A stretch of DNA of 64,000 bases, from the NCBI RefSeq assembly GCF_001426085.1, contig NZ_LMRR01000002.1, positions 1,585-65,584 on the forward strand, written 5' to 3'. Every line of letters starts with the position of its first letter. Position 1 is the first letter of the stretch. Source of the DNA: Rhodococcus sp. Leaf278. Its GTDB lineage: Bacteria > Actinomycetota > Actinomycetes > Mycobacteriales > Mycobacteriaceae. The translations under genes and the position numbers were made by a program. Below, one piece after another: positions 1 through 64,000 of the stretch. Under the pieces are notes generated by a model. The model worked only from the letters and a program-made list of their open reading frames with translations, did not search any database and was not told the DNA's origin.

Positions 1-135
1 GACCTCATCGCCGTCCTCGAAGCGATGAAGATGGAAAACCCCGTCACCGCCCACAAAGCCGGCACCGTCACCGGCCTGTCCGTCACCGCAGGCGACGCCA
101 TCACCCAGGGCACCGTCCTCACCGAAATCAAATAG
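1..135 (+). CDS. Biotin carboxyl carrier end of an acyl-CoA carboxylase alpha subunit (partial, 5' end outside window)
   Basis: Only the last 44 codons are present, open at the left edge and ending with TAG. The frame carries EAMKMENP; the lysine of AMKM (codon 10 of the fragment) is the residue that receives biotin in the biotinyl domain. A typical C-terminal half-domain follows ([11 protein letters not shown], then TVLTEIK). In actinobacteria this domain sits at the end of the acetyl/propionyl-CoA carboxylase alpha chain (AccA type), which carries CO2 on biotin to the carboxyltransferase subunit. The biotin carboxylase part lies outside, so a free-standing carrier protein cannot be excluded. 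The biotinyl domain itself is very sure. Confidence 0.85.
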
Positions 136-189
136 GGACATATCGGTAGCGATGCGAATTTCGGCTCGAATCCGGGCCTTGGATAGCGT

Positions 190-195
190 TACCCT
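190..195 (+). promoter_or_regulatory. -10 element of a leaderless promoter for the DUF1707 gene
   Basis: TACCCT fits TANNNT and ends 6 nt before the ATG at 202. That spacing puts the transcription start on or next to the start codon. No Shine-Dalgarno sequence is seen in the gap. Confidence 0.55.
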
Positions 196-201
196 GTAGC
201 G

Positions 202-603
202 ATGTCCGAGCTTCCGGAAATTCGTATCGGTACCGCTGATCGCGAAAAGGCGCTGGACGCGCTGAGCCTGCACTTCAGCGAGGGTCGTCTCACGGTCCCC
301 GAGTTCGACGAGCGCAGTGCCACTATCGCTTCCGCCACGACGCGCGGGGAGCTCGACACGGTATTCGTCGATCTCCCCGCTACGTCGACGACGCCGCGTA
401 CGCCTGCTTCGGCCGATACCAGTGCCGGCCTGGATTGGCGTGCAGTGGTCATGCCGATCGTGATCTTCGGTTCGCTGGCGTTGTTCTTCCTTACCGACTT
501 CGACCAGAAGTGGCTGTTCTTCCTTCTCATTCCTCTGGCCGGTGCATTGCTGTCCGCGGGCGGTCACTCGAAGAGTCCGAAGAAAAAGAAGAAGAACCGT
601 TGA
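202..603 (+). CDS. DUF1707 and two-helix membrane protein
   Basis: 133 residues. Residues 5-58 match the DUF1707 pattern common in actinobacteria, with IRIGTADREKALDAL, then GRLTVPEFDER and a TRGELDTVFVDLP ending. After a short linker come two hydrophobic segments (about 79-96 and 102-119) and a lysine-rich cytoplasmic-looking tail of KKKKK type. DUF1707 proteins are small membrane-associated proteins of unknown function. The ATG is preceded by a leaderless-type -10. The stop codon overlaps the TTG start of the next gene, so the two are probably co-transcribed. Confidence 0.8.
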   Translation: MSELPEIRIGTADREKALDALSLHFSEGRLTVPEFDERSATIASATTRGELDTVFVDLPATSTTPRTPASADTSAGLDWRAVVMPIVIFGSLALFFLTDFDQKWLFFLLIPLAGALLSAGGHSKSPKKKKKNR

Positions 604-1286
604 AGGCGCTTCTGTTCGACGTTTTCGGCACCGTCGTCGACTGGCGCACCACTATCGCTCGCGAGGTACGAACTCGGTGCGGGCCGGAAGTCGACAGCTA
701 TTCCTTTGCAGACCGCTGGCGCAGCCTGTATCAGCCGGCGATGGAAGAGGTCCGATCCGGCCGCAGGCCATTCACCCGGCTCGACGTACTGCATCTCGAA
801 TCGCTTCGAGTCGTCTTGTCCGAGTTCGACATTCGGCTGTCCGACGACAGCATTGCCGAGCTGAATCAGGCGTGGCACCGATTGGATCCCTGGCCGGATT
901 CGGTCCCCGGGCTCACCCGGCTTCGTACCGAATTCATCATCGCCCCGCTCTCGAACGGCAACATCTCCCTGCTGCTCGACATGGCAAAGAACGCCGGACT
1001 GCCGTGGGATGCAATCCTCGGCGCAGAACCGGTTCGGGCGTACAAGCCCACCCCGGACGCTTACCTACGTACCGCCGATATTCTGGGTCTCGAGCCGAGT
1101 GACTGCATGATGGTGGCCGCGCACAACAGCGATCTCGTCGCGGCAGCCGACTGCGGGTTCGCGACGGCGTTCGTAGCCCGTCCACTCGAACACGGACCGG
1201 GACAGACTGCCGACCTGGTGGCAGAGTCGGACTGGACCTACAGCGTCGACTCGATCGAGTCCCTCGCCACACAACTGCACTGTTGA
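600..1286 (+). CDS. Haloacid dehalogenase type II (HAD superfamily hydrolase)
   Basis: 228 residues from a TTG that overlaps the upstream stop (TTGA). This start places the HAD nucleophile motif at the very N-terminus: LLFDVFGTVVDW, with Asp7 as expected nucleophile. The FGTVVDW form is typical of L-2-haloacid dehalogenases rather than phosphatases. Motif II is seen in APLSNGN and motif III/IV in KPTPDAY and MMVAAHNSDL. Family knowledge predicts hydrolytic removal of halide from short 2-haloacids, but many members have unknown natural substrates. The open frame runs upstream to 435 inside the DUF1707 gene; that extension has no family match. Confidence 0.8.
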   Translation: MKALLFDVFGTVVDWRTTIAREVRTRCGPEVDSYSFADRWRSLYQPAMEEVRSGRRPFTRLDVLHLESLRVVLSEFDIRLSDDSIAELNQAWHRLDPWPDSVPGLTRLRTEFIIAPLSNGNISLLLDMAKNAGLPWDAILGAEPVRAYKPTPDAYLRTADILGLEPSDCMMVAAHNSDLVAAADCGFATAFVARPLEHGPGQTADLVAESDWTYSVDSIESLATQLHC

Positions 1287-1298
1287 CGTTCGGCTGCT

Positions 1299-1868
1299 TC
1301 AGCTCGACTCGGTCGGACGGAGGCAATGCGCAATCCAGGCGTCCACTTCCCTGTGTGACTCGAAGCGTACGATTATCGACTCCGGACGCCGAACGTTGAG
1401 GTGATGCACTCTCTTCGAGGTCCGGGGGTACGTACGCCATGCCCATCGAATGATGTGGTCACGGTCGAAGAAGATTCGATGCAGCGGCGGCTCGACGTTA
1501 CCGTTCCACAGTTCGCGCCTGCCGAATCGTCGACGCAACGTTCGAATCACGATCTGCCGCATCACCGTTCGCCGCGGTAGGTCGAACCACAACATCAGAT
1601 CCGCACGATCGGCGAGGCGATCCCGCACAGCTTCGTACTGCCACTCGGTGACCCACGACGGGCGCGCAATCAACTCCTCCACGTCGGACTCGAAAGTCGC
1701 GCGCGGCGTCCAATTCGGCCCGTGGTACAGGCTGTCGATCTCGATGTGTTCGATTCCCAGAACCGAGCCGAGACGGGCAGACAGCGTGGTTTTGCCGGAA
1801 CCGGACGTCCCGGCAACGACGATCCTCGAGGGCCGATGGGACACTGCATCGTTCGGTTCGAGAATCAC
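1299..1868 (-). CDS. P-loop adenylate kinase-like protein (FlaR/topology-modulation type)
   Basis: 189 residues from the chosen GTG. The Walker A motif GTSGSGKT is at residues 20-27, followed by IEHIEIDSLYHGPNW, the pattern seen in the small FlaR-like P-loop kinases, and a C-terminal arginine-rich lid region (RTLRRRFGRRELW). These proteins probably phosphorylate a small metabolite or nucleotide; the substrate is not known. The frame opens at a TTG at 1886, but TAGCGT lies exactly 7 nt upstream of the GTG at 1868, so a leaderless start there is preferred. The gene is convergent with the dehalogenase. Confidence 0.72.
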   Translation of the reverse strand: MILEPNDAVSHRPSRIVVAGTSGSGKTTLSARLGSVLGIEHIEIDSLYHGPNWTPRATFESDVEELIARPSWVTEWQYEAVRDRLADRADLMLWFDLPRRTVMRQIVIRTLRRRFGRRELWNGNVEPPLHRIFFDRDHIIRWAWRTYPRTSKRVHHLNVRRPESIIVRFESHREVDAWIAHCLRPTESS

Positions 1869-1875
1869 GGACTCG

Positions 1876-1881
1876 ACGCTA
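1876..1881 (-). promoter_or_regulatory. Possible leaderless -10 for the P-loop kinase gene
   Basis: TAGCGT on the minus strand is separated by 7 nt from the in-frame GTG at 1868. It lies inside the longer reading frame that begins at TTG 1886, so it is a weaker case than the other leaderless sites here. Confidence 0.35.
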
Positions 1882-1938
1882 TCCAATCGTCAGCACCGAT
1901 GCGGCGTCGCGCGTGCTGTACCCGACTGAGTTCGCCCC

Positions 1939-2766
1939 CTACGATTGGGCGCTCAGGGCTACGATCGCCTCTGCCATGTGGTTGACGAACTCTCGACGCG
2001 CCGACTCGGGCAACCGGTCGAGTGAGAGGTACGGGTTCAGGTCTTCGAGCTCGACCAAGAGCAGAGCCCCATCGACGGTGCGGCACGCGTCGACCCTCGT
2101 GATTCCGTGGTCGATGTCGTTCCAGTCGACGAATCGTTGCGCGAACTCTTCGTCCTCAGCAGAAGTCGAGTACGGTTCCAACTCCCAACGTCGGCCGGGA
2201 TCCGGAGCGTACAAGGCATATTGCAACGTACGGCCGATGAAGTAGAGCGACACCTCGTACACAAAATCGATTCGCGGCTGAATCAGGTTGTTCGGCTCCA
2301 CGTCCGTCAGTTCGGCGCGCCCGATGTTTCGCATACCGATCGAGTCTGCGCCCCATTTCGGTTTCACCACATAGGTATCCACCTCGGGCAAGCGCGAGAT
2401 ATCCCGCGGATTGTCGACGGTAGGGATGACCGGAAAGCCGTCTGCACAAAGATCGACCAGGTATTGCTTGCCTTTCTGGTCGCCTTTGCCGGTGAGCTGC
2501 GTGAAAACTTTCGTGCCGTTCTCGCGTGCGTGGCGAGTGAACGCGTCGAACGCATCCTGGTACCCCAGCACGGGCCCCGAGTTTCGGACAACGACTACGT
2601 CGAACACGTCCATCAGCGCCCGCGCGTCGAGCGGGTGACACAGCGCAATGTCGACCCACTCGCGGAGCTGCGACGAGAGGAAAATGTCTTCGTCGCAGTA
2701 GCGTCGGCCCTTCGACAGATAAGCCAGGTCGGTGACGAAGAGAACGCATGGACGAGGTGCACACAT
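1939..2766 (-). CDS. ATP-grasp-like protein of unknown substrate
   Basis: 275 residues. The order of elements resembles small ATP-grasp ligases: an N-terminal alpha/beta part (VLFVTDLAYLSKGRR), a central nucleotide-binding strand and lysine (VVKPKWGADSIG, residues 133-144), and a late acidic metal-binding strand (ALLLVELEDLNPYLSLD). In the family, ATP activates a carboxylate and couples it to an amine or thiol. Nothing in the sequence fixes the substrate, and the neighbours are not obviously one pathway. TAGAGT lies 7 nt before the ATG, so the start is probably leaderless. Confidence 0.62.
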   Translation of the reverse strand: MCAPRPCVLFVTDLAYLSKGRRYCDEDIFLSSQLREWVDIALCHPLDARALMDVFDVVVVRNSGPVLGYQDAFDAFTRHARENGTKVFTQLTGKGDQKGKQYLVDLCADGFPVIPTVDNPRDISRLPEVDTYVVKPKWGADSIGMRNIGRAELTDVEPNNLIQPRIDFVYEVSLYFIGRTLQYALYAPDPGRRWELEPYSTSAEDEEFAQRFVDWNDIDHGITRVDACRTVDGALLLVELEDLNPYLSLDRLPESARREFVNHMAEAIVALSAQS

Positions 2767-2773
2767 CGGGCAA

Positions 2774-2779
2774 ACTCTA
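2774..2779 (-). promoter_or_regulatory. -10 element of a leaderless promoter for the ATP-grasp gene
   Basis: TAGAGT on the minus strand fits TANNNT and lies 7 nt before the ATG at 2766. No ribosome binding site is visible. Confidence 0.55.
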
Positions 2780-2793
2780 CCGGTCTCGAGACG

Positions 2794-3435
2794 TCACGAT
2801 GTTCGCTTGCGCGCCATCAGATATGCCTGCGGCGTCGGCTCGTTTCCCACCGGGGCCCGGTGTATTCGAACCTCGATCTCGAACTCGGCGTCGACCACCA
2901 TCTGTGCAATGGCGTCGGGGTCCAGTCGATAGGCGTCGTACGAGACTGTATGTCCGTAAACATGTTCGAGCCGTACTCGCTCGTCGCCGGATTGAAATGC
3001 CAGCAGCAGCAGACCATCCGCTGCCATCGCTCGGTTCAGTTCTGCAAATATCGCAGGCAGCTCCGCTGGAGGAGTGTGAATGATCGAGTACCACGCAACA
3101 ATCCCCGCAACCGAGCCGTCTGCCGCCGACAGTGACTCCATCGACTCGATACGAAATCTCAGATGTGGGAATTCGCGTCGAGCAACGTCGATCATGTTGG
3201 ACGACAAATCGATTCCAGCGACGTTTACACCCAGACCGTGTAGGTGCTCGGTGATGCGGCCGGATCCGCAACCGACCTCGAGAACCTCGCCGCCCCGCAC
3301 TCGGTCGGCAAACGCCGCCAAAAGGCCCAGCTCGAGATGCTTGCCGTCGAGCTCGCCACGAACGAGGTCTGCGTAGCTCTCCGCAACAGTGTCGTAGGCA
3401 GTTCTCGTCATCGAAACATGCTGCTGCTCGGCCAC
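2794..3435 (-). CDS. Class I SAM-dependent methyltransferase
   Basis: 213 residues. The SAM-binding glycine loop VLEVGCGSG is at about residues 51-59, followed by the acidic end of strand 2 (VAGIDLSSNMIDVAR) and a motif IV-like segment (VAGIVAWYSIIHTPP). This is the Methyltransf_11/25 type fold. The substrate is not apparent; such enzymes are often misnamed ubiquinone methyltransferases. The start is a GTG with TACCCT 7 nt upstream, again a leaderless arrangement. That -10 lies just at the 3' end of the upstream VOC gene, so the methyltransferase can be transcribed on its own. Confidence 0.8.
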   Translation of the reverse strand: MAEQQHVSMTRTAYDTVAESYADLVRGELDGKHLELGLLAAFADRVRGGEVLEVGCGSGRITEHLHGLGVNVAGIDLSSNMIDVARREFPHLRFRIESMESLSAADGSVAGIVAWYSIIHTPPAELPAIFAELNRAMAADGLLLLAFQSGDERVRLEHVYGHTVSYDAYRLDPDAIAQMVVDAEFEIEVRIHRAPVGNEPTPQAYLMARKRTS

Positions 3436-3440
3436 AATCG

Positions 3441-3842
3441 CTAGGGTACCGGTACACCCTGCGGGGTCAGGTACGAGTGTGTCAGCATCTCGAAAAAGTG
3501 GCCGGTGGGATCACGGAAATACACTCCGCGGCCACCGTGTCCGGTGTTGACCGTTCCTGGTTCGGTCATTCGGGGGTCTGCCCAATGTTCGACATCGTTG
3601 TCGACCAGCCGGGCGTACGCCTCGTCGAACAGGTCCTCGCTGACTCGAAAAGCGTAGTGCTGGAACTGAATGTCGTCCACCGGCGGTTCGGCGAACTGAA
3701 TCAGTGTGCCGTCGGTGAGTTGCACGTTCACGAACGGCCCCCATGACGGAGCCTCTGGTAAGCCGAACAGGGTGCGGAAGAATTCGGCCGATGCGGAACT
3801 GTTCTTCGCGGCAATGATGGTGTGATCGAACGATATGGACAT
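3441..3842 (-). CDS. VOC (glyoxalase/bleomycin resistance/dioxygenase) family protein
   Basis: 133 residues covering two beta-alpha-beta-beta-beta modules of the vicinal oxygen chelate fold. Candidate metal ligands are His7 (FDHTII), His62 (FQHYAFRV) and the late glutamate in GHFFEMLTHSY. GGRGVYFRDPTGHFFE is the usual C-terminal VOC signature. The open frame extends upstream to 4244, but the ATG at 3842 has an AGGAGG ribosome binding site 6 nt before it and fits the domain length, so the shorter form is chosen. The reaction cannot be assigned; members range from lyases and dioxygenases to drug-binding proteins. Confidence 0.8.
   Translation of the reverse strand: MSISFDHTIIAAKNSSASAEFFRTLFGLPEAPSWGPFVNVQLTDGTLIQFAEPPVDDIQFQHYAFRVSEDLFDEAYARLVDNDVEHWADPRMTEPGTVNTGHGGRGVYFRDPTGHFFEMLTHSYLTPQGVPVP
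3443..3448 (-). promoter_or_regulatory. -10 element of a leaderless promoter for the methyltransferase gene
   Basis: TACCCT on the minus strand sits 7 nt before the GTG at 3435. It overlaps the last codons of the upstream VOC gene. Confidence 0.5.
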
Positions 3843-3950
3843 GCGCTGCCTCCTGGGCAGTACGACGCCTCCATGCCTGACGCAGTCCGTCATCGATACG
3901 CGACGCTGAGCCAGATGGTTCCACGAACCCTGAATCCCGGTCAACCCCTG

Positions 3951-3990
3951 GTGCGCGTTTTGCGTAGCTCCGACTACGCAAAACGCGCAC
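3951..3990. repeat. Perfect 17-bp inverted repeat with a 6-nt loop
   Basis: The left arm gtgcgcgttttgcgtag (3951-3967) is exactly matched by its reverse complement at 3974-3990, with ctccga between. It lies in the divergent gap between the VOC gene (start 3842, minus) and the hydrolase (start 4044, plus). It is therefore not where a terminator is expected, and no T-run follows. It could be an operator or a copy of a dispersed palindromic repeat. Confidence 0.75.
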
Positions 3991-4043
3991 GACAGAATTG
4001 TGTTTTCCTGATAACAGAACACGGCCGAAGAAGGGACGTCATC

Positions 4044-4553
4044 GTGGTTCGTCGACTTCTGTTCGTACATGGTGCCGGCGGATTCGTCGACGACGCGGAG
4101 TTGGCGCGCGGGTTGGCCGAAGCTCTGCGTCTCGATCTTCGTATGCCGGAGCTGTCCGACACCGCCATGGGTTTCGAGGACTGGGCCGAACCGATTCGGC
4201 AGCACCTGGACCGGCTCGGACCGGAGGATTCGGTGATTGCGCATTCCTTCGGTGCATCGATCCTCGTCAGGGTCCTGGCAGAACGTCGCCGGAATCGGCC
4301 CGTCCGGGCTGCTCTACTGGCGATGCCGGACTGGACTCCGCGTGGGTGGGACGTCGCCGACTACGCGTTCACCGACCCAGAGCCCGAGACCGCCCTGACA
4401 CTTGTCCACTGCCGGGACGACGAGGTGGTTCCCTTTTCCCACCTGGCGCTGAACTCGACGGCTCTCCCATCGGCGAGAGTGGTCGAGTTCCCGACGGGTG
4501 GTCATCAGTTCGACGGCATGATCGAGGCGATCGCGGCCGGCTTCAGGAAGTAG
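4044..4553 (+). CDS. Small serine alpha/beta hydrolase (RBBP9/YdeN-like)
   Basis: 169 residues. The N-terminal strand and oxyanion loop read LLFVHGAGG. The nucleophile elbow is AHSFGASI (G replaced by A at the first position, which occurs in RBBP9-like proteins). Late acid and base residues are seen in CRDDEVVPF and GGHQFDG. The length and motif order fit the RBBP9/YdeN group of small esterases, whose substrates are mostly unknown. The open frame runs upstream across the palindrome to 3822; the GTG at 4044 is chosen because AAGGG precedes it and the hydrolase fold begins there. Confidence 0.75.
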   Translation: MVRRLLFVHGAGGFVDDAELARGLAEALRLDLRMPELSDTAMGFEDWAEPIRQHLDRLGPEDSVIAHSFGASILVRVLAERRRNRPVRAALLAMPDWTPRGWDVADYAFTDPEPETALTLVHCRDDEVVPFSHLALNSTALPSARVVEFPTGGHQFDGMIEAIAAGFRK

Positions 4554-4558
4554 GCCAA

Positions 4559-5092
4559 CTACCGATAGTCGTGATCGATTCCCGTTGCCCACTGCGAACA
4601 TTCGACGGCACTCACGTCGTCGCGGCCTTTCAAAAAGCCCCGGGCACCGAAATCGCCCGACGCCGACGCCCCAGCGGCCTCGAAATGACGCCGCGCCAAC
4701 ACGACCGGATGACCTGGGCGGCCGTTGAACACGGCCCTGGCGAGACCGGTTTCCCGCGCAGCATCGAGAACCGCCCGCACCACCTCCGCTCCCACGTCTG
4801 GCGTATCGACCACATGCACCACCGCGTAGTCCGCGTCCGACGCCGCGGTCAGACCGGCCTCGAACGACGCGCTCATTCCTTGTTCCCACTGGGGTGCATG
4901 AACAGCGATCGCACCGTCGGGAACGGGCGCATCAGCCGCGCCCAGCACCACGACCACGCGGTCGCACCCGCCGTCCCGCAGCGCCTGCACTGCCGTGCGA
5001 AGCCATAGACCGTCGTGGGCGAGAACCTTCGGCGAGCCGTACCGCGTTCCGGCACCCGCAGCCAGGAGCACTCCCACTGCACCGTCGGACAC
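4559..5092 (-). CDS. MobA-like NTP transferase, probable molybdenum cofactor cytidylyltransferase
   Basis: 177 residues. The nucleotidyltransferase signature LLAAGAGTRYGSPKVL is at the N-terminus, VVHVVDTPDV supplies the metal-binding aspartates and GRPGHPVVLARR is the pterin-side loop; the end ATGIDHD is typical. MocA-type enzymes attach CMP to molybdopterin for xanthine dehydrogenase-family enzymes, and one is encoded 6 kb away, which supports that role. The GTG at 5092 has GGAG 5 nt upstream and fits family length; an upstream start at 5137 is possible. The gene diverges from the permease. Confidence 0.78.
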   Translation of the reverse strand: MSDGAVGVLLAAGAGTRYGSPKVLAHDGLWLRTAVQALRDGGCDRVVVVLGAADAPVPDGAIAVHAPQWEQGMSASFEAGLTAASDADYAVVHVVDTPDVGAEVVRAVLDAARETGLARAVFNGRPGHPVVLARRHFEAAGASASGDFGARGFLKGRDDVSAVECSQWATGIDHDYR

Positions 5093-5130
5093 CCTGGCTC
5101 CTTCTGTCGCTGGGCCGAGTGTTGGATGTT

Positions 5131-5170
5131 CGCACAACGGCCACGTCGAGTACGCCCCGAAGTTTGTGCG
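5131..5170. promoter_or_regulatory. Spaced inverted repeat in the mobA-like/permease divergent gap (possible operator)
   Basis: CGCACAA (5131-5137) is matched by TTGTGCG (5164-5170) with a 26-nt spacer in the divergent control region. A second short inverted repeat, TCCTGC/GCAGGA with a 6-nt loop, is at 5219-5236 in the likely leader of the permease gene. The purine regulator PucR encoded nearby is the natural candidate, but this is only inference. Confidence 0.25.
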
Positions 5171-5270
5171 TGCTCGACTAGCGAGGATAGGCGCGATGAC
5201 CGATTCTTAGTGCACTTCTCCTGCAGCGTCGCAGGAATCCTGCCCTGTTGCTTCCGCGAGGTGCCCACCC

Positions 5271-7175
5271 ATGTCCGTCAAGCCCACCACACGCAAACGT
5301 GTCCATCCCGTCGACGAAGTGCTCCCCGTTCCGAAACTTGCCGCCTACGGGTTCCAACATGTCGTCGCGTTCTACGCCGGCGCGGTCTTGGTACCGATCA
5401 TCATCGGCAGCGCGATCGGACTGACCAACGAACAACTGATTCATCTGATCAATGCCGACCTGTTCACCTGCGGCATCGCGTCGATCATTCAGTCCGTCGG
5501 ATTCTGGAAGATCGGTGTCCGGCTGCCGCTGCTGCAGGGCGTGACGTTCGCCGGTGTCTCTCCGGTGATCGCAATCGCGATGGCGAACGGCGGCGGCACC
5601 GAGGGGTTGCTGTACGTCTACGGCGCCGTCATCGTGGCCGGCCTCGTCACGTTCTTCATGGCGCCGTACTTCAGCAAGCTGTTGCGTTTCTTCCCGCCGG
5701 TGGTGACCGGTACCGTCATCACGATCATCGGTGTCGCCTTGCTGCCGGTGGCCGTCAACGATGCGGTGACCAATCCCGCTACGCACGAACAGGACCCGAC
5801 CAACGGGCGGTGGATGGCGTACGCGATCGGCACACTGCTGATCATCGTGTTGATCCAACGGTTCTTCAAAGGATTCATGGCCACCATTGCCGTGCTCCTC
5901 GGCCTGGTCATCGGCAGCGCCGTCGCATTCGTGCTGGGAGACATGAACTTCGACGGCACCTCGGAAGCATCATGGGTCGGTTTCACTCAGCCCTTCCTGT
6001 TCGGTGTTCCCAAATTCAGTGTCATCGCCATCATTTCGATGATCGTCGTCATGCTCATCATCGCGGTCGAAACCACCGGCAGCGTGTATGCCACCGGTGA
6101 GATCGTCGGCAAACGCATCAAGAAGGACGACATCGCCGCGACACTGCGCGCAGACGGCGTTGCTACCGTCATCGGTGGCACGTTCAACTCGTTCCCGTAC
6201 ACGGCATTCTCAGAGAACGTCGGTCTGGTCCGGCTGACCGGTGTTCGCAGCCGGTGGGTGGTGGCCACGGCCGGCGGCATCATGATTCTGCTCGGCTTGC
6301 TGCCCAAAACGGCAGCAGTCGTGGCATCCATCCCGCCGCCGGTGCTCGGCGGAGCCGCGCTCGCGCTGTTCGCGACCGTCGCCGTGGTCGGAATCCAGAC
6401 CCTCTCGAAGGTGGACTTCACCGATCACCGCAACCTGATCATCGTTGCTACCAGTCTCGGACTGGCGATGCTCGTCACCATCCAGCCCACCGTCTCGGAA
6501 GGCGTACCGGACTGGCTCGCAATGCTGTTCGGCAGTGGCATCGTTCTGGGCGCTGTCTCGGCAATCGTGCTCAACGTGTTGTTCTTCCATATCGGAAATC
6601 GCGGGCAGGCCGTCGCCGGTGGTCCAGGGAAGGGCATCACCCTCGACCAGGTCAACGAGATGTCATCCGAGGACTTCGCTGCCACGTTCGGCGGCTTGGT
6701 GCAGGGCACCCCGTGGGTTGTCGAACGCGCGTACCAGCAGCGGCCTTTCGCCGATGCGCACGGTCTACGCGAGGCCTTCCAGGAGGCACTGTTGGCCGGC
6801 ACAACCGAGGAGCAGATCGAACTGATCAACAGCTATCCCGATCTCGGCAGCGAGGACGCCACCGGCACCCTCAACGCAGCGGACCACGTCGGCTTGTCCA
6901 ACTTGGAGGAGGACGAGCACGACAACATCGTGCAACTCGCCGCCGAATACCGCGAGCACTTCGGCTTTCCGCTGGTGATCTGCGCGCGGGAGACCGAGCG
7001 CTACGATCGAGTCCTGGCCAACGGTTGGTCGCGCGTCGAGAACGCGCCGTCGGCAGAGCGGTCGTTTGCCATGATCGAGATAGCCAAGATCGCGAACTAC
7101 CGATTCGACGATCTGGTGGCCGATGCCAACCCGATCGCGGCCGCGCGCTTCGGTCGCATCAACGACTTCAGATAG
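5271..7175 (+). CDS. NCS2 urate/xanthine permease fused to an OHCU decarboxylase-like domain
   Basis: 634 residues. Residues about 20-450 form a nucleobase:cation symporter 2 permease with some 12 hydrophobic segments (GFQHVVAFYAGAVLVPIIIG at the start, then PLLQGVTFAGVSP, and ETTGSVYATGEIVGK as the conserved NCS2 loop). After a linker (GKGITLDQVNEM), residues about 465-634 follow the OHCU decarboxylase fold, including EYREHFGFPLVICAR. In this domain the usual HPDL reads YPDL (Tyr522) and the usual EQ pair after it is DH, so the catalytic residues appear lost. Uptake of urate or xanthine is inferred from the cluster. A small ribosome binding site (GAGGTG) precedes the ATG. Confidence 0.88.
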   Translation: MSVKPTTRKRVHPVDEVLPVPKLAAYGFQHVVAFYAGAVLVPIIIGSAIGLTNEQLIHLINADLFTCGIASIIQSVGFWKIGVRLPLLQGVTFAGVSPVIAIAMANGGGTEGLLYVYGAVIVAGLVTFFMAPYFSKLLRFFPPVVTGTVITIIGVALLPVAVNDAVTNPATHEQDPTNGRWMAYAIGTLLIIVLIQRFFKGFMATIAVLLGLVIGSAVAFVLGDMNFDGTSEASWVGFTQPFLFGVPKFSVIAIISMIVVMLIIAVETTGSVYATGEIVGKRIKKDDIAATLRADGVATVIGGTFNSFPYTAFSENVGLVRLTGVRSRWVVATAGGIMILLGLLPKTAAVVASIPPPVLGGAALALFATVAVVGIQTLSKVDFTDHRNLIIVATSLGLAMLVTIQPTVSEGVPDWLAMLFGSGIVLGAVSAIVLNVLFFHIGNRGQAVAGGPGKGITLDQVNEMSSEDFAATFGGLVQGTPWVVERAYQQRPFADAHGLREAFQEALLAGTTEEQIELINSYPDLGSEDATGTLNAADHVGLSNLEEDEHDNIVQLAAEYREHFGFPLVICARETERYDRVLANGWSRVENAPSAERSFAMIEIAKIANYRFDDLVADANPIAAARFGRINDFR

Positions 7176-7185
7176 TGAGCGCACG

Positions 7186-7689
7186 TTGCTACACGAATGG
7201 ATAGGGCTCGACGGGTTCAACCGACTCAGCGATCGACAAGCGATGCACGCACTCTACGAGTGTTGTGCGTCGTCGATCTGGGCCCGTCGAGTAGCCCAGG
7301 GCCGCCCGTTCGACAGTCGAGATCTACTGTTGGACAGAGCAGATCGAGTGCTCGCCGAACTACCCGAAGCCGAGATAGATCACGCGCTCGACGGTCATCC
7401 CCGAATCGGCGGCAAGGCCGACAATCCGTCGTCGAAGCGGGAGCAGGCAGCGGTCACGACCGCCGGCACCGCGGTGCTCGAGAAATTGGCGGCGGGAAAC
7501 CGTGCGTACGAGGACAAGTTCGGCCATGTCTATCTGGTGTGTGCCACCGGCAGGTCCGCGGAGGACCTGCTCGCTATCCTCGAGGAGAGGCTCGACAACG
7601 ATGCCGAAACCGAGAGACGGGTGCTCCGCGTGGAACTGGCCAAGATCAATCGAATTCGCCTCGGCCGCATGCTGGGTCCGGAGCAGTGA
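7186..7689 (+). CDS. uraD: OHCU decarboxylase
   Basis: 167 residues from a TTG 10 nt after the permease stop. It converts 2-oxo-4-hydroxy-4-carboxy-5-ureidoimidazoline to (S)-allantoin, the last step of urate breakdown. Here the catalytic signature is intact: GHPRIGGK holds the active-site histidine and SKREQA holds the Glu-Gln pair. The C-terminal ETERRVLRVELAKINRIRLG is typical. It is translationally linked to the next gene (GTGA overlap at 7686). The TTG start has only a weak ribosome binding site, but no better in-frame start is present. Confidence 0.88.
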   Translation: MLHEWIGLDGFNRLSDRQAMHALYECCASSIWARRVAQGRPFDSRDLLLDRADRVLAELPEAEIDHALDGHPRIGGKADNPSSKREQAAVTTAGTAVLEKLAAGNRAYEDKFGHVYLVCATGRSAEDLLAILEERLDNDAETERRVLRVELAKINRIRLGRMLGPEQ

Positions 7690-8012
7690 CCGGGTTGTCG
7701 ACGCACGTGCTCGACGCCACCTCGGGGACCCCGGCGGTCGGAATGCGGGTGCGGTTGTTCCACCCCGAGAAGGGTGAGATCTCCACCGCTACCACGGACG
7801 GGGACGGACGCATCGGTGAAGTTGTACCCGGGCCGATCGATCCGGGCGTCTACCGTCTCTCGTTCGACACGGGTGACTACTTCGAGGCGACAGCGACACC
7901 GAGTTTCTACCCCGAGGTGTCCATCTCGTTCACCGTCGCCGATCCCGATGCGCACTATCACGTGCCTCTGCTGTTGTCCCCCTTTGCTTATTCGACCTAT
8001 CGCGGGAGCTGA
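7686..8012 (+). CDS. uraH: 5-hydroxyisourate hydrolase (transthyretin-like)
   Basis: 108 residues. It hydrolyses 5-hydroxyisourate, the product of urate oxidase, to OHCU. The family hallmarks are all visible: LSTHVLDATSGTPA at the N-terminus (active-site His), GDGRI in the middle, HYHVPLLLSPFAYSTYRGS at the end, with the diagnostic YRGS C-terminus. The GTG start overlaps the uraD stop by 4 nt. It lies in order uraD-uraH-urate oxidase, so the three consecutive enzymes are coupled in one transcript with the permease. Confidence 0.93.
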   Translation: MTGLSTHVLDATSGTPAVGMRVRLFHPEKGEISTATTDGDGRIGEVVPGPIDPGVYRLSFDTGDYFEATATPSFYPEVSISFTVADPDAHYHVPLLLSPFAYSTYRGS

Positions 8013-8013
8013 C

Positions 8014-8934
8014 ATGACCGACTTGACCGGCAAGATCGTCCTCGGATCCAATCAGTACGGCAAGGCGGAGAACCGCGTGGTGCGGATCTATCGAGACTCG
8101 CCGCGGCACGAAATTCACGACATCAACGTGTCGAGCGCGCTGCGCGGTAACTTCTCCCCCGCACATCTGGTGGGTGATCAATCCAACGTGCTGCCCACCG
8201 ACACCCAGAAGCAGACCGCGTACGCGTACGCCAAGACCAAAGGCCTACTGCACCTGGAGAGTTACGGCCTCGATTTGGCTCGCCACTACGTCGACGACGT
8301 CGAGCCCGTCGACGGTGCCCGCATCGAGCTCGAGGAGTACGCCTGGGCTCGAGCAGTGATCGACGGCGTCGAGCACGACCATACGTGGACACGCAAGGGT
8401 GAGGAGATCCGCACGTCGGCAGTGACCGTCGAAGGCAAGGGTGATGCCCAGCAGACGTGGGTGATCAGCGGGTTCAAAGAGATGGTGATTCTCAAGTCCA
8501 CGGGCTCGGAATTCCACGGCTTCCTCGAGGACGACCTGACGATACTCGAGCCCACCACCGACCGTGTGATGGCGACGTCCTTGACGGCGCAATGGCGTTA
8601 CACGACAACCGATGTCGAGTGGGACGAAGTGTACGCCGGGGTGAAGGCCGCCATGATCGAACGGTTCGCCAATCTGCAGTCCTTGGCGCTGCAGCAGACG
8701 TTGTACGCCATGGGCGAGGCGGTGCTGGAGAAGTATCCGTTCATCGCCGAGATCTCGATGTCGGCCCCGAACAAGCACCACTTCGTCTACGACCTGGGCA
8801 AGTTCGGTATCGAGAACAACCTCGAGGTGTTCAACGCGGACGATCGGCCGTACGGTCTGATTCAGGCAACCGTCGAACGCGAGGATGCCCCGGACGCCGG
8901 AAGTGCCTGGCGGACTTACTCTGTCGTCGGATAG
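8014..8934 (+). CDS. Urate oxidase (uricase)
   Basis: 306 residues, the usual length for bacterial cofactor-free urate oxidase. It oxidises urate to 5-hydroxyisourate and H2O2. The expected charge-relay residues are Lys17 (QYGK) and Thr62 in LPTDTQKQT; the late signature NKHHFVYDLGKFG carries the family His. The ATG follows uraH by one nucleotide with GGGAG upstream, so it belongs to the same operon. With the permease, uraD, uraH and the xanthine dehydrogenase downstream it completes xanthine to allantoin. The symbol varies (uox/pucL), so none is given. Confidence 0.94.
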   Translation: MTDLTGKIVLGSNQYGKAENRVVRIYRDSPRHEIHDINVSSALRGNFSPAHLVGDQSNVLPTDTQKQTAYAYAKTKGLLHLESYGLDLARHYVDDVEPVDGARIELEEYAWARAVIDGVEHDHTWTRKGEEIRTSAVTVEGKGDAQQTWVISGFKEMVILKSTGSEFHGFLEDDLTILEPTTDRVMATSLTAQWRYTTTDVEWDEVYAGVKAAMIERFANLQSLALQQTLYAMGEAVLEKYPFIAEISMSAPNKHHFVYDLGKFGIENNLEVFNADDRPYGLIQATVEREDAPDAGSAWRTYSVVG

Positions 8935-8944
8935 AGCGCTGCGC

Positions 8945-9577
8945 TCACGTGTGCAGCGCCGCGGTCCACTCCACCAACGGGGTGAGCGCCCGCCAGGCGT
9001 CGCGCACCTTCGTCGCGGCTTTCGGTGTCTTCAGCCACTCGGGTGAGCCGAAATGCTTACCCGCGGTGAGTGACTTGTGGCGCAGAAGGTCGATGCGCGG
9101 GTGATCGAGCTCGTATCCCCGCGGCTTGGTCTTCAGCTTGTCTCCGCCGATCTCGTATCCGGCCTTGGTCAACGTCGCCAATATCCGCTCGAGCTCGGCT
9201 CCGCGCACGTCGTCGTCGACGGTGCGGCGATAGCGGGCAACACCGTCGGTCGAGGAGTTGTAGAAGCCTCCGGCGACGAACAATCCGGCGGGGTCGATCT
9301 GGACGTAGTAGCCCAGACTGTCGCCGCGAGCGACGAATCCGCCCTGATGGGTCTTGTACGGGGTCTTGTCCTTGGAGAAGCGAACGTCACGGTAGGGGCG
9401 GAAGACCTTGGCAGTACCGAACTCCGGTTCCAGTGTCGCGAGCAACGACGTCATCGGGCCCTTGACCGCGTTCTCGTAAACCGCTTTGTGCTCGTTCCAC
9501 CAGAGCTTGCTGTTGTCGGCCTCGAGGTCCTCGTAGAAGTCCAGCGCAGCGAAAGGGATTCCGGTGAAGCCTGTCAT
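8945..9577 (-). CDS. DUF2461 (TIGR02453) family protein
   Basis: 210 residues covering the whole DUF2461 family: FYEDLEADNSKLWWNEHK at the start, then FRPYRDVRFSKDKTPYKTH and YYVQIDPAGLFVAGGFY, then a C-terminal LDHPRIDLLRHKSL segment. The function is unknown. It is convergent with urate oxidase and may simply be an unrelated neighbour. TAGGAT lies 6 nt before the ATG, so it is probably leaderless. Confidence 0.85.
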   Translation of the reverse strand: MTGFTGIPFAALDFYEDLEADNSKLWWNEHKAVYENAVKGPMTSLLATLEPEFGTAKVFRPYRDVRFSKDKTPYKTHQGGFVARGDSLGYYVQIDPAGLFVAGGFYNSSTDGVARYRRTVDDDVRGAELERILATLTKAGYEIGGDKLKTKPRGYELDHPRIDLLRHKSLTAGKHFGSPEWLKTPKAATKVRDAWRALTPLVEWTAALHT

Positions 9578-9583
9578 TCCTCG

Positions 9584-9589
9584 ATCCTA
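9584..9589 (-). promoter_or_regulatory. -10 element of a leaderless promoter for the DUF2461 gene
   Basis: TAGGAT on the minus strand lies 6 nt before the ATG at 9577 and overlaps the last codon of the pucR-like gene. The only purine-rich stretch is directly at the start, too close to act as a ribosome binding site. Confidence 0.45.
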
Positions 9590-11155
9590 TGCCGCCCCCG
9601 TGGCCGACGACCGAGGGATGGATTGCAGAGCGAGGTAGATGTCCAGTCTGTCCTCGGTGGAGCCCAGGTCGCGGCCGAGCAGTTCCTCGACACGCTTGAT
9701 TCGATACCGGACGGTGTTGAGGTGCACATGCAACGAGTCGGCGGTTCGGTTCCATGATCCGCCGGTGGCAAGAAACTCACGAAGTGTGTCGATCAGACCG
9801 GCGTCGGCGCGCCGGTCGTACTCGAGCAGAGGAGCCAGAACATGCTCGACGAAAGATCGACGCACGTCGTCGGGCAGTGCCGACAGCATCGACACTGCCG
9901 ACGTCAGCTGCGCACCCGTGGTCACCGTGACGGGGCCGGTCCCCTGCCTGCTCATGTCGAGTGCGTGCCGGGCCGAACGCAGCGCGCCGTCGATGGTCAG
10001 ACCGGTGGCCTCCGAGCTGACGCCCACGAGAAGGCGGCTGCGACCGATACCGGAACCCAGGCGGGACAATCGGGTTCGGAGAGTCTGCGCGATGTATGGA
10101 TCCTCGGTGTTCACGATCCCGACGATGTCGCCGTGCGTGCTGGCACCGACGCAGCCGCCACCGAAGGAGGTCAGGGTGTCGCTGAGCACTGTCCTCAGCA
10201 TCTCGCGCAGATCGGCTTTACCGCTGTGCACGATCCTGATGACAACCAGCGGACGGTCTGGGTCGACGGCTGCCTGACGCAGCCGAGTCAGCGCCTCGGG
10301 CCTGGTGCTGTCGGCTTCGATCAATGCCACGGCCTGGTCTGCTATCTCACGCCGAACCAGCCGTCCTTCCTCGCGTCGAGCACGATCGAGGGCGGCGATG
10401 GCTGCCAGCTGACCGAACGCGTCGGAGATCGCTGGAGGGAAGTTGTCCCTGTCTCCCGCCACCGCGAGGAACCACCGCGTGGTCCTCTGCGCGAGCGACG
10501 GGCCGATTCCGAAGATGCTGTACGGCTCACCGTCGCTGAGAGTTGCTGTTGTGGGGAGTCTTTCGGAGGACAGTGCGGCATGCGTCAACGTGTCGACGTC
10601 GGCATCGGAGAACGCGACGACTTCGGCCACCAGCCGCCGCCCGGTAGCGGTGAAGATCAGGCATGCCATGCCCGTTTCCCTGGAGGTGTGCAGAGCCAGC
10701 TCGTCGAGGGCCCTTCCGTCTGCTACCGCGGTGAGCAGTTGGCGGTGCCGAACGAGGGAGTTGTTGAGCGAGGCAATTCGATCACCGGTGACTCGCCCGA
10801 CGAGAAACTCGGTGACCTCGCCGAACGAGACATTGTCCGGCACAGCGAGCAGAGGAAGTCCGTGCCGCTCGCAGGCGTCGATCAGATCTGCTGGAATATG
10901 GCCGAGCAAACCCTCCCCCGCCGCCAGCGCCGAGGCCCCGGATTCTGCGACAGCTCGGACGAACACCTCGCTGTCGGCCGGCGTTCGACGCCATACGAGG
11001 CCGGTGATGACCAGTTCACCGCCGGCGATGTAGCGCGACGGATCCGGCAGATCGGTGGTGTACGTCCACCGCAACGTGCGATCCAGCGCATCGGGGTCGG
11101 AGGTGAGTAATCGAATGCAGAGCCCTGTGGCGTCGAGCAAGTCCTTGACCTGCAC
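9587..11155 (-). CDS. PucR family transcriptional regulator
   Basis: 522 residues. The N-terminal PucR domain (about 1-120, VQVKDLLD onward) contains the typical LPDPSRYIAGGELVITG. A middle region resembles the GGDEF-like part of CdaR/PucR proteins, and the C-terminus is the PucR helix-turn-helix (GGSWNRTADSLHVHLNTVRY then RIKRVEELLGRDL). PucR proteins control purine degradation genes, usually in response to a late purine metabolite. Its position between urate oxidase and xanthine dehydrogenase fits that. The GTG at 11155 has GGGAGGG 5 nt upstream; an ATG at 11179 is the alternative. It diverges from the dehydrogenase genes across about 200 bp of control region. Confidence 0.88.
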   Translation of the reverse strand: MQVKDLLDATGLCIRLLTSDPDALDRTLRWTYTTDLPDPSRYIAGGELVITGLVWRRTPADSEVFVRAVAESGASALAAGEGLLGHIPADLIDACERHGLPLLAVPDNVSFGEVTEFLVGRVTGDRIASLNNSLVRHRQLLTAVADGRALDELALHTSRETGMACLIFTATGRRLVAEVVAFSDADVDTLTHAALSSERLPTTATLSDGEPYSIFGIGPSLAQRTTRWFLAVAGDRDNFPPAISDAFGQLAAIAALDRARREEGRLVRREIADQAVALIEADSTRPEALTRLRQAAVDPDRPLVVIRIVHSGKADLREMLRTVLSDTLTSFGGGCVGASTHGDIVGIVNTEDPYIAQTLRTRLSRLGSGIGRSRLLVGVSSEATGLTIDGALRSARHALDMSRQGTGPVTVTTGAQLTSAVSMLSALPDDVRRSFVEHVLAPLLEYDRRADAGLIDTLREFLATGGSWNRTADSLHVHLNTVRYRIKRVEELLGRDLGSTEDRLDIYLALQSIPRSSATGAA

Positions 11156-11354
11156 TGTTGCCCTCCCCCGGCTCGGCATTGCTGCGTTCGTTCGAGGCAA
11201 CCCTAGGTGCGTGTTGTTTCCGCCGAGTTTCGGACGGATCGCCGGACCACCGCGGATCGGTAACAGAAACTCACTACAGTTCGAGGTGACACATCGGGTG
11301 GTGGACCTGCCGGCGCGCTGGACGCTCCCGGCGAGGATGAGGTGAACGAAGACC

Positions 11355-12167
11355 ATGGATCTCGGCACTGTCGACAGCATTCTGCTTCCCGGCTCCCGGT
11401 CGGACCTGCCGCCGGGACGCGCGGACACCGCAGTACTCGCAGGTGGTACCTGGTTGTTCTCGGAGAAGCAGGATCATCTGAGTACCCTCGTCGACATCAC
11501 CGCCTTGGGCTGGGAGCCGTTGACGGTCACCGAGGCCGGGCTCGAGATCGCCGCCACGTGCACGATCGAGACGCTGGCACGATTCGATTCACCGTGGCCT
11601 GCCGCCGCACTGTTTCCTCGCTGCGCCGCAGCGCTGTTGGCTTCGTTCAAGATATGGAAGACCGCCACCGTCGGTGGCAACATCGCGTTGGCCCTGCCCG
11701 CCGGCGCGATGATCTCGGTCACCGCAGCCCTCGACGGCATCGGGCAGGTGTGGTCGGCAGACGGTCCCGAACACGACTACGACATCGCTATCGACGATCT
11801 GGTCACCGGACCGCACACCAATGCCCTTCGCGCTGGAGACGTGTTGCGCAGCATCGAGATTCCGCGGTACGCGCTCGAGGCGAGAACCGCGATGCGCACG
11901 CTCGCTCTGTCACCACTCGGCCGATCGGCCGCGGTGGTCATCGGGCGAGTCGACGTCGGCGGCGAGTTCGTGCTGACGGTCAGCGCATCGACCGTCCGCC
12001 CGTTCGTACTTCGCTTTCCCGCTCTGCCGACGGCCGCCGAGCTCGATGACACGATTGCCGCGGCAATCGGTCCCGAGCACTGGTACGACGACCCCCACGG
12101 TGCGCCGGACTGGCGTCGACACATCAGTTGTACTGCAGCCCAGCAGATTCGCGAGGAGTTGTCATGA
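11355..12167 (+). CDS. Xanthine dehydrogenase family FAD-binding subunit
   Basis: 270 residues. It resembles the medium (CoxM/XdhB) FAD subunit: AVLAGGTWLF near the N-terminus and KTATVGGNIALALPAGAMI in the middle correspond to the two FAD-binding motifs (the second usually TVGGN). The C-terminal CO_deh_flav_C-like part is short. It passes electrons between the iron-sulphur clusters and the final acceptor. It overlaps the next gene by ATGA at 12164, so the subunits are made together. GAGG lies about 13 nt before the ATG. Confidence 0.85.
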   Translation: MDLGTVDSILLPGSRSDLPPGRADTAVLAGGTWLFSEKQDHLSTLVDITALGWEPLTVTEAGLEIAATCTIETLARFDSPWPAAALFPRCAAALLASFKIWKTATVGGNIALALPAGAMISVTAALDGIGQVWSADGPEHDYDIAIDDLVTGPHTNALRAGDVLRSIEIPRYALEARTAMRTLALSPLGRSAAVVIGRVDVGGEFVLTVSASTVRPFVLRFPALPTAAELDDTIAAAIGPEHWYDDPHGAPDWRRHISCTAAQQIREELS

Positions 12168-14878
12168 TCGTCGACATCAACGGTGTACCGACCGACGTCG
12201 ATCCGCGGCCGGGCCAGTGCCTGCGGACCATGCTGCGCGAACACGAACACTTCGAAGTGAAGAAAGGCTGCGACGCGGGCGACTGCGGAGCATGTTCGGT
12301 GCTCGTCGACGGTGAGCCGGTGCATTCGTGCATCTTCCCCGCATTCCGTGCCGCCAACAGATCCGTGACCACCGTTTCCGGGCTCGGCACTCCAGAAGAC
12401 CTGCATCCCATGCAGAGTCGCTTCGTCGAGGCCGCCGGTTTCCAGTGCGGTTTCTGTACAGCAGGAATGGTCGTCACTGCATCGGCACTGACCGAGAACG
12501 ATATGGACGAACTCCCCGAGCGGCTCAAAGGGAATCTGTGCCGCTGCACCGGGTACCGGGCCATAGCCGACGCAGTAGGTGGTGTGGTGAACACCGAGAA
12601 AGCCGTCGACGGACCGGCTTGCGGGCGGTCCGTCGCTGCACCTGCCAGTGCCCGAATCGTCACCGGAATCGAGCCCTACACCCTCGATCACGCACCTCCG
12701 GGACTACTGCACGCCACGGTGCTCGGCAGTCCGCATGCGCACGCGCGCATCGTCACCGTCGACGTCACCGCCGCGGAGCGGGTGCCCGGGGTCGTGCTGG
12801 TTCTCACCGCGAAAGACAGCCCCACCGCGGCATTTTCGACTGCACGCCACGATCGCCGCGTCGACGATCCCGACGACACCCACGTGCTCGACACCGTCGT
12901 ACGGTTCATCGGCCAGCGGGTAGCGATCGTGGTCGCAGATTCGGTTGCTGCCGCGGAGGAAGGGTGCCGCGCCCTCGTTGTCGAGTACGAAGTGCTACCC
13001 GCAGTGTTCGATCCCGAATCCGCGCTCGAACCCGACGCGCCGAAGATCCACGGCGAGAAGGATGCCGCCGCTCGAATTGCGGATCCGTCACGAAACCTGG
13101 TGGCAGAGTTGCACGGCAGCACCGGAGACGTCGACGCCGCGGTCCGAGACGCAGCGGCGGTGGTCACCGGACGGTGGACCACGCAGCGAGTTCAACACGT
13201 GCACCTGGAGACCCACGGCACCATCGGATGGCTGGACGAGACGGGGAAGCTCAATCTGCGCACCAGCACTCAGGTTCCGTTCCTGGTACGTGACGAGATC
13301 TGCCAGATCTTCGGCCTTCCACGCGAGCGGGTGCGGGTGTTCACCGCACGTGTCGGCGGCGGCTTCGGCGGTAAGCAGGAGTTGCTGACCGAGGACGTCG
13401 TGGCGCTGGCAGTGCTCCACACCGGTCGACCCGTGCAATTCGAGTTCACCCGGACCGACGAGTTCACGGTGTCCCCGTGTCGGCACCCGTTCCGGGTCGA
13501 CGTCACCGCTGCCGCGAGCGCCGACGGCACGTTGACCGCGTTGTCGATCGACGTTCTCACCGATGCCGGGGCCTACGGCAATCACAGTGCCGGAGTGATG
13601 TTCCACGGGTGCGGCGAGTCCGTCGCGATCTACCGTTGCGCCAACAAGCGAGTCGATGCGAAGACCGTCTACACCAACAACATTCCGTCCGGGGCATTCC
13701 GTGGATACGGACTCGGACAGGTGATGTTCGCCATCGAGTCGGCAATGGACGACCTTGCCAGAGAGATCGACGTCGATCCGTTCGAGTTTCGCCGACGCAA
13801 CGTGATCGTCCCCGGCGACGACATCGTCGCCGCGCATCTGGAGGAAGACGACCTGCAGTTCGGAAGTTACGGCCTCGATCAGTGCATCGACCTGGCCCAG
13901 GCAGCTCTGCGACGCGGCAACGGTGAGCATGCCCCGACAGGATGGAAAGTCGGCGAAGGAATGGCGGTGGCGATGATCGCGACCATTCCACCACGCGGTC
14001 ATCGCGCCGAGACTTCCGTAGCACTGCTGCCCGAGGGGCGGTACGAGATACGCGTCGGGACAGCAGAATTCGGGAACGGGACCACTACCGTGCACACCCA
14101 GATCGCAGCGAGCGAGTTGGGCACCTCGGTCGATCGCATTCGGGTCGATCAGTCCGACACCGATTCCACCACCTACGACACCGGAGCCTTCGGTTCGGCC
14201 GGCACCGTGGTTGCGGGCAAGGCTCTGTACGCGGCAGTACGCGCCCTGTCTGCGCGGATCGTCGATATCGCGGCAACCGTTGCCGGACAACGTAACTCGG
14301 ACTGCATCCTGGGTCCCGAAGGCGTGCGGTGCGGCGATCGGTTCGTCACCCTCGACGACATCCTGGCAACGGCGGGGGGATCACTGGTCACCGAGGGCAA
14401 CAGCGGCGGGCTCCCGCGATCGCTGGCCTTCAACGTCCAGGCCTTCCGGGTGGCGGTGGACGAGGAGACCGGCACCGTGCGGATTCTGCACTCGGTGCAG
14501 AGTGCGGACGCCGGAACGGTGATGAACCCCCAGCAGTGCCGCGGTCAGGTGGAAGGCGGCGTTGCGCAGGCCATCGGCAGCGCACTGTACGAGGAAATCC
14601 GCACCGACGGTGCCGGTCTGGTCACCACCGATTCCATCCGGAGCTATCACGTTCCGCAGTTCGCGGACATTCCGCGGACCGAAGTTCTGTTCGCCGACAC
14701 CTACGACCGGTTGGGCCCTTTCGGTGCGAAGTCGATGAGCGAGTCTCCGTACAACCCGGTCGCTCCTGCGCTGGCAAACGCCATCCGTGATGCCGTGGGG
14801 GCGAGGCTGTACGACCTACCGATGTCCTCGGACCGCGTGTGGCGAGCCGTCAGCGATCGTAGAACGTCTGCAGAATGA
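12164..14878 (+). CDS. Xanthine dehydrogenase: [2Fe-2S] subunit fused to the molybdopterin subunit
   Basis: 904 residues. Residues 1-150 are a CoxS-like iron-sulphur domain: cysteines 36, 41, 44 and 56 (GCDAGDCGAC) bind the plant-type cluster, and 95, 98, 126 and 128 (CGFC and CRC) the second cluster. After a linker at about 150-170, residues 175-904 are the large molybdopterin subunit, with GGGFGGK at 398-404 and a C-terminal KSMSESP whose Glu860 is in place of the base glutamate of the usual KGVGE. Substrate assignment to xanthine rests on the purine cluster. The fused small-large arrangement with a separate FAD subunit is less common than three genes. Its last 29 nt overlap the convergent Lrp gene. 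Confidence 0.87.
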   Translation: MIVDINGVPTDVDPRPGQCLRTMLREHEHFEVKKGCDAGDCGACSVLVDGEPVHSCIFPAFRAANRSVTTVSGLGTPEDLHPMQSRFVEAAGFQCGFCTAGMVVTASALTENDMDELPERLKGNLCRCTGYRAIADAVGGVVNTEKAVDGPACGRSVAAPASARIVTGIEPYTLDHAPPGLLHATVLGSPHAHARIVTVDVTAAERVPGVVLVLTAKDSPTAAFSTARHDRRVDDPDDTHVLDTVVRFIGQRVAIVVADSVAAAEEGCRALVVEYEVLPAVFDPESALEPDAPKIHGEKDAAARIADPSRNLVAELHGSTGDVDAAVRDAAAVVTGRWTTQRVQHVHLETHGTIGWLDETGKLNLRTSTQVPFLVRDEICQIFGLPRERVRVFTARVGGGFGGKQELLTEDVVALAVLHTGRPVQFEFTRTDEFTVSPCRHPFRVDVTAAASADGTLTALSIDVLTDAGAYGNHSAGVMFHGCGESVAIYRCANKRVDAKTVYTNNIPSGAFRGYGLGQVMFAIESAMDDLAREIDVDPFEFRRRNVIVPGDDIVAAHLEEDDLQFGSYGLDQCIDLAQAALRRGNGEHAPTGWKVGEGMAVAMIATIPPRGHRAETSVALLPEGRYEIRVGTAEFGNGTTTVHTQIAASELGTSVDRIRVDQSDTDSTTYDTGAFGSAGTVVAGKALYAAVRALSARIVDIAATVAGQRNSDCILGPEGVRCGDRFVTLDDILATAGGSLVTEGNSGGLPRSLAFNVQAFRVAVDEETGTVRILHSVQSADAGTVMNPQQCRGQVEGGVAQAIGSALYEEIRTDGAGLVTTDSIRSYHVPQFADIPRTEVLFADTYDRLGPFGAKSMSESPYNPVAPALANAIRDAVGARLYDLPMSSDRVWRAVSDRRTSAE

Positions 14879-15287
14879 TGGTGCTGCGTGTCTGCACGTT
14901 GGCGGTGGCCCTGATTTCCTGCAGCAGCCGCTCGAGTGCACGGGGTGACTCGACCCGCACCAACAGCACGTAGCTCTCCTCGCCTGCAACCGAATGGCAC
15001 GATTCGATGGCCGAGAGGTGCTTCAGCCTGGCGGGAGCGTCATCGGGTTGGGCCGGGTCGATGGGAGTGATGGCCACGAACGCCGACAACGGCCGACCCA
15101 GAGCTTCGGGATCCACTTGGGCGGTGTAGCCACGAATCACGCGCCGCGACTCGAGCCGTCGGACTCTGGATTGGACGGCCGACACGGACAAGGACGCCTT
15201 TTCCGCCAGCGTCGCCAACGTAGCGCGGCCGTCGGACACCAGCTCGTCGATGATCAGACGATCGACGCGATCGAGATTTTCACTCAC
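14850..15287 (-). CDS. Lrp/AsnC family transcriptional regulator
   Basis: 145 residues. The N-terminal helix-turn-helix covers about 7-60 (DRLIIDELVSDGRATLATLA, then KASLSVSAVQSRVRRLE). The C-terminal RAM/AsnC ligand domain has HSVAGEESYVLLVRV. Such proteins usually sense amino acids and control linked or distant transport and catabolic genes. No clear target lies beside it; its 3' end overlaps the dehydrogenase gene. The GTG start has TAGATT 6 nt upstream, a leaderless arrangement. Confidence 0.88.
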   Translation of the reverse strand: MSENLDRVDRLIIDELVSDGRATLATLAEKASLSVSAVQSRVRRLESRRVIRGYTAQVDPEALGRPLSAFVAITPIDPAQPDDAPARLKHLSAIESCHSVAGEESYVLLVRVESPRALERLLQEIRATANVQTRSTIILQTFYDR

Positions 15288-15293
15288 CTGCGC

Positions 15294-15299
15294 AATCTA
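15294..15299 (-). promoter_or_regulatory. -10 element of a leaderless promoter for the Lrp-type regulator
   Basis: TAGATT on the minus strand lies 6 nt before the GTG at 15287. Confidence 0.5.
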
Positions 15300-15385
15300 G
15301 CCCAGTTCCGGAAGGAATCAGCACGCAGGACCGTTTCTGCCGACCGAATCGGTGTTCACGCCTCTTTCCCGTCGAACATCGGCGA

Positions 15386-16096
15386 TCACACGAACAGTGG
15401 GGGCAGTGCGAGGACCATGACCGCCGACCAACTGACGTGCGTGAGGATCGGTGCCAGGATTCCACCCGATGCACGCCGCTGAAGGCCCATCACGTATCCC
15501 AGCAGCACAGCGGCGAACCCGAGCATCGGATTGCCGGACGCGAGAGTGGCGATCGCGTACACGACGGTCGAGATGATCACCGGGTTCTTGACGCCGATCG
15601 CCGCGTACAGCGCTCCGCGGAAGAAAATCTCCTCCGCGACGCCGTTGAGCAGCGCGATGAAGACGATCAGCACCAGCGAGCCCACCCTGGCGTGCGCGAG
15701 CACGTTCTCGGTGAAGTCGGCCAGCGGCGGAATCTGACGCACCACGAGACCGCCGAGCATGAACACCCCGCCTACGGCGAGACCGATGAGGATGGGCGTG
15801 ACGATCGGCCGCCTGATCGATCCCCCGACCTGAATACGCCCGAGATGCAATGGGCCCGACAGAAATCCGCCCACCGTCCACACCGCCGCCAGCAGCAGCG
15901 TCAGCGCGTAGAACACCGGATCGCCCGGCTCGACCTTGAGCGAGAAGTAGAGCACCGTGGCACCGATCACCAATGTGATCAACACGACGATGCGCCGCTT
16001 ACGGAACGCTGCGTCGGACTGTCGGTGGTCTCGCTCGACAGGATCGACCAGAGCGGACTTCATCACGTTGAGTGCGGTCGTGGACCACGTTCCCAT
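15386..16096 (-). CDS. CPBP family intramembrane metalloprotease
   Basis: 236 residues with about seven hydrophobic segments. The CPBP (Abi/CAAX-like) signature is present: EEIFFRGALY supplies the paired glutamates and arginine, and THVSWSAVMV the later histidine. Members cleave membrane peptides or act in resistance and membrane homeostasis; the substrate is unknown. The ATG overlaps the stop of the preceding NAD-binding gene (TGATG), so the two are an operon. The open frame continues upstream inside that gene, but the overlap start fits the domain. Confidence 0.83.
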   Translation of the reverse strand: MGTWSTTALNVMKSALVDPVERDHRQSDAAFRKRRIVVLITLVIGATVLYFSLKVEPGDPVFYALTLLLAAVWTVGGFLSGPLHLGRIQVGGSIRRPIVTPILIGLAVGGVFMLGGLVVRQIPPLADFTENVLAHARVGSLVLIVFIALLNGVAEEIFFRGALYAAIGVKNPVIISTVVYAIATLASGNPMLGFAAVLLGYVMGLQRRASGGILAPILTHVSWSAVMVLALPPLFV

Positions 16097-17280
16097 CACG
16101 CCTCCTCGGTATCGGTCAAGCGACGCACGGCCGACGTCACGCGTCGGTTCACACCGGCCACCACGTCCAGGTTGGTTCGCACCGCTGCCGCGACGGGCTT
16201 CGAGGCCAGCAGTCGCCGCCCGCCGAGGGCTTCGATCAAGCCCCAGGTACGGTCCGAGGACGCCGCCACACCGCGGCGCCGGACTCCCAGGGCGTCGCCG
16301 CCGCTCCACGTCGCGTCCGTGTTCGCCAGCCGAAGCGGATCCTTCAGCGCGCAGACACCGGGAGGCTCACCGACCATGCCTCGCACACTACGGGCCATGG
16401 CGTCTGCGATGGTGGTCAAACCCCGTGGAGGGTCGGGAACGAGGTCACGTATCCGGCTCTCCGATGTCGTCATCGTGTTGTGCAACGACCCCACCAGATC
16501 CTCGGCGAGCCCACCCGGAACCGGAATGATCAGGCCGATGACTTTGCCTGCGAGCGAGGTCGGTACGAACGGCACCGGCACCCCGATCCGCTGAAGACCG
16601 GCAGCTTCGACGTACGCGAACACCAGATCGCGATACGGCACCACGTCCGGCCCGCCGATGTCGTACGAGCCCGCCGGCACCGTCTCGGCGTCCGCGGACG
16701 CCACCAGATAGTGCAGAACGTCGTCGACGGCGATCGGCTGCACGGGCTCGGAGAGCCAGCTCGGCAGCGGCAGTACCGGCAAGCGGTCGGCGAGGTAGCG
16801 CAACATCTCGTAGGACGTCGAACCGGCCCCCATGACGATGGCCGCACGGAGCCAGACCAACTCGACGCCGTCCACCGTCAGCGCTTCTCCCACGTCAGCA
16901 CGACTGGCGAGATGCTCGGAGAGGTGGTCGTCGTCGGGTACGAAACCACCCAGATACACGATCCGCTGCACACCCGCCCGGGCCGCAGCTGCGGCGAACT
17001 GTTCGGCGGACCGCCGATCCTGCGCACGATAGTCGGACTCACCGATGGCGTGCACCAGGTAGTACGCAACGTCGATGGGCCCGGATTCTGCGAACGCATC
17101 CGCACACGACTGCTGGTCGGTGACATCGAGCGATACAGCGGTGACGGAGTCGTAATAGTCGAAAGTGCGCAGATTGCTCGGGGTACGTGACCCGACGACG
17201 ACATCGGTGTCGTCTGCCAGCAGAGCTGCCACCAGCCGCGACCCGATGTATCCGCTGGCACCGGTGACAAGAGCTCTCAT
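16096..17280 (-). CDS. Atypical NAD(P)-binding SDR (NmrA/complex I 39-kDa-like)
   Basis: 394 residues. A Rossmann start VTGASGYIGSRL (GxxGxxG type) is followed by VVGSRTP, SLDVTDQQS and a YYLVHAIG segment; this is the atypical SDR group that binds NAD(P) without a classical catalytic tyrosine pair. After about residue 290 comes a long C-terminal part with no clear match. In actinobacteria such proteins are often annotated as NAD(P)H-binding proteins of unknown role. TAGCCT lies 6 nt before the ATG (leaderless type), and the CPBP gene follows directly. Confidence 0.78.
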   Translation of the reverse strand: MRALVTGASGYIGSRLVAALLADDTDVVVGSRTPSNLRTFDYYDSVTAVSLDVTDQQSCADAFAESGPIDVAYYLVHAIGESDYRAQDRRSAEQFAAAAARAGVQRIVYLGGFVPDDDHLSEHLASRADVGEALTVDGVELVWLRAAIVMGAGSTSYEMLRYLADRLPVLPLPSWLSEPVQPIAVDDVLHYLVASADAETVPAGSYDIGGPDVVPYRDLVFAYVEAAGLQRIGVPVPFVPTSLAGKVIGLIIPVPGGLAEDLVGSLHNTMTTSESRIRDLVPDPPRGLTTIADAMARSVRGMVGEPPGVCALKDPLRLANTDATWSGGDALGVRRRGVAASSDRTWGLIEALGGRRLLASKPVAAAVRTNLDVVAGVNRRVTSAVRRLTDTEEA

Positions 17281-17286
17281 GCTACG

Positions 17287-17292
17287 AGGCTA
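17287..17292 (-). promoter_or_regulatory. -10 element of a leaderless promoter for the NAD-binding SDR gene
   Basis: TAGCCT on the minus strand lies 6 nt before the ATG at 17280. Confidence 0.5.
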
Positions 17293-17334
17293 ACGGCACT
17301 CGGGGCGTGGTGTCGGTGTGGCATTGTCGCTCCT

Positions 17335-17937
17335 ATGGCTCTGGTGTTGGCAGGTGTGGTGCTCCCCGATCCACTCGGTACCGAAACGGTGCTCCGGCGC
17401 GGAGTCGCGGTGGCGCGGGTCGGTGTGAGCTGGATGCTCACCACAACCGAATTCGCGCTTACCCTGCCCGGCCGAATCGAAGCACTGATGAACCACATAG
17501 AGACATTGATGACACGCATCGACGGGGTGATCGACTCGGCCGACGCGGTTGTTGCCAGTGTGCAGAGAACGACCGGTGCCGCGGACGAGGTCGTCGCGTC
17601 GGCATCGGTCGCCTCACACACCGCGCTCGAGCTGATCGAAATGTTCGATCCGATCGCCAAGCAGGCCGAGCCCATGGCGCGCAGGTTCATCGACAACCTG
17701 TCCGACGAAGAGGTCGACGCCGCCATCGCCATGGTCGATCAATTGCCCGGCCTTCTCGACCACATGGAAGCTCTGCTCCCCATCCTCGCCACCCTCGACA
17801 CCGTGTCGCCCGAGATCCACGAGTTGCTCGGAGTCACCAAAGATGTCCGACGCGCAGTGATCGGCATCCCCGGGTTCAAGTTCTTCCGCAACCGGGGCGA
17901 GGACAAACTGAACGAGGAAGAACGCACCGAAGACTGA
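17335..17937 (+). CDS. Conserved helical/coiled-coil protein of unknown function
   Basis: 200 residues. From about residue 45 the sequence is almost entirely amphipathic helix (IEALMNHIETLMTRIDGVID, then ADEVVASASVASHTALELIE), followed by a charged tail. There is no signal peptide, membrane span or catalytic motif. Related actinobacterial proteins have, to my knowledge, been mislabelled as RuBisCO large subunit; nothing here supports that. No ribosome binding site is evident before the ATG. It is convergent with the acyl-CoA dehydrogenase gene, three nucleotides apart. Confidence 0.65.
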   Translation: MALVLAGVVLPDPLGTETVLRRGVAVARVGVSWMLTTTEFALTLPGRIEALMNHIETLMTRIDGVIDSADAVVASVQRTTGAADEVVASASVASHTALELIEMFDPIAKQAEPMARRFIDNLSDEEVDAAIAMVDQLPGLLDHMEALLPILATLDTVSPEIHELLGVTKDVRRAVIGIPGFKFFRNRGEDKLNEEERTED

Positions 17938-17940
17938 CCG

Positions 17941-19059
17941 CTACTTGACGAAGGCGAAATCCTCACCCGCGTGGAAGCGAGCCAGGGTCTCCGAAATGGA
18001 TCGTCGTGATGGCGGATGAAATGCGAAGGCGTGCAATGCCGAAGCCACGTACGCTATCTCGGGTGACTTGATGAAGCCGATTCCGCCGAGTGATTCGATT
18101 GCAGCCGAACTACTACGGACGAGTGCGTCACGTATCGCGATGCGGTTGAACAACAGTTTCACCGAAATGTCCTGTCCGCGTTCACCTTCGTCGAAAGCGC
18201 GGGCGACGTTCTCGATAGCCGCCATGGATACCTCGAGTTCGGCTGCCGCCCGAACGTAGCCCTCGTAGTCGCCCTTGTTCTGCTCGATCATCCGCTCGAG
18301 CAGCGACGTCGCTGCACCGATGTAGTTGGCAGAGATCAGCATTCCGAACCAGAGGTAACCGGTCATCTCGTGCACGCCATCGGGATCGTCGTCCTTGTTC
18401 GGCAGCACCAGGCTTGCGGGCACTTCGACGTCTTCGAGCAACACTTCTTCGCTTTGCGCGCCGGCCAGAATGTCGGTGGTCCAGAACGGCTTCACACTCA
18501 TACCCGGGAGGCTGGCCGGAATCAGCGCGACGGCGCGGTCACCCGAGTCGATCTCGACACTGCAGGTGAGCAAGTCCATCGAACGGGCCAGACTGCACGG
18601 CTTCTTGCTTCCGTTGACGATGTAGTTGTCGCCCTTCTTGACGGCTGTCATCGTCGGAATGAACACACTTCCTCCGGTGACACCCTCGGAGAATCCGGAA
18701 GCGACGATCGCCTTCTGTTCGACCAATCCCTTGATCAGGGCTCGGTCGTCCTCGGTCGCATCGCGCGCGAACTCGGCCAGGGATGCGAGCGACAGATGGT
18801 GCATCGTGGTTCCCGCGCCGAGAGAGGGCGAGCGAGACCCGATCGCCCGCTGCGCCCGGACCGCGTCGATAGCGGAAGCGCCGAGACCGCCCAGTTCGGC
18901 TGGAACGACCAAACCGGTGCCGCCGAACTCCCGGAACTTGTCGATCGCGTCCGATTCCCGGGATTCGAGTTGGTCCAGCGGGGTTGTGTCCAGATAGTGC
19001 ATCAAACCCGGCATGTACTTCTCGAGGGTTTCTCTTTCGCGCACCATTAATCCAGTCAC
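17941..19059 (-). CDS. Acyl-CoA dehydrogenase family flavoprotein
   Basis: 372 residues with the three-part acyl-CoA dehydrogenase layout: N-terminal helices (GGTGLVVPAELGGLGASAID), a middle beta domain (VASGFSEGVTGGSVF, then YIVNGSKKPCSLARSMDLL), and a C-terminal helical bundle ending SIESLGGIGF-like. Family members oxidise acyl-CoA at the alpha-beta bond with FAD, but some act on acyl-carrier-bound or non-CoA substrates. The GTG start has AGGAG about 7 nt upstream. It is divergent from the alpha-oxoamine synthase gene across a long AT-rich spacer, which suggests a shared control region and a joint pathway. Confidence 0.82.
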   Translation of the reverse strand: MTGLMVRERETLEKYMPGLMHYLDTTPLDQLESRESDAIDKFREFGGTGLVVPAELGGLGASAIDAVRAQRAIGSRSPSLGAGTTMHHLSLASLAEFARDATEDDRALIKGLVEQKAIVASGFSEGVTGGSVFIPTMTAVKKGDNYIVNGSKKPCSLARSMDLLTCSVEIDSGDRAVALIPASLPGMSVKPFWTTDILAGAQSEEVLLEDVEVPASLVLPNKDDDPDGVHEMTGYLWFGMLISANYIGAATSLLERMIEQNKGDYEGYVRAAAELEVSMAAIENVARAFDEGERGQDISVKLLFNRIAIRDALVRSSSAAIESLGGIGFIKSPEIAYVASALHAFAFHPPSRRSISETLARFHAGEDFAFVK

Positions 19060-19438
19060 AGTTCTTCTCCTTGTGTCACTAATCGATTGTGTGCCACTAA
19101 TTGTTTGTGGCGTCGCCGACTATTTGTACCATTACATGATCGCGACAAATCGGTCGAAGAACCACAAACACAGCGGTGGAGCAGGTGAATTCGCGCTGAC
19201 CGTCGACAATACCCTGTGACCTGGGAACTTAAACTAAAGATATCGTAAAATCTCACGCGCAAAAAGATACCCAGAATATTTTTCCGGAGGTCTTTACCAA
19301 CCAATTTCCGTAACGAGAGCCCATTTTGAAGCGTTGAATATTCTTCGGCCGAATACCAATCGACTGTGCACCCCGCTCCGAATAACCCTTGAATTCGCGA
19401 CAATCCACAATCAACTCTGTGAGGAGTTCTGGTCCACG
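19060..19438. other. 379-bp AT-rich divergent intergenic region with repeats
   Basis: This is the longest gene-free stretch in the window and is visibly richer in A and T than its surroundings. It holds a direct repeat CACTAAT (19077-19083 and 19095-19101, 18 bp apart) and an inverted repeat TGTTTGTGG (19102-19110) / CCACAAACA (19162-19170). It also has A/T-rich promoter-like sequence near 19228-19250. The small open frames crossing it have no coding character. It probably carries the promoters and operators of both divergent units. Confidence 0.6.
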
Positions 19439-20668
19439 ATGGTTGTCAACAGACTGATCAAGCGGCTCGGCGGGGACGAACGAGTCGACCTGCTCCGCGC
19501 AACACGGGAAGCAGATGTCGTCCCGTACTTCCGCAAAATGGAGTCCGCCGTGGCACCCGTCGTACGGGTCGAAGGCGTGGACAAGATCATGCTCGGGTCC
19601 AACAACTACCTTGGCATCGCCGACCACCCCAAGGTCGTCGAAGGTGCGCAGCACGCGTTGGACACGTTCGGTAGCGCAGTGACCGGTAGCCGATTGCTCA
19701 ACGGCACCCTGGATCTACACGTCGAACTCGAGCACGAGATAGCGCAATGGCACGGGACCGAGGATGCGTTGGTCTTCACCACCGGCTATCAAACGAACCT
19801 CGGGACGATCAGCGCGATCGTCGGGCCCGGCGACACGATCATCGTCGACTCGGCAGCTCATGCGTCGATTCGAGACGGCAGCGCACTGTCCGGCGCGACC
19901 GTGGTCAAGTTCAAGCACAACGACATGGCCGACCTGGAAGCGAAACTGCAGTTGCCCGTCATCGACGACGGTGCCGTGCTGGTCATCGTCGACGGCCTCT
20001 ACTCCATGGAGGGTGACCTCGCCCCTCTCGGTGCAATATCGGACCTTTGCCTGCGCTATCACGCAGCCCTGATGGTCGACGAAGCACACAGTCTCGGCAT
20101 CTACGGTCCCGAGCTCACCGGCGCGGCCGAACTGTTCGGGATCAACAACGATGTCGACATCGCTATGGCATCGCTCTCCAAGAGCCCCAGCTCCACCGGT
20201 GGTTTCGTCACCGGTTCGAGCGATCTCATCGACACGCTCCGCATCAAGGCGCGCGCCTTTCTGTTCACGACGTCCGGCGTGCCCGCCGCCCTGGGTGCCG
20301 CCTTGGCTTCGGTCCGCCTGATCCGCAGCGCGGAGGGCAAAGACCGTGCTCGACGGGTCCTGGACAATGCCGAGATCCTCCGCGGCGGCTTGCAATCGGC
20401 CGGCCTCGATGTTGCAGGACGATCGACTACACCGACGGGCGACACCGCCTCGCCGATCGTTGCACTGCACGTGGGTGAGGATCTCAAAGCGTTGGCTCTG
20501 TGGAAGTCGTTGTACGACCGAGGGATTTTCACCAGTGCGGCATTGCACCCGGCCGTGCCGAAATCCGGTGCACTGATTCGCCTGTGCGTGATGGCGACAC
20601 ACACCGAGCAGCAATTGGCCACCGCCACCGAGCAGATAGTGGAAGCGGTCGCAGGGTTGCCGGCATGA
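19439..20668 (+). CDS. Alpha-oxoamine synthase (AONS/KBL/SPT/CqsA family), PLP-dependent
   Basis: 409 residues. It has the family features in order: MLGSNNYLGIADHP, the glycine-rich PLP region (VFTTGYQTNLGTISAI), the DEAHS motif (LMVDEAHSLGIYG) and the Schiff-base lysine in SLSKSPSSTGGF (Lys248). The family condenses an amino acid with an acyl-CoA or acyl-ACP to an alpha-aminoketone. No other biotin gene is present, so 8-amino-7-oxononanoate synthase is unlikely to be the job; serine palmitoyltransferase-, CqsA/LqsA- or KBL-like activities are open. The ATG at 19439 has GAGGAG 12 nt upstream. The next gene overlaps by ATGA. Confidence 0.83.
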   Translation: MVVNRLIKRLGGDERVDLLRATREADVVPYFRKMESAVAPVVRVEGVDKIMLGSNNYLGIADHPKVVEGAQHALDTFGSAVTGSRLLNGTLDLHVELEHEIAQWHGTEDALVFTTGYQTNLGTISAIVGPGDTIIVDSAAHASIRDGSALSGATVVKFKHNDMADLEAKLQLPVIDDGAVLVIVDGLYSMEGDLAPLGAISDLCLRYHAALMVDEAHSLGIYGPELTGAAELFGINNDVDIAMASLSKSPSSTGGFVTGSSDLIDTLRIKARAFLFTTSGVPAALGAALASVRLIRSAEGKDRARRVLDNAEILRGGLQSAGLDVAGRSTTPTGDTASPIVALHVGEDLKALALWKSLYDRGIFTSAALHPAVPKSGALIRLCVMATHTEQQLATATEQIVEAVAGLPA

Positions 20669-22230
20669 GCAAGGAGCCGCGCGGTCTGCGAGTCGCGGTC
20701 ACCGGAGCCACGAGCGACTTCGCGGCGGCGATACTGCCGAGGTTGTTCGAGGATCCAGAGGTGGACTCGGTCGTCGGGATAGCCCGTCGCCCAGCCCGAA
20801 TCAGTCATCCGAAGTTCACCTCGATCCGCTCGGACATTCGCTCTCCCGACCTCGAGGAGACGTTCGCTGGATGCGACGTCGTGCTGCATTTGGCGTTCGT
20901 GGTCGAGGAGCTCAAGGACAAGGCCGAGACCCACGACATCAACCTCCGCGGCTCACGCAACGTCATCGATTCGGCATATCGAGCGGGCGTCGCGCGAATG
21001 GTGATCGCATCGAGCATCAACGCATACGGTGCGGAGATCGCTCCGGAGCCGCTCACCGAGAACAGTTATCCCGCAGGCGATCCCGATCGCTACTACTTCT
21101 ACGACAAGGCCGAGGTCGAACATTACGCGGAGTGGTGGCTCCGTCGGCACCCCGGCGAGATGACCATCTCCATGTTGCGGTGCACCTACATCATCGGACC
21201 CGACTTCGCCAACGACGGGATCGACCAGTTCACCGGACCGATCGGTGCATTCCCGGAGGCGGATCGGGCGTCGTATCAATTCCTGTATCAGGACGACATG
21301 GCCGACGCCTTTCACCGCGCGGCCAAGACCGATCTCATCGGGCCGTACAACCTGGGTCCGCTGGATTGGGTCGGTGTGCGCGAACTCGCAGCGATGCAGG
21401 GCCAGTTGATGTTCGACGTTCCGCAGAAAGCTGCAACACATGTCGCGAACGTGGCGTTCCGACTGAGGCTCACCCCCTTCTCCGGTCAGTGGGTCACACC
21501 GGGCGAACCCATCGTCGATTCCTCGGCTCTCGGCCGAGCCACCGGCTGGGCACCGACACTCACGGCCCACGAGAGTGCAGCGGTGATGATTCTGCTGCAA
21601 GGTAAGTCGCTGCTCCGACGTGGCGACGCCCTGGCGCGCAACACGGCGTGTGAAGCAGCGTTACGCCCGGCGTCGGAGGCTGTCGCGCTGAACCGAGCGG
21701 ATGTCGCCGCGCTGGACGTGGAACATAGACAGCTGGATACCGGGCACGGAAGCGTGCACGTCGAGATCCATCGTGCGGCAGTCGCGTGCGAGCAGTCGGT
21801 AGTGCTTGTCGCCGACGCAGGACTACATGCGCGGTATCTCACCCCGTTGGCCTCGGACATCGCTGCCAGAGGCGTCGATGTTGTGGTCCTCGACCTACCC
21901 GGTCATGGCTTGAGCACCGGTCCGCGCGGCCGATCGTCGGCGGCGCAGACCACCGAGGCCGTGGACGCAGCCTTGCGGTTCGCGCGAGTCGAGCTCGATA
22001 CCGCGCCGATCACCGTACGTAGCGGAACCCGTCATGCGACGGACACTCTCATCGGCGGGATTCTCAGGCGGGCCACCGGCTGGACGACGTTGGAAGAACC
22101 GACACACTCCGACGGGTTGCTGCCGTCGAAGGTTCGGGTCGACGGAACAACCGGCATTCCGTTCGTGTCGACGGCGGCCGAAGCACTGCCCCTGTGCACT
22201 ACGACAACGGGTCTCAGCGCCGCCAGGTAA
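20665..22230 (+). CDS. NAD-dependent epimerase/reductase fused to a degenerate alpha/beta hydrolase-like region
   Basis: 521 residues. Residues 1-320 are an extended SDR/NAD-dependent epimerase: VAVTGATSDFAAAIL at the N-terminus, VLHLAFVV, IASSINAYG and the YFYDK (YxxxK) motif. Residues about 350-450 resemble the first half of an alpha/beta hydrolase (VVLVADAGLHARYLTPLA, then VVVLDLPGHGLSTGPRG), but no GxSxG nucleophile elbow follows, and the C-terminus is short. The overlap with the synthase gene suggests it acts on the aminoketone product, for example as a reductase, but that is inference. The last 17 nt overlap the convergent DUF1992 gene. Confidence 0.72.
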   Translation: MSKEPRGLRVAVTGATSDFAAAILPRLFEDPEVDSVVGIARRPARISHPKFTSIRSDIRSPDLEETFAGCDVVLHLAFVVEELKDKAETHDINLRGSRNVIDSAYRAGVARMVIASSINAYGAEIAPEPLTENSYPAGDPDRYYFYDKAEVEHYAEWWLRRHPGEMTISMLRCTYIIGPDFANDGIDQFTGPIGAFPEADRASYQFLYQDDMADAFHRAAKTDLIGPYNLGPLDWVGVRELAAMQGQLMFDVPQKAATHVANVAFRLRLTPFSGQWVTPGEPIVDSSALGRATGWAPTLTAHESAAVMILLQGKSLLRRGDALARNTACEAALRPASEAVALNRADVAALDVEHRQLDTGHGSVHVEIHRAAVACEQSVVLVADAGLHARYLTPLASDIAARGVDVVVLDLPGHGLSTGPRGRSSAAQTTEAVDAALRFARVELDTAPITVRSGTRHATDTLIGGILRRATGWTTLEEPTHSDGLLPSKVRVDGTTGIPFVSTAAEALPLCTTTTGLSAAR

Positions 22231-22735
22231 ATGCACGACGAACGCGCGTCCACCATGATCGCTCGGCGGTATGCATGGCGGCTGCCGCTGGTCCGACCGA
22301 CTGCGAGCGATGTTCACGCTCGAGTCGGTCGACCTCGGCTCGGTTGATCCGCCACGTTTCCAGCCATGCGTCGACGTCGACCGGTCCCAGCGGGACGATC
22401 GGCGGCGTCGGAAACCGAATCCAGTCGACTATGCGAGCATTCAACTCGTCCAATACATCTCGTGCGGAATCCTCGCGCCTGATACCGATCAACGTGGCCG
22501 GCAGCCGCTCGACCTCTTTGCGAAGCTGCAGCGCCGTGGGCAACAACGCGTCGGCCGGGAGATTCTCCCGTTTGAGGTAACCGCGCACCCACCACAGCTC
22601 GTCCCGGGGATCGCCCAACGGAATCGGTTTACCGGCCCCCTCGAGCCCGTCGAAGGCACCCTCGGCCTGAGCCTGTCGGATCTGCTTGTCCACCCAGGAC
22701 TCGAAGGTGACTCCGGGCTTCTTGCGTTCGGTCAC
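22214..22735 (-). CDS. DUF1992 (DNAJC28-like) protein
   Basis: 173 residues. The DUF1992 domain occupies about 8-80: SWVDKQIRQAQAEGAFDGL, GAGKPIPLGDPRDELWWVR and KRENLPADALLPTALQLRKE. The rest is a charged helical tail with WLETWRINRAEVDRLEREHR. The family is found from bacteria to man but its role is unknown. The start is a GTG with TACAGT 7 nt upstream, a leaderless arrangement. Confidence 0.83.
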   Translation of the reverse strand: MTERKKPGVTFESWVDKQIRQAQAEGAFDGLEGAGKPIPLGDPRDELWWVRGYLKRENLPADALLPTALQLRKEVERLPATLIGIRREDSARDVLDELNARIVDWIRFPTPPIVPLGPVDVDAWLETWRINRAEVDRLEREHRSQSVGPAAAAMHTAERSWWTRVRRAFTWRR

Positions 22736-22742
22736 CCCATCG

Positions 22743-22748
22743 ACTGTA
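22743..22748 (-). promoter_or_regulatory. -10 element of a leaderless promoter for the DUF1992 gene
   Basis: TACAGT on the minus strand lies 7 nt before the GTG at 22735. Confidence 0.5.
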
Positions 22749-22798
22749 GATCCGACGCCGCAAGGTTCGCCAGGTCCACCTCAACGAGTCTCGTGTGG

Positions 22799-23050
22799 TC
22801 AGCCGTATTCGGCAACCAACCGGTCGAACTCGTCGCGGTCGATCACCTGCGGCTCGTTGATCGCGAGCGCCTGCGCGTACTTGCTGGCCAGGTGGTAATC
22901 CCGACCGAGTGGCCCCTGCTCGGCGTCGTCCTCGTCGGACTGGATGCTCGCCCCCGGGGGGACCTCGTTCTGCAGGCCGTTGGTCTTGCTGCCGAGCAGA
23001 GCGTCGAGTTTCGCGGAAATCTTCTGCATGATCTCTTGGTCGTCGGTCAT
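22799..23050 (-). CDS. Small acidic protein of unknown function
   Basis: 83 residues. The first 20 form a helix (IMQKISAKLDALLG), the middle is acidic and disordered-looking (SDEDDAEQGPLG), and the C-terminus is again helical (VIDRDEFDRLVAEYG). There is no signal peptide, membrane span or known motif. It fills the space between DUF1992 and the divergent lhr start, and codon use looks like that of its neighbours. The start resembles a leaderless one (TACCCC 6 nt before the ATG), though the last base departs from TANNNT. Confidence 0.5.
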   Translation of the reverse strand: MTDDQEIMQKISAKLDALLGSKTNGLQNEVPPGASIQSDEDDAEQGPLGRDYHLASKYAQALAINEPQVIDRDEFDRLVAEYG

Positions 23051-23137
23051 GGCGTCGGGGTACCCGAATCGAACGAAACAACACCGCCTCCGAGCTGCAC
23101 GGGATTATCTGTCGGTGCCCCGGGGCATGATGATGAG

Positions 23138-26100
23138 ATGGCCAGGCACAGCACCCCCGACGTCGCGGAAGACCTGTCGGTGATGCAGAAGCTGTCCCGG
23201 CCCACTCGTGAGTGGTTCACCGGCGCTTTTCCAGCTCCTACGTCCGCGCAACTCGGAGCCTGGTCGTCGATCTCGAGCGGCGCTCACACCCTCGTCGTTG
23301 CACCGACCGGATCGGGCAAGACTCTCTCGGCTTTTCTGTGGGCTCTGGACGAATTGGCGCAACTGGGCGCGGACAGCAAGCGCAAGACGAAGGTCCTCTA
23401 CATCTCGCCGCTCAAAGCGCTGGCGGTCGATGTCGAACGCAACCTGCGCGCACCCCTGGTCGGTATCACTCAGACGGCCAAGCGACTCGGCCTCGATCCA
23501 CCCGACATCTCGGTGGGCGTGCGCTCCGGTGACACCAGTGCGGCCGACCGTCGGAACATGATCAAGACTCCCCCGGACATCCTCATCACCACCCCGGAGT
23601 CGCTGTTCCTCATGCTCACCTCGGCAGCGCGAGACATTCTCGCCGAGGTCGACACCGTAATCGTCGACGAGGTACACGCCGTGGCCGGTACCAAGCGCGG
23701 CGCACACCTTGCGGTGTCACTCGAACGTCTCGACGGCATGCTGGACAAGCCTGCGCAGCGCATCGGCCTGTCTGCGACGGTTCGCCCGCACGAGGAGGTC
23801 GGCCGCTTCCTGGCCGGTGCTGCTCCCATCGAGATCGTCGCGCCGCCAGCTCCGAAAACGTTCGATCTGACGGTCCAGGTACCCGTCGAGGACATGACCG
23901 AACTGGGTGTCACCGATCCGAACGCCGATACCTCCGCCGCTCCCCCGGCGCAGGGCTCGATCTGGCCGCACGTCGAGGAGAAGATGGTCGATCTCATCCT
24001 CGAGCACAGTTCGTGCATCGTGTTCGCGAACTCGCGAAGGCTCGCCGAGCGACTCACGGCGCGGCTGAACGAGGTGTATGCCGAGCGAATCGGCGACGGC
24101 GTCGACACTCAACACAAGCCGCCGTCGCAGGTCGGTACTCCCAACGACGTGAACCACGGTGCCGATCCGTTGTTGGCCCGGGCCCACCACGGCAGCGTCA
24201 GCAAGGACCAACGCGCACTGATCGAGGACGACCTCAAGACCGGCAGGCTGCGCTGCGTCGTCGCCACCAGCAGCCTCGAACTCGGAATCGACATGGGCGC
24301 AGTCGATCTGGTCGTTCAGGTCGAGGCACCGCCGTCGGTGGCCAGCGGGCTCCAACGCGTCGGCCGCGCGGGGCACCAGGTCGGCGAGATCTCGAAGGGC
24401 GTGCTGTTCCCCAAACACCGCACCGACCTGATCCACTGTGCGGTCACCGTCGAACGCATGACGTCGGGCAAGATCGAGGCTCTTTTCGTACCCGCCAATC
24501 CCCTCGACGTGCTGGCTCAACAGACCGTCGCGGCGTGCGCACTCGAGCCCATCGACGCCGAGGACTGGTTCGATTCCGTCAGGCGCACAGGCAGTTTCGC
24601 CACCCTGCCCCGATCCGCCTACGAGTCGACCCTGGATCTACTCTCGGGCCGCTACCCCTCGGACGAGTTCGCGGAACTACGGCCACGGCTCGTGTGGGAC
24701 CGCGACGCAAACACCCTCACCGGCCGTCCCGGTTCGCAGCGGTTGGCGGTCACCTCGGGCGGAACCATCCCCGACCGTGGATTGTTCACCGTCTACATGG
24801 TCGGCGAAAAGCAGTCCAGGGTAGGCGAACTCGACGAAGAGATGGTCTACGAATCACGAGTGGGCGATGTCTTCGCGCTCGGTGCCACCAGCTGGCGCAT
24901 CGAGGAGATCACCCACGACCGAGTGTTGGTCAGTCCGGCGTATGGCCAACCGGGCAGGCTCCCGTTCTGGCACGGCGACGGCCTGGGCCGGCCGGCCGAA
25001 CTGGGCCAGGCTCTGGGAGAGTTCCTGCGAAGCACCACCGATCGCAGCAACTTGGCCGAGCGGCTGAGCTCCGACGGTCTCGACGCCAATGCCGTCAACA
25101 ATCTGATTGCGTTGCTCGACGAGCAACTCGAGGCGACGGGTCAACTGCCCACCGACAAGACGATGATCGTCGAGCGGTTTCGCGACGAACTGGGCGACTG
25201 GCGGCTGGTGCTGCACTCGACCTACGGCCAGCAGGTACACGCGCCGTGGGCGCTCGCGGTGGGCGCAAGACTGATCGAGCGCTACGGCATCGACGCCGCC
25301 CCCACGGCCTCCGACGACGGCATCATCGTCCGACTCCCCGATACCGACGATCAGCCGCCCGGCGCGGAGCTGTTCGTGTTCGAGCGCGACGAGATTGCCG
25401 ACATCGTCACCGAGCAGGTCGGCGGATCGGCATTGTTCGCGTCCAGATTTCGCGAATGTGCCGCTCGTGCACTACTTTTGCCTCGTCGCAACCCGGGCAA
25501 GCGGGCACCGCTGTGGCAACAGCGGCAGCGTTCGGCGCAGCTGCTCGACGTGGCACGCAAGTACCCCACGTTCCCGATCCTGCTCGAAACCGTGCGCGAA
25601 TGTCTGCAGGACGTCTACGACCTCCCCGCCCTCGAAGACATCCTGGCCCGCATCGGTCGACGCCAGATCAGGATCGTCGACGTCGAGACACCGTCACCGT
25701 CACCGTTCGCCAATTCGCTGCTGTTCAACTACGTCGGCGCCTTCATGTACGAGGGCGACAGCCCCCTCGCCGAGCGCCGAGCCGCTGCACTGTCACTGGA
25801 CTCCGCACTGCTGGCCGAGTTGCTCGGCCGCGTCGAGCTCCGAGAGTTGCTGGACGACAGCGTCATCACCACCACCGAGCTCGAGTTGCAGAGACTGCCC
25901 GAGGACAGACACGCCAAGGACATCGAAGGTGTGGCGGATCTGCTGCGGCTGCTCGGCCCGTTGACCGTCGAGGAAATCGGCCTGCGCACCAACGGCGACG
26001 AATTTCCGCAGTGGCTCACCGAACTGGCCGATGCCAAGAGAGCGATGGAGGTCTCGTTCGCCGGACAGACCTGGTGGACAGCCATCGAGGACGCGGCTCG

Positions 26101-27712
26101 CCTACGCGATGCGCTCGGCGTTCCACTTCCCATCGGCACCCCGGCCGCGTTCATCGAACCCGTCGACGACCCGCTGGTCGACCTGATCAGCCGGTACGCC
26201 CGAACCCACGGACCCTTTACCCTCGACGACGCGGCGGCGCGGTTCGGTGTCGGTACCGCCGTGGTACGCGACGTCCTGCGCAGGCTTGCCGTCGACAAAC
26301 GCGTCGTCGAAGGCGAATTCCGTCCCGGTGCCACGGGCAGCGAGTGGTGCGACGCCGAGGTTCTTCGCAGACTGCGGCGTCGATCCCTCGCAGCGGCACG
26401 GCAGGAAGTCGAACCCGTCTCCACTGCCACGCTCGGCCGGTTCCTGCCGGCCTGGCAGCACGTGGACAGTCGACGCCTGAGCGGAATCGACGGTGTCGCA
26501 ACCGTGATCGAACAGCTTGCGGGCGTGCCGGTTCCGGCGTCGGCGTGGGAGTCTCTCGTGCTCTCCTCCCGTATCAGCGACTACAGCCCCGCCATGCTCG
26601 ACGAGTTGACCTCCACCGGCGAAGTTCTGTGGGCGGGGCACGGAGCAATCTCGTCCAAGGACGGCTGGGTGAGCCTGCACATGGCCGACACCGCGCCACT
26701 GACTTTGGTGCCCGCCGCCGAATCGGATCTGTCGGAATTGCAGATTCGCATCCAGGACGCAGTCGCGGGTGGCGGTGCGTACTTCTTCCGGCAGCTCTCC
26801 GACACCGTCGGTAGCACTGACGACACCGCTCTGCAGGCTGCGCTCTGGGAGCTGGTGTGGGCCGGACGGCTCAGCAACGACACGTTCGCGCCACTGCGAG
26901 CGTTGTTGAATTCCACCACCACTCGCTCGGCTCCGAGTCATCGTGCACCGCGTCGAACTCCGCGCTTGCGTTCCTACCGTCAGTTCGAGCGGCCGTCCCT
27001 GCCCACCCGCACCGGCCCCCCGACTGCCGGCGGCCGGTGGTCGCGATTACCCGAGCTCGAACCCGACCTCACCGTCCGCGCTCATGCCACCGCCGACGTA
27101 CTGCTCGAGCGCTACGGCGTGGTGACCCGCGGATCGGTGATGAACGAAGGGGTCCCCGGCGGATTCGCCACGATGTACAAGGTGCTGACCGGGTTCGAGG
27201 ATTCCGGCCGCTGCCGGCGGGGCTACTTCGTCGATTCGCTCGGCGGCGCTCAGTTCTCCACCTCCGACGTCGTCGACCGGTTACGCAGCTACGACGAACC
27301 GAAGAAGAACGCCACCGCTGTCGTGCTCGCATCGTGCGATCCGGCCAACCCCTACGGCGGCGCACTGCCCTGGCCGAAAGCCGGCAGCGGCGAGGCCGGT
27401 GGCACAGAGAAGCCGGACGAGACGACGAAGCATCGCCCGGGCCGTAAAGCCGGCGCGTTGGTCGTTCTCGTCCGAGGCGAATTGACGATGTTCGTCGAAC
27501 GCGGCGGGAAGTCGGTGCTGACGTTCGGCGAAAATGCCGAGGACATCGGCGCTGCAGCAACCGCATTGGCGGCTACCGTCCGGCGCGGGGGTGTCGACAA
27601 GTTGCTGGTCGAGCGGATCAATGGTCACGACATCCACGGCACGGACTTCTCCAAGACGCTGACCGAGGCCGGTTTCTCGGCAACACCACGTGGGCTTCGC
27701 TTGCGCCGCTGA
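23138..27712 (+). CDS. lhr: Large DEAD/H-box helicase Lhr
   Basis: 1524 residues, full Lhr length. RecA-like helicase motifs are in order: Walker A APTGSGKT (55-62), motif II DEVH (177-180), SATVRP (motif III) and the C-terminal helicase motifs including RVGRAGHQVG. The long C-terminal Lhr-specific region (winged helix, beta barrel and the DUF4145-like part) follows to the end. Mycobacterial Lhr is a DNA-dependent ATPase and 3'-5' helicase involved in DNA repair. The frame is open from 22271, but homology begins at the ATG at 23138. nei follows after 44 nt, as in mycobacteria, so they are probably one repair unit. Confidence 0.95.
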   Translation: MARHSTPDVAEDLSVMQKLSRPTREWFTGAFPAPTSAQLGAWSSISSGAHTLVVAPTGSGKTLSAFLWALDELAQLGADSKRKTKVLYISPLKALAVDVERNLRAPLVGITQTAKRLGLDPPDISVGVRSGDTSAADRRNMIKTPPDILITTPESLFLMLTSAARDILAEVDTVIVDEVHAVAGTKRGAHLAVSLERLDGMLDKPAQRIGLSATVRPHEEVGRFLAGAAPIEIVAPPAPKTFDLTVQVPVEDMTELGVTDPNADTSAAPPAQGSIWPHVEEKMVDLILEHSSCIVFANSRRLAERLTARLNEVYAERIGDGVDTQHKPPSQVGTPNDVNHGADPLLARAHHGSVSKDQRALIEDDLKTGRLRCVVATSSLELGIDMGAVDLVVQVEAPPSVASGLQRVGRAGHQVGEISKGVLFPKHRTDLIHCAVTVERMTSGKIEALFVPANPLDVLAQQTVAACALEPIDAEDWFDSVRRTGSFATLPRSAYESTLDLLSGRYPSDEFAELRPRLVWDRDANTLTGRPGSQRLAVTSGGTIPDRGLFTVYMVGEKQSRVGELDEEMVYESRVGDVFALGATSWRIEEITHDRVLVSPAYGQPGRLPFWHGDGLGRPAELGQALGEFLRSTTDRSNLAERLSSDGLDANAVNNLIALLDEQLEATGQLPTDKTMIVERFRDELGDWRLVLHSTYGQQVHAPWALAVGARLIERYGIDAAPTASDDGIIVRLPDTDDQPPGAELFVFERDEIADIVTEQVGGSALFASRFRECAARALLLPRRNPGKRAPLWQQRQRSAQLLDVARKYPTFPILLETVRECLQDVYDLPALEDILARIGRRQIRIVDVETPSPSPFANSLLFNYVGAFMYEGDSPLAERRAAALSLDSALLAELLGRVELRELLDDSVITTTELELQRLPEDRHAKDIEGVADLLRLLGPLTVEEIGLRTNGDEFPQWLTELADAKRAMEVSFAGQTWWTAIEDAARLRDALGVPLPIGTPAAFIEPVDDPLVDLISRYARTHGPFTLDDAAARFGVGTAVVRDVLRRLAVDKRVVEGEFRPGATGSEWCDAEVLRRLRRRSLAAARQEVEPVSTATLGRFLPAWQHVDSRRLSGIDGVATVIEQLAGVPVPASAWESLVLSSRISDYSPAMLDELTSTGEVLWAGHGAISSKDGWVSLHMADTAPLTLVPAAESDLSELQIRIQDAVAGGGAYFFRQLSDTVGSTDDTALQAALWELVWAGRLSNDTFAPLRALLNSTTTRSAPSHRAPRRTPRLRSYRQFERPSLPTRTGPPTAGGRWSRLPELEPDLTVRAHATADVLLERYGVVTRGSVMNEGVPGGFATMYKVLTGFEDSGRCRRGYFVDSLGGAQFSTSDVVDRLRSYDEPKKNATAVVLASCDPANPYGGALPWPKAGSGEAGGTEKPDETTKHRPGRKAGALVVLVRGELTMFVERGGKSVLTFGENAEDIGAAATALAATVRRGGVDKLLVERINGHDIHGTDFSKTLTEAGFSATPRGLRLRR

Positions 27713-27756
27713 ATCATCCGTGACCGAGAAGAACACCAGAGAGGACACCGACACCG

Positions 27757-28539
27757 ATGCCCGAGGGCGATACGGTCTGGCGCGCGGCCAACACTCTGCG
27801 GGCGGCGCTGGAAGGCCAGCAACTCACCACCTGTGATGTGCGCGTACCACGTTATGCCACAGTGGATTTCACCGGCAAGACGGTCGACTCTGTCGCGTCG
27901 CGCGGCAAGCATCTGCTGATTCGAGTCGGCGGCTATTCCATCCATTCGCACCTGAAGATGGAGGGCACCTGGCACGTCTATGCACCCGGTGCGAGGTGGC
28001 GTCGCCCGGCGTTCCAGGCCCGCATCATCTTGAACACCGCGACCGCGCAGGCCATCGGGTTCGAACTCGGAGTGCTCGACATCATCGAGGACGAGGAGGA
28101 GGCCGTCGGATACCTCGGACCCGACCTGCTCGGTACGGACTGGGACCCAGAAGCCGCCCTGACCAATCTGAAATCGGATCCGGCCCGGCCGATAGGGCTC
28201 GCGCTGCTCGATCAGCGCAACATCGCCGGGCTCGGCAACGTCTATCGAAACGAGATCTGTTTTCTGCGCGGAGTCGACCCACGTACACCGGTCGGCGACG
28301 CCGGCGACCTGAAGAAGACGATCGACCTGTCCTATCGATTGATCATGGCCAACAAGGATCGGAACCAACGTGTCACCACCGGAGATCGACGGGCGGGTCG
28401 TCATTTCTGGGTGTACGGCCGAGAGAACAAGCCGTGCCGACGGTGCGGAACCACCATCGAGTTCGGTCTGATCGGCGACAACCCGCTCGAGGAGCGGCAG
28501 ATCTACCACTGCCCGCACTGCCAACCCGGACCCGTCTGA
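27757..28539 (+). CDS. nei: Fpg/Nei family DNA glycosylase (endonuclease VIII-like)
   Basis: 260 residues. The catalytic N-terminus PEGDTVW (Pro after Met, then Glu) is intact. The helix-two-turn-helix has GLGNVYRNEICF, and a C-terminal zinc finger has cysteines 227, 230, 252 and 255. These enzymes remove oxidised pyrimidines and nick the abasic site. The form PEGDTVWRAA is typical of actinobacterial Nei2-type proteins. GAGGA is 11 nt before the ATG, and the gene follows lhr in the same direction. Confidence 0.92.
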   Translation: MPEGDTVWRAANTLRAALEGQQLTTCDVRVPRYATVDFTGKTVDSVASRGKHLLIRVGGYSIHSHLKMEGTWHVYAPGARWRRPAFQARIILNTATAQAIGFELGVLDIIEDEEEAVGYLGPDLLGTDWDPEAALTNLKSDPARPIGLALLDQRNIAGLGNVYRNEICFLRGVDPRTPVGDAGDLKKTIDLSYRLIMANKDRNQRVTTGDRRAGRHFWVYGRENKPCRRCGTTIEFGLIGDNPLEERQIYHCPHCQPGPV

Positions 28540-28589
28540 CGGTGTTCTGTCAGCGAAGACCAAGCCTGCTCACAGCTTCGCCGATCACC

Positions 28590-28691
28590 ATGGAACGCAT
28601 GCTCACACTTGCGATACTCACCCTGCTGGTCATGGCCGTCTCCGGCGCGACGGCGGTTCACGCACCGAAGACACTGGTTCGAGCGCGCTGA
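28590..28691 (+). CDS. Possible 33-residue membrane peptide
   Basis: A short frame starts at ATG 28590 and encodes MERMLTLAILTLLVMAVSGA followed by 13 residues ending LVRAR, that is one hydrophobic helix with a basic tail. It ends two nucleotides before the convergent glpD stop. No ribosome binding site is visible and the frame is too short to judge by codon use, so it may be chance. Confidence 0.22.
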   Translation: MERMLTLAILTLLVMAVSGATAVHAPKTLVRAR

Positions 28692-28692
28692 C

Positions 28693-30423
28693 TCAGAACC
28701 CGCGAACCGGTTCCAGGATTTCCTGTCGGGCTTCCGGAGCGACGACCCGCAGCGCGTCTGCCGACTCGTCGTCGGGCTGGCGCTGCGACTCGATCTCGGC
28801 CTCCACCCGGGCGCGGTAGGTTTCGACTTCACGATCGACCATGGCCTCGTCCCATCCCAGAACGGGTGCGATCAACGCTGCCACCTGACCCGCGCAGTTC
28901 ATCCCACGATGCGAGTACTCGATGGAAATTCGGGTGCGACGCGACAGCACGTCCTCCAGATGCAACGCGCCTTCCGCGGCAGCTGCGTACACCACCTCCA
29001 CCTGGAGGTATGCCGGTGCATCGGTGAGTGGTTGCAGCAGTTCGGGTTTGCCGTCGGCCATGGCCAGCACCTCGTCGATCAACGAACCGTATCGATCGAG
29101 CAGATGCGTCACCCGATGCGGATGCAAGTTGTACATCTCGCCCAGATGCGGTGCCTGATTGACCAGAGCGAAATAGCCGTCGGCACCGACGAGGGGCACC
29201 TTCTCGGTGATCGATGACGCCACCCGCACCGGGATGTCCTCCGCGGCCAGATCGACGGCGTCCTCGGCCATCACTCGGTAGGTCGTGTACTTGCCGCCGG
29301 CGATGGCGATCAGTCCCGGCGCCACACGAGCGACCGCATGCTCGCGGGAGAGCTTGGAGGTCTCGTCACTCTCGCCTGCCAGCAGCGGCCGCAGGCCCGC
29401 GTACACACCGTCGATGTCCTCGTGGGTGAGCGGGGTGACGAGCACGCCGTTGACCTCACCCAGGATGTAGTCGATGTCGGCTTTGGTCGCGGCCGGATGG
29501 GCAAGATCGAGATTCCAGTCGGTGTCGGTGGTACCGATGATCCAGTGCGCACCCCACGGGATGATGAAGAGGACGGACTTGTCGGTGCGCAAAATGATCG
29601 CCGCCTCGCTGACGATTCGATCGCGGGGCACCACGATGTGCACGCCCTTCGAGGCTCTTACCCGGAACCGTCCGCGCATGTTGGACAGGGCTTGGATCTC
29701 GTCGGTCCACACTCCGGCGGCATTGATCACCACGTGTGCGCGCACCTCGGTGGTGGCACCGGTCTCGGAATCTCGGACTCGCACACCCGACACCCGATCT
29801 GCCTCACGGAGGAACCCGACGACCTGGGTGGATGTGCGAACCACCGCGCCGTAGTGAGCAGCCGTTCTGGCGACCGTCATGGTGTGCCGGGCATCGTCGA
29901 CGACGGTGTCGTAGTACCGAATTCCGCCGATCAGCGACTTCCGTTTGATGCCGGGCGACATCCGCAATGCGCCGGAACGCGTCAGATGCTTCTGCTGCGG
30001 AACCGATTTGGCCCCACCCATTCGGTCGTAGAGAAAGATGCCCGCGGCGATGTACGGGCGCTCCCACAGGCGATGGGTGAGCGGAAACAGGAATTTCAAC
30101 GGCTTGACCAGGTGCGGTGCAAGCGTCGACAGTGACAGTTCCCTCTCGTGCAGCGCCTCGCGCACGAGACCGAACTCGAGCTGCTCGAGGTAGCGAAGAC
30201 CGCCGTGGAACATCTTCGACGAGCGAGACGAGGTGCCCGACGCGTAATCTCGAGCCTCGACCAGAGCGACTTTCAGTCCCCGCGTCGCCGCGTCGAGGGC
30301 CGCACCGGAGCCGACGACGCCACCGCCGACGACCACGACGTCGAACTGCTCGGTTCCGAGCTGATCCCACGCCTCCACCCGCTGAGTCGGTCCGAGGAAC
30401 TTCGTGTTCGATCGGTTGCTCAC
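28693..30423 (-). CDS. glpD: Aerobic glycerol-3-phosphate dehydrogenase
   Basis: 576 residues. The N-terminal FAD-binding motif is VVVVGGGVVGSGAALDAATRG, followed by the family signature GTSSRSSKMFHGGLRYLEQ and the later HVVINAAGVWTDEIQ, and the DAO_C domain at about 430-560. The enzyme is membrane-associated and transfers electrons from glycerol-3-phosphate to the quinone pool, giving dihydroxyacetone phosphate. The GTG start has GGGAG 8 nt upstream. Mycobacteria keep this gene (glpD2) next to lpdA; here an aminotransferase gene lies between. Confidence 0.94.
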   Translation of the reverse strand: MSNRSNTKFLGPTQRVEAWDQLGTEQFDVVVVGGGVVGSGAALDAATRGLKVALVEARDYASGTSSRSSKMFHGGLRYLEQLEFGLVREALHERELSLSTLAPHLVKPLKFLFPLTHRLWERPYIAAGIFLYDRMGGAKSVPQQKHLTRSGALRMSPGIKRKSLIGGIRYYDTVVDDARHTMTVARTAAHYGAVVRTSTQVVGFLREADRVSGVRVRDSETGATTEVRAHVVINAAGVWTDEIQALSNMRGRFRVRASKGVHIVVPRDRIVSEAAIILRTDKSVLFIIPWGAHWIIGTTDTDWNLDLAHPAATKADIDYILGEVNGVLVTPLTHEDIDGVYAGLRPLLAGESDETSKLSREHAVARVAPGLIAIAGGKYTTYRVMAEDAVDLAAEDIPVRVASSITEKVPLVGADGYFALVNQAPHLGEMYNLHPHRVTHLLDRYGSLIDEVLAMADGKPELLQPLTDAPAYLQVEVVYAAAAEGALHLEDVLSRRTRISIEYSHRGMNCAGQVAALIAPVLGWDEAMVDREVETYRARVEAEIESQRQPDDESADALRVVAPEARQEILEPVRGF

Positions 30424-30518
30424 TGTGACGCTCCCTATCCGTCGAAAAACCCCGGCACACTACGTGCATGTCAGGTTACCGCCCCAGGTCTGCCAGGCGC
30501 AGAACCTGCTGACGACGC

Positions 30519-31739
30519 TCAGGGCACTCGAATGGCCTCGTGTGCGCTGCCCAATCGCCGAACCGCATCCGCCAGCTCCTTCGGGGCAGATCCCGCGAAG
30601 CTCAACCGAAGCGAACGCCCGTATTGCTCGGCCGACGCGAACGCGGAACCGGGAACGAAAGCGACTCCATGCTCCAGGGCGGCCTCGAGCAACGCGCTCG
30701 TGTCGGTCCCGTCCTCGAACGTGGCCCAGGCGAACATTCCGCCCGTCGGGCGCGAGACCGTGAGCCCAGAGAACTGGGCGTCGAGCGCGCCGGTCAATGC
30801 CATTGCACGGCAGGCATACTCGCGACGCAGTGTCGTCAAGTGCGTGTCCAACCACGCAGTGTCGCCCAGCATGTTCGCTGCCATCAGCTGCGTCATCGAG
30901 GAACCGCACAGATCCGCACCCTGCTTGAGGAGCTCCACAGCTGCACACACGTCGGGCGGTGCGACGAACCAGCCGACGCGCAGAGTAGGAGCCAGGATCT
31001 TCGATGCACTGGACAGCCGAATGACTCGATCACCGAAACAGGCTATCGGCCGTGGCGGAGCGCCCGTACCCTGCGTTGGGTCCGTTGCGGCGAACCAGAT
31101 CTCGCCGTACGGGTCGTCCTCGATCACCCAGAATCCGTAGTGATCGGCCAGCGCGGCGAGGTGCCGCCGACGCTGCTCACTCATCGTGACCCCGCGAGGA
31201 TTGTGGAAGTTCGCCACCGTGTGGACCACGGCTGGGCGCAGGCCCGCCGTCAACCGTCGTTCCAGTTCGGCGGTATCCATTCCGTCGGCGTCGATGGGGA
31301 TGGCCACGATCCGCGCTTCGGCGATCGAGAACACCTGCAGCGCACCGATATACGCGGGTTCGTCGACGACGACGACGGCACCCGGGTCGATCAGTGCCTG
31401 CGCGAGCAGGGTCAGGGCCTGCTGCGATCCGTGCGTGACGGCGACGGTGTCCGTCGGAACCGTCACTCCCCCACGCACAGCGCTCTCTCGGGACGCGATC
31501 ACACTACGCAGCGTGCGATGACCGGCGGTCTCGCAGTATTGGACGGAATCGGGGCTCCGCAGCACCGCTTCGGCAGCTGCCGCGATGCGGTCGATCGGGA
31601 TCAGATCCGTGGCCGGTAGACCGCCCGCCAGGCTGATGACGTCGTCGCGAGCGGTGAGGGCAAGAAGATCACGGATGGCCGAGCTGGACAGCGACGCGGT
31701 GCGTCGGGCCAAGCCGCCAGGAAAGTGAGTAGAAGACAT
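30519..31739 (-). CDS. PLP-dependent aminotransferase (fold type I, LysN/2-aminoadipate-type)
   Basis: 406 residues. LARRTASLSSSAIRDLL and ISLAGGLPATDLIP at the N-terminus match the 2-aminoadipate/MocR-like aminotransferase group. The core has HGSQQALTLLAQALIDPGA, VANFHNPRGVTMS, EDDPYGEIWF and the PLP lysine in LSSASKILAPTLRVGW. The GntR helix-turn-helix of MocR proteins is absent, so it is an enzyme, not a regulator. The substrate could be an alpha-amino acid such as aminoadipate or an aromatic or branched one. The ATG at 31739 has GGAG 8-9 nt upstream. It interrupts the usual glpD-lpdA order. Confidence 0.83.
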   Translation of the reverse strand: MSSTHFPGGLARRTASLSSSAIRDLLALTARDDVISLAGGLPATDLIPIDRIAAAAEAVLRSPDSVQYCETAGHRTLRSVIASRESAVRGGVTVPTDTVAVTHGSQQALTLLAQALIDPGAVVVVDEPAYIGALQVFSIAEARIVAIPIDADGMDTAELERRLTAGLRPAVVHTVANFHNPRGVTMSEQRRRHLAALADHYGFWVIEDDPYGEIWFAATDPTQGTGAPPRPIACFGDRVIRLSSASKILAPTLRVGWFVAPPDVCAAVELLKQGADLCGSSMTQLMAANMLGDTAWLDTHLTTLRREYACRAMALTGALDAQFSGLTVSRPTGGMFAWATFEDGTDTSALLEAALEHGVAFVPGSAFASAEQYGRSLRLSFAGSAPKELADAVRRLGSAHEAIRVP

Positions 31740-31791
31740 GAAAGAGACTCCGGGGCAGCAGGAACGAGGGAACGGCCCGCGGATCCGCTGA

Positions 31792-31830
31792 GTCGAGGAG
31801 AGAGCGGACGGGTGTGTCCGCTCCCTCGAC
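31792..31830. other. Stem-loop in the lpdA/aminotransferase gap (terminator or leader structure)
   Basis: gagcggac (31802-31809) pairs with gtccgctc (31816-31823) around a 6-nt loop, and gtcgag/ctcgac extend the stem outside a small internal loop. On the minus strand it lies after lpdA and before the aminotransferase gene. It could end lpdA transcripts or fold in the aminotransferase leader. There is no T-run. Confidence 0.5.
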
Positions 31831-31863
31831 TGTCTCACGTGCTACCGAAATATGAAACGCAAT

Positions 31864-31878
31864 TCTCACATTGTGAGA
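31864..31878. promoter_or_regulatory. 15-bp palindrome upstream of the aminotransferase (candidate operator)
   Basis: TCTCACA-T-TGTGAGA is a perfect dyad starting directly after the lpdA stop codon and about 125 nt upstream of the aminotransferase ATG. An A/T-rich promoter-like stretch (ttgcgtttcatattt on the minus strand) follows it toward the gene. The regulator is not identifiable. Confidence 0.4.
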
Positions 31879-33282
31879 TCAATCCAGATCGTCGTGCGCC
31901 ATCAGCTGACGCGCAGCCTCGATGACCGAACCGGACAGCGACGGGTACACCGAGAACGTGTTCGCCAGGTCGTTCACCGACAGATTGTTCTGCACCGCCA
32001 TCGCGATGGGCAGAATCAGCTCCGACGCGCTCGGGGCGACCACCACGCCACCGATGACGACGCCGGTGGCCGGGCGGCAGAAGATCTTGACGAAGCCGCG
32101 CTTGAGCCCGCTCATCTTCGCTCGCGGATTTGTGGTGAGCGGCAGCATCACCACGCGCGCCGGCACATCACCGGCGTCGATCTTGGACTGCGCGACGCCG
32201 ACCGAGGCGATCTCGGGTCGCGTGAACACAGCCGAAGCCACGGTCTTCAGCTTGATCGGGCTGACGGCCTGACCCAGCGCGTGGTACATCGCAATACGTC
32301 CCTGCATCGCTGCTACCGATGCCAGTGGGAGGAGCCCGGTGCAGTCACCGGCTGCGTAAATTCCCGCGACCGCGGTACGAGAGACGCGGTCCACCCGCAG
32401 GTAGCCGCCCTGGTCGAGTTCGATGCCGACCTTCTCGAGTCCCAGACCGGAGGTGTTGGGAACGGATCCGACGGTCATCAGCGCGTGGCTGCCCTCGACG
32501 GTGCGTCCGTCCGACAGCGTGACGAGAACGCCGTTCTCGGTGCGGACGACCGAATCGGCCCGGGCATGCTTGACGAGAGTGACGCCGCGTTCGTTGAACG
32601 CGTCTTCGAGGACCAGAGCAGCGTCCTCGTCCTCGTGCGGAAGGACGCGATCACGGCTCGAGACCGCGGTGACCTTGACGCCCATCTCGGTGTAGGCCGA
32701 GACGAACTCGGCACCGGTCACACCGGATCCGACGACCACCAGGTGCTCGGGCAGGGCCTCGAGATCGTAGAGCTGACGCCAGTTCAGAATTCGCTCGCCG
32801 TCGGGCTCGGCTCCCTTGACCACGCGAGGCCGGGCACCGGTCGCGATGAGCACGACATCGGCGTCGAGAATCCGCTCCTCGCCGTCGGCCAGTACCGCTT
32901 TGATCTGATGCGAGGCCATACCGACGTGGCTGTCGATCATCTCGGCGCGGCCGGCCAAGATTTCGACGCCGACCGAGGTGACGCGGTGGGCGATATCGGC
33001 CGACTGTGCCTGCGCAAGGCTTCTGACTCGGTCGTGAATCTTCGGAAGCGCGACGGCAGCCTGCGATGGATCGAGCGAAATGCCCAGATCGCTGGCTCGA
33101 CGCATCTCGGTGCGTATGCCGGTCGACGCAATGAACGTCTTCGAGGGCACGCAATCCCACAGAACGCAGGCACCGCCGATACCGTCGGAATCGACAAGCG
33201 TCACCTGTCCGCCGTGCTGGGCGGCCACCAAAGCTGCTTCGTACCCTGCCGGACCACCACCGATGATCACAATCCGGGTCAT
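31879..33282 (-). CDS. lpdA: LpdA-type NAD(P)H quinone reductase (flavoprotein disulfide reductase family)
   Basis: 467 residues. The FAD motif IVIIGGGPAGYEAAL is at the N-terminus, the NAD(P)H motif VVVGSGVTGAEFVSAY in the middle, and the second FAD motif GIYAAGDCTGLLPLA near 310. The C-terminal interface has VYPSLSGS where lipoamide dehydrogenases have a His-Glu pair, so true lipoamide dehydrogenase activity is unlikely. M. tuberculosis LpdA is a quinone reductase that lacks the first redox cysteine; here both are present (GGACVLWDC, Cys39 and Cys44). GAGG precedes the ATG. Confidence 0.9.
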   Translation of the reverse strand: MTRIVIIGGGPAGYEAALVAAQHGGQVTLVDSDGIGGACVLWDCVPSKTFIASTGIRTEMRRASDLGISLDPSQAAVALPKIHDRVRSLAQAQSADIAHRVTSVGVEILAGRAEMIDSHVGMASHQIKAVLADGEERILDADVVLIATGARPRVVKGAEPDGERILNWRQLYDLEALPEHLVVVGSGVTGAEFVSAYTEMGVKVTAVSSRDRVLPHEDEDAALVLEDAFNERGVTLVKHARADSVVRTENGVLVTLSDGRTVEGSHALMTVGSVPNTSGLGLEKVGIELDQGGYLRVDRVSRTAVAGIYAAGDCTGLLPLASVAAMQGRIAMYHALGQAVSPIKLKTVASAVFTRPEIASVGVAQSKIDAGDVPARVVMLPLTTNPRAKMSGLKRGFVKIFCRPATGVVIGGVVVAPSASELILPIAMAVQNNLSVNDLANTFSVYPSLSGSVIEAARQLMAHDDLD

Positions 33283-33451
33283 TGATCCTCTTCTCGCGTG
33301 CTCGAAATTCTCTCGCCTTGTCCCCTCAACGGTATTGCAGAGGCAGCCCCGGCGCGTCGGTAGGGCTGGCTTCGGTCACCCCGGAAGCAGGCGGACCTGC
33401 GACGACTCACCGAAACAGGACCACGACGCGTCAACCGGCACCGATACGGTT

Positions 33452-33457
33452 TAGGCT
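33452..33457 (+). promoter_or_regulatory. -10 element of a leaderless promoter for the gamma-glutamylcyclotransferase gene
   Basis: TAGGCT fits TANNNT and ends 7 nt before the GTG at 33465. No ribosome binding site is present between them. Confidence 0.55.
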
Positions 33458-33464
33458 GGCCGAC

Positions 33465-33929
33465 GTGCCAATTTATGCCGCCTACGGATCGAACATGCAT
33501 CCGGAGCAGATGTTGCAGCGATGCCCACACTCGCCCCTGTCGGGAACCGGGTGGCTGCACGGGTGGCGGTTGACCTTCGGCGGCGGCGACATCGGTTGGG
33601 AAGGCGCACTGGCCACGATCGTCGAAGATCCCGACTCGCAGGTCTTCGTCGTGCTCTACGACGTGTCCGACGAGGACGAGGAGAGTCTCGATCGCTGGGA
33701 GGGCTCCGAACTCGGCATTCACCGCAAGATTCGACTGCGCATCGAGACCGGCCGTGAGCCGGTCCTGGCGTGGATGTACGTACTCGACGCGTACGAAGGT
33801 GGCCTGCCGTCGGCCCGCTACCTCGGGGTGATGGCGGAAGCAGCGGAAATTGCCGGTGCCCCAGCCGAATACGTGCGAGACCTACGAACCCGCAACAGCC
33901 GCAACGTCGGCCCCGGAACAGCCTCGTAG
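33465..33929 (+). CDS. Gamma-glutamylcyclotransferase-like (AIG2/GGCT) protein
   Basis: 154 residues. YAAYGSNMHPEQM is the GGCT substrate-binding YGSN loop. GWRLTFGG and VFVVLYDVSDEDEESLDRWE (with the catalytic glutamate region) follow, and the C-terminal AWMYVLDAYEG is typical. Such enzymes form 5-oxoproline from gamma-glutamyl amines or dipeptides. The GTG at 33465 starts the domain and carries a leaderless promoter; longer readings of the frame begin in the lpdA gap. It stands between divergent lpdA and convergent trmO. Confidence 0.82.
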   Translation: MPIYAAYGSNMHPEQMLQRCPHSPLSGTGWLHGWRLTFGGGDIGWEGALATIVEDPDSQVFVVLYDVSDEDEESLDRWEGSELGIHRKIRLRIETGREPVLAWMYVLDAYEGGLPSARYLGVMAEAAEIAGAPAEYVRDLRTRNSRNVGPGTAS

Positions 33930-33942
33930 CTCGAAGGACGGA

Positions 33943-34407
33943 TCAGAAGTAGTTATTCATCACCGACGCCACCCAGGCCGGCTCGGTCACGTCCGCCCGA
34001 TCCGGAACCATGGATTGCAGGAACGGTTTGACGTCGAGGACAGGTGAGCCGTCGATCGCGTCGAGACCTCGAACTCGGATACGAAGTCCCTCCACGCCGA
34101 CGACCTCGCACCGCGACACCCCGAGATTATTGGGCCGGTCCTTGACCCGTTGGGCCAGGACTCCCACCCGAGGAAGCGTCGTATCACCGCGGGGGTGGCG
34201 CGCACCGGTGGTCGTCGCGCCGGGATCACACCGATGGAAGGCGCAGACGACCTCGAGGTGAGAGAACTCGGCAAGACCGAGAGTCGCGTCGACGTCGAGC
34301 ACGGTCTCGTCGAGTTCGATGACGGACTCGACCGATCCCCAGTTGTCGTCCACCACCTCGGCGCGATCGGATCGAACGATTCCGATCGGCGACACTTCGA
34401 TAGCCAT
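33943..34407 (-). CDS. TrmO/TsaA (UPF0066) family tRNA methyltransferase
   Basis: 154 residues. The UPF0066 signature is well kept: SPIGIVRSD at the N-terminus, GARHPRG, VGVLAQRVKDRPNNLGVSRC and VRGLDAIDGSPVLDVKPF. TrmO methylates N6 of threonylcarbamoyladenosine at position 37 of some tRNAs using SAM. The C-terminal region of E. coli TrmO is absent, so the exact activity is less sure than the family. AGGGG lies just before the ATG. It may be co-transcribed with amiA1 upstream, 13 nt away. Confidence 0.82.
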   Translation of the reverse strand: MAIEVSPIGIVRSDRAEVVDDNWGSVESVIELDETVLDVDATLGLAEFSHLEVVCAFHRCDPGATTTGARHPRGDTTLPRVGVLAQRVKDRPNNLGVSRCEVVGVEGLRIRVRGLDAIDGSPVLDVKPFLQSMVPDRADVTEPAWVASVMNNYF

Positions 34408-34420
34408 CCAGCCCCTGCCC

Positions 34421-35584
34421 CTAGTTCGGATCCAGCGCGATTCCGGTCATCACCTTCACGCCCACGGCCAGTGCTCGCTCGTCGAGATCGAACGTCGGCT
34501 GATGGATGTCGAGTTGAGGCCCGGTACCGGGCCAGACGCCCAGCCGAGCCATCGCCCCCGGCACCCTTTCGAGGTACCACGAGAAATCCTCGCCGCCACC
34601 GGACTGCGCAGTATCGGCCAACGCGTCGGGTCCGACCCGTCCGATCGCCTTCTCGAACGTGTGTGTGGACGCCGGATCGTTGACAACCGGTGGTACGCCG
34701 CGGCGGTAGTGCAACTCGAACTGCACCCCGGTGGGTGCGAGCAAGCCGGTGACGATCTCGCGGACCAACGGTTCGAGCAACGCCCAGGTTTCGTGATCGC
34801 CGGTGCGCACGGTCCCGGTCAGCATGCCGGTCTGCGGAATGGCGTTGGGGGCCTGGCCCGCGACCACCGCTCCCCACACCATGACCGTGCTGGTCCGCGG
34901 ATCGATGCGCCTGCTCAACATTCCGGGCAGGCCGGTGATGACGGTGCCCAATGCGTAGATCAGATCGGTGGTCAGGTGCGGCCGAGACGTATGTCCGCCG
35001 GGTGAATCCAGCCGGAGCTCGACGGTGTCGGCCGCAGAGGTGATGGCACCGAGGCGCACGCCGACCTGCCCGACCTCGAGCCGCGGATCACAGTGCAGCG
35101 CAAAGATCTTGGTGACACCGTCGAGCGCTCCCGCGGCCACTGCGTCGAGCGCACCGCCCGGCATGACTTCCTCGGCGGGCTGAAAGATCAGGCGTACCCC
35201 GTACTGCAGGTCCGGCAGGGACGCCAGCGCAAGCCCGGTCGCGAGCAGCACCGTGGTGTGTGCGTCGTGGCCGCAGGCGTGCGAGACCCCGGGCACGGTC
35301 GACGAATACGCCGCGCCGGTGTTCTCCTGCAGCGGTAGAGCATCCATGTCTGCCCGCAGCGCGACCCGAGGACCGTCGGGTCCGATGTCACAGATCAACC
35401 CCGTTCCGCCGGGGAGGGGCTTGGGTGACAGACCTGCTGCTTCCAGCTGTTCGATCACGAATGCCGTTGTGCCGAATTCGCGTCGAGCGAGCTCAGGGTT
35501 CGCGTGAATGTGCCGACGCCACAGCGACAGATCTGCCGTGTGCGACTCGATCCACCGATCGATCTGCGCCTCACGAGGGTTCAC
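34421..35584 (-). CDS. amiA1: M20 family amidohydrolase (AmiA1-like)
   Basis: 387 residues. Metal and substrate motifs are visible: RRHIHANPELARREFGTT, ALRADMDALPLQE, SHACGHDAHTT and FQPAEEVMPGGA, with a late GGEDFSW. These are dinuclear metal aminoacylase/carboxypeptidase-type enzymes that cleave N-acyl amino acids or indole-acetyl conjugates; the actual substrate is unknown. The gene overlaps the upstream amiB1-like gene by ATGA. The pair amiB1-amiA1 is kept beside punA in mycobacteria, on which the symbol is based. Confidence 0.85.
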   Translation of the reverse strand: MNPREAQIDRWIESHTADLSLWRRHIHANPELARREFGTTAFVIEQLEAAGLSPKPLPGGTGLICDIGPDGPRVALRADMDALPLQENTGAAYSSTVPGVSHACGHDAHTTVLLATGLALASLPDLQYGVRLIFQPAEEVMPGGALDAVAAGALDGVTKIFALHCDPRLEVGQVGVRLGAITSAADTVELRLDSPGGHTSRPHLTTDLIYALGTVITGLPGMLSRRIDPRTSTVMVWGAVVAGQAPNAIPQTGMLTGTVRTGDHETWALLEPLVREIVTGLLAPTGVQFELHYRRGVPPVVNDPASTHTFEKAIGRVGPDALADTAQSGGGEDFSWYLERVPGAMARLGVWPGTGPQLDIHQPTFDLDERALAVGVKVMTGIALDPN

Positions 35585-36783
35585 AGTTGCCCAGCCGATC
35601 GGGCGATCACGCCGTCGAGCAGGCGGGCCCGAGTACCGGGATCGGCCGCAGCTCGTGCGGCAGTCCTGGCCAGACCGAGGGCACCGTCACGCAGTGCTCG
35701 GTCGGCGGACTCGGTGACACATGCGGCGGCGAACTCCGGCTGATGCGTCACCGCCCCACCCGCGTCGAGTCCGACAACGGGATGAATACCGGGTAGAACA
35801 TTCGTCACGTTTCCCATGTCTGTGCTGCCCAACGGGCGAAATCCTTCCAAATCCGGAGCCAACGGCGATCGGCCCAACGCTTCGATCTCCTGACGAAAAG
35901 CCGCGACCAGCCACGAATCCGGCGTCAACGCAGCGTATGTCGGTGAGACCGTACGAATCTCGTGCGTACACCCGGTGGCGAGGGCCCCGGCCTCGAAACA
36001 CGCGAACGCCTTCGTCGTCAGAGTCTCCAGCGACTCCGTGGTGTTCGCCCGCAGGTAGTACAGCAACTCGGCATGGCCGGGAACGATGTTCGGTGCCACC
36101 CCGCCGTCGCTGACGATGCCGTGGAATTGCTGACCCGGTGCCAGGTGCTGGCGCAGCAGACCGAGTGCCACCTGGCTGATGGTCACCGCATCGCCGGCGT
36201 TGATTCCCCATTCAGGAGCTGCCGACGCGTGCGCGGCGCGGCCGGTGAACTTCACGGCGACGTCGGCCAGTGCCAGCGAGGTCGCCCCGACGATGTCGAA
36301 CGGCCCGGGGTGGACCATCAGAGCCGCACCGATGCCGTCGAACACTCCGCGCTCGAGCATCAGCACCTTGCCGCCGCCGGTCTCCTCGGCCGGGGTGCCG
36401 AGCACTCGGACAGTGATGCCCAGATCATCGGCTACCGGAGCGAGTGCCAGCGCCGCCCCCACCGCGGACGCCGCAATGATGTTGTGCCCGCACGCATGAC
36501 CGATCTCGGGCAGGGCGTCGTACTCCGCACAGATACCGATCACCAGATCACCGCTGCCGAACGACGCAGTGAACGCGGTGTCCAGACCTGCGACGGCCGT
36601 CTCGACCTCGAAATCGTGAGCTCGGAGCGTATCGAGAATCTTGGCGACGCTGCGATGTTCCTCGAACGCCAGCTCCGGTTCCGCGTGAATCGAGTGCGAC
36701 AGCGCGACCAGTTCGTCCGTGACGGTCGCCAGGGCGCGGCCCATCGCCTCGCCCGCCGCAGCGCTGTTCGATTCGTCGATCAC
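35581..36783 (-). CDS. amiB1: M20 family amidohydrolase (AmiB1-like)
   Basis: 400 residues and a relative of the downstream amiA1. The motifs are spaced as in the p-aminobenzoyl-glutamate hydrolase subgroup: HAEPELAFEEHRSV, ICAEYDALPEIGHACGHN, TPAEETGGGKVLML and LGSTDMGNVTNVLPG. A metal-binding His-Cys-Gly-His box replaces the HDAHT form seen in amiA1. The start is a GTG; no strong ribosome binding site is seen, so a start some codons further in is possible. The two genes overlap by 4 nt. Confidence 0.85.
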   Translation of the reverse strand: MIDESNSAAAGEAMGRALATVTDELVALSHSIHAEPELAFEEHRSVAKILDTLRAHDFEVETAVAGLDTAFTASFGSGDLVIGICAEYDALPEIGHACGHNIIAASAVGAALALAPVADDLGITVRVLGTPAEETGGGKVLMLERGVFDGIGAALMVHPGPFDIVGATSLALADVAVKFTGRAAHASAAPEWGINAGDAVTISQVALGLLRQHLAPGQQFHGIVSDGGVAPNIVPGHAELLYYLRANTTESLETLTTKAFACFEAGALATGCTHEIRTVSPTYAALTPDSWLVAAFRQEIEALGRSPLAPDLEGFRPLGSTDMGNVTNVLPGIHPVVGLDAGGAVTHQPEFAAACVTESADRALRDGALGLARTAARAAADPGTRARLLDGVIARSAGQL

Positions 36784-36855
36784 GAGAGACAGTGTGTCAC
36801 TAGCGTGGCCGAGAGTCGGAACGGCTGTGCCGAGTTGCAGAAAGAGACGAGGCGT

Positions 36856-37560
36856 CTACTTTCCGAAGCTGAAGTTGCTGTCGTCGGTTGCGGTGTTCAG
36901 CGCGGCCAGCAGGTCGACGTGAATGCGGCTCTTGATCCCCGCCAGGTTCGCGCCCCGGGTGCTGGTCAGTGCCGCAGCCTTGGCAACTGCGTCGGAGACG
37001 AGCGATTCCTCGGGAGCAGTCGACTCGACGATTCCCGCGGCCAGCGCGTCGGCACCGCCGTAACGGCGTCCGGTCGTCATGGCATCGACGGCGGTCTGCT
37101 TGGGAAGCCGGGAATTGATCAATGCGGACATTCCCACGGTGAACGGCATGTTCAGGTTGACCTCGGGCAAGCAGTAGAAGCCGCGATCGACGCGTTGGAT
37201 GCGGAAGTCGTGCGAGGTGGCGAGCATCGCGCCGGCTCCGAACGCGTGGCCTTGCACAGCAGCGACGGTGGCCATCGGGAAGGCGAGCAACCGGGTGTAG
37301 AGCGTGTGGACGCGATCGAGATACCAGGTGATCTTGTCCAGGTTGGCGAAGAGCCAATCGGTGTCGAGACCGTTGGTGTAGAACTTGCCCGCCGACGTGG
37401 TGACCAGTGCCGCCGGACCGGTCGACGCCTCGACCTCGTCGAGCAGCGCGTGGACGGCGTCGATCCAGTCCGGGTGGAATCGATTCTCCGGGTTGTTCGC
37501 GCCGTCCTGGGCACCGAGGAACAGGATATGGACGTCGCCGTCGCTTTCGAGATAAGGCAT
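36856..37560 (-). CDS. Enoyl-CoA hydratase/isomerase (crotonase) family protein
   Basis: 234 residues. The crotonase oxyanion hole is in AAVQGHAFGAGAMLATSHDF, and YCLPEVNLNMPF matches the second active-site segment. The catalytic glutamate pair of true hydratases is not obvious (ADPRVSTD-type motifs are missing), so delta3,delta2-enoyl-CoA isomerase or another crotonase reaction is equally likely. The frame opens at 37620 with an AGGAG 9 nt upstream, but the ATG at 37560 begins at the usual family position and has TAGTAT 7 nt upstream, so the shorter, leaderless form is preferred. Confidence 0.8.
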   Translation of the reverse strand: MPYLESDGDVHILFLGAQDGANNPENRFHPDWIDAVHALLDEVEASTGPAALVTTSAGKFYTNGLDTDWLFANLDKITWYLDRVHTLYTRLLAFPMATVAAVQGHAFGAGAMLATSHDFRIQRVDRGFYCLPEVNLNMPFTVGMSALINSRLPKQTAVDAMTTGRRYGGADALAAGIVESTAPEESLVSDAVAKAAALTSTRGANLAGIKSRIHVDLLAALNTATDDSNFSFGK

Positions 37561-37567
37561 GCAGCGG

Positions 37568-37573
37568 ATACTA
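37568..37573 (-). promoter_or_regulatory. -10 element of a leaderless promoter for the crotonase-family gene
   Basis: TAGTAT on the minus strand lies 7 nt before the ATG at 37560, which is also the family-expected N-terminus. Confidence 0.5.
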
Positions 37574-37633
37574 CTCGGGAGTAACTTGCTGGTGGCAACC
37601 TCCATCGGTCGCACATCCATCGCGTCGATCTCC

Positions 37634-37639
37634 TACTGT
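37634..37639 (+). promoter_or_regulatory. -10 element of a leaderless promoter for the purine nucleoside phosphorylase gene
   Basis: TACTGT fits TANNNT and lies 8 nt before the GTG at 37648. It is within 70 bp of the divergent crotonase promoter. Confidence 0.42.
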
Positions 37640-37647
37640 TGTTCATC

Positions 37648-38475
37648 GTGGCAACCACCGACGCACATGAGACCGACCCCGTGACCGATCCCGAGGGGGC
37701 CGCACGCACCGCGGCCGACGCTCTCGCCGCGGCGACCGGAGTCGACACCCATTCCGTGGCCATCGTGCTCGGCTCCGGCTGGCAGGCAGCAGCCGACGTC
37801 TTCGGCTCCCCCACCGCGACCGTGCGTATGGCCGACCTGCCCGGTTTCGCGCCGCCGTCGGCATCGGGTCACTCCGGCACCATCACCTCGGTGGACGTCG
37901 GCGGCACCCACACCCTGCTACTGCAGGGGCGCACCCATGCCTACGAAGGTCACGACCTGCGACGCGTCGTGCACCCCGTGCGCACGGCGATCGCCGCAGG
38001 CGCGACCACCGTCGTGCTGACCAATGCCGCAGGCGGAATCCGCGACGGCATGAGCGTCGGGCAGCCCGTCCTCATTTGCGACCACCTCAACCTCACAGCT
38101 CGCTCGCCTCTGGTCGGAGCCGAGTTCGTCGATCTGGTCGACGCGTACTCACCCGAACTTCGCGCTCTGGCAGCCCAGATCGATCCGTCGCTCGAAGACG
38201 GCGTCTACGCGGGTCTACCCGGCCCCCACTACGAGACGCCTGCCGAGATCCGGATGCTGCGCACTCTCGGCGCAGACCTCGTGGGTATGTCGACGGTGCA
38301 CGAGACGATCGCCGCGCGGGCGAAGGGCGCTCGAGTCCTCGGCATCTCACTGGTCACCAATCTCGCGGCCGGAATGACCGGCGAGCACCTGAACCACACC
38401 GAAGTACTCGCTGCCGGTAAGGATTCCGCTGCCCGAATGGGTGCCCTGCTGCACGAATTGGTCTCTCGACTGTGA
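37648..38475 (+). CDS. punA: Purine nucleoside phosphorylase
   Basis: 275 residues. Type I (trimeric) PNP motifs are clear: VLGSGW at the phosphate loop, [27 protein letters not shown], and [20 protein letters not shown], then [12 protein letters not shown]. The enzyme splits (deoxy)inosine or guanosine with phosphate to base and (deoxy)ribose-1-phosphate. The GTG at 37648 is preferred because a leaderless -10 precedes it; a TTG at 37639 and a GTG at 37681 are alternatives. It overlaps pmmB by GTGA, matching the mycobacterial pair. Confidence 0.92.
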
Positions 38476-40073
38476 CCGAGGAGCTCGCCGAACGCGTGCA
38501 GCGCTGGATCGCCGGCGATCCGGACCCCGCTACCCGCGAGGAACTGGACGGCCTGTCCGATGCCGAACTCGCCGATCGGTTCAGCGGCCCCCTGACGTTC
38601 GGTACGGCGGGCTTGCGAGGACCGGTACGCGCGGGACCGAACGGCATGAACGTCGCGGTGGTGGTGAAGACCACTGCCGGTATCGCAGCCTGGTTGACCG
38701 AGAAGGGCCTCGGCGGCTCTACCGTCGTCGTCGGTCGCGACGCCAGAACCGGCTCCGAACAGTTCGCTTTCGCGGCCGCGGAAACCCTGACCGCTCAGGG
38801 CTTTTCGGTGGTGTTGCTGCCTCGACCGCTCCCGACTCCCGTCGTCGCCTTCGCGGTACGGGCCCTCGATGCCGAACTCGGCGTGCAGATCACCGCGTCG
38901 CACAACCCCGCGGCGGACAACGGCTACAAGGTGTACCTTCGCGGCGGTTCGCAATTGATCCCGCCGAGTGACGCGGAGATCGAGACGCTGATCGCCGCCA
39001 CCGGTGACGCGGTCGACGTTCCCCGTTCGATCGTCGAACCCAGTGGTAGCGACATCGCTGCGCGATACCTCGATTCGGTTGTTGCACTGCCCCGTTCGAC
39101 TCGCCGAGATCTCCGCATCGCTCTCACGGCACTGCACGGCGTCGGCGGCGAGCTGGCCACCGCTGCGCTGCGTGGAGCAGGTTTCCGCGACGTTCAGGTG
39201 GTCGAGGAGCAATTCGAGCCCGACCCGGCTTTCCCTACCGTCACGTTCCCCAACCCCGAGGAGCCGGGTGCCGCCGATGCGGTGCTCGCTCTTGCGGCCG
39301 AGATCGACGCCGATATCGCGATCGCCCTCGACCCCGATGCCGATCGCTGTGCGGTCGGAGTTCTGGGGCCGGACGGGTGGCGAATGCTGACCGGGGACGA
39401 GACGGGAGCCTTGCTCGCGAACTACGTGCTGAGCGGTTCGACGGCCGACCCGTTGGTGGCCAACACCATCGTCTCGTCGCAGCTGCTCTCTGCACTCGCT
39501 CCGGCGCGTGGTGCCCGCTATGCCCGCACGCTGACCGGTTTCAAGTGGTTGGTCCGCGCCGGCGACGGTCTCGTGTACGCCTACGAGGAGGCCATCGGAC
39601 ACTGCGTCGATCCGAATGTCGTGCGCGACAAGGACGGTATCTCGGCGGCGGTGGTGCTCACAGATCTGGCCGCCGGCTTGAAGCAGGACCGTCGCACTCT
39701 GCTCGACGTACTCGACGAGCTCGCGGTCGAGTTCGGGGTGCACCTGGGTGCGCAGGTCTCGCGGCGGGTCGAGGACCTCGCCGAGATCGGGAACATGATG
39801 CGCAGGTTGCGTAGTGAACCACCGACGACACTGGCCGGCCGCGCTGTCGCCGCTCAGGATTATGCCCAGCGCGACGACGAATTACGTACCGACGCAGTCG
39901 AAATCAGGGGATCGGGGCTGCGGGCGATCGTGCGGCCGTCCGGCACCGAACCCAAACTCAAGGCCTACCTCGAAGTGATCGAGCCGGTCGACGGCCCAGA
40001 GGACCTGCCGAGAGCACGGACAGCAGCAGGCCAGATCCTCGTCGAACTGACCGACTTCGCCCAGCACCTCTGA
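38472..40073 (+). CDS. pmmB: Phosphomannomutase/phosphoglucomutase (PmmB type)
   Basis: 533 residues. Alpha-D-phosphohexomutase motifs in order: [18 protein letters not shown], the phosphoserine loop TASHNP (Ser143), the metal loop [10 protein letters not shown], the sugar loop [13 protein letters not shown], and the phosphate loop [15 protein letters not shown]. Next to punA and upp it may act on ribose- or deoxyribose-1-phosphate (phosphopentomutase role) as well as hexoses; the sequence alone does not decide. The GTG start overlaps the punA stop. Confidence 0.9.
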
Positions 40074-40087
40074 GCGTCGACCAACCC

Positions 40088-40990
40088 TCAGAAGAGCGCC
40101 GACTGCACCGCAGGCAAATCGGACGTGAAGGCCCCGAGTTCGATTCGCCGACCCTTGAGTGCTGCCAGATCCGCGACGTAGGTGTCGTCGTCCACGGTCG
40201 CGATCACCGCCTGCCCGACGCATGTCCTGATCGCCAGTCCGTGGGATCCGGTCGCGACATCGGCGGGGTAGGCAACGCGACTGACGTTCTCGCTCAACGC
40301 TTCACGACCAGCAGGCGGCGTCCACCGATCGTCGATCGGAGTGCACCCAGCGATGCCCGCGCCGGACAACATCTCGCGGACCTGTACTGCGCGGCGGGCG
40401 GTGGCGGCGTCGAGCTTCCCGACGTCGATCGGTAGACACAGCGAGGCCGCCTTCACCGTGGATCGCACTGCTTGCCGAAGCCCCATCGACTCGGTCACGA
40501 GATCCTCGGCCACCCGAACCGCTTTCCCGTCGTCGGCGTGGGCGACGTACCGCGCACTGATAGCCCCCTGCTCGGCGAGCCGGCCCCACTTGCGTGTATC
40601 GGCCGCCGTGCCGATCTTGAAGGCTCCGTTGGCAAAAGCAGCCAGGTAGAGCCAATGTGGCTGCATGACATGCTTTTCCAGATCACGCGAGACGAAGCCG
40701 CTGCGATGCACGGTGTGCACGAACCTGAAGCTGTCCTTGCCGGCGCACGCCTCGCACTGACTCGCCCCGACAGCCCGCTCCCTACCGGGGCAGGGAACGT
40801 AACGCGGTGGACCGTCTGCCCTGAAGGCCGTTCGCCCGGTGCAGTAGCGATCGGTCGAGGAACCCAGCGCACGGAAACCGAGTCTGCGTCCGACCAATTC
40901 GAGGAACTCGAGCTGCTCTGTGTCGACGTCGAGCAACCGCAGGCTCGGACTGGTGGACGCGTCCGAAGGCCACGAGACTCCCAGCACCAA
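40088..40990 (-). CDS. DUF2797 family protein
   Basis: 300 residues. The recognisable part is the core PHWLYLAAFANGAFKIGTA, then KWGRLAEQGAISARYVAHA and DGKAVRVAEDLVTESMGL, which matches DUF2797. A cysteine pair occurs earlier (SQCEACAGKD) and could bind metal. No function is established. The start is a TTG at 40990 with a GTG one codon later; no good ribosome binding site is seen, so the N-terminus is uncertain. It is convergent with pmmB. Confidence 0.7.
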   Translation of the reverse strand: MVLGVSWPSDASTSPSLRLLDVDTEQLEFLELVGRRLGFRALGSSTDRYCTGRTAFRADGPPRYVPCPGRERAVGASQCEACAGKDSFRFVHTVHRSGFVSRDLEKHVMQPHWLYLAAFANGAFKIGTAADTRKWGRLAEQGAISARYVAHADDGKAVRVAEDLVTESMGLRQAVRSTVKAASLCLPIDVGKLDAATARRAVQVREMLSGAGIAGCTPIDDRWTPPAGREALSENVSRVAYPADVATGSHGLAIRTCVGQAVIATVDDDTYVADLAALKGRRIELGAFTSDLPAVQSALF

Positions 40991-41010
40991 TCTCGCCGCG
41001 GGACTGCCGG

Positions 41011-41634
41011 TCAGCGCGGACCGAACTGACGATCGCCCGCGTCACCGAGACCGGGGACGATGAACGCATTCTCGTTCAGGCCGTCGTCGATGCTCGCTGC
41101 CACCAATCGCACCGGCAGACCCGAGGCTTCGAGCGCGGCAACACCTTCGGGAGCGGCCACGACGCAGATGGCCGTCACCTCCGCTGCACCGCGACCGACG
41201 AGCAGTTCGATGGTGTGCACCATGGAACCGCCGGTGGCCAGCATGGGGTCCAGCACGTACACCGGCGTCTGCGAGAGGTCGTCGGGCAAGGACTCCATGT
41301 ACGGGACGGGCTGATGCGTCTGTTCGTCCCGGGCCATCCCGACGAATCCGACGCCGGACTGCGGGATCAGACTGCTGGCCTTCTCCACCATGCCCAGACC
41401 TGCACGCAGAACCGGTACGAGCAGCGGCGGGCGAGCCAGCCTGGTGCCCTCGGTCACGGCGACGGGGGTGCGCACCTCGAAGGTGTCGATGGCGGCGTCT
41501 CGGGTGGCCTCGTAGACCAGCATGTGGGTCAGTTGGCGAAGAGCCGTCCGGAACGTGGCATTGTCGCTGCGCTCGTCCCGCATCGTGGTGAGCAGTGCTG
41601 CGGCCAGTGGGTGGTCGACCACGTGTGTTTCCAT
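41011..41634 (-). CDS. upp: Uracil phosphoribosyltransferase
   Basis: 207 residues. [10 protein letters not shown] starts the family as usual, followed by [13 protein letters not shown] and the PRPP-binding loop [14 protein letters not shown], then the uracil-binding C-terminus [15 protein letters not shown]. The enzyme makes UMP from uracil and PRPP. TATCCT lies 7 nt before the ATG, a leaderless start. It is transcribed opposite to the following type VII-like genes. Confidence 0.95.
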
Positions 41635-41641
41635 GCCGTCC

Positions 41642-41647
41642 AGGATA
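41642..41647 (-). promoter_or_regulatory. -10 element of a leaderless promoter for upp
   Basis: TATCCT on the minus strand lies 7 nt before the ATG at 41634. Confidence 0.55.
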
Positions 41648-41768
41648 GGACTTCGGGGGTCGGACGCGAACGGCAAGTCAGGGGAACCGAATGCCGGGCA
41701 TCCGCGTCGAACAAGTTGGGCGTCGCACTCGGCGCCCGTGAATCGATTGCTTTTCTCAGGGGGCACTG

Positions 41769-42101
41769 ATGGCCGAACTCGTCGTCGATACCGAGGGAGT
41801 CCTCGCCTACAGTGCGGTGGCGTCGACCATGGCCCAACAGATCGCCGCGGCGGGTGCTGCCGCAGCTGCGTGCGGGCCCGCCGTGCTCGCACCGGTGTTC
41901 GGTCTGATCGGACAAGAATTTCTGGGGGCCGCCGCCGGTACCCATCTTGCGCATACGGACGCCGTCGTGCGCTTGGCCGGAGCGGTGGCCAGCATAGGGT
42001 CCGCGGCCACGGCATCGGCCGTCTCGTACGCCCTCACCGATGCCGGCACCGGAGCATCCGTCGTGGGCTCGGCGGCCGCACTTACGCCGGACGCGCGGTA
42101 G
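41769..42101 (+). CDS. EspC-like (type VII secretion-associated) small protein
   Basis: 110 residues, mostly alanine-rich helix. The start [20 protein letters not shown] resembles EspC-type (DUF2580) proteins of ESX systems. Near the end it has YALTD (Tyr87 to Asp91), which fits the YxxxD/E signal that targets type VII substrates. The ATG has AGGGGG 5 nt upstream. No ESX ATPase or channel gene is in the window, so it would depend on a system elsewhere. It begins a five-gene run in which spacing is 0-15 nt, likely an operon. Confidence 0.6.
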
Positions 42102-42106
42102 CTGCC

Positions 42107-43228
42107 GTGATCGATCTTTTGGCCCGTCCGATCGTCGATCTACTCGGTGCTTTCGGCAGCGGAGCGCTGCCCACCGGCGGTCCGGCCGATGTGCTTCGCG
42201 TGTCCTCGGCAGCGATCGAGGCGGCGCAGGGAATCGGCAGGGTCGCGATCACCGAGCTCGCCGCGAATTGGAACGGGGCCGCCGCCGACGCCGCAATTCG
42301 GTACGCCGAGGACGCACACTCGTCCGCGATCGCCCTCGCGGACCACGCCGACGACATCGCGGCCGTCGTCGATCAGGCCTGCCGCGATACCAATCAGGGT
42401 TTCCTCGAACTGCAGGCCATCGCGGCGTCGTTCGTGGGTATCGCCCTCTCGGCCGGGCCGATCATCGCTTCACCGGTAGGACAGACCATGCTGATCTCGG
42501 CAGCGATCGAGCACCTCGAGCGGGCGCTGGTGGTGGTTGCGCGTGTTCGCGCCGAATTGGCAGCGCACACTGCGAAAGTCGGAGCACTCGCCGCCCCGCC
42601 GACGGTGCCTGCTCCGGTGGGCGGAGAACCGGTACCGAGTCCGGGTTCACCCTCGAATCTCATGACCTCACCTGCGACGTCGCAGGTGATCGAGGCCGGC
42701 GAGAAGCTGGCGAAGACGTTCGCGCAGTCGGTCGCCTCCCCTGCCGGCGGAGCCGACGCGCCCGGCGGTGGCGCGCTGAACTATCTGGGTGGTCCGGCAA
42801 CCGACCCGTCCCGGTCGACCGACAGCGCCGGTAGTGGAGTCGACGTCCAGTTGCCCGACGGCAGTACCGTCACCGCACCGAACCCCGAGGCGGCCGGTGC
42901 CGTTCGTAGTGCATTGACGCAACAGGGCGTGCCCTACGCGTGGGGCGGCACCACGCCGGGCACCGGGCTCGACTGCAGCGGATTGACGCAGTGGGCGTAC
43001 TCGCAGCAGGGCGTCGAGATCCCCCGCCTGGCTCAGGAACAGGACATCGGCACCGCCGTGGCACCGAGTGACCTCATGCCCGGCGACCTCGCGGTCTGGG
43101 ACGGGCACGTGGCCATGGTCATCGGCAACGGCCAGCTGGTCGAAGCCGGAGACCCGGTACAGGTCGGACCGATCCGAACGACCAACAGCGGTATGGGCTT
43201 CAAGGGCTTCTACCGTCCGACCGAATGA
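42107..43228 (+). CDS. NlpC/P60 peptidase with an N-terminal WXG-like helical domain
   Basis: 373 residues from a GTG 5 nt after the previous stop. Residues about 25-125 form a helical hairpin with a WXG motif (NWNGAA, Trp55-Gly57), as in WXG100/PPE-type partners. A proline/serine-rich linker follows (160-250). Residues about 265-373 are NlpC/P60: GVPYAWGGTTPGTGLDCSGL with catalytic Cys290, then GHVAMVIGNG with His334. Such enzymes cut peptide stems of peptidoglycan. No signal peptide is visible, so export through a type VII route, probably with the EspC-like protein upstream, is inferred. Confidence 0.78.
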   Translation: MIDLLARPIVDLLGAFGSGALPTGGPADVLRVSSAAIEAAQGIGRVAITELAANWNGAAADAAIRYAEDAHSSAIALADHADDIAAVVDQACRDTNQGFLELQAIAASFVGIALSAGPIIASPVGQTMLISAAIEHLERALVVVARVRAELAAHTAKVGALAAPPTVPAPVGGEPVPSPGSPSNLMTSPATSQVIEAGEKLAKTFAQSVASPAGGADAPGGGALNYLGGPATDPSRSTDSAGSGVDVQLPDGSTVTAPNPEAAGAVRSALTQQGVPYAWGGTTPGTGLDCSGLTQWAYSQQGVEIPRLAQEQDIGTAVAPSDLMPGDLAVWDGHVAMVIGNGQLVEAGDPVQVGPIRTTNSGMGFKGFYRPTE

Positions 43229-43239
43229 GAGGCGACCTG

Positions 43240-43584
43240 ATGACGGGCCAGGTAACAACCGACTCGACCTTCACCGCGGTGTCGGGCACCAGATCTGGAT
43301 CGGTGACGGTGCGCTCCACCGAACACGGGCTACCGATCGCAGTCGCCATCGATGACCGCGAAATGCGTTACGGCGGAACCGTGTTGGCAGCGACAATTCT
43401 GCAGCAATGCGAACGGGCGAGCGCCACAGCTCGCGCCCAGCGCCGGACCGTGCTGGCCGAGGACGGCGTTCCTGCCGAGGTTCTCGATCGCCTCGGACTA
43501 CCCACGAGCGCCCGAGTCGCGGCCGCCGCGAACGAGGACCTCGCCGAGGACGTTGCGCCCGCGAGTTGGCTGAGGCCGGTATGA
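43240..43584 (+). CDS. Small type VII-associated protein (YbaB-like neighbour) of unknown function
   Basis: 114 residues. A beta-rich first half (SGSVTVRSTEHGLPIAVAID) is followed by a helical second half (GGTVLAATILQQCERASATA), a layout like the small partner proteins found beside ESX genes. An ATG at 43225 overlaps the peptidase stop, but the ATG at 43240 has GAGAGG 7 nt upstream and is preferred. It overlaps the next gene by ATGA. Confidence 0.58.
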   Translation: MTGQVTTDSTFTAVSGTRSGSVTVRSTEHGLPIAVAIDDREMRYGGTVLAATILQQCERASATARAQRRTVLAEDGVPAEVLDRLGLPTSARVAAAANEDLAEDVAPASWLRPV

Positions 43585-43895
43585 CCCACGCGCACACCAC
43601 CGAACTGGACGCTCTGGTCGGCAGTGCCCAGCACCGTCTGGACACCCTGCGCGAGACTCACGAGCGGCTGGACCGCATCAGGTTTCGAGTCACCTCTGCC
43701 GACAACCTGGCGACCGTCGTCGCCGATGGATCGGGTGCCATGGTCGAACTCGAACTCGCCGAGAACCTCGGATCGGTGACCGCTCGCGCACTCGCCTCGA
43801 CGATCACTTCGGTGGCCGCCGAGGCCGCCGCTGGAGCCCTCGACCAGCGAGCGGACATCCTGCAAAGTCTGCAGGCATCGTTCACAGACTCCTGA
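43581..43895 (+). CDS. YbaB/EbfC-like small protein
   Basis: 104 residues. Helix-strand-strand-helix order (DALVGSAQHRLDTLRETHER, then VTSADNLATVVADGSGAMVE, then a long helix) fits the YbaB/EbfC fold. Related proteins of ESX-1 loci, such as EspL, have this fold and act as accessories rather than as typical nucleoid proteins. The ATG overlaps the previous stop (ATGA), so translation is coupled. Confidence 0.6.
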   Translation: MTHAHTTELDALVGSAQHRLDTLRETHERLDRIRFRVTSADNLATVVADGSGAMVELELAENLGSVTARALASTITSVAAEAAAGALDQRADILQSLQASFTDS

Positions 43896-43910
43896 GATAG
43901 GCTTCGCGCC

Positions 43911-45173
43911 ATGGCTGGAGACATCATCCCGATCGAACTCGGTCTCACCGCCGGTGACTTCTCGACTCTCTGGGCACCGGAGTGGCGAGAAGGCGACGAC
44001 GAATGGGAGGCATTCCTCGGACACGAGGAAGATCTGTACGGATTCTCGACCGTCGCTGAACTTGCGGCGTTCGTCCGATCCGACGACGACAACGATCTCA
44101 CCGACCACCCGTCGTGGCCGGTGGTCTCCGCTCTGGCTGCGTACGAGCTCGAGCCCGACGATCTGCATCGCTTCGATCTGGTTGCGGTACCGGAACTGGT
44201 GGCCTCGGACCCCGAAGCCGATGTCCTCGCCGAACTTCAGGCAACCTTCGACATCGTCGCCTCCATCGGCGATGTATGTGAACTACGTTCCGTCACAAGC
44301 TTTTTCGGTACAAATTCGTTCGTGGGCGCAGTAGGCGGAGGCGTCGAGAACTTTCTCGGTCGCGAGGGAGCCGAGTTGTGGGATCGCATCGGAGCTGCGG
44401 TCGCCAAACACTGGGACGACGTTCTGGACGCAGTCGACTCCATCGTCACCTCGCCCGACGTCGACTCCGCTGCCGTTGCCGTAGCGGAAGCAGAGATCAC
44501 AGCGGCGGCCGAGAACGCCGTCGACGCCGATGACGCCACGGACGATATCGACTCCGATTCCGACGACGACGATTCGGACGACGAGGATGTCGATCGTGAT
44601 CCGATCGCCGCGGCGGCCGCCGAGGAGACGTTCTGGACCACCGTCGGCATCGATCCGATCCGGATCATCACCTCGGACGACACTCTGTACACCCTGCGTT
44701 GCTACCTCGGGGACAAACCGGTGTTCCTCGGCCGCGGCGGTGCGATCAGCGTTTTCGGCTCCGAGCGCTCGCTCGCCCGGTACCTGGCCGACGATCACGA
44801 TCATGATCTGGCGCAGGTCAGCACGTTCTCCGACATTCAGACCGCTGCGATCGACGGCTCGCTCGACATCTCGATCACCGACGACAACGTATATGTCTTA
44901 CCCGGACTGGCCGACGATCTGGCCGAGGGCCCCACTGCCGTCGACGCGGATCAACTGGATCTTGCCGTCGAATTGTTCACCGATGCAGCCGAGTTCGCCG
45001 GCGACGACTCCGTCGAGGAAGCGCTTGCCACGTCCACGCCGTTGGGCTGGTACGTGTCGTACACGCTCGAACCGAGCCCCGATCGGCTCGCTCCGAGCGC
45101 GCCGTTCGCCGTCGAGGCCGAAGCATGGCGCGCTCTCGAGCGCGAGTTCGAGGGTCGGCTCCGCAAGAAGTAG
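43911..45173 (+). CDS. Large acidic protein with an internal duplication, type VII-module associated
   Basis: 420 residues. N- and C-terminal parts are related: YGFSTVAELAAFVRSDDDND (about 43-62) is echoed by VFGSERSLARYLADDHDHD (about 283-301). Between them lies a helical region and a strongly acidic low-complexity stretch (SDSDDDDSDDEDVDRD). It has no signal peptide or membrane span. Family members in actinobacteria are of unknown function and have been called primosomal proteins without clear support. It begins 15 nt after the YbaB-like gene and is probably the last gene of that operon. Confidence 0.65.
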   Translation: MAGDIIPIELGLTAGDFSTLWAPEWREGDDEWEAFLGHEEDLYGFSTVAELAAFVRSDDDNDLTDHPSWPVVSALAAYELEPDDLHRFDLVAVPELVASDPEADVLAELQATFDIVASIGDVCELRSVTSFFGTNSFVGAVGGGVENFLGREGAELWDRIGAAVAKHWDDVLDAVDSIVTSPDVDSAAVAVAEAEITAAAENAVDADDATDDIDSDSDDDDSDDEDVDRDPIAAAAAEETFWTTVGIDPIRIITSDDTLYTLRCYLGDKPVFLGRGGAISVFGSERSLARYLADDHDHDLAQVSTFSDIQTAAIDGSLDISITDDNVYVLPGLADDLAEGPTAVDADQLDLAVELFTDAAEFAGDDSVEEALATSTPLGWYVSYTLEPSPDRLAPSAPFAVEAEAWRALEREFEGRLRKK

Positions 45174-45178
45174 TGCGC

Positions 45179-45195
45179 GACCTCGCACGGAGGTC
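45179..45195. terminator. Short stem-loop between convergent genes
   Basis: GACCTC (45179-45184) pairs with GAGGTC (45190-45195) around a 5-nt loop, between the acidic-protein gene and the convergent add gene. The stem is short and no T-run follows, so terminator function is tentative. Confidence 0.3.
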
Positions 45196-46318
45196 AGCCG
45201 ATCAGGACCGCATAACCGGGCTTGATCACGTCGTCGATCAGCGCCAGTCGCTCGTCGAACGGTAGAAACGCGGACTTCATCGCGTTGATGGTGAACCGCT
45301 CGAGATCGCTCCACCCGTAGCCGAACGTCTCGACGAGCTTGACCATCTCGCGACTCATCGAGGTGTCGCTCATCAGCCGGTTGTCCGTGTTCACGGTGAC
45401 CCGAAAGCGCAGGCGTGCAAGCAGATCGAACGGGTGTGTCGCCAACGACTCGACCGCGCCGGTCTGCACGTTGGAGCTCGGGCACAGTTCGAGCGGCATA
45501 CGGGTGTCACGAACGTACGCGGCCAGCAAACCGAGCGTGGGCGAGCCGTCGGCTTCGCGGGTGATGTCGTCGGTGATCCGCACTCCATGTCCGAGCCGGT
45601 CGGTCCCGCAGAACGCCACTGCTTCCTGAATGGACGGCAGCCCGAACGCTTCGCCCGCATGAATGGTGAAGTGCGCGTTACTTGCTCGCATGTACTCGAA
45701 GGCATCGAGGTGGCGGCTGGGAGGAAAGCCCGCTTCGGCACCGGCGATGTCGAAGCCGACGACACCGCGATCGCGGAATCGAACCGTCAGCTCGGCGATC
45801 TCCCGCGACCTGGCTGCATGTCGCATCGCGGTGAGCAGGGTGCCGATCGTGATGTTCTTGCCTCGCACCTTGGCTGCGGAGATTCCCGCCTCGAAACCTG
45901 CGAGTGTGTGGGTGACGACCTCGTCGAGGGTCAGTCCGCGTTCGAGATGCTGCTCCGGGGCGAAGCGCACCTCGGCATACACGACGCCGTCGTCGGCGAG
46001 ATCCTCGGCGCATTCGCGCGCCACCCGAAACAGGCCCTCGGGGGTTTGCATCACGGCGACCGTGTGCGCGAACGTTTCGAGGTAGCGCACGAGCGAGCCG
46101 CTGTCGGCGGATTCGCGGAACCAGGTGCCCAATGCTGCGCCGTCGGTGGCGGGAAGTCCGTCGTAACCGCACTCGTCGGCCAGTTCCAGCACGGTCTGCG
46201 GTCGAAGTCCGCCATCGAGGTGATCGTGCAGCAATGCCTTCGGAGCTGTCCTGATCGACGCGAGATCGAGTGGCGCACTGCCACCGATCGAAGACTGTGT
46301 GTTCTCCGTGGTGCTCAT
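45194..46318 (-). CDS. add: Adenosine deaminase
   Basis: 374 residues. The metal motif LLHDHLDGG (His31, His33) is at the N-terminus, followed by [23 protein letters not shown] (His and Glu of the active site), GHGVRIT and [11 protein letters not shown]. It deaminates (deoxy)adenosine to inosine, feeding punA. The frame is open to 46501, but homology starts at the ATG at 46318, which has TACCGT 6 nt upstream (leaderless type). In mycobacteria add directly precedes deoA; here about 8 kb of amine genes are inserted between. Confidence 0.94.
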
Positions 46319-46324
46319 GTGTCG

Positions 46325-46330
46325 ACGGTA
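46325..46330 (-). promoter_or_regulatory. -10 element of a leaderless promoter for add
   Basis: TACCGT on the minus strand lies 6 nt before the ATG at 46318. Confidence 0.52.
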
Positions 46331-46505
46331 GCGCGCAGCCCGTGCGTCCGCGCGTCCGCCGGAGCCACACGGCGAGTCCGCGGATTCCGGCGAACCGTGC
46401 TGCTTATGCGACCTATTTCGTTGCATTGTTACTCCGATGAAAACAATTCCGTCGATACACAGCGGATCGGCGACGGAAATCGTAGTGTTCATCCAACACA
46501 CGCGA

Positions 46506-46518
46506 CCGATTCTGTCGG
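46506..46518. promoter_or_regulatory. Candidate operator upstream of the amine permease (Lrp-regulon motif)
   Basis: CCGATTCTGTCGG is a 13-bp imperfect dyad about 45 nt upstream of the permease ATG. Near-identical 13-mers occur twice in the divergent gap of the aldehyde dehydrogenase and Lrp genes (51952-51964 and 51983-51995). A weaker match (ATTCCGTCG core at 46446-46454) lies 63 bp upstream, about six helical turns. Confidence 0.45.
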
Positions 46519-46563
46519 GTCTCCTTCCGACGTCCTCGGTCGACTCGAACCTCGGAGAGACCT

Positions 46564-48066
46564 ATGTCGATTGCGGAACCGCCGAACACCATTCCGGGTA
46601 AAGGACTCAACACCGGCGCTCTCGGGTTGGTCGGCAACATCGTCATCGGACTGTCGGCGGTGGCGCCGGCCTACAGCCTGGCCGCCACCCTCGGCTACGT
46701 CGTCCTGGCCGTCGGCGACAAAGCACCGTCGATGTTCCTCATCGCGTTCGTCCCGATGCTGCTCACAGCCTTCGCCTACCGAGAATTGGGACGCGACACC
46801 CCGGACTGCGGAACATCGTTCACGTGGGGCACCAAGGCGTTCGGCCCGTGGGTCGGCTGGATGGCGGGATGGGGGCTGGCGGTCTCGGCGATCATCGTGC
46901 TCGCCAACGTGGCCGAGATCGCTGCCATCTATCTGTTCGAGTTCCTCGGCCTCTCGGACTTGGCGGAGTCCACTGCCGCCAAGGTCGCACTCGGTTCGTT
47001 CTTCATCGCCTCGATGACCTACGTCAGTTTCCGCGGCATCCTGATCAGCGAACGCATGCAGAACGTACTGCTGGTCGTGCAGTTCGGTGTACTCATCGGA
47101 GTGTCGGTGACGGCACTGGTCAAGGTGGGGACCGGCACCGCCGGACCTCAGGCCATCACGCCCCAGTGGAGTTGGTTGGTTCCCACCGGGGTGACGATGT
47201 CCGACGCGGCCCAGGCCATCATCCTGTGCATCTTCATCTACTGGGGATGGGACGCCTGCCTGGCCGTCGGCGAGGAAACGAAAGATTCCGAGAAGACGCC
47301 GGGACGCGCCGCGGTGATCACCACGCTGATCCTCGTCGCCACGTACGTTCTCGTCGGCTACGCCGTGCAGTCGTTCGCCGGCTTCGGCGATACCGGTATC
47401 GGCCTGAACAACCCGGACAACGTCGACGACGTACTCACCATCCTCGGAGATCCCGTCGCGGGCTCGATCGTGGCGTCGTTGCTGTTGCTGACCGTCTCGA
47501 TCTCGGCTCTGTCCTCCACTCAGACAACCATTCTGCCCACGGCCCGAGGAACCCTGTCGATGGCCGTGTACGAGGCCATTCCCAAGCGGTTCGCCAGCGT
47601 CCACCCCAAGTACATGACGCCCGGCTTCGGCACACTCGTGATGGGCGCGGCGGCTCTGCTGTTCTACCTGGTGCTCACCTTCGTCAGCGCCAATGCGCTG
47701 CAGGATTCGGTGGCCTCGCTCGGGCTCGCGGTCGCGTTCTACTACGGCATCACCGCGTACGCATGCACGTGGTATTTCCGCCGAACGCTGTTCTCGTCCG
47801 CCCGAAACCTGTTCATGCGCGGCATCTTTCCGCTGCTCGGCGGATTGTCGATGACCTGGGCGTTCGTCCAGAGTGCCATCGACATGATCAAGCCCGACTA
47901 CGGTTACACCGTCTACGGATCGATCGGCGGAGTGTTCGTCCTCGGCGTCGGAATGCTGGTACTCGGAATCCCGCTGATGCTGCTGTGCTTCGTGGGCAAC
48001 AAGGACTTCTTCCAGGGCAAAACACTCACCGCGTCCACCGAAGTCAAGGTTCCGGACACTTACTAG
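46564..48066 (+). CDS. APC family amino acid/amine permease
   Basis: 500 residues with about 12 hydrophobic segments and the APC start GLVGNIVIGLSAVAPAYSLA. Further hallmarks are YRELGRDTPDCGTSFTWGT and SISALSSTQTTILPTARG. The APC superfamily imports amino acids and polyamines by cation symport or antiport. The linked aminotransferase, aldehyde dehydrogenase and FAD oxidase point to putrescine, GABA or another amine as substrate, but this is inference. GGAGAG precedes the ATG. A universal stress protein gene follows after 19 nt. Confidence 0.86.
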   Translation: MSIAEPPNTIPGKGLNTGALGLVGNIVIGLSAVAPAYSLAATLGYVVLAVGDKAPSMFLIAFVPMLLTAFAYRELGRDTPDCGTSFTWGTKAFGPWVGWMAGWGLAVSAIIVLANVAEIAAIYLFEFLGLSDLAESTAAKVALGSFFIASMTYVSFRGILISERMQNVLLVVQFGVLIGVSVTALVKVGTGTAGPQAITPQWSWLVPTGVTMSDAAQAIILCIFIYWGWDACLAVGEETKDSEKTPGRAAVITTLILVATYVLVGYAVQSFAGFGDTGIGLNNPDNVDDVLTILGDPVAGSIVASLLLLTVSISALSSTQTTILPTARGTLSMAVYEAIPKRFASVHPKYMTPGFGTLVMGAAALLFYLVLTFVSANALQDSVASLGLAVAFYYGITAYACTWYFRRTLFSSARNLFMRGIFPLLGGLSMTWAFVQSAIDMIKPDYGYTVYGSIGGVFVLGVGMLVLGIPLMLLCFVGNKDFFQGKTLTASTEVKVPDTY

Positions 48067-48085
48067 AAGAGAAGGACCGAAACTC

Positions 48086-48940
48086 ATGAAGATCACCGTC
48101 GGCTACCTCGCCACTCCCAGCGGCGACGACGGCGTAGCCCTGGCCATCGCCCTCGCTCGTGCCCTCGACGCCTCCATCGACATCGTGCTGGTCATGGCCG
48201 TGGACGAACCGGTCATGGAAGGCAGCGGCCCGTACCGAAAAGTGCTCGAGGCCAAGGCGAAGGGGTGGGTGGACGACGCCGCCGCCCAGGTCCCGTCGGG
48301 CATCGCGGTGACCACCCACGTGCTCTCGCACGAGTCTTTCGCCCGGGCCCTCATCGACTTCGCCGTACAGACCGGTTCCGACATGATCGTCGTCGGCGGC
48401 GCAGGCGACGGCCTGCTGAATCGGCATTCGATCGGGTCGGTTGCCGGTCAGCTTCTGCACGCCTCCGAAGTACCGCTGGCACTCGCACCTCGGGGTTACC
48501 GGCTCTCCGACGCTCCGATCACCGACCTCACCGTCGCGGTCCCCACCCGAGCATCGGCCTCGAATCCGTTGCCGTTCGCGATCACCCTTGCCAGCGCGGC
48601 CCATGTGCCGGTCCGGTTGGTGTCGCTTGTGTCCCTCGAACCGACCGGAGCACCCAGCGACGAGAGCTCGCTGGACACGCGTCGACGACAGGTCGCGGCA
48701 GCGCAAGAGAACCTCGAGCTCGCGGCCCGCACTCTTCCCGGTATCGACGGCTTGCAGTCGGTCGTCGCCGACGGGTCTTCGTTGGACGAGGCCATGGGCA
48801 ACCTCGACTGGAAGCCGGGCGATGTGCTGTTTCTCGGCTCGAGTGGATTGGCAAGCCCCAAGCGCGTGTTCCTCGGATCGAGTGCGACCAAGATACTGCG
48901 GGCCGCCCCGGTGCCGGTGGTCGTCGTTCCGCACGAGTAG
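48086..48940 (+). CDS. Tandem universal stress protein (UspA family)
   Basis: 284 residues made of two Usp domains (about 1-140 and 146-284). The first has VGYLATPSGDDGVALAIALA and IVVGGAGDGLLNRHSIGSVA, which resembles the ATP-binding GxxG-9x-GS pattern of Usp proteins. The second has LFLGSSGLASPKRVFLGSSA. Small Usp genes are often co-transcribed with amine permeases in actinobacteria and may tune transport; the role is not proven. AGAAGG precedes the ATG, and a strong hairpin follows the stop. Confidence 0.85.
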   Translation: MKITVGYLATPSGDDGVALAIALARALDASIDIVLVMAVDEPVMEGSGPYRKVLEAKAKGWVDDAAAQVPSGIAVTTHVLSHESFARALIDFAVQTGSDMIVVGGAGDGLLNRHSIGSVAGQLLHASEVPLALAPRGYRLSDAPITDLTVAVPTRASASNPLPFAITLASAAHVPVRLVSLVSLEPTGAPSDESSLDTRRRQVAAAQENLELAARTLPGIDGLQSVVADGSSLDEAMGNLDWKPGDVLFLGSSGLASPKRVFLGSSATKILRAAPVPVVVVPHE

Positions 48941-49013
48941 AGCGGCTCCGCCGCTTGTGAGCGAAACTTCGTAGCAGAGAACGAGTTTCCGTGCACGTGC
49001 GGCGAAGCCGCTC
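48940..49013. terminator. Bidirectional terminator-like hairpin between convergent genes
   Basis: GAGCGGCTCCGCCGC (48940-48954) pairs with GCGGCGAAGCCGCTC (48999-49013) at 14 of 15 positions, and an inner GAAACT/AGTTTC pair (48963-48968, 48984-48989) lies within. It separates the Usp gene from the convergent FAD oxidoreductase gene. The symmetric placement suggests termination of both transcripts. Confidence 0.6.
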
Positions 49014-49015
49014 CG

Positions 49016-50437
49016 TCAGCTGTCGAAGCCGAGACCGAGGGCGTCCATACCCTTGAGCCACAGGCCGCGCTTTCCGCCGTTCCGGTCGGCTCGGGCGAAT
49101 GCAGCACGGGTGATGTTGATGCCGATGGACTTGAGGGGCTCGGGCGGAAACGGAAGCGGCATGCTGCGCACCATCTTCAGCCGTGTTCGTTCGGTATCCT
49201 TGCCGTCCAGTAGATCGAGCGCGGTGCGGGCCCCGAAGTGCGACGCGCCGACGCCGAGGCCGGTGAACCCGGCCACCGAGGCCACCCGTCCGTTCATGCC
49301 GAGATCCCAGAACGCACTGAACCGCGAGCACGTGTCGATCGATCCGCCCCAGGCGTGGGTGGCACGGATTCCCTCGAGTCCGGGGAACATCTGCAGCAGG
49401 TGCTCGGCGAGCAATGCGAACTCTTCGGGATGTTGGGTTCGGCGAGGGTCGGTGTCGCTACCGTAGAAGTAGTGCGCATCCCACCCGCCGAACAGGATGC
49501 GGTTGTCCGCCGTCAACCGGAAGTAGTGAAATCTGTTGCCGGAGTCGGCCAATCCTTCCCGGCCGGACCAGCCGATGTCGGCGAGCTGCGACGGACTCAG
49601 AGGCTCGGTCATGATGACGTAGTCCCACACGGGCACGATCCAGTGGCGGAGTTTGCGGCGCAACGACTTCGATGCCGAGGTGGCCAGCAGAACCTTGCCC
49701 GCCTCGATGGTTCCGTACCCCGTTGTCACTCGAATACCGTTGCCGGACTTGTCGATCGACAGTGCCTTGGTGTTCTCGTGAATGTGTACGCCGAGCGACT
49801 CGGCCGCGTCGGCCAGGCCCCAGGCAAGTTTGCCGGGGTCGATCATCGCGACGTCGGGGTCGAACAGTGCGCCGCGCGCCATCGGTGAAGTGATTTTGGA
49901 CCGCACTGCAGCGGCGTCGAGGTATTCCATCGGCTGAGACAGGCGTGCACCCTCCTCGCCGAGCTCGCGCAGATCGTCTACCTGCCAATCGAAATTGGCG
50001 ATGTCGAGCTCGCCGGTGCGTTCGATGTCGGCATCGATTCCGTACTTCTCCGCAGTCGCGCAGATCGCGTCGAGCGTCTCTGTGCCCATCCGCAGCAACT
50101 GGGGTAGTTCGTCGGCATACCGGTCGAGTCCGTTGCCCAGCCCGTGCGTCAGGCTGGCCGCACAGAAGCCGCCGTTGCGACCGGTCGCCCCCTCCGCGAT
50201 GCGGTCGCCCTCGAGCAACACGATCGATCTGTCCGGATTCTCCTCGGCCGCGTGCACCGCCGCCCACAGTCCGGTGAAGCCGCCGCCGACTATCACCAGA
50301 TCTGCTGTCGCAGAGCTGGTGTGCCGACTGCGCGGAGCGGGCCGTTGGGGACGGTCGAGCCAATAGGACTCCGGCGTTGCACCCGCCACCATTGCTACAC
50401 CGCGTTCGGAGGGCTCGGTGGCCCACACGCCGCTCAC
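49016..50437 (-). CDS. FAD-dependent amine oxidoreductase (PuuB/DAO family)
   Basis: 473 residues. The FAD motif is ADLVIVGGGFTGLWAAVHAA; EGATGRNGGFCAASLTHGLG and the DAO C-terminal GWDAHYFYGSDTDPRR, AWGGSIDTCSRF and VAGFTGLGVGASHFGAR follow. This is the gamma-glutamylputrescine oxidase (PuuB)-like branch of the glycine oxidase family. No PuuA-type ligase is in the window, so whether the substrate is glutamylated or a free amine is open. The GTG at 50437 overlaps the aldehyde dehydrogenase stop (GTGA); a later ATG at 50392 is also possible. Confidence 0.82.
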   Translation of the reverse strand: MSGVWATEPSERGVAMVAGATPESYWLDRPQRPAPRSRHTSSATADLVIVGGGFTGLWAAVHAAEENPDRSIVLLEGDRIAEGATGRNGGFCAASLTHGLGNGLDRYADELPQLLRMGTETLDAICATAEKYGIDADIERTGELDIANFDWQVDDLRELGEEGARLSQPMEYLDAAAVRSKITSPMARGALFDPDVAMIDPGKLAWGLADAAESLGVHIHENTKALSIDKSGNGIRVTTGYGTIEAGKVLLATSASKSLRRKLRHWIVPVWDYVIMTEPLSPSQLADIGWSGREGLADSGNRFHYFRLTADNRILFGGWDAHYFYGSDTDPRRTQHPEEFALLAEHLLQMFPGLEGIRATHAWGGSIDTCSRFSAFWDLGMNGRVASVAGFTGLGVGASHFGARTALDLLDGKDTERTRLKMVRSMPLPFPPEPLKSIGINITRAAFARADRNGGKRGLWLKGMDALGLGFDS

Positions 50438-51927
50438 CGGGCTTGTTCCTGAACGTCGGCGAAGACCGTTCGATGCCAGGGCTTTCGGGCCACACCCGTG
50501 ATGTCGGTCATGACGTGCTTGACGGTGAGGTACTCGTCCAGCGAATAGCTCGACATGTCCTTGCCGAAGCCCGAGGCCCCGAATCCGCCGTGGGGCATCT
50601 CGCTGATGATCGGAATGTGGTCGTTGATCCACACACAGCCGGCGGCGATCTCGCGCGTCGCTCGTCCTGCGCGGTACACGTCTCGGGTCCACGCGGAAGC
50701 CGCGAGTCCGAACGCAGTGTCGTTGGCGCGCCGGATCGCATCGTCGTCACCGTGATGCTTGGATACCGTGAGCACCGGACCGAACACCTCGTCGCGATAG
50801 ATCTCGTCCTGCTCACCGACATCGGCAATCAGGGTGGGCGGATAGAACGCCCCTCGACCCTCCGGCACGCGGCCTCCGGTGACGATCCTGGCTCCGGCAT
50901 CGCGAGCTCGATTCACCATGGCCGCAACACGATCGCGATGGGCGTTCGAGATCAGTGAACCCATGTCGGTCGCCGGATCGGTCGGGTCTCCCATCACGAC
51001 GCGTCCCATCAACTCGGCCACTCCGGCAACGAATTCGTCGTAGAGAGACTCGGCGACGATGGCGCGGGTGGCCGCCGTGCAGTCCTGGCCACCGTTGATC
51101 AACGATCCGGCGACCGCGCCGTGAATGGCGGCCTCGAGATCCGCGTCGTCGAACACCACGAACGGGGCCTTGCCGCCCAGTTCCAGTTGGACCCGAGTGC
51201 CGTGGGCGGCGGCCTGCGCCATGACGCGCCTGCCGACAGGAGTCGAGCCGGTGAAGGTCATCAGATCGAGGCCCGCGTGCGAGGACAGTGCCACTCCGGC
51301 GTCTTCTCCGGTTCCGGTCACGACGTTGAACACCCCGTCGGGAACTCCGGCCTCGGTGGCCAAGCGCGCCAGTCGCAACGTGGTCAGCGGAGTGAGTTCA
51401 CTGGGCTTGAGCACGATGGCGCACCCTGCCGCCAGAGCCGGAATCGCCTTCCACACCGCCATCTGCAGCGGATAGTTCCATGGAGTGATCGACCCGACCA
51501 CTCCGACGGCGTCGCGACGGATTGCGGAGGTGTGCTCACCCGAGTACTCCGCTGCGGCCTTGCCATCGAGGTTCCGCGCCGCTCCGGCGAAGAACTCGAT
51601 GTTGTCGATGCTGCCCGGAACGTCGAATTCCTGCGCCAGCCGCACCGCTTTGCCGGTCTGTGCCACTTCCTCTGTCGCAAAGGAATCGGCGTCGGCCGCA
51701 ACCAGCCGAGCCAGCTCTGCCAGCACCGCGCTTCGCTGCGCCGGCGTTGCGCCGGACCATTCCGGAAATGCCGACCGAGCATGTGCGAGTGCCGAATCGA
51801 CGTCCTCCGCCGTCGCCAGCCCGACCTCGGCCACAACCGCCCCCGTCGCGGGATCGTCGACGGCATATCGCTGACCACTACCGTCCACCGCGCGCCCGTC
51901 GATCCAACAAGCAGGAATGTTCGCCAT
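50434..51927 (-). CDS. Aldehyde dehydrogenase (gamma-aminobutyraldehyde dehydrogenase-like)
   Basis: 497 residues. The aldehyde dehydrogenase signature GGQDCTAATR holds the catalytic cysteine, with the glutamate in LELGGKAPF and NAD contacts in ITPWNYPLQMAVWK and FTGSTPVG. The QDCTA form resembles gamma-aminobutyraldehyde/aminoaldehyde dehydrogenases, which make GABA-type acids after amine oxidation. It is coupled to the FAD oxidoreductase by a 4-nt overlap. TACTGT lies 6 nt before the ATG (leaderless type), and candidate Lrp sites lie upstream. Confidence 0.87.
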   Translation of the reverse strand: MANIPACWIDGRAVDGSGQRYAVDDPATGAVVAEVGLATAEDVDSALAHARSAFPEWSGATPAQRSAVLAELARLVAADADSFATEEVAQTGKAVRLAQEFDVPGSIDNIEFFAGAARNLDGKAAAEYSGEHTSAIRRDAVGVVGSITPWNYPLQMAVWKAIPALAAGCAIVLKPSELTPLTTLRLARLATEAGVPDGVFNVVTGTGEDAGVALSSHAGLDLMTFTGSTPVGRRVMAQAAAHGTRVQLELGGKAPFVVFDDADLEAAIHGAVAGSLINGGQDCTAATRAIVAESLYDEFVAGVAELMGRVVMGDPTDPATDMGSLISNAHRDRVAAMVNRARDAGARIVTGGRVPEGRGAFYPPTLIADVGEQDEIYRDEVFGPVLTVSKHHGDDDAIRRANDTAFGLAASAWTRDVYRAGRATREIAAGCVWINDHIPIISEMPHGGFGASGFGKDMSSYSLDEYLTVKHVMTDITGVARKPWHRTVFADVQEQAR

Positions 51928-51933
51928 ACCTGC

Positions 51934-51939
51934 ACAGTA
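51934..51939 (-). promoter_or_regulatory. -10 element of a leaderless promoter for the aldehyde dehydrogenase gene
   Basis: TACTGT on the minus strand lies 6 nt before the ATG at 51927. The first candidate operator (51952-51964) covers the region just upstream of it. Confidence 0.55.
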
Positions 51940-51951
51940 CCGCCCGAGCTA

Positions 51952-51995
51952 CTGATTCTCTCAGTTTCTCGCCTCTCGACAACTGATTCTGTCGT
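51952..51995. promoter_or_regulatory. Two candidate Lrp operator half-sites in the divergent control region
   Basis: CTGATTCTCTCAG (51952-51964) and CTGATTCTGTCGT (51983-51995) are near-copies 31 bp apart, close to three helical turns. The first is an imperfect dyad (CTGA-N5-TCAG). They resemble the motif in front of the permease gene at 46506. The Lrp gene beside them is the obvious candidate regulator. Confidence 0.5.
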
Positions 51996-52069
51996 CCGAA
52001 TGGGCAATTAATACGCATTTCATCGTCGAAGGGTTGTGTTCACCACCGCGACAATGACAAGATCGACGT

Positions 52070-52534
52070 ATGCCCGAGCAGCCACCCATCGCACTCGACG
52101 ACGTCTCCAAGGCGATCATCGAACAACTCCAGGAGGACGGGCGACGCTCGTACGCCGCGATCGGCAAAGCCGTAGGACTCTCGGAAGCTGCTGTTCGCCA
52201 ACGTGTTCAGCGTCTGACTGATTCCGGCGTCATGCAGATCGTCGCGGTGACCGATCCGGTACAGGTCGGATTCAAGCGGCAGGCGATGATCGGCATCAAG
52301 TGCACCGGAGACAGCTACGCGTTGTCCGAGGAACTGTCGGCCATCGCCGCAATCGACTATGTCGTCCTCACCGCAGGGTCGTTCGACGTCGTTGTGGAAG
52401 TGGTGTGCGAGGACGACGAACAGCTCCTGCAGATTCTCAACAAGCAGATCCGCAGCCTGGACGGTGTCACCAGTACCGAAACCCTGGTCTATCTCAAACT
52501 CGTCAAGCAGCAATACAATTGGGGAACCCGATGA
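52070..52534 (+). CDS. Lrp/AsnC family transcriptional regulator of the amine cluster
   Basis: 154 residues. The helix-turn-helix is at about 10-60 (IIEQLQEDGRRSYAAIGKAV, then GLSEAAVRQRVQRLTDSGV) and the AsnC/RAM ligand domain at about 75-145 (VVLTAGSFDVVVEVVCEDDE). It is divergent from the aldehyde dehydrogenase operon and overlaps the aminotransferase gene by ATGA, so it probably controls both and itself. The ligand may be an amine or its product. No ribosome binding site is clear before the ATG. Confidence 0.9.
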   Translation: MPEQPPIALDDVSKAIIEQLQEDGRRSYAAIGKAVGLSEAAVRQRVQRLTDSGVMQIVAVTDPVQVGFKRQAMIGIKCTGDSYALSEELSAIAAIDYVVLTAGSFDVVVEVVCEDDEQLLQILNKQIRSLDGVTSTETLVYLKLVKQQYNWGTR

Positions 52535-53898
52535 CACGAACGACAGCCGAACTCGACGCCTCCGCAGCCAAGCACCTGTGGGGTCACTTCACCCGCCACG
52601 GTGCCGGGGTCACGCCCCCGATCATCACCCGCGGCGAAGGCGCGACCATTTGGGACTCGAACGGCAAGAGCTACATCGACGGGCTCTCGGGCCTGTTCGT
52701 GGTTCAGGTCGGTCACGGCCGCGAGGAACTGGCCGAGGCGGCGGCAAAGCAGGCAAAGGAATTGGCATTCTTCCCGCTGTGGTCGTACGTCACCGAACCG
52801 GCCATCGAACTGGCCGAACGCCTCGCCGGGTACGCCCCCGGCGACCTGAACCGGGTCTTCTTCACCACCGGTGGCGGCGAGGCCGTCGAGAGCGCATGGA
52901 AGCTGGCCAAGCAGTACTTCAAGAAGGTCGGCAAGCCCGGTAAGCACAAGGTGATCTCGCGGGCCATTGCTTATCACGGCACCCCGCAGGGTGCGCTCGC
53001 GATCACCGGAATTCCGGCGCTCAAAGAGCCTTTCGAGCCGCTGACACCGGGTGCGTTCCGGGTGCCGAACACCAACATCTACCGCGCTCCGGCTCCCCTG
53101 GACACCGATCCGAAGGCGTTCGGAATCTGGGCTGCAGATCGCATCGCCGAGGCCATCGAGTTCGAAGGCCCCGATTCGGTGGCCGCGGTGTTCCTCGAGC
53201 CGGTCCAGAATGCCGGGGGTTGCTTCCCTCCCCCGCCCGGATACTTCGAGCGGGTCCGCGAGATCTGCGACCGCTACGACGTCCTCCTGGTCTCGGACGA
53301 GGTGATCTGTGCGTTCGGACGGATCGGATCCATGTTCGCCTGCAACGACTTCGGCTACGTCCCGGACATCATCACCTGCGCCAAGGGATTGACCTCGGGC
53401 TATTCCCCGATCGGCGCAATGATCGCCTCCGACAAGCTCTTCGAGCCGTTCGACGACGGCACGTCCAGCTTCGCGCACGGGTACACCTTCGGCGGCCATC
53501 CCGTGTCCGCAGCGGTCGCCATGGCCAATCTCGACATCTTCGAGCGCGAGGGAATCAACGCCCACGTCGCAGACAACGCACCGGCGTTTCGCTCGACGCT
53601 CGAGAAGCTGCACGACCTGCCGATCGTCGGAGACGTGCGCGGCGAAGGGTTCTTCTACGGCATCGAACTGGTCAAGGACAAGGCCACGAAGGAAACGTTC
53701 GACGACGCCGAAGCAGAACGCATCCTCCGCGGGTTCCTGTCCACAGCTCTGTTCGACGCAGGGCTGTACTGCCGCGCCGACGACCGCGGCGATCCGGTAG
53801 TGCAGCTGGCTCCGCCACTCATCTGTGGTCAGAAGGAGTTCGACGAGATGGAACAGATCTTGCGCAGCGTCTTGACCGAGGCGGGCAACCTGATCTGA
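52531..53898 (+). CDS. Class III aminotransferase (putrescine/amine:pyruvate type)
   Basis: 455 residues. Class III motifs: FTTGGGEAVESAWKLAKQYF, AIAYHGTPQGALAITG, VAAVFLEPVQNAGGCFPPPP, LLVSDEVICAFGRIG and the PLP lysine region CAKGLTSGYSPIGAMI. The pattern resembles SpuC-like putrescine/polyamine:pyruvate and omega-amino acid aminotransferases. With the aldehyde dehydrogenase it would turn an amine into an amino acid such as GABA; which amine is not determined. Translational overlap with the Lrp gene suggests tight co-regulation. Confidence 0.87.
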   Translation: MTRTTAELDASAAKHLWGHFTRHGAGVTPPIITRGEGATIWDSNGKSYIDGLSGLFVVQVGHGREELAEAAAKQAKELAFFPLWSYVTEPAIELAERLAGYAPGDLNRVFFTTGGGEAVESAWKLAKQYFKKVGKPGKHKVISRAIAYHGTPQGALAITGIPALKEPFEPLTPGAFRVPNTNIYRAPAPLDTDPKAFGIWAADRIAEAIEFEGPDSVAAVFLEPVQNAGGCFPPPPGYFERVREICDRYDVLLVSDEVICAFGRIGSMFACNDFGYVPDIITCAKGLTSGYSPIGAMIASDKLFEPFDDGTSSFAHGYTFGGHPVSAAVAMANLDIFEREGINAHVADNAPAFRSTLEKLHDLPIVGDVRGEGFFYGIELVKDKATKETFDDAEAERILRGFLSTALFDAGLYCRADDRGDPVVQLAPPLICGQKEFDEMEQILRSVLTEAGNLI

Positions 53899-53907
53899 CC
53901 GAGACTG

Positions 53908-55191
53908 CTACTGGCCGATGCGGTCGATGACGAGAGGGCTCGGCTCGACAGCCGTGGCACCTATTTCCCAGCTGCCGTCGAGTGCCTGCTGCGCGTACTC
54001 GAACCGTTCGGGAGTGTCGGTGTACAGGGTTGCGAGCCGATCCCCGGCCCGCACCCGATCACCCGGCTTGGCGTGCAGCCGCACACCGGCTGCGCTCTGC
54101 ACCGGCTCACCCTGACGCTCGCGGCCTGCCCCCAGCCGCCATGCGGCAAGCCCGACGCCCATCGCGTCCAGGCCGGTGACGATGCCGTCCTGGGTTGCCT
54201 TGAATTCCTGGCTCTCCCGGGCGACGGGCAGCGCCGCGTCGGGATCCCCGCCCTGCGCGGCGATCATTGCCTTCCACCGATCCATGGCGGACCCGTCGGC
54301 GAGCTTGTCGGCCGGATCGATGCCCTCGATACCGGCCGCGGCGAGCATGGTCCGGGCCAGCGTGATCGTCAGCTCGACGATGTCGGCGGGGCCGCCTCCG
54401 GCGAGCACCTCGACAGACTCCTGCACTTCGAGCGCATTGCCTGCGGTGAGCCCGAGCGGGATGTCCATGGACGTCAGAACCGCCATGGTGCGCACACCCG
54501 CATCGGTTCCGAGCTCGACCATCGCGGTGGCGAGTTCGCGCGCATCGTCGACGTTCTTCATGAACGCGCCCGCGCCGACCTTCACATCCAATACGAGGGC
54601 ACCGGTGCCCTCGGCAATCTTCTTGCTCATGATCGAGCTGGCGATCAGCGGAATCGACTCTACGGTTCCGGTCACGTCGCGTAAGGCGTAGAGCTTCTTG
54701 TCGGCGGGAGCCAGATCGGCACCGGCGGCGCAGACGACCGCTCCCACCGCCGGATCGGCCAGGATGCGATGCATTTCCTCACCGCTGAGGTCGGCTCGCC
54801 ACCCGGGGATCGACTCGAGCTTGTCGAGCGTGCCGCCGGTATGCCCCAGGCCTCGACCCGACAGCTGTGGAACAGCTGCCCCGCACGCGGCGACCAGGGG
54901 GGCCAACGGCAGCGTGATCTTGTCTCCGACACCGCCGGTCGAATGCTTGTCGACGGTGGGCAGCGGCAATGCCGAGAAATCCATGCGGGTGCCCGATGCG
55001 ATCATCGCGCCGGTCCACGTGCTCAATTCCCGACGGGACAATCCGCGCAACAGAATTGCCATCGCCAGTGCCGACATCTGTTCCGGCGCGACGGTTCCGC
55101 GAGTGAACTCCGCGATCACCCACTCGATCTGTTCGTCGTCGAGAACGCGGCCGTCGCGCTTCGCGCTGATGATCGATACGGCGTCAGGCAT
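53908..55191 (-). CDS. deoA: Thymidine phosphorylase
   Basis: 427 residues. Nucleoside phosphorylase class II motifs: LSRRELSTWTGAMIASGTRM, the phosphate loop KHSTGGVGDKITLPLAPLVA, GRGLGHTGGTLDKLESIPG and the C-terminal PYNP_C domain with RLHAKPGDRVRAGDRLATLY. The enzyme splits thymidine or deoxyuridine with phosphate. Its start lies 8 nt inside the end of cdd, so the pair forms an operon, as in mycobacteria. Confidence 0.94.
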   Translation of the reverse strand: MPDAVSIISAKRDGRVLDDEQIEWVIAEFTRGTVAPEQMSALAMAILLRGLSRRELSTWTGAMIASGTRMDFSALPLPTVDKHSTGGVGDKITLPLAPLVAACGAAVPQLSGRGLGHTGGTLDKLESIPGWRADLSGEEMHRILADPAVGAVVCAAGADLAPADKKLYALRDVTGTVESIPLIASSIMSKKIAEGTGALVLDVKVGAGAFMKNVDDARELATAMVELGTDAGVRTMAVLTSMDIPLGLTAGNALEVQESVEVLAGGGPADIVELTITLARTMLAAAGIEGIDPADKLADGSAMDRWKAMIAAQGGDPDAALPVARESQEFKATQDGIVTGLDAMGVGLAAWRLGAGRERQGEPVQSAAGVRLHAKPGDRVRAGDRLATLYTDTPERFEYAQQALDGSWEIGATAVEPSPLVIDRIGQ

Positions 55192-55597
55192 GGTTGTTCA
55201 CGCGTCCTTCGTCGAGGTTGTCGGGTCCGAATGCATCCGGCAGCAACTCTGCCAGTCGACGCGGTCCCGAGTTGGTATCGACGAGCAGATCCGGGCCGCC
55301 GAATTCGAACAGCAACTGCCGACACCGCCCGCACGGCATCAGGATCTCACGACGAGAATCGCAGCAGGAGAAGGCCACCAGTCTGCCGCCGCCGGTCGCG
55401 TGCAGGTTCGAGACCAACCCGCATTCGGCGCAGAGCCCCAAACCGTATGAGACATTCTCCACATTGCACCCGGTGACTATTCGATTGTCGTCCACCAGAG
55501 CGGCCGCACCGACCGGAAAGTTCGAGTACGGGGCGTAAGCATGACGCATTACTTCATGAGCGTTGTCGCGCAACGTATTCCAGTCGATTTCATCCAT
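55184..55597 (-). CDS. cdd: Cytidine deaminase
   Basis: 137 residues. The zinc deaminase motifs are CAECGLVSNL (Cys-Ala-Glu) and PCGRCRQLLFEFG, preceded by AYAPYSNFPVGAA and NVENVSYG. This is the short tetrameric class. It deaminates cytidine and deoxycytidine. The ATG at 55597 is preceded by GGATGGG; a GTG at 55615 is the other possibility. It heads the cdd-deoA unit and diverges from sdhC. Confidence 0.92.
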   Translation of the reverse strand: MDEIDWNTLRDNAHEVMRHAYAPYSNFPVGAAALVDDNRIVTGCNVENVSYGLGLCAECGLVSNLHATGGGRLVAFSCCDSRREILMPCGRCRQLLFEFGGPDLLVDTNSGPRRLAELLPDAFGPDNLDEGRVNNHA

Positions 55598-55660
55598 GGT
55601 TACCCATCCAATCACGCTGTCTGAATTGATGCAGAGAACTGCCCGAATCGTCGTGTCCGA

Positions 55661-55679
55661 ATTGGGAAGGCAAACCTAA
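55661..55679. promoter_or_regulatory. Iron-box-like (DtxR/IdeR) site between cdd and sdhC
   Basis: On the minus strand TTAGGTTTGCCTTCCCAA matches the known IdeR/DtxR consensus TTAGGTTAGCCTAACCTAA at 14 of 19 aligned positions, including all seven of the first arm. It lies about 64 nt upstream of cdd and 185 nt upstream of sdhC. Iron control would make sense for the iron-rich succinate dehydrogenase, but binding is not shown. Confidence 0.35.
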
Positions 55680-55737
55680 CACCGAATTTCGGCACCGTAC
55701 GAACCTCGAGTCGAATTAGTTCCGTGTTTCGAATGGG

Positions 55738-55765
55738 TTTACAGTTTCAAGTAAGCGGCTAGTAC
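55738..55765 (+). promoter_or_regulatory. Possible sdhC promoter (-35 TTTACA, -10 TAGTAC)
   Basis: TTTACA (55738-55743) is separated by 16 nt from TAGTAC (55760-55765), leaving a leader of about 90 nt before sdhC. The -10 is a weak match, so the placement is tentative. Confidence 0.3.
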
Positions 55766-55863
55766 AACCAGCACTAGGGCCGAATCGCGACAAATCGAGT
55801 CAGGACAAGACCCGTCCACCGGGCTCGAAGCGTCCACCAACGACGTTGGAGGCATTGCACTCG

Positions 55864-56274
55864 ATGAGTAGCACGACGGAAGTCGCTCCGGTCAAGGAGC
55901 GTAAGCGGTCTCTGTACCGCGGGGATCCGGGCATGTGGTCCTGGGTTCTGCACCGCATCACTGGCGTGTTGACGTTCTTCTTCTTGTTCGTCCACGTCCT
56001 CGACACGGCGATGGTTCGGGTCAATCCCGAAACGTACGACGCCATCATCGAGACCTACAAGACCCCGCTCGTCGGCCTGATGGAACTCGGCCTCGTGGCC
56101 GCAGTGCTGTATCACGCATTGAACGGCATCCGGGTCATGCTGGTCGATTTCTGGTCCAAGGGACCGCAGTACCAGAAGCCGATGCTCTGGGTCATCGCAG
56201 TCGTCTGGCTCGTCGTCATGATCCCGGGCGCGGGACGAATCTTCTACAACATGTTCACGGCGGGTGGTCACTGA
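55864..56274 (+). CDS. sdhC: Succinate dehydrogenase cytochrome b556 subunit
   Basis: 136 residues with three hydrophobic helices. RSLYRGDPGMWSWVLHRITG carries the conserved Ser/His/Arg of the quinone site, and YHALNGIRVMLVDF has a heme ligand histidine. It anchors the complex in the membrane. GGAGG lies 11 nt before the ATG. The stop overlaps the sdhD start (TGATG). The four genes run C-D-A-B without gaps. Confidence 0.92.
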   Translation: MSSTTEVAPVKERKRSLYRGDPGMWSWVLHRITGVLTFFFLFVHVLDTAMVRVNPETYDAIIETYKTPLVGLMELGLVAAVLYHALNGIRVMLVDFWSKGPQYQKPMLWVIAVVWLVVMIPGAGRIFYNMFTAGGH

Positions 56275-56726
56275 TGTCGACGCAGGGTCCCGAGGCGAAG
56301 GTCCTCGGCACGAACTACGACCGTCCGGCCAGCTTGGCCAACCCCCGTTCACCGCGTCGGCAGAGCAAGGGCAACTTCGAGCTCTACGCGTGGCTGTTCA
56401 TGCGCTTCTCGGGTCTGGCACTCGTCGTGCTCGTACTCGGTCACATGTTCATCATGCTGATGCTCGACGACGGTGTGCACCGCATCAACTTCGCGTTCGT
56501 CGCCGGTCGTTGGGCCAGCCCGTTCTGGCAGTTCTGGGATCTGACGATGCTGTGGCTCGCTCAGCTCCACGGTGGCAACGGCCTACGCACGATCATCGCG
56601 GACTACTCCCGCAAGGATTCGACGCGATTCTGGCTGACGACGCTGCTGGTGCTGTCCATGATCCTGATCATGGGCGTCGGCACCTACGTCATCTTCACGT
56701 TCGATCCCAACATCTCGGCGAGCTAA
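56274..56726 (+). CDS. sdhD: Succinate dehydrogenase membrane anchor subunit
   Basis: 150 residues with three hydrophobic helices. FELYAWLFMRFSGLALVVLV and LGHMFIMLMLDDGVHRINF fit the anchor subunit, with a candidate heme histidine in LGHMF. It forms the quinone-reducing membrane part with SdhC. The ATG overlaps the sdhC stop by two nucleotides. Confidence 0.9.
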   Translation: MSTQGPEAKVLGTNYDRPASLANPRSPRRQSKGNFELYAWLFMRFSGLALVVLVLGHMFIMLMLDDGVHRINFAFVAGRWASPFWQFWDLTMLWLAQLHGGNGLRTIIADYSRKDSTRFWLTTLLVLSMILIMGVGTYVIFTFDPNISAS

Positions 56727-56742
56727 GGACACTGACGCTTAC

Positions 56743-58494
<1,752 letters not shown>

Positions 58495-58495
58495 T

Positions 58496-59275
58496 ATGAG
58501 CGCACCTACCCTGGACAAGAAGACCGAGTCCGATCTGCCACCCGTGCCGGAGGGCGCGGTGATGGTGAACCTCAAGATCGCTCGCTTCAACCCCGAAAGC
58601 GGTGACGGCCAGCGTTGGGACACCTTCCAGGTGCCCACCCTGGAGACCGACCGTCTGCTCAACCTCCTGCTGTACGTGAAGGGCTACCTGGACGGAACTT
58701 TGACGTTCCGTCGTTCGTGTGCTCACGGCGTGTGCGGCAGCGACGCGATGCGGATCAACGGCGTCAACCGTCTCGCCTGCAAGGTGCTGATGCGCGACAT
58801 GCTCCCCAAGGACTCGTCGAAGACGCTGAACATCACCATCGAGCCCATCAAGGGCCTGCCGGTGGAGAAGGATCTCATCGTCGACATGGAACCCTTCTTC
58901 GACGCGTTCCGCGCCGTGAAGCCGTTCCTGATGACGACGGGCAACGAGCCGACCCGTGAGCGCATCCAGTCCGCCGCGGACCGCGCCCGGTTCGACGACA
59001 CCACCAAGTGCATCCTGTGCGCGTGCTGCACGACCTCGTGCCCCGTGTTCTGGAGCGACGGCAGCTACTTCGGACCCGCTGCGATCGTCAATGCACACCG
59101 GTTCATCTTCGACAGCCGCGACGAGGGTGGAAGCGAACGTCTGGACATTCTCAACGATGTGGAGGGTGTCTGGCGTTGCCGGACCACCTTCAACTGCACC
59201 GACGCATGCCCCCGCGGCATCCAGGTGACCAAGGCAATTCAGGAAGTCAAGCGCGCGCTGCTCTTCGCTCGCTGA
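58496..59275 (+). CDS. sdhB: Succinate dehydrogenase iron-sulphur subunit
   Basis: 259 residues. Cysteines for [2Fe-2S] are in RRSCAHGVCGSDAM, for [4Fe-4S] in KCILCACCTTSCPV and for [3Fe-4S] in CRTTFNCTDACPRGI. It relays electrons from SdhA to quinone. Starting 1 nt after the sdhA stop, it closes the operon, and a strong terminator follows within 30 nt. Confidence 0.97.
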   Translation: MSAPTLDKKTESDLPPVPEGAVMVNLKIARFNPESGDGQRWDTFQVPTLETDRLLNLLLYVKGYLDGTLTFRRSCAHGVCGSDAMRINGVNRLACKVLMRDMLPKDSSKTLNITIEPIKGLPVEKDLIVDMEPFFDAFRAVKPFLMTTGNEPTRERIQSAADRARFDDTTKCILCACCTTSCPVFWSDGSYFGPAAIVNAHRFIFDSRDEGGSERLDILNDVEGVWRCRTTFNCTDACPRGIQVTKAIQEVKRALLFAR

Positions 59276-59304
59276 TCGTCGGTTTCCGGTCGGGAACCAC
59301 AGAG

Positions 59305-59333
59305 GCCCCCACGCAGACAGTCTGCGTGGGGGC
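59305..59333 (+). terminator. Rho-independent terminator after sdhB
   Basis: gcccccacgcaga pairs perfectly with tctgcgtgggggc (13 bp, 3-nt loop), followed by ctttcgt. It lies 30 nt after the sdhB stop. Confidence 0.82.
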
Positions 59334-59390
59334 TTTCGTGTTGCATCGGCATGCCGGCCCCGCGGCATTCATGTCGACAGTCGGACGACA

Positions 59391-59422
59391 TGAGGGGTTT
59401 CTGATGGATTTTGAGGGTTGAT
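59391..59422. promoter_or_regulatory. Candidate LacI-type operator upstream of the PhyH-family gene
   Basis: TGAGGGGTTTC (59391-59401), TTTTGAGGG (59409-59417) and GGTTGAT (59416-59422) recur in the same order in the divergent gap of the LacI and SDR genes (61721-61744). Sharing an 11-mer and two shorter words between the two control regions suggests one regulator. Confidence 0.45.
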
Positions 59423-59488
59423 TCGCAGGTGGAAAGGGATCAGGCTCGAGGTCGAACTCTGCACCTGGCCCTCGAAAGGACTTCGATC

Positions 59489-60661
59489 ATGACCACCTAC
59501 ACGAGCACAACCCGGACCGGACGGCTCGGAGAAGACGACTGCGACATCGATCGATTCCGTGAATCGGTATCCGAGCAACTCGACCTCGCGAACTATCCGC
59601 ATGCAACGGGTGTTCGGGAAAACGTTCTGATCTACGACGCCCGCTCGGTCGAGGGCCTCGATGCCCCGACACGCGAGTCGGTACAGAACGAGCTGGCCCA
59701 GGCTCTGCTCACCGGGCCCGGCATCGTCCTGTTCGAGGGCGCGTTCACCGAAACCCACCGTGTGAGCGAGGCCACCGACTACTTCATGGACACCATCGCC
59801 GGTCAGCACGCAGCAGGCTTGAACTCGGGCGATCATTTCGCTCCGCCCGGTGCCAACGATCGAGTCTGGTCTGCATTGCAGAAGCTGGCCGTCGATCGAC
59901 CCGAGGTGTTCACCGACTACTACGCCAACGACGTCCTCGCATTGGTATCGCATGCCTGGTTGGGACCGATGTACCAGGTGACATCGTCGGTCAATGTCGT
60001 CAACCCGGGCGGTCGCGCACAGAATCCGCATCGTGACTACCACCTGGGATTCATGTCGGTCGACACCGCCGCTGCATTCCCCGCGCACGTGCACCGACTG
60101 TCGCCTGCCCTGACTCTGCAGGGAGCCGTCGCACACTGCGACATGCCGCTCGAGAGCGGACCGACCATGTACTTACCGTTCTCACAGCGGTACGAACCGG
60201 GCTACATCGCTTTCAATTTGCCCGAGTTTCGAGAGTACTTCGCACAGAACTACATTCAACTGCCCCTTCGGGTCGGCGACGCCGTCTTCTTCAATCCGGC
60301 ACTGTTCCATGCTGCCGGACACAACACCTCGACGGGCATTCGCCGGATAGCGAATTTACTGCAGGTGTCGTCTGCGTTCGGTCGCGCGATCGACACGGTC
60401 GACCGCAAGGCCATAGTCGAGGCCATCTATCCGTCCCTGCTTCGGATGGCGTCGAGCAGCAGCGCAGCGTCCGTCGGCAACGTCATTGCGGCGTCGGCCG
60501 AGGGGTACGCATTCCCCACCAACCTCGATCGCGACCGACCGACGACCGGCCTGGCAGGTGAGACGCAGGCCGAACTCGTCGCACGCGCCGTCGACGCCGC
60601 GATGCCCGCTCGCGAGTTGACGGCACTGCTCGAGGATCAGGAGCGGCGCAGGCGCATCTGA
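59489..60661 (+). CDS. PhyH-like Fe(II)/2-oxoglutarate dioxygenase
   Basis: 390 residues. The phytanoyl-CoA dioxygenase fold is suggested by GPGIVLFEGAFTE at the start of the core, the iron motif PHRDYH (His181, Asp183) and the distal AGHNTSTGIRRIAN region with His274 and a nearby 2-oxoglutarate-binding arginine. The C-terminal third is helical without known motifs. Such enzymes hydroxylate a substrate while turning 2-oxoglutarate to succinate; the substrate is unknown but the neighbouring sugar genes hint at a polyol or sugar derivative. AAAGGA lies 8 nt before the ATG. Confidence 0.75.
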   Translation: MTTYTSTTRTGRLGEDDCDIDRFRESVSEQLDLANYPHATGVRENVLIYDARSVEGLDAPTRESVQNELAQALLTGPGIVLFEGAFTETHRVSEATDYFMDTIAGQHAAGLNSGDHFAPPGANDRVWSALQKLAVDRPEVFTDYYANDVLALVSHAWLGPMYQVTSSVNVVNPGGRAQNPHRDYHLGFMSVDTAAAFPAHVHRLSPALTLQGAVAHCDMPLESGPTMYLPFSQRYEPGYIAFNLPEFREYFAQNYIQLPLRVGDAVFFNPALFHAAGHNTSTGIRRIANLLQVSSAFGRAIDTVDRKAIVEAIYPSLLRMASSSSAASVGNVIAASAEGYAFPTNLDRDRPTTGLAGETQAELVARAVDAAMPARELTALLEDQERRRRI

Positions 60662-60665
60662 CAGG

Positions 60666-61697
60666 TCACCCGTTGTTGTAGCGGGTCAGAACATGGATCC
60701 GCGAGGCCTCGTTGACCACGCCGTCCAGTGCGCCCCGTGCCTGCATGATCATTCGGCAGGCCAACCGTGCGTCGGCACGTAGCTCGTGATGCAGAACTGC
60801 GGACACCGCCCCGGACCGCAGCAGCACCCGATTGTCCTCGTCGAGGTCGTGGCCGATGAACACCCGGCACCTGCGCCCTGCGGCCTCGAATGCTCTGACG
60901 ATCGCGGTGTTCCCGCCCCCGATCGAGTAGACGGCTTCGATCGCCGGATTCCGGCCGAGAGCCTCCCGGACGAGGGTCTCGACGGTCGCGTCCAGGCCGT
61001 CGGTACCGGCGAGCTCGACGACGGTACGGCCGACTCCCGCACCCCGCTCTGCAGCCAGGGTGCGCAGAGTCGTTCGGAATCCCATCTCGCGTTCCTCTTC
61101 GCCACGAAAGGTATTGCTGCTCAGGGTGATCAACACGTCCCGATCCACGTCCCCGAGCCACTGATCGACCAGAAACGCGGCGGTGGCACCTGCCGCGCGA
61201 TTGTCGATGCCCACGTACCCGAGGCGATTCGAGGCCGGTACGTCGGTCACGTATGTCACCACCGGGGCACCGGTGCCGACCACTGCGTCGATTGCCTGAG
61301 CGACGTCGGGATCGTCCGGGGCCTTGAGTATGACTCCGTGAGTGCCACGGGCGACGAGCTTCTCGAGGGTCTCGACCATCGCAGGTACCGATTCGGTATC
61401 TCGGAAGTGGAACCTGCATCGGACGAGCGCAGGCGAGAGCATCGGCAGTTCGGCCTCGATCGCCGCACGGTATTCGGCCGAGAATCGTGGCGGCGTCTGC
61501 ATCACGACGTCGAACAGAAACTTGCGACCGTTCAGGCGAAGTTGCGATCGCTGCTTGTCCAGGTCTGTGATCGCCTGCTGCACTTCGGCTCTGGTGTCCT
61601 GCCGCACCCCCGGCCTGTCGTGCAGAACACGATCGACGGTGGCTTCGCTGAGACCGGCCTGCTGCGCGATCTCACGGACCTTGAATCGATGCCTCAT
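60666..61697 (-). CDS. LacI family transcriptional regulator
   Basis: 343 residues. The N-terminal LacI helix-turn-helix and hinge cover about 1-60 (VREIAQQAGLSEATVDRVLH, then DRPGVRQDTR), followed by a periplasmic-binding-protein-like sugar domain (GVILKAPDDPDV, then GYVGIDNRAAGATAAFL and YSIGGGNTAIVRAFE). It is convergent with the dioxygenase gene and divergent from the SDR gene. Shared operator-like words in front of both units suggest it represses them until a sugar or polyol binds. GAGG precedes the ATG. Confidence 0.9.
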   Translation of the reverse strand: MRHRFKVREIAQQAGLSEATVDRVLHDRPGVRQDTRAEVQQAITDLDKQRSQLRLNGRKFLFDVVMQTPPRFSAEYRAAIEAELPMLSPALVRCRFHFRDTESVPAMVETLEKLVARGTHGVILKAPDDPDVAQAIDAVVGTGAPVVTYVTDVPASNRLGYVGIDNRAAGATAAFLVDQWLGDVDRDVLITLSSNTFRGEEEREMGFRTTLRTLAAERGAGVGRTVVELAGTDGLDATVETLVREALGRNPAIEAVYSIGGGNTAIVRAFEAAGRRCRVFIGHDLDEDNRVLLRSGAVSAVLHHELRADARLACRMIMQARGALDGVVNEASRIHVLTRYNNG

Positions 61698-61720
61698 ACC
61701 GACCTCGTTTCCTGATGCCT

Positions 61721-61754
61721 TTTTGAGGGGTTTCGACGGTTGATCATAACCTCA
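61721..61754. promoter_or_regulatory. Candidate LacI operator in the lacI/SDR divergent gap
   Basis: TTTTGAGGGGTTTC (61721-61734) repeats words seen at 59391-59417, and GGTT-GATCAT-AACC (61738-61751) is a perfect 4-bp dyad with a TAACCT-like -10 on its right side. Flanking TGAGG and CCTCA form a larger imperfect dyad. Confidence 0.5.
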
Positions 61755-61774
61755 TCGGCCGCAACACTGAACGC

Positions 61775-62572
61775 ATGAATTCCTACCTGTCCGGTACACC
61801 CCTTCTCGAGAACTGCGTCGTTCTCGTCAGTGGAGGAACCCAAGGCGTCGGTGCGGGCGTCGTACGAGCCGCTGTTCGAGAGGGAGCTGTAGTCGCATTC
61901 ACCGGCCGACGCGTCGGCGTCGGTTCGGCGTTGCAGGACGAGTTGAACGCCGCCGGCCACACCGCCCACTTCATCGAGGCCGACGTCTCGGATCCCGACT
62001 CCGCTCGACGATCGGTCGAGCGCACGGTGGACAAGTTCGGACGAATAGACGCGCTGTGCAATGCCGCCGGGCTCACCACCCGGGGCACGCTGGTGGACAC
62101 CACTCCGGAGTTGTTCGATCAGCACATCGGCGTCAATCTGCGAGGCCCCTTCTTCACGATGCAGGCTGCAGTACAGAACATGCTCTCGCGCAGTGCAGCC
62201 GGGACCATCGTCAACATCATCTCGATTGCCGAGCACGGCGGCCAATCCTTCCTCGCCCCCTACGTCGCGGCCAAAGCAGGACTGGCCGGTCTGACGAAGA
62301 ACGCGGCCTACGCGCACCGGTGGGATCGCATCCGTATCAACGGGCTGAACATCGGCTGGACCGAAACCGAGGGCGAGACCGAGATACAGAAGCGCTTCCA
62401 CGGTGGTGACGACGACTGGGCCGCCACCGCGAACAACAGTGTTCCCATGGGCACGCTCGGCCAGGTGGACGAGATTGCCGACTTCGTCGTCCTACTGCTC
62501 TCCTCGCGCAGCGGAGTAGTCACCGGTTCCGTCATCGACTGGGATCAAACGGTCATCGGAGGGCAGGACTGA
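61775..62572 (+). CDS. SDR family oxidoreductase
   Basis: 265 residues with the classical SDR motifs: VVLVSGGTQGVGAGVV-like NAD-binding TGxxxGxG (GGTQGVGAGV), NAAGL, and the catalytic Tyr-Lys in YVAAKAG, with the Ser in ISIAEHGG. The clustered dehydrogenases suggest oxidation of a sugar or polyol. The ATG at 61775 has no evident Shine-Dalgarno sequence. It overlaps the next gene by one nucleotide (TGATG). Confidence 0.88.
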   Translation: MNSYLSGTPLLENCVVLVSGGTQGVGAGVVRAAVREGAVVAFTGRRVGVGSALQDELNAAGHTAHFIEADVSDPDSARRSVERTVDKFGRIDALCNAAGLTTRGTLVDTTPELFDQHIGVNLRGPFFTMQAAVQNMLSRSAAGTIVNIISIAEHGGQSFLAPYVAAKAGLAGLTKNAAYAHRWDRIRINGLNIGWTETEGETEIQKRFHGGDDDWAATANNSVPMGTLGQVDEIADFVVLLLSSRSGVVTGSVIDWDQTVIGGQD

Positions 62573-63579
62573 TGGGATCGCGAATCGGTGTCATCGGACT
62601 CGGACGTATCGGCGCATTCCACGTCGACACGCTGAGCACACTCGACGGCGTGGACAGCCTCGTCGTCACAGACGAGCGTCGGGAAGTGACCGAGGCAGTG
62701 GCGCAGAAATCGGGTGCCACAGCGGCCACGTCCGCGGCCGAGATGATCGCGTCGGGGGTCGACGGAATCGTCGTCGCCGCGGCAACGTCAGCGCACGCGG
62801 GGCTGGTTCTGGCGTGTGTCGATGCCGGGATACCGGTGTTCTGCGAGAAGCCCATTGCATTCACCGCGGCCGAGAGTCTCGCTGTGGTGCAGCGAATCTC
62901 GGGTGGCTCCGTGCCGGTTCAGATCGGATACAACCGCCGATTCGATCCCGCCTTCGTCGCCGCCAAGGCCGCTGTGGTCTCGGGCGAGCTCGGCCGGCTG
63001 CACACCGTCCGCTCGACCACCCTCGATCCTGCTCCCCCGCCGATGTCGTACATCGCCACCTCCGGCGGAATCTTTCGAGACTGCAGTGTGCACGATTTCG
63101 ATATCGTTCGATGGGTGGTCGGACACGAGGTCGTCGAAGTCTACGCGGCCGGGTCCAACCAGGGCGATCCCGAGTTCTCCGCAGTCGGCGACGTCGATAC
63201 CGCAACCACCACGATCACTTTCGAGAACGGCACGCTCGGCGTCGTATCCAACACTCGATACAACGGACGCGGTTACGACTGCCGCCTCGAGGTCCACGGA
63301 AGCGACGACACCGTCGTGGCCGGATGGGACCAGCAGTTACCGGTGCGCAACCTCGAGGCACGTGCAACTTTCCCCGATTCCACACCGCACAGCTTCTTCA
63401 TGGACCGCTTCGAGTCGGCCTACCGGGCCGAACTGTCTGCCTTCCTCCGCGTCGCCACCGGGGACATCCCCTCACCGTGCACGGCGAGCGACGCCCTCGA
63501 AGTCGCATGGATCGCCGAGGCCGCAACACTGTCCCTACAACAGCACCGACCGGTGCGGATCGACGAGGTACGTCCATGA
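62572..63579 (+). CDS. Gfo/Idh/MocA oxidoreductase (inositol 2-dehydrogenase-like)
   Basis: 335 residues. The Rossmann start IGVIGLGRIGAFHVDTL is followed by the EKP motif (CEKPIAFTAAESL) and the conserved GGIFRDCSVHDFDIVRWVVG with the catalytic Asp/His pair. Inositol 2-dehydrogenases (IolG) and related sugar dehydrogenases have this pattern; the polyol is not fixed. It overlaps the downstream gene by ATGA, so the SDR, this gene and the next form one transcript. Confidence 0.87.
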   Translation: MGSRIGVIGLGRIGAFHVDTLSTLDGVDSLVVTDERREVTEAVAQKSGATAATSAAEMIASGVDGIVVAAATSAHAGLVLACVDAGIPVFCEKPIAFTAAESLAVVQRISGGSVPVQIGYNRRFDPAFVAAKAAVVSGELGRLHTVRSTTLDPAPPPMSYIATSGGIFRDCSVHDFDIVRWVVGHEVVEVYAAGSNQGDPEFSAVGDVDTATTTITFENGTLGVVSNTRYNGRGYDCRLEVHGSDDTVVAGWDQQLPVRNLEARATFPDSTPHSFFMDRFESAYRAELSAFLRVATGDIPSPCTASDALEVAWIAEAATLSLQQHRPVRIDEVRP

Positions 63580-64000
63580 CCGCCATTCGTATTGCCGGAG
63601 CACCTATCTCGTGGGGAGTGTGCGAGGTTCCCGGCTGGGGCTACCAAATCCCGTCGGACCGCGTGCTGACCGAGATGCGCGGCGCGGGACTGACGGCCAC
63701 GGAGGTGGGACCGGAGGGATTCCTCCCTGCCGAGCCCGCCGAACTCGCACACACTCTCCAACGTCACGGCCTCACATCCGTGGGCGGGTTCGCGCCGGTG
63801 CTGCTGCACGAGCGAGATCACGACCCGGTTCCAGGCATCGGGCCTCTGCTCGACGCGTTCGTCGCGAGCCACGCCGAGGTTCTCGTGCTCGCCGCTGCCA
63901 CCGGCAGTGACGGTTACGACTCACGACCCGTCCTGAACGCCGATCAATGGACGACGTTGCTGCTCAACCTCGATCGGCTGCGTGCTGCCGCCGACAGCCG
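63576..64000 (+). CDS. Sugar phosphate isomerase/epimerase (IolE-like, partial, runs off right edge)
   Basis: The first 141 codons are present and the frame is open at the edge. IRIAGAPISWGVCEVPGWG is the typical start of IolE/xylose-isomerase-like TIM-barrel proteins (inosose dehydratase and relatives), and GPEGFLPAEP fits the second strand. With the Gfo/Idh/MocA and SDR genes upstream it supports inositol- or inosose-type catabolism. The substrate cannot be confirmed without the rest. Confidence 0.78.
   Translation, partial: MTAIRIAGAPISWGVCEVPGWGYQIPSDRVLTEMRGAGLTATEVGPEGFLPAEPAELAHTLQRHGLTSVGGFAPVLLHERDHDPVPGIGPLLDAFVASHAEVLVLAAATGSDGYDSRPVLNADQWTTLLLNLDRLRAAADS

Follow-up and report, generated by a model that had tools for sequence, protein, structure and literature searches.

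A conserved OHCU-decarboxylase-like tail, probably no longer an enzyme, on a putative purine/urate importer of Rhodococcus and other actinobacteria

The UraD enzymes of zebrafish (2O70), Arabidopsis (2Q37), Klebsiella (3O7H) and Agrobacterium (2O8I) are OHCU decarboxylases with a catalytic histidine, a Glu-Gln pair and an asparagine, Asn108 in the zebrafish UraD (2o70) numbering that is used throughout by alignment. Purine import, in turn, is represented by NCS2 symporters such as PbuX, UapA and UraA. A separate family of transporters, SulP/SLC26, carries a soluble C-terminal regulatory STAS domain. OHCU domains also occur joined to other enzymes of their own pathway, and the Arabidopsis protein TTL, one such fusion, is described as active as both enzymes (PMC2834698). 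The protein described here is encoded in a 64,000-nucleotide stretch of DNA from Rhodococcus sp. Leaf278, referred to here as the window. It shares the profiles and the predicted fold of the NCS2 symporters, to which it adds a C-terminal globular domain of about 170 residues. Its permease also matches the membrane domains of SulP/SLC26 structurally (Foldseek, predicted fold), but its tail has the fold of an OHCU decarboxylase and not that of STAS, and the transporter family is a different one, which makes the likeness one of analogy only. In contrast to the UraD enzymes, the tail is joined to a permease and has, like all 70 fusions that we collected, Tyr or Phe in place of the catalytic His; the group to which the window belongs further has Asp-His for Glu-Gln and Ala or Ser for Asn108. 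Where an OHCU domain is joined to uricase or to HIU hydrolase, the fusion partner likewise serves the same pathway, but those domains keep the His.

The first-pass annotation, made from the DNA letters alone, had described a single gene of 634 residues that joins an NCS2 permease to an OHCU decarboxylase-like domain, and profile searches bear this out, with PF00860 and TIGR03173 above their cut-offs on the permease and PF09349 and TIGR03164 on the tail. The gene, its parts and its neighbours are:

5271..7175, + strand: NCS2 permease joined to an OHCU-decarboxylase-like putative pseudoenzyme, 634 aa, single open frame
5325..6584, + strand: NCS2 membrane part, xanthine/urate permease type, residues ~19-438 (TIGR03173/TIGR00801/PF00860, alignment, Foldseek)
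6651..7172, + strand: C-terminal OHCU-decarboxylase-like domain, residues 461-634, including the conserved C-terminal extension FDDLVADANP
6834..6836, + strand: Tyr522 codon, at the position of zebrafish His67 (alignment)
6882..6887, + strand: Asp538-His539 codons, at the position of zebrafish Glu87-Gln88 (alignment)
7101..7103, + strand: Arg611 codon, equivalent to zebrafish Arg161 (alignment)
7123..7689, + strand: uraD, separate OHCU decarboxylase of the TIGR03180/PRK13798 subfamily, His and Glu-Gln intact (longest ORF; real start probably ~7186)
7689..8012, + strand: uraH, hydroxyisourate hydrolase (TIGR02962; start approximate)
8008..8934, + strand: uricase, factor-independent urate hydroxylase (TIGR03383; start approximate)
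9587..11428, − strand: PucR-type regulator (PF07905, PF13556)
11355..14878, + strand: xanthine dehydrogenase-type genes, FAD subunit 11355-12167 and joined FeS/Mo subunit 12128-14878

The membrane part passes the NCS2 family profiles over its full length. PF00860 covers residues 23-406 with 324 bits (cut-off 27) and TIGR03173 (pbuX, xanthine permease) residues 26-438 with 510 bits (cut-off 414), while TIGR00801 reaches 364 bits (cut-off 292), and the predicted fold matches UraA, SVCT1 and UapA in Foldseek. Residues E267, E315, N316, G318 and T323 are unchanged in 35 aligned fusions; we take E267 to be the Glu of the transport helix and [QEP]-N-x-G-x-x-x-x-T to be the NCS2 signature motif. The tail belongs to the UraD sequence and fold family by PF09349 (residues 462-612, 121 bits, cut-off 24) and by the OHCU decarboxylase model TIGR03164 (residues 464-615, 101.4 bits, cut-off 96.25), the fold being a predicted one; the full-length model of the fusion is of moderate quality (pLDDT 75.8, pTM 0.62). 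Upstream of the fusion, on the opposite strand, lies a gene for a MobA-like nucleotidyltransferase, and the genes at 11355..14878 match xanthine dehydrogenase models below the equivalog cut-offs. The whole looks like a urate-catabolism cluster, and the permease profile together with this cluster points to xanthine or urate as the imported substrate. The closest named locus is that of Rhodococcus sp. 14-2483-1-2, with a tail domain 100% identical to that of the window, and similar strains are likewise close; R. fascians NBRC 12155 has a tail of 97% identity.

Tyr522, part of a YPDL motif, aligns with zebrafish His67, and Asp538-His539 with Glu87-Gln88, so that the substitutions proposed in the first-pass annotation are confirmed by alignment, as is its observation that the adjacent uraD retains HPRIGG and EQ. 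We take His67, Glu87, Gln88 and Arg161 to be the functional residues of zebrafish UraD, His67 being the catalytic one. Across the 70 fused domains, which amount to 64 distinct sequences with many near copies and whose counts are thus not independent events, position 67 is Tyr in 31, Phe in 39 and His in none; it is better termed 'always aromatic' than 'Tyr'. By contrast, the 74 UraD domains outside the fusions all have His67, Glu87, Gln88, Asn108 and Arg161; 57 of these domains adjoin a fusion in the named loci described below, and three are joined to uricase or HIU hydrolase. The Arg161 equivalent is retained in all 70 fused domains as well. In the 59 fusions of the Mycobacteriales type, including those of Bosea and of a Pseudonocardiales genome, positions 87-88 are Asp-His without exception, Asn108 has become Ala or Ser, and most of the former active-site polar residues are altered; among 20 members of this type, NGW-R and AKIANYRFDDLVADANP in the tail show little or no variation. 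The 11 distant fusions are more varied at the Glu-Gln site (Asp-Gln 4, Asp-Arg 3, Glu-Arg 3, Glu-Gln 1) and have Asn (9) or Thr (2) at position 108. Chance or a sequencing error at position 67 was rejected as an explanation, since the change is common to the fused relatives (His in 0/70 vs 74/74). In four fused domains from the Rubrobacter family (L125, L126, L129 and L130), some 22 extra residues are inserted directly after YPPLG/YPDLG.

The collection was assembled in several ways. A scan of genome contigs for the tail domain, which used peptide patterns from the query and therefore favoured close relatives, gave 57 named loci, mostly from Rhodococcus/Rhodococcoides, Mycobacterium, Mycobacteroides, Mycolicibacterium, Gordonia and Williamsia, the remainder coming from one Pseudonocardiales genome and the alphaproteobacterium Bosea caraganae. 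Permease and tail share a frame in 56 of these; the exception, L075, comes from a fragmentary metagenome contig and has no permease in the frame of the tail. The wider looks each rest on a sample. A profile search of 296 Actinomycetota genomes, sampled evenly across the phylum, found matches, fused or unfused, in 27, and among 14 surroundings from this search that were examined the permease fusion was present in ten and absent in four. Seven of the ten come from one family, which includes Rubrobacter; the domain of one distant fusion, L129, is letter-identical to that of a Rubrobacter radiotolerans plasmid protein (L180). A class-wide look added a fusion with Tyr and Asp-Gln (L166), and a look at plasmids, which covered 40 of 586 records among the matches listed and examined five of them, added one on a Rhodococcus qingshengii plasmid (L179). 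Both Actinomycetes and Rubrobacteria are represented in the fusion clade, which therefore extends over no fewer than two classes of Actinomycetota. The Bosea caraganae fusion is of the actinobacterial type, has xanthine dehydrogenase-type genes nearby and groups with the Pseudonocardiales genome in the tree, a placement that suggests acquisition by horizontal transfer.

In all 57 named loci, the flank of the fusion contains another OHCU domain, separate from it, that has HPRI or HPDL together with EQ. Within the genus of the window, PF09349 matches were found in 29 of 37 genomes, each of which has one match in a frame of at least 653 aa and another in a shorter frame on the same contig; this set of genomes overlaps with the named loci. 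On the Rubrobacter radiotolerans plasmid that carries L180, a search of that plasmid gave no second PF09349 match; genome G087, which has the same domain, also has a further fusion and an unfused uraD on a different contig.

A fused homologue that kept both HPDL and EQ was one of the observations that the first-pass annotation had named as fatal to its reading. The survey of NCS2-OHCU fusions went the other way: the His is absent from every one, though replaced by Phe as well as by Tyr, none in the sample has both motifs, and L129 has EQ but Tyr. No NCS2-OHCU fusion with the His was found among the sampled genomes. Three frames of about 650 aa with HPEL and EREQ (L098, L099, L101) were considered as His-keeping fusions and rejected as stop-to-stop artefacts where the surroundings were checked. 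In the genomes of L098 and L101 (loci L126 and L130) the permease and the UraD that follows it are separate genes read in different frames, and a true fusion, with Tyr, lies upstream of them; the L099 domain has nearly the same sequence as the other two, and the judgement itself rests on the surroundings in L126 and L130. We also went through 40 long frames with OHCU domains: 20 loci from the phylum to which Bosea belongs (every one of the 21 frames of at least 550 aa that were listed, bar that of Bosea) and, from the class of the window, 20 of at least 23 frames of at least 572 aa that were not already known fusions (G747, G825 and G749 were left out). One was a new permease fusion, L166. The other 39, in which blastp found no NCS2 permease and 38 of which have the HP motif, count only as 'not joined to permease', as some may be stop-to-stop extensions of a separate UraD. 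The one exception to the HP motif, locus L158, has, at 1896-3578 on the − strand, a 561-aa frame with an OHCU-like stretch that lacks the His (LPDLSA) and no NCS2 permease. Residue loss is not a cost of fusion as such: His, Glu, Gln and Asn are all present in the three OHCU domains that are joined to uricase (L131, L132) or HIU hydrolase (L087).

The fusions appear to go back to a single event. A tree was built from 27 fused and 20 unfused domains, 47 in all (L166 and L179 not included); in it the fused domains make up one side of a single branch with support 100/99, nested among TIGR03164-type UraD under midpoint rooting. We considered whether this clade was an artefact of the signature columns and rejected the idea, since the grouping persists when zebrafish columns 60-95 and 108 are dropped (SH-aLRT 98, 46 rows, the copy on contig C7 of the window's own genome omitted). 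The long branches flagged in the tree (zebrafish and the own-genome copies on contigs C7 and C23) all lie outside the fused clade. A single clade implies one old event rather than 70, and the loss of the His was probably a single event too. Because the L129 lineage has lost the His but keeps Glu-Gln, the alignment suggests that the His went before the Glu-Gln pair. As to the state before fusion, permease and uraD genes overlap by four bases on two Deinococcus plasmids, are three bases apart in the same frame on a Priestia plasmid, and abut, unfused, in a Rubrobacter-family genome (L133); Rubrobacter xylanophilus is also reported to have the two as separate genes (PMC4016543). Such adjacent unfused pairs are likely to represent the starting state of the fusion.

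The tail is under strong purifying selection. In ten pairs within Rhodococcus (Nei-Gojobori, Jukes-Cantor), dN/dS ranged from 0.017 to 0.052 in the permease part, from 0.022 to 0.100 in the tail and from 0.034 to 0.128 in the uraD alongside, ratios that are rough given that dS exceeds 1 in some pairs; the tail value lay below that of uraD in eight pairs of ten and above that of the permease part in eight of ten. Pseudogene decay of the tail was rejected on this basis. Selection of this kind supports the view that the tail still does something, and the loss of the His in every fusion beside a conserved second uraD makes it well supported that what it does is no longer the decarboxylation of OHCU. 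The central proposal of the first-pass annotation, that the domain has been repurposed on the transporter and is not a second decarboxylase, is thus upheld: the uniform loss of the His, the single clade, the uraD in every named locus and the purifying selection all speak for it. Its new role may be that of a sensor, a channel partner or a docking module.

Taken together, the sequence comparisons indicate that the pseudoenzyme tail on this purine/urate importer is genuine, ancient and conserved. We lean towards a reading in which the fusion is such an importer with a former OHCU decarboxylase as its tail and regulation by ligand binding is the tail's most likely job. Adjacent permease and uraD genes would have fused once, long ago, into a permease-UraD protein, while a second, separate uraD retained the enzymatic step. 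The tail would then have lost its catalytic His to Tyr or Phe and, lineage by lineage, its Glu-Gln pair, whereas its fold, the Arg on the substrate side and a number of further polar residues were retained. Lying presumably on the cytoplasmic side, it would bind a ligand of the pathway (urate, OHCU or allantoin) and would set the rate of transport or the stability of the permease, much as STAS is held to do on SulP/SLC26. We infer the order of events, the cytoplasmic location, the ligand binding and the control of transport alike. A role for the pocket, and hence sensing and transport control over docking alone, is favoured by the aromatic residue and the Asp-His pair that are fixed throughout the Mycobacteriales-type group. 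Against the main reading, most polar residues of the old active site have changed in that group, so that the original ligand may no longer fit, and the fusion on the Rubrobacter radiotolerans plasmid has no second OHCU domain with it. More tentatively, the dead decarboxylase may sense an intracellular intermediate of the urate pathway and open or close the importer, the Mycobacteriales pocket having been rebuilt around the aromatic residue and Asp-His for a new ligand. If this were true, purine uptake in actinobacteria would be subject to direct metabolite feedback.

Alternatively, the dead tail could be a docking module that pairs with the working UraD, or with uricase/HIU hydrolase, and channels urate and its unstable products at the importer. 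We regard this as rather unlikely, although several observations speak for it: the fusion adjoins uraD at every named locus, OHCU domains are elsewhere joined to uricase and HIU hydrolase themselves, zebrafish UraD is dimeric with Cys66 beside His67 at the interface (PMC5445154), and HIU and OHCU are metastable, with half-lives of 7.2 and 9.6 min (PMC4562309), for which reason coupling at the importer would make sense. Against it, the two partners in the window are of different subfamilies: the separate uraD scores 219.8 bits with PRK13798, 178.6 with TIGR03180 and 51.8 with TIGR03164, the type of the tail, and shares 18.5% identity with the tail. In the 57 named loci, the fused domain and its own neighbour are 15.9-28.8% identical (median 19.5%), which makes it unlikely that an inherited UraD-UraD contact has been conserved there, and the neighbour in Bosea is itself a UraD-HIUH fusion. 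Such a contact is possible in Rubrobacter-type genomes, where identity was 35.4% and 41.3% in the two measured. Docking alone would leave the fixed Asp-His at the old active site unexplained.

It is improbable that catalysis has been relocated, with His539 and Asp538 taking over so that the tail is still an enzyme, perhaps for another ureide. The fixation of Asp-His in all 59 Mycobacteriales-type fusions, together with the retained Arg161 and fold, speaks for such a site, but none of the 11 distant fusions has a His at either position, which confines the idea to the Mycobacteriales-type group, and there Asn108 is lost too while an intact UraD stands alongside at all 57 named loci. NCS2 permeases dimerise, and unfused ones work without such a tail. 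It is very improbable that the fused copy, which the second uraD had rendered superfluous, persists as a passive remnant whose one use is to give the permease a folded end that keeps it stable or dimeric: zebrafish UraD does form dimers (PMC5445154) and the distant fusions differ among themselves at the old Glu-Gln site, with four residue pairs, but the low dN/dS and strongly conserved motifs of the tail argue for a specific role, and other bacteria manage with an unfused permease-uraD pair.

Under nitrogen limitation in M. smegmatis, a 3.5- to 4-fold rise is reported for the permease Msmeg_1293 and for the genes 1294 (OHCU decarboxylase), 1295 (transthyretin) and 1296 (uricase) (PMC4617892). 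Msmeg_1293 mRNA is reported to rise 15-fold on nitrogen starvation in a GlnR-dependent manner, growth on uric acid requiring GlnR (PMC4222082). A GlnR site is placed between 1292 and 1293 (PMC3662644); GlnR binding upstream of msmeg_1293 was undetected in PMC4222082. Phosphoarginine has been reported at R475 of Msmeg_1293, a position that is Arg in only 0.23% of homologues (PMC9604228); as the tail of the window protein starts at about residue 456, R475 probably lies in the tail, a placement by length alone. The passages cited from these M. smegmatis papers are silent on such a tail, and we found no published description of an NCS2-OHCU fusion, the subscription literature being outside the scope of the search, so that one may be in print elsewhere. 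The Rubrobacter radiotolerans record names its permease fusion a 'uraD' decarboxylase despite the Tyr, and the record behind L179 names the homologue 'solute carrier family 23 protein'. The first of these names, and the fact that the tail scores above the NCBIfam threshold for a decarboxylase, allow reconstructions of the pathway to include as a decarboxylase a protein that is probably not one. The fusion is a clear example from nature of a domain that has apparently lost its enzymatic activity but been retained for another purpose, with the working enzyme adjacent as a control, and it opens a way to test how purine uptake is regulated in bacteria.

Several smaller observations concern the rest of the pathway. 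Twelve loci have the fusion, uraD and uraH, but a blastp search with the uricase of the window found no uricase in their flanks: Gordonia L064, L067, L068, L070, L071, L076, L078, L079, L083 and L084, Mycolicibacterium L072 and Bosea L087. Three further ORFs checked in L070 were one methionine synthase and two without a family; another urate oxidase may serve at such loci. The genome of the window has two more OHCU-decarboxylase-like copies. One, a stand-alone protein on contig C7 at 163835-164257 (L185 4710-5297; PF09349, 84 bits), has LPEPG instead of the His motif, lacks EQ and has an allantoicase gene (PF03561, 285 bits) some 2 kb away; similar matches are present in other genomes of the genus, and it is possibly another dead member of the family. 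The other, on contig C23 at 10089-10547 (L003/L186), is a PF09349 copy with HPRIGE and EQ intact that lies away from the urate cluster.
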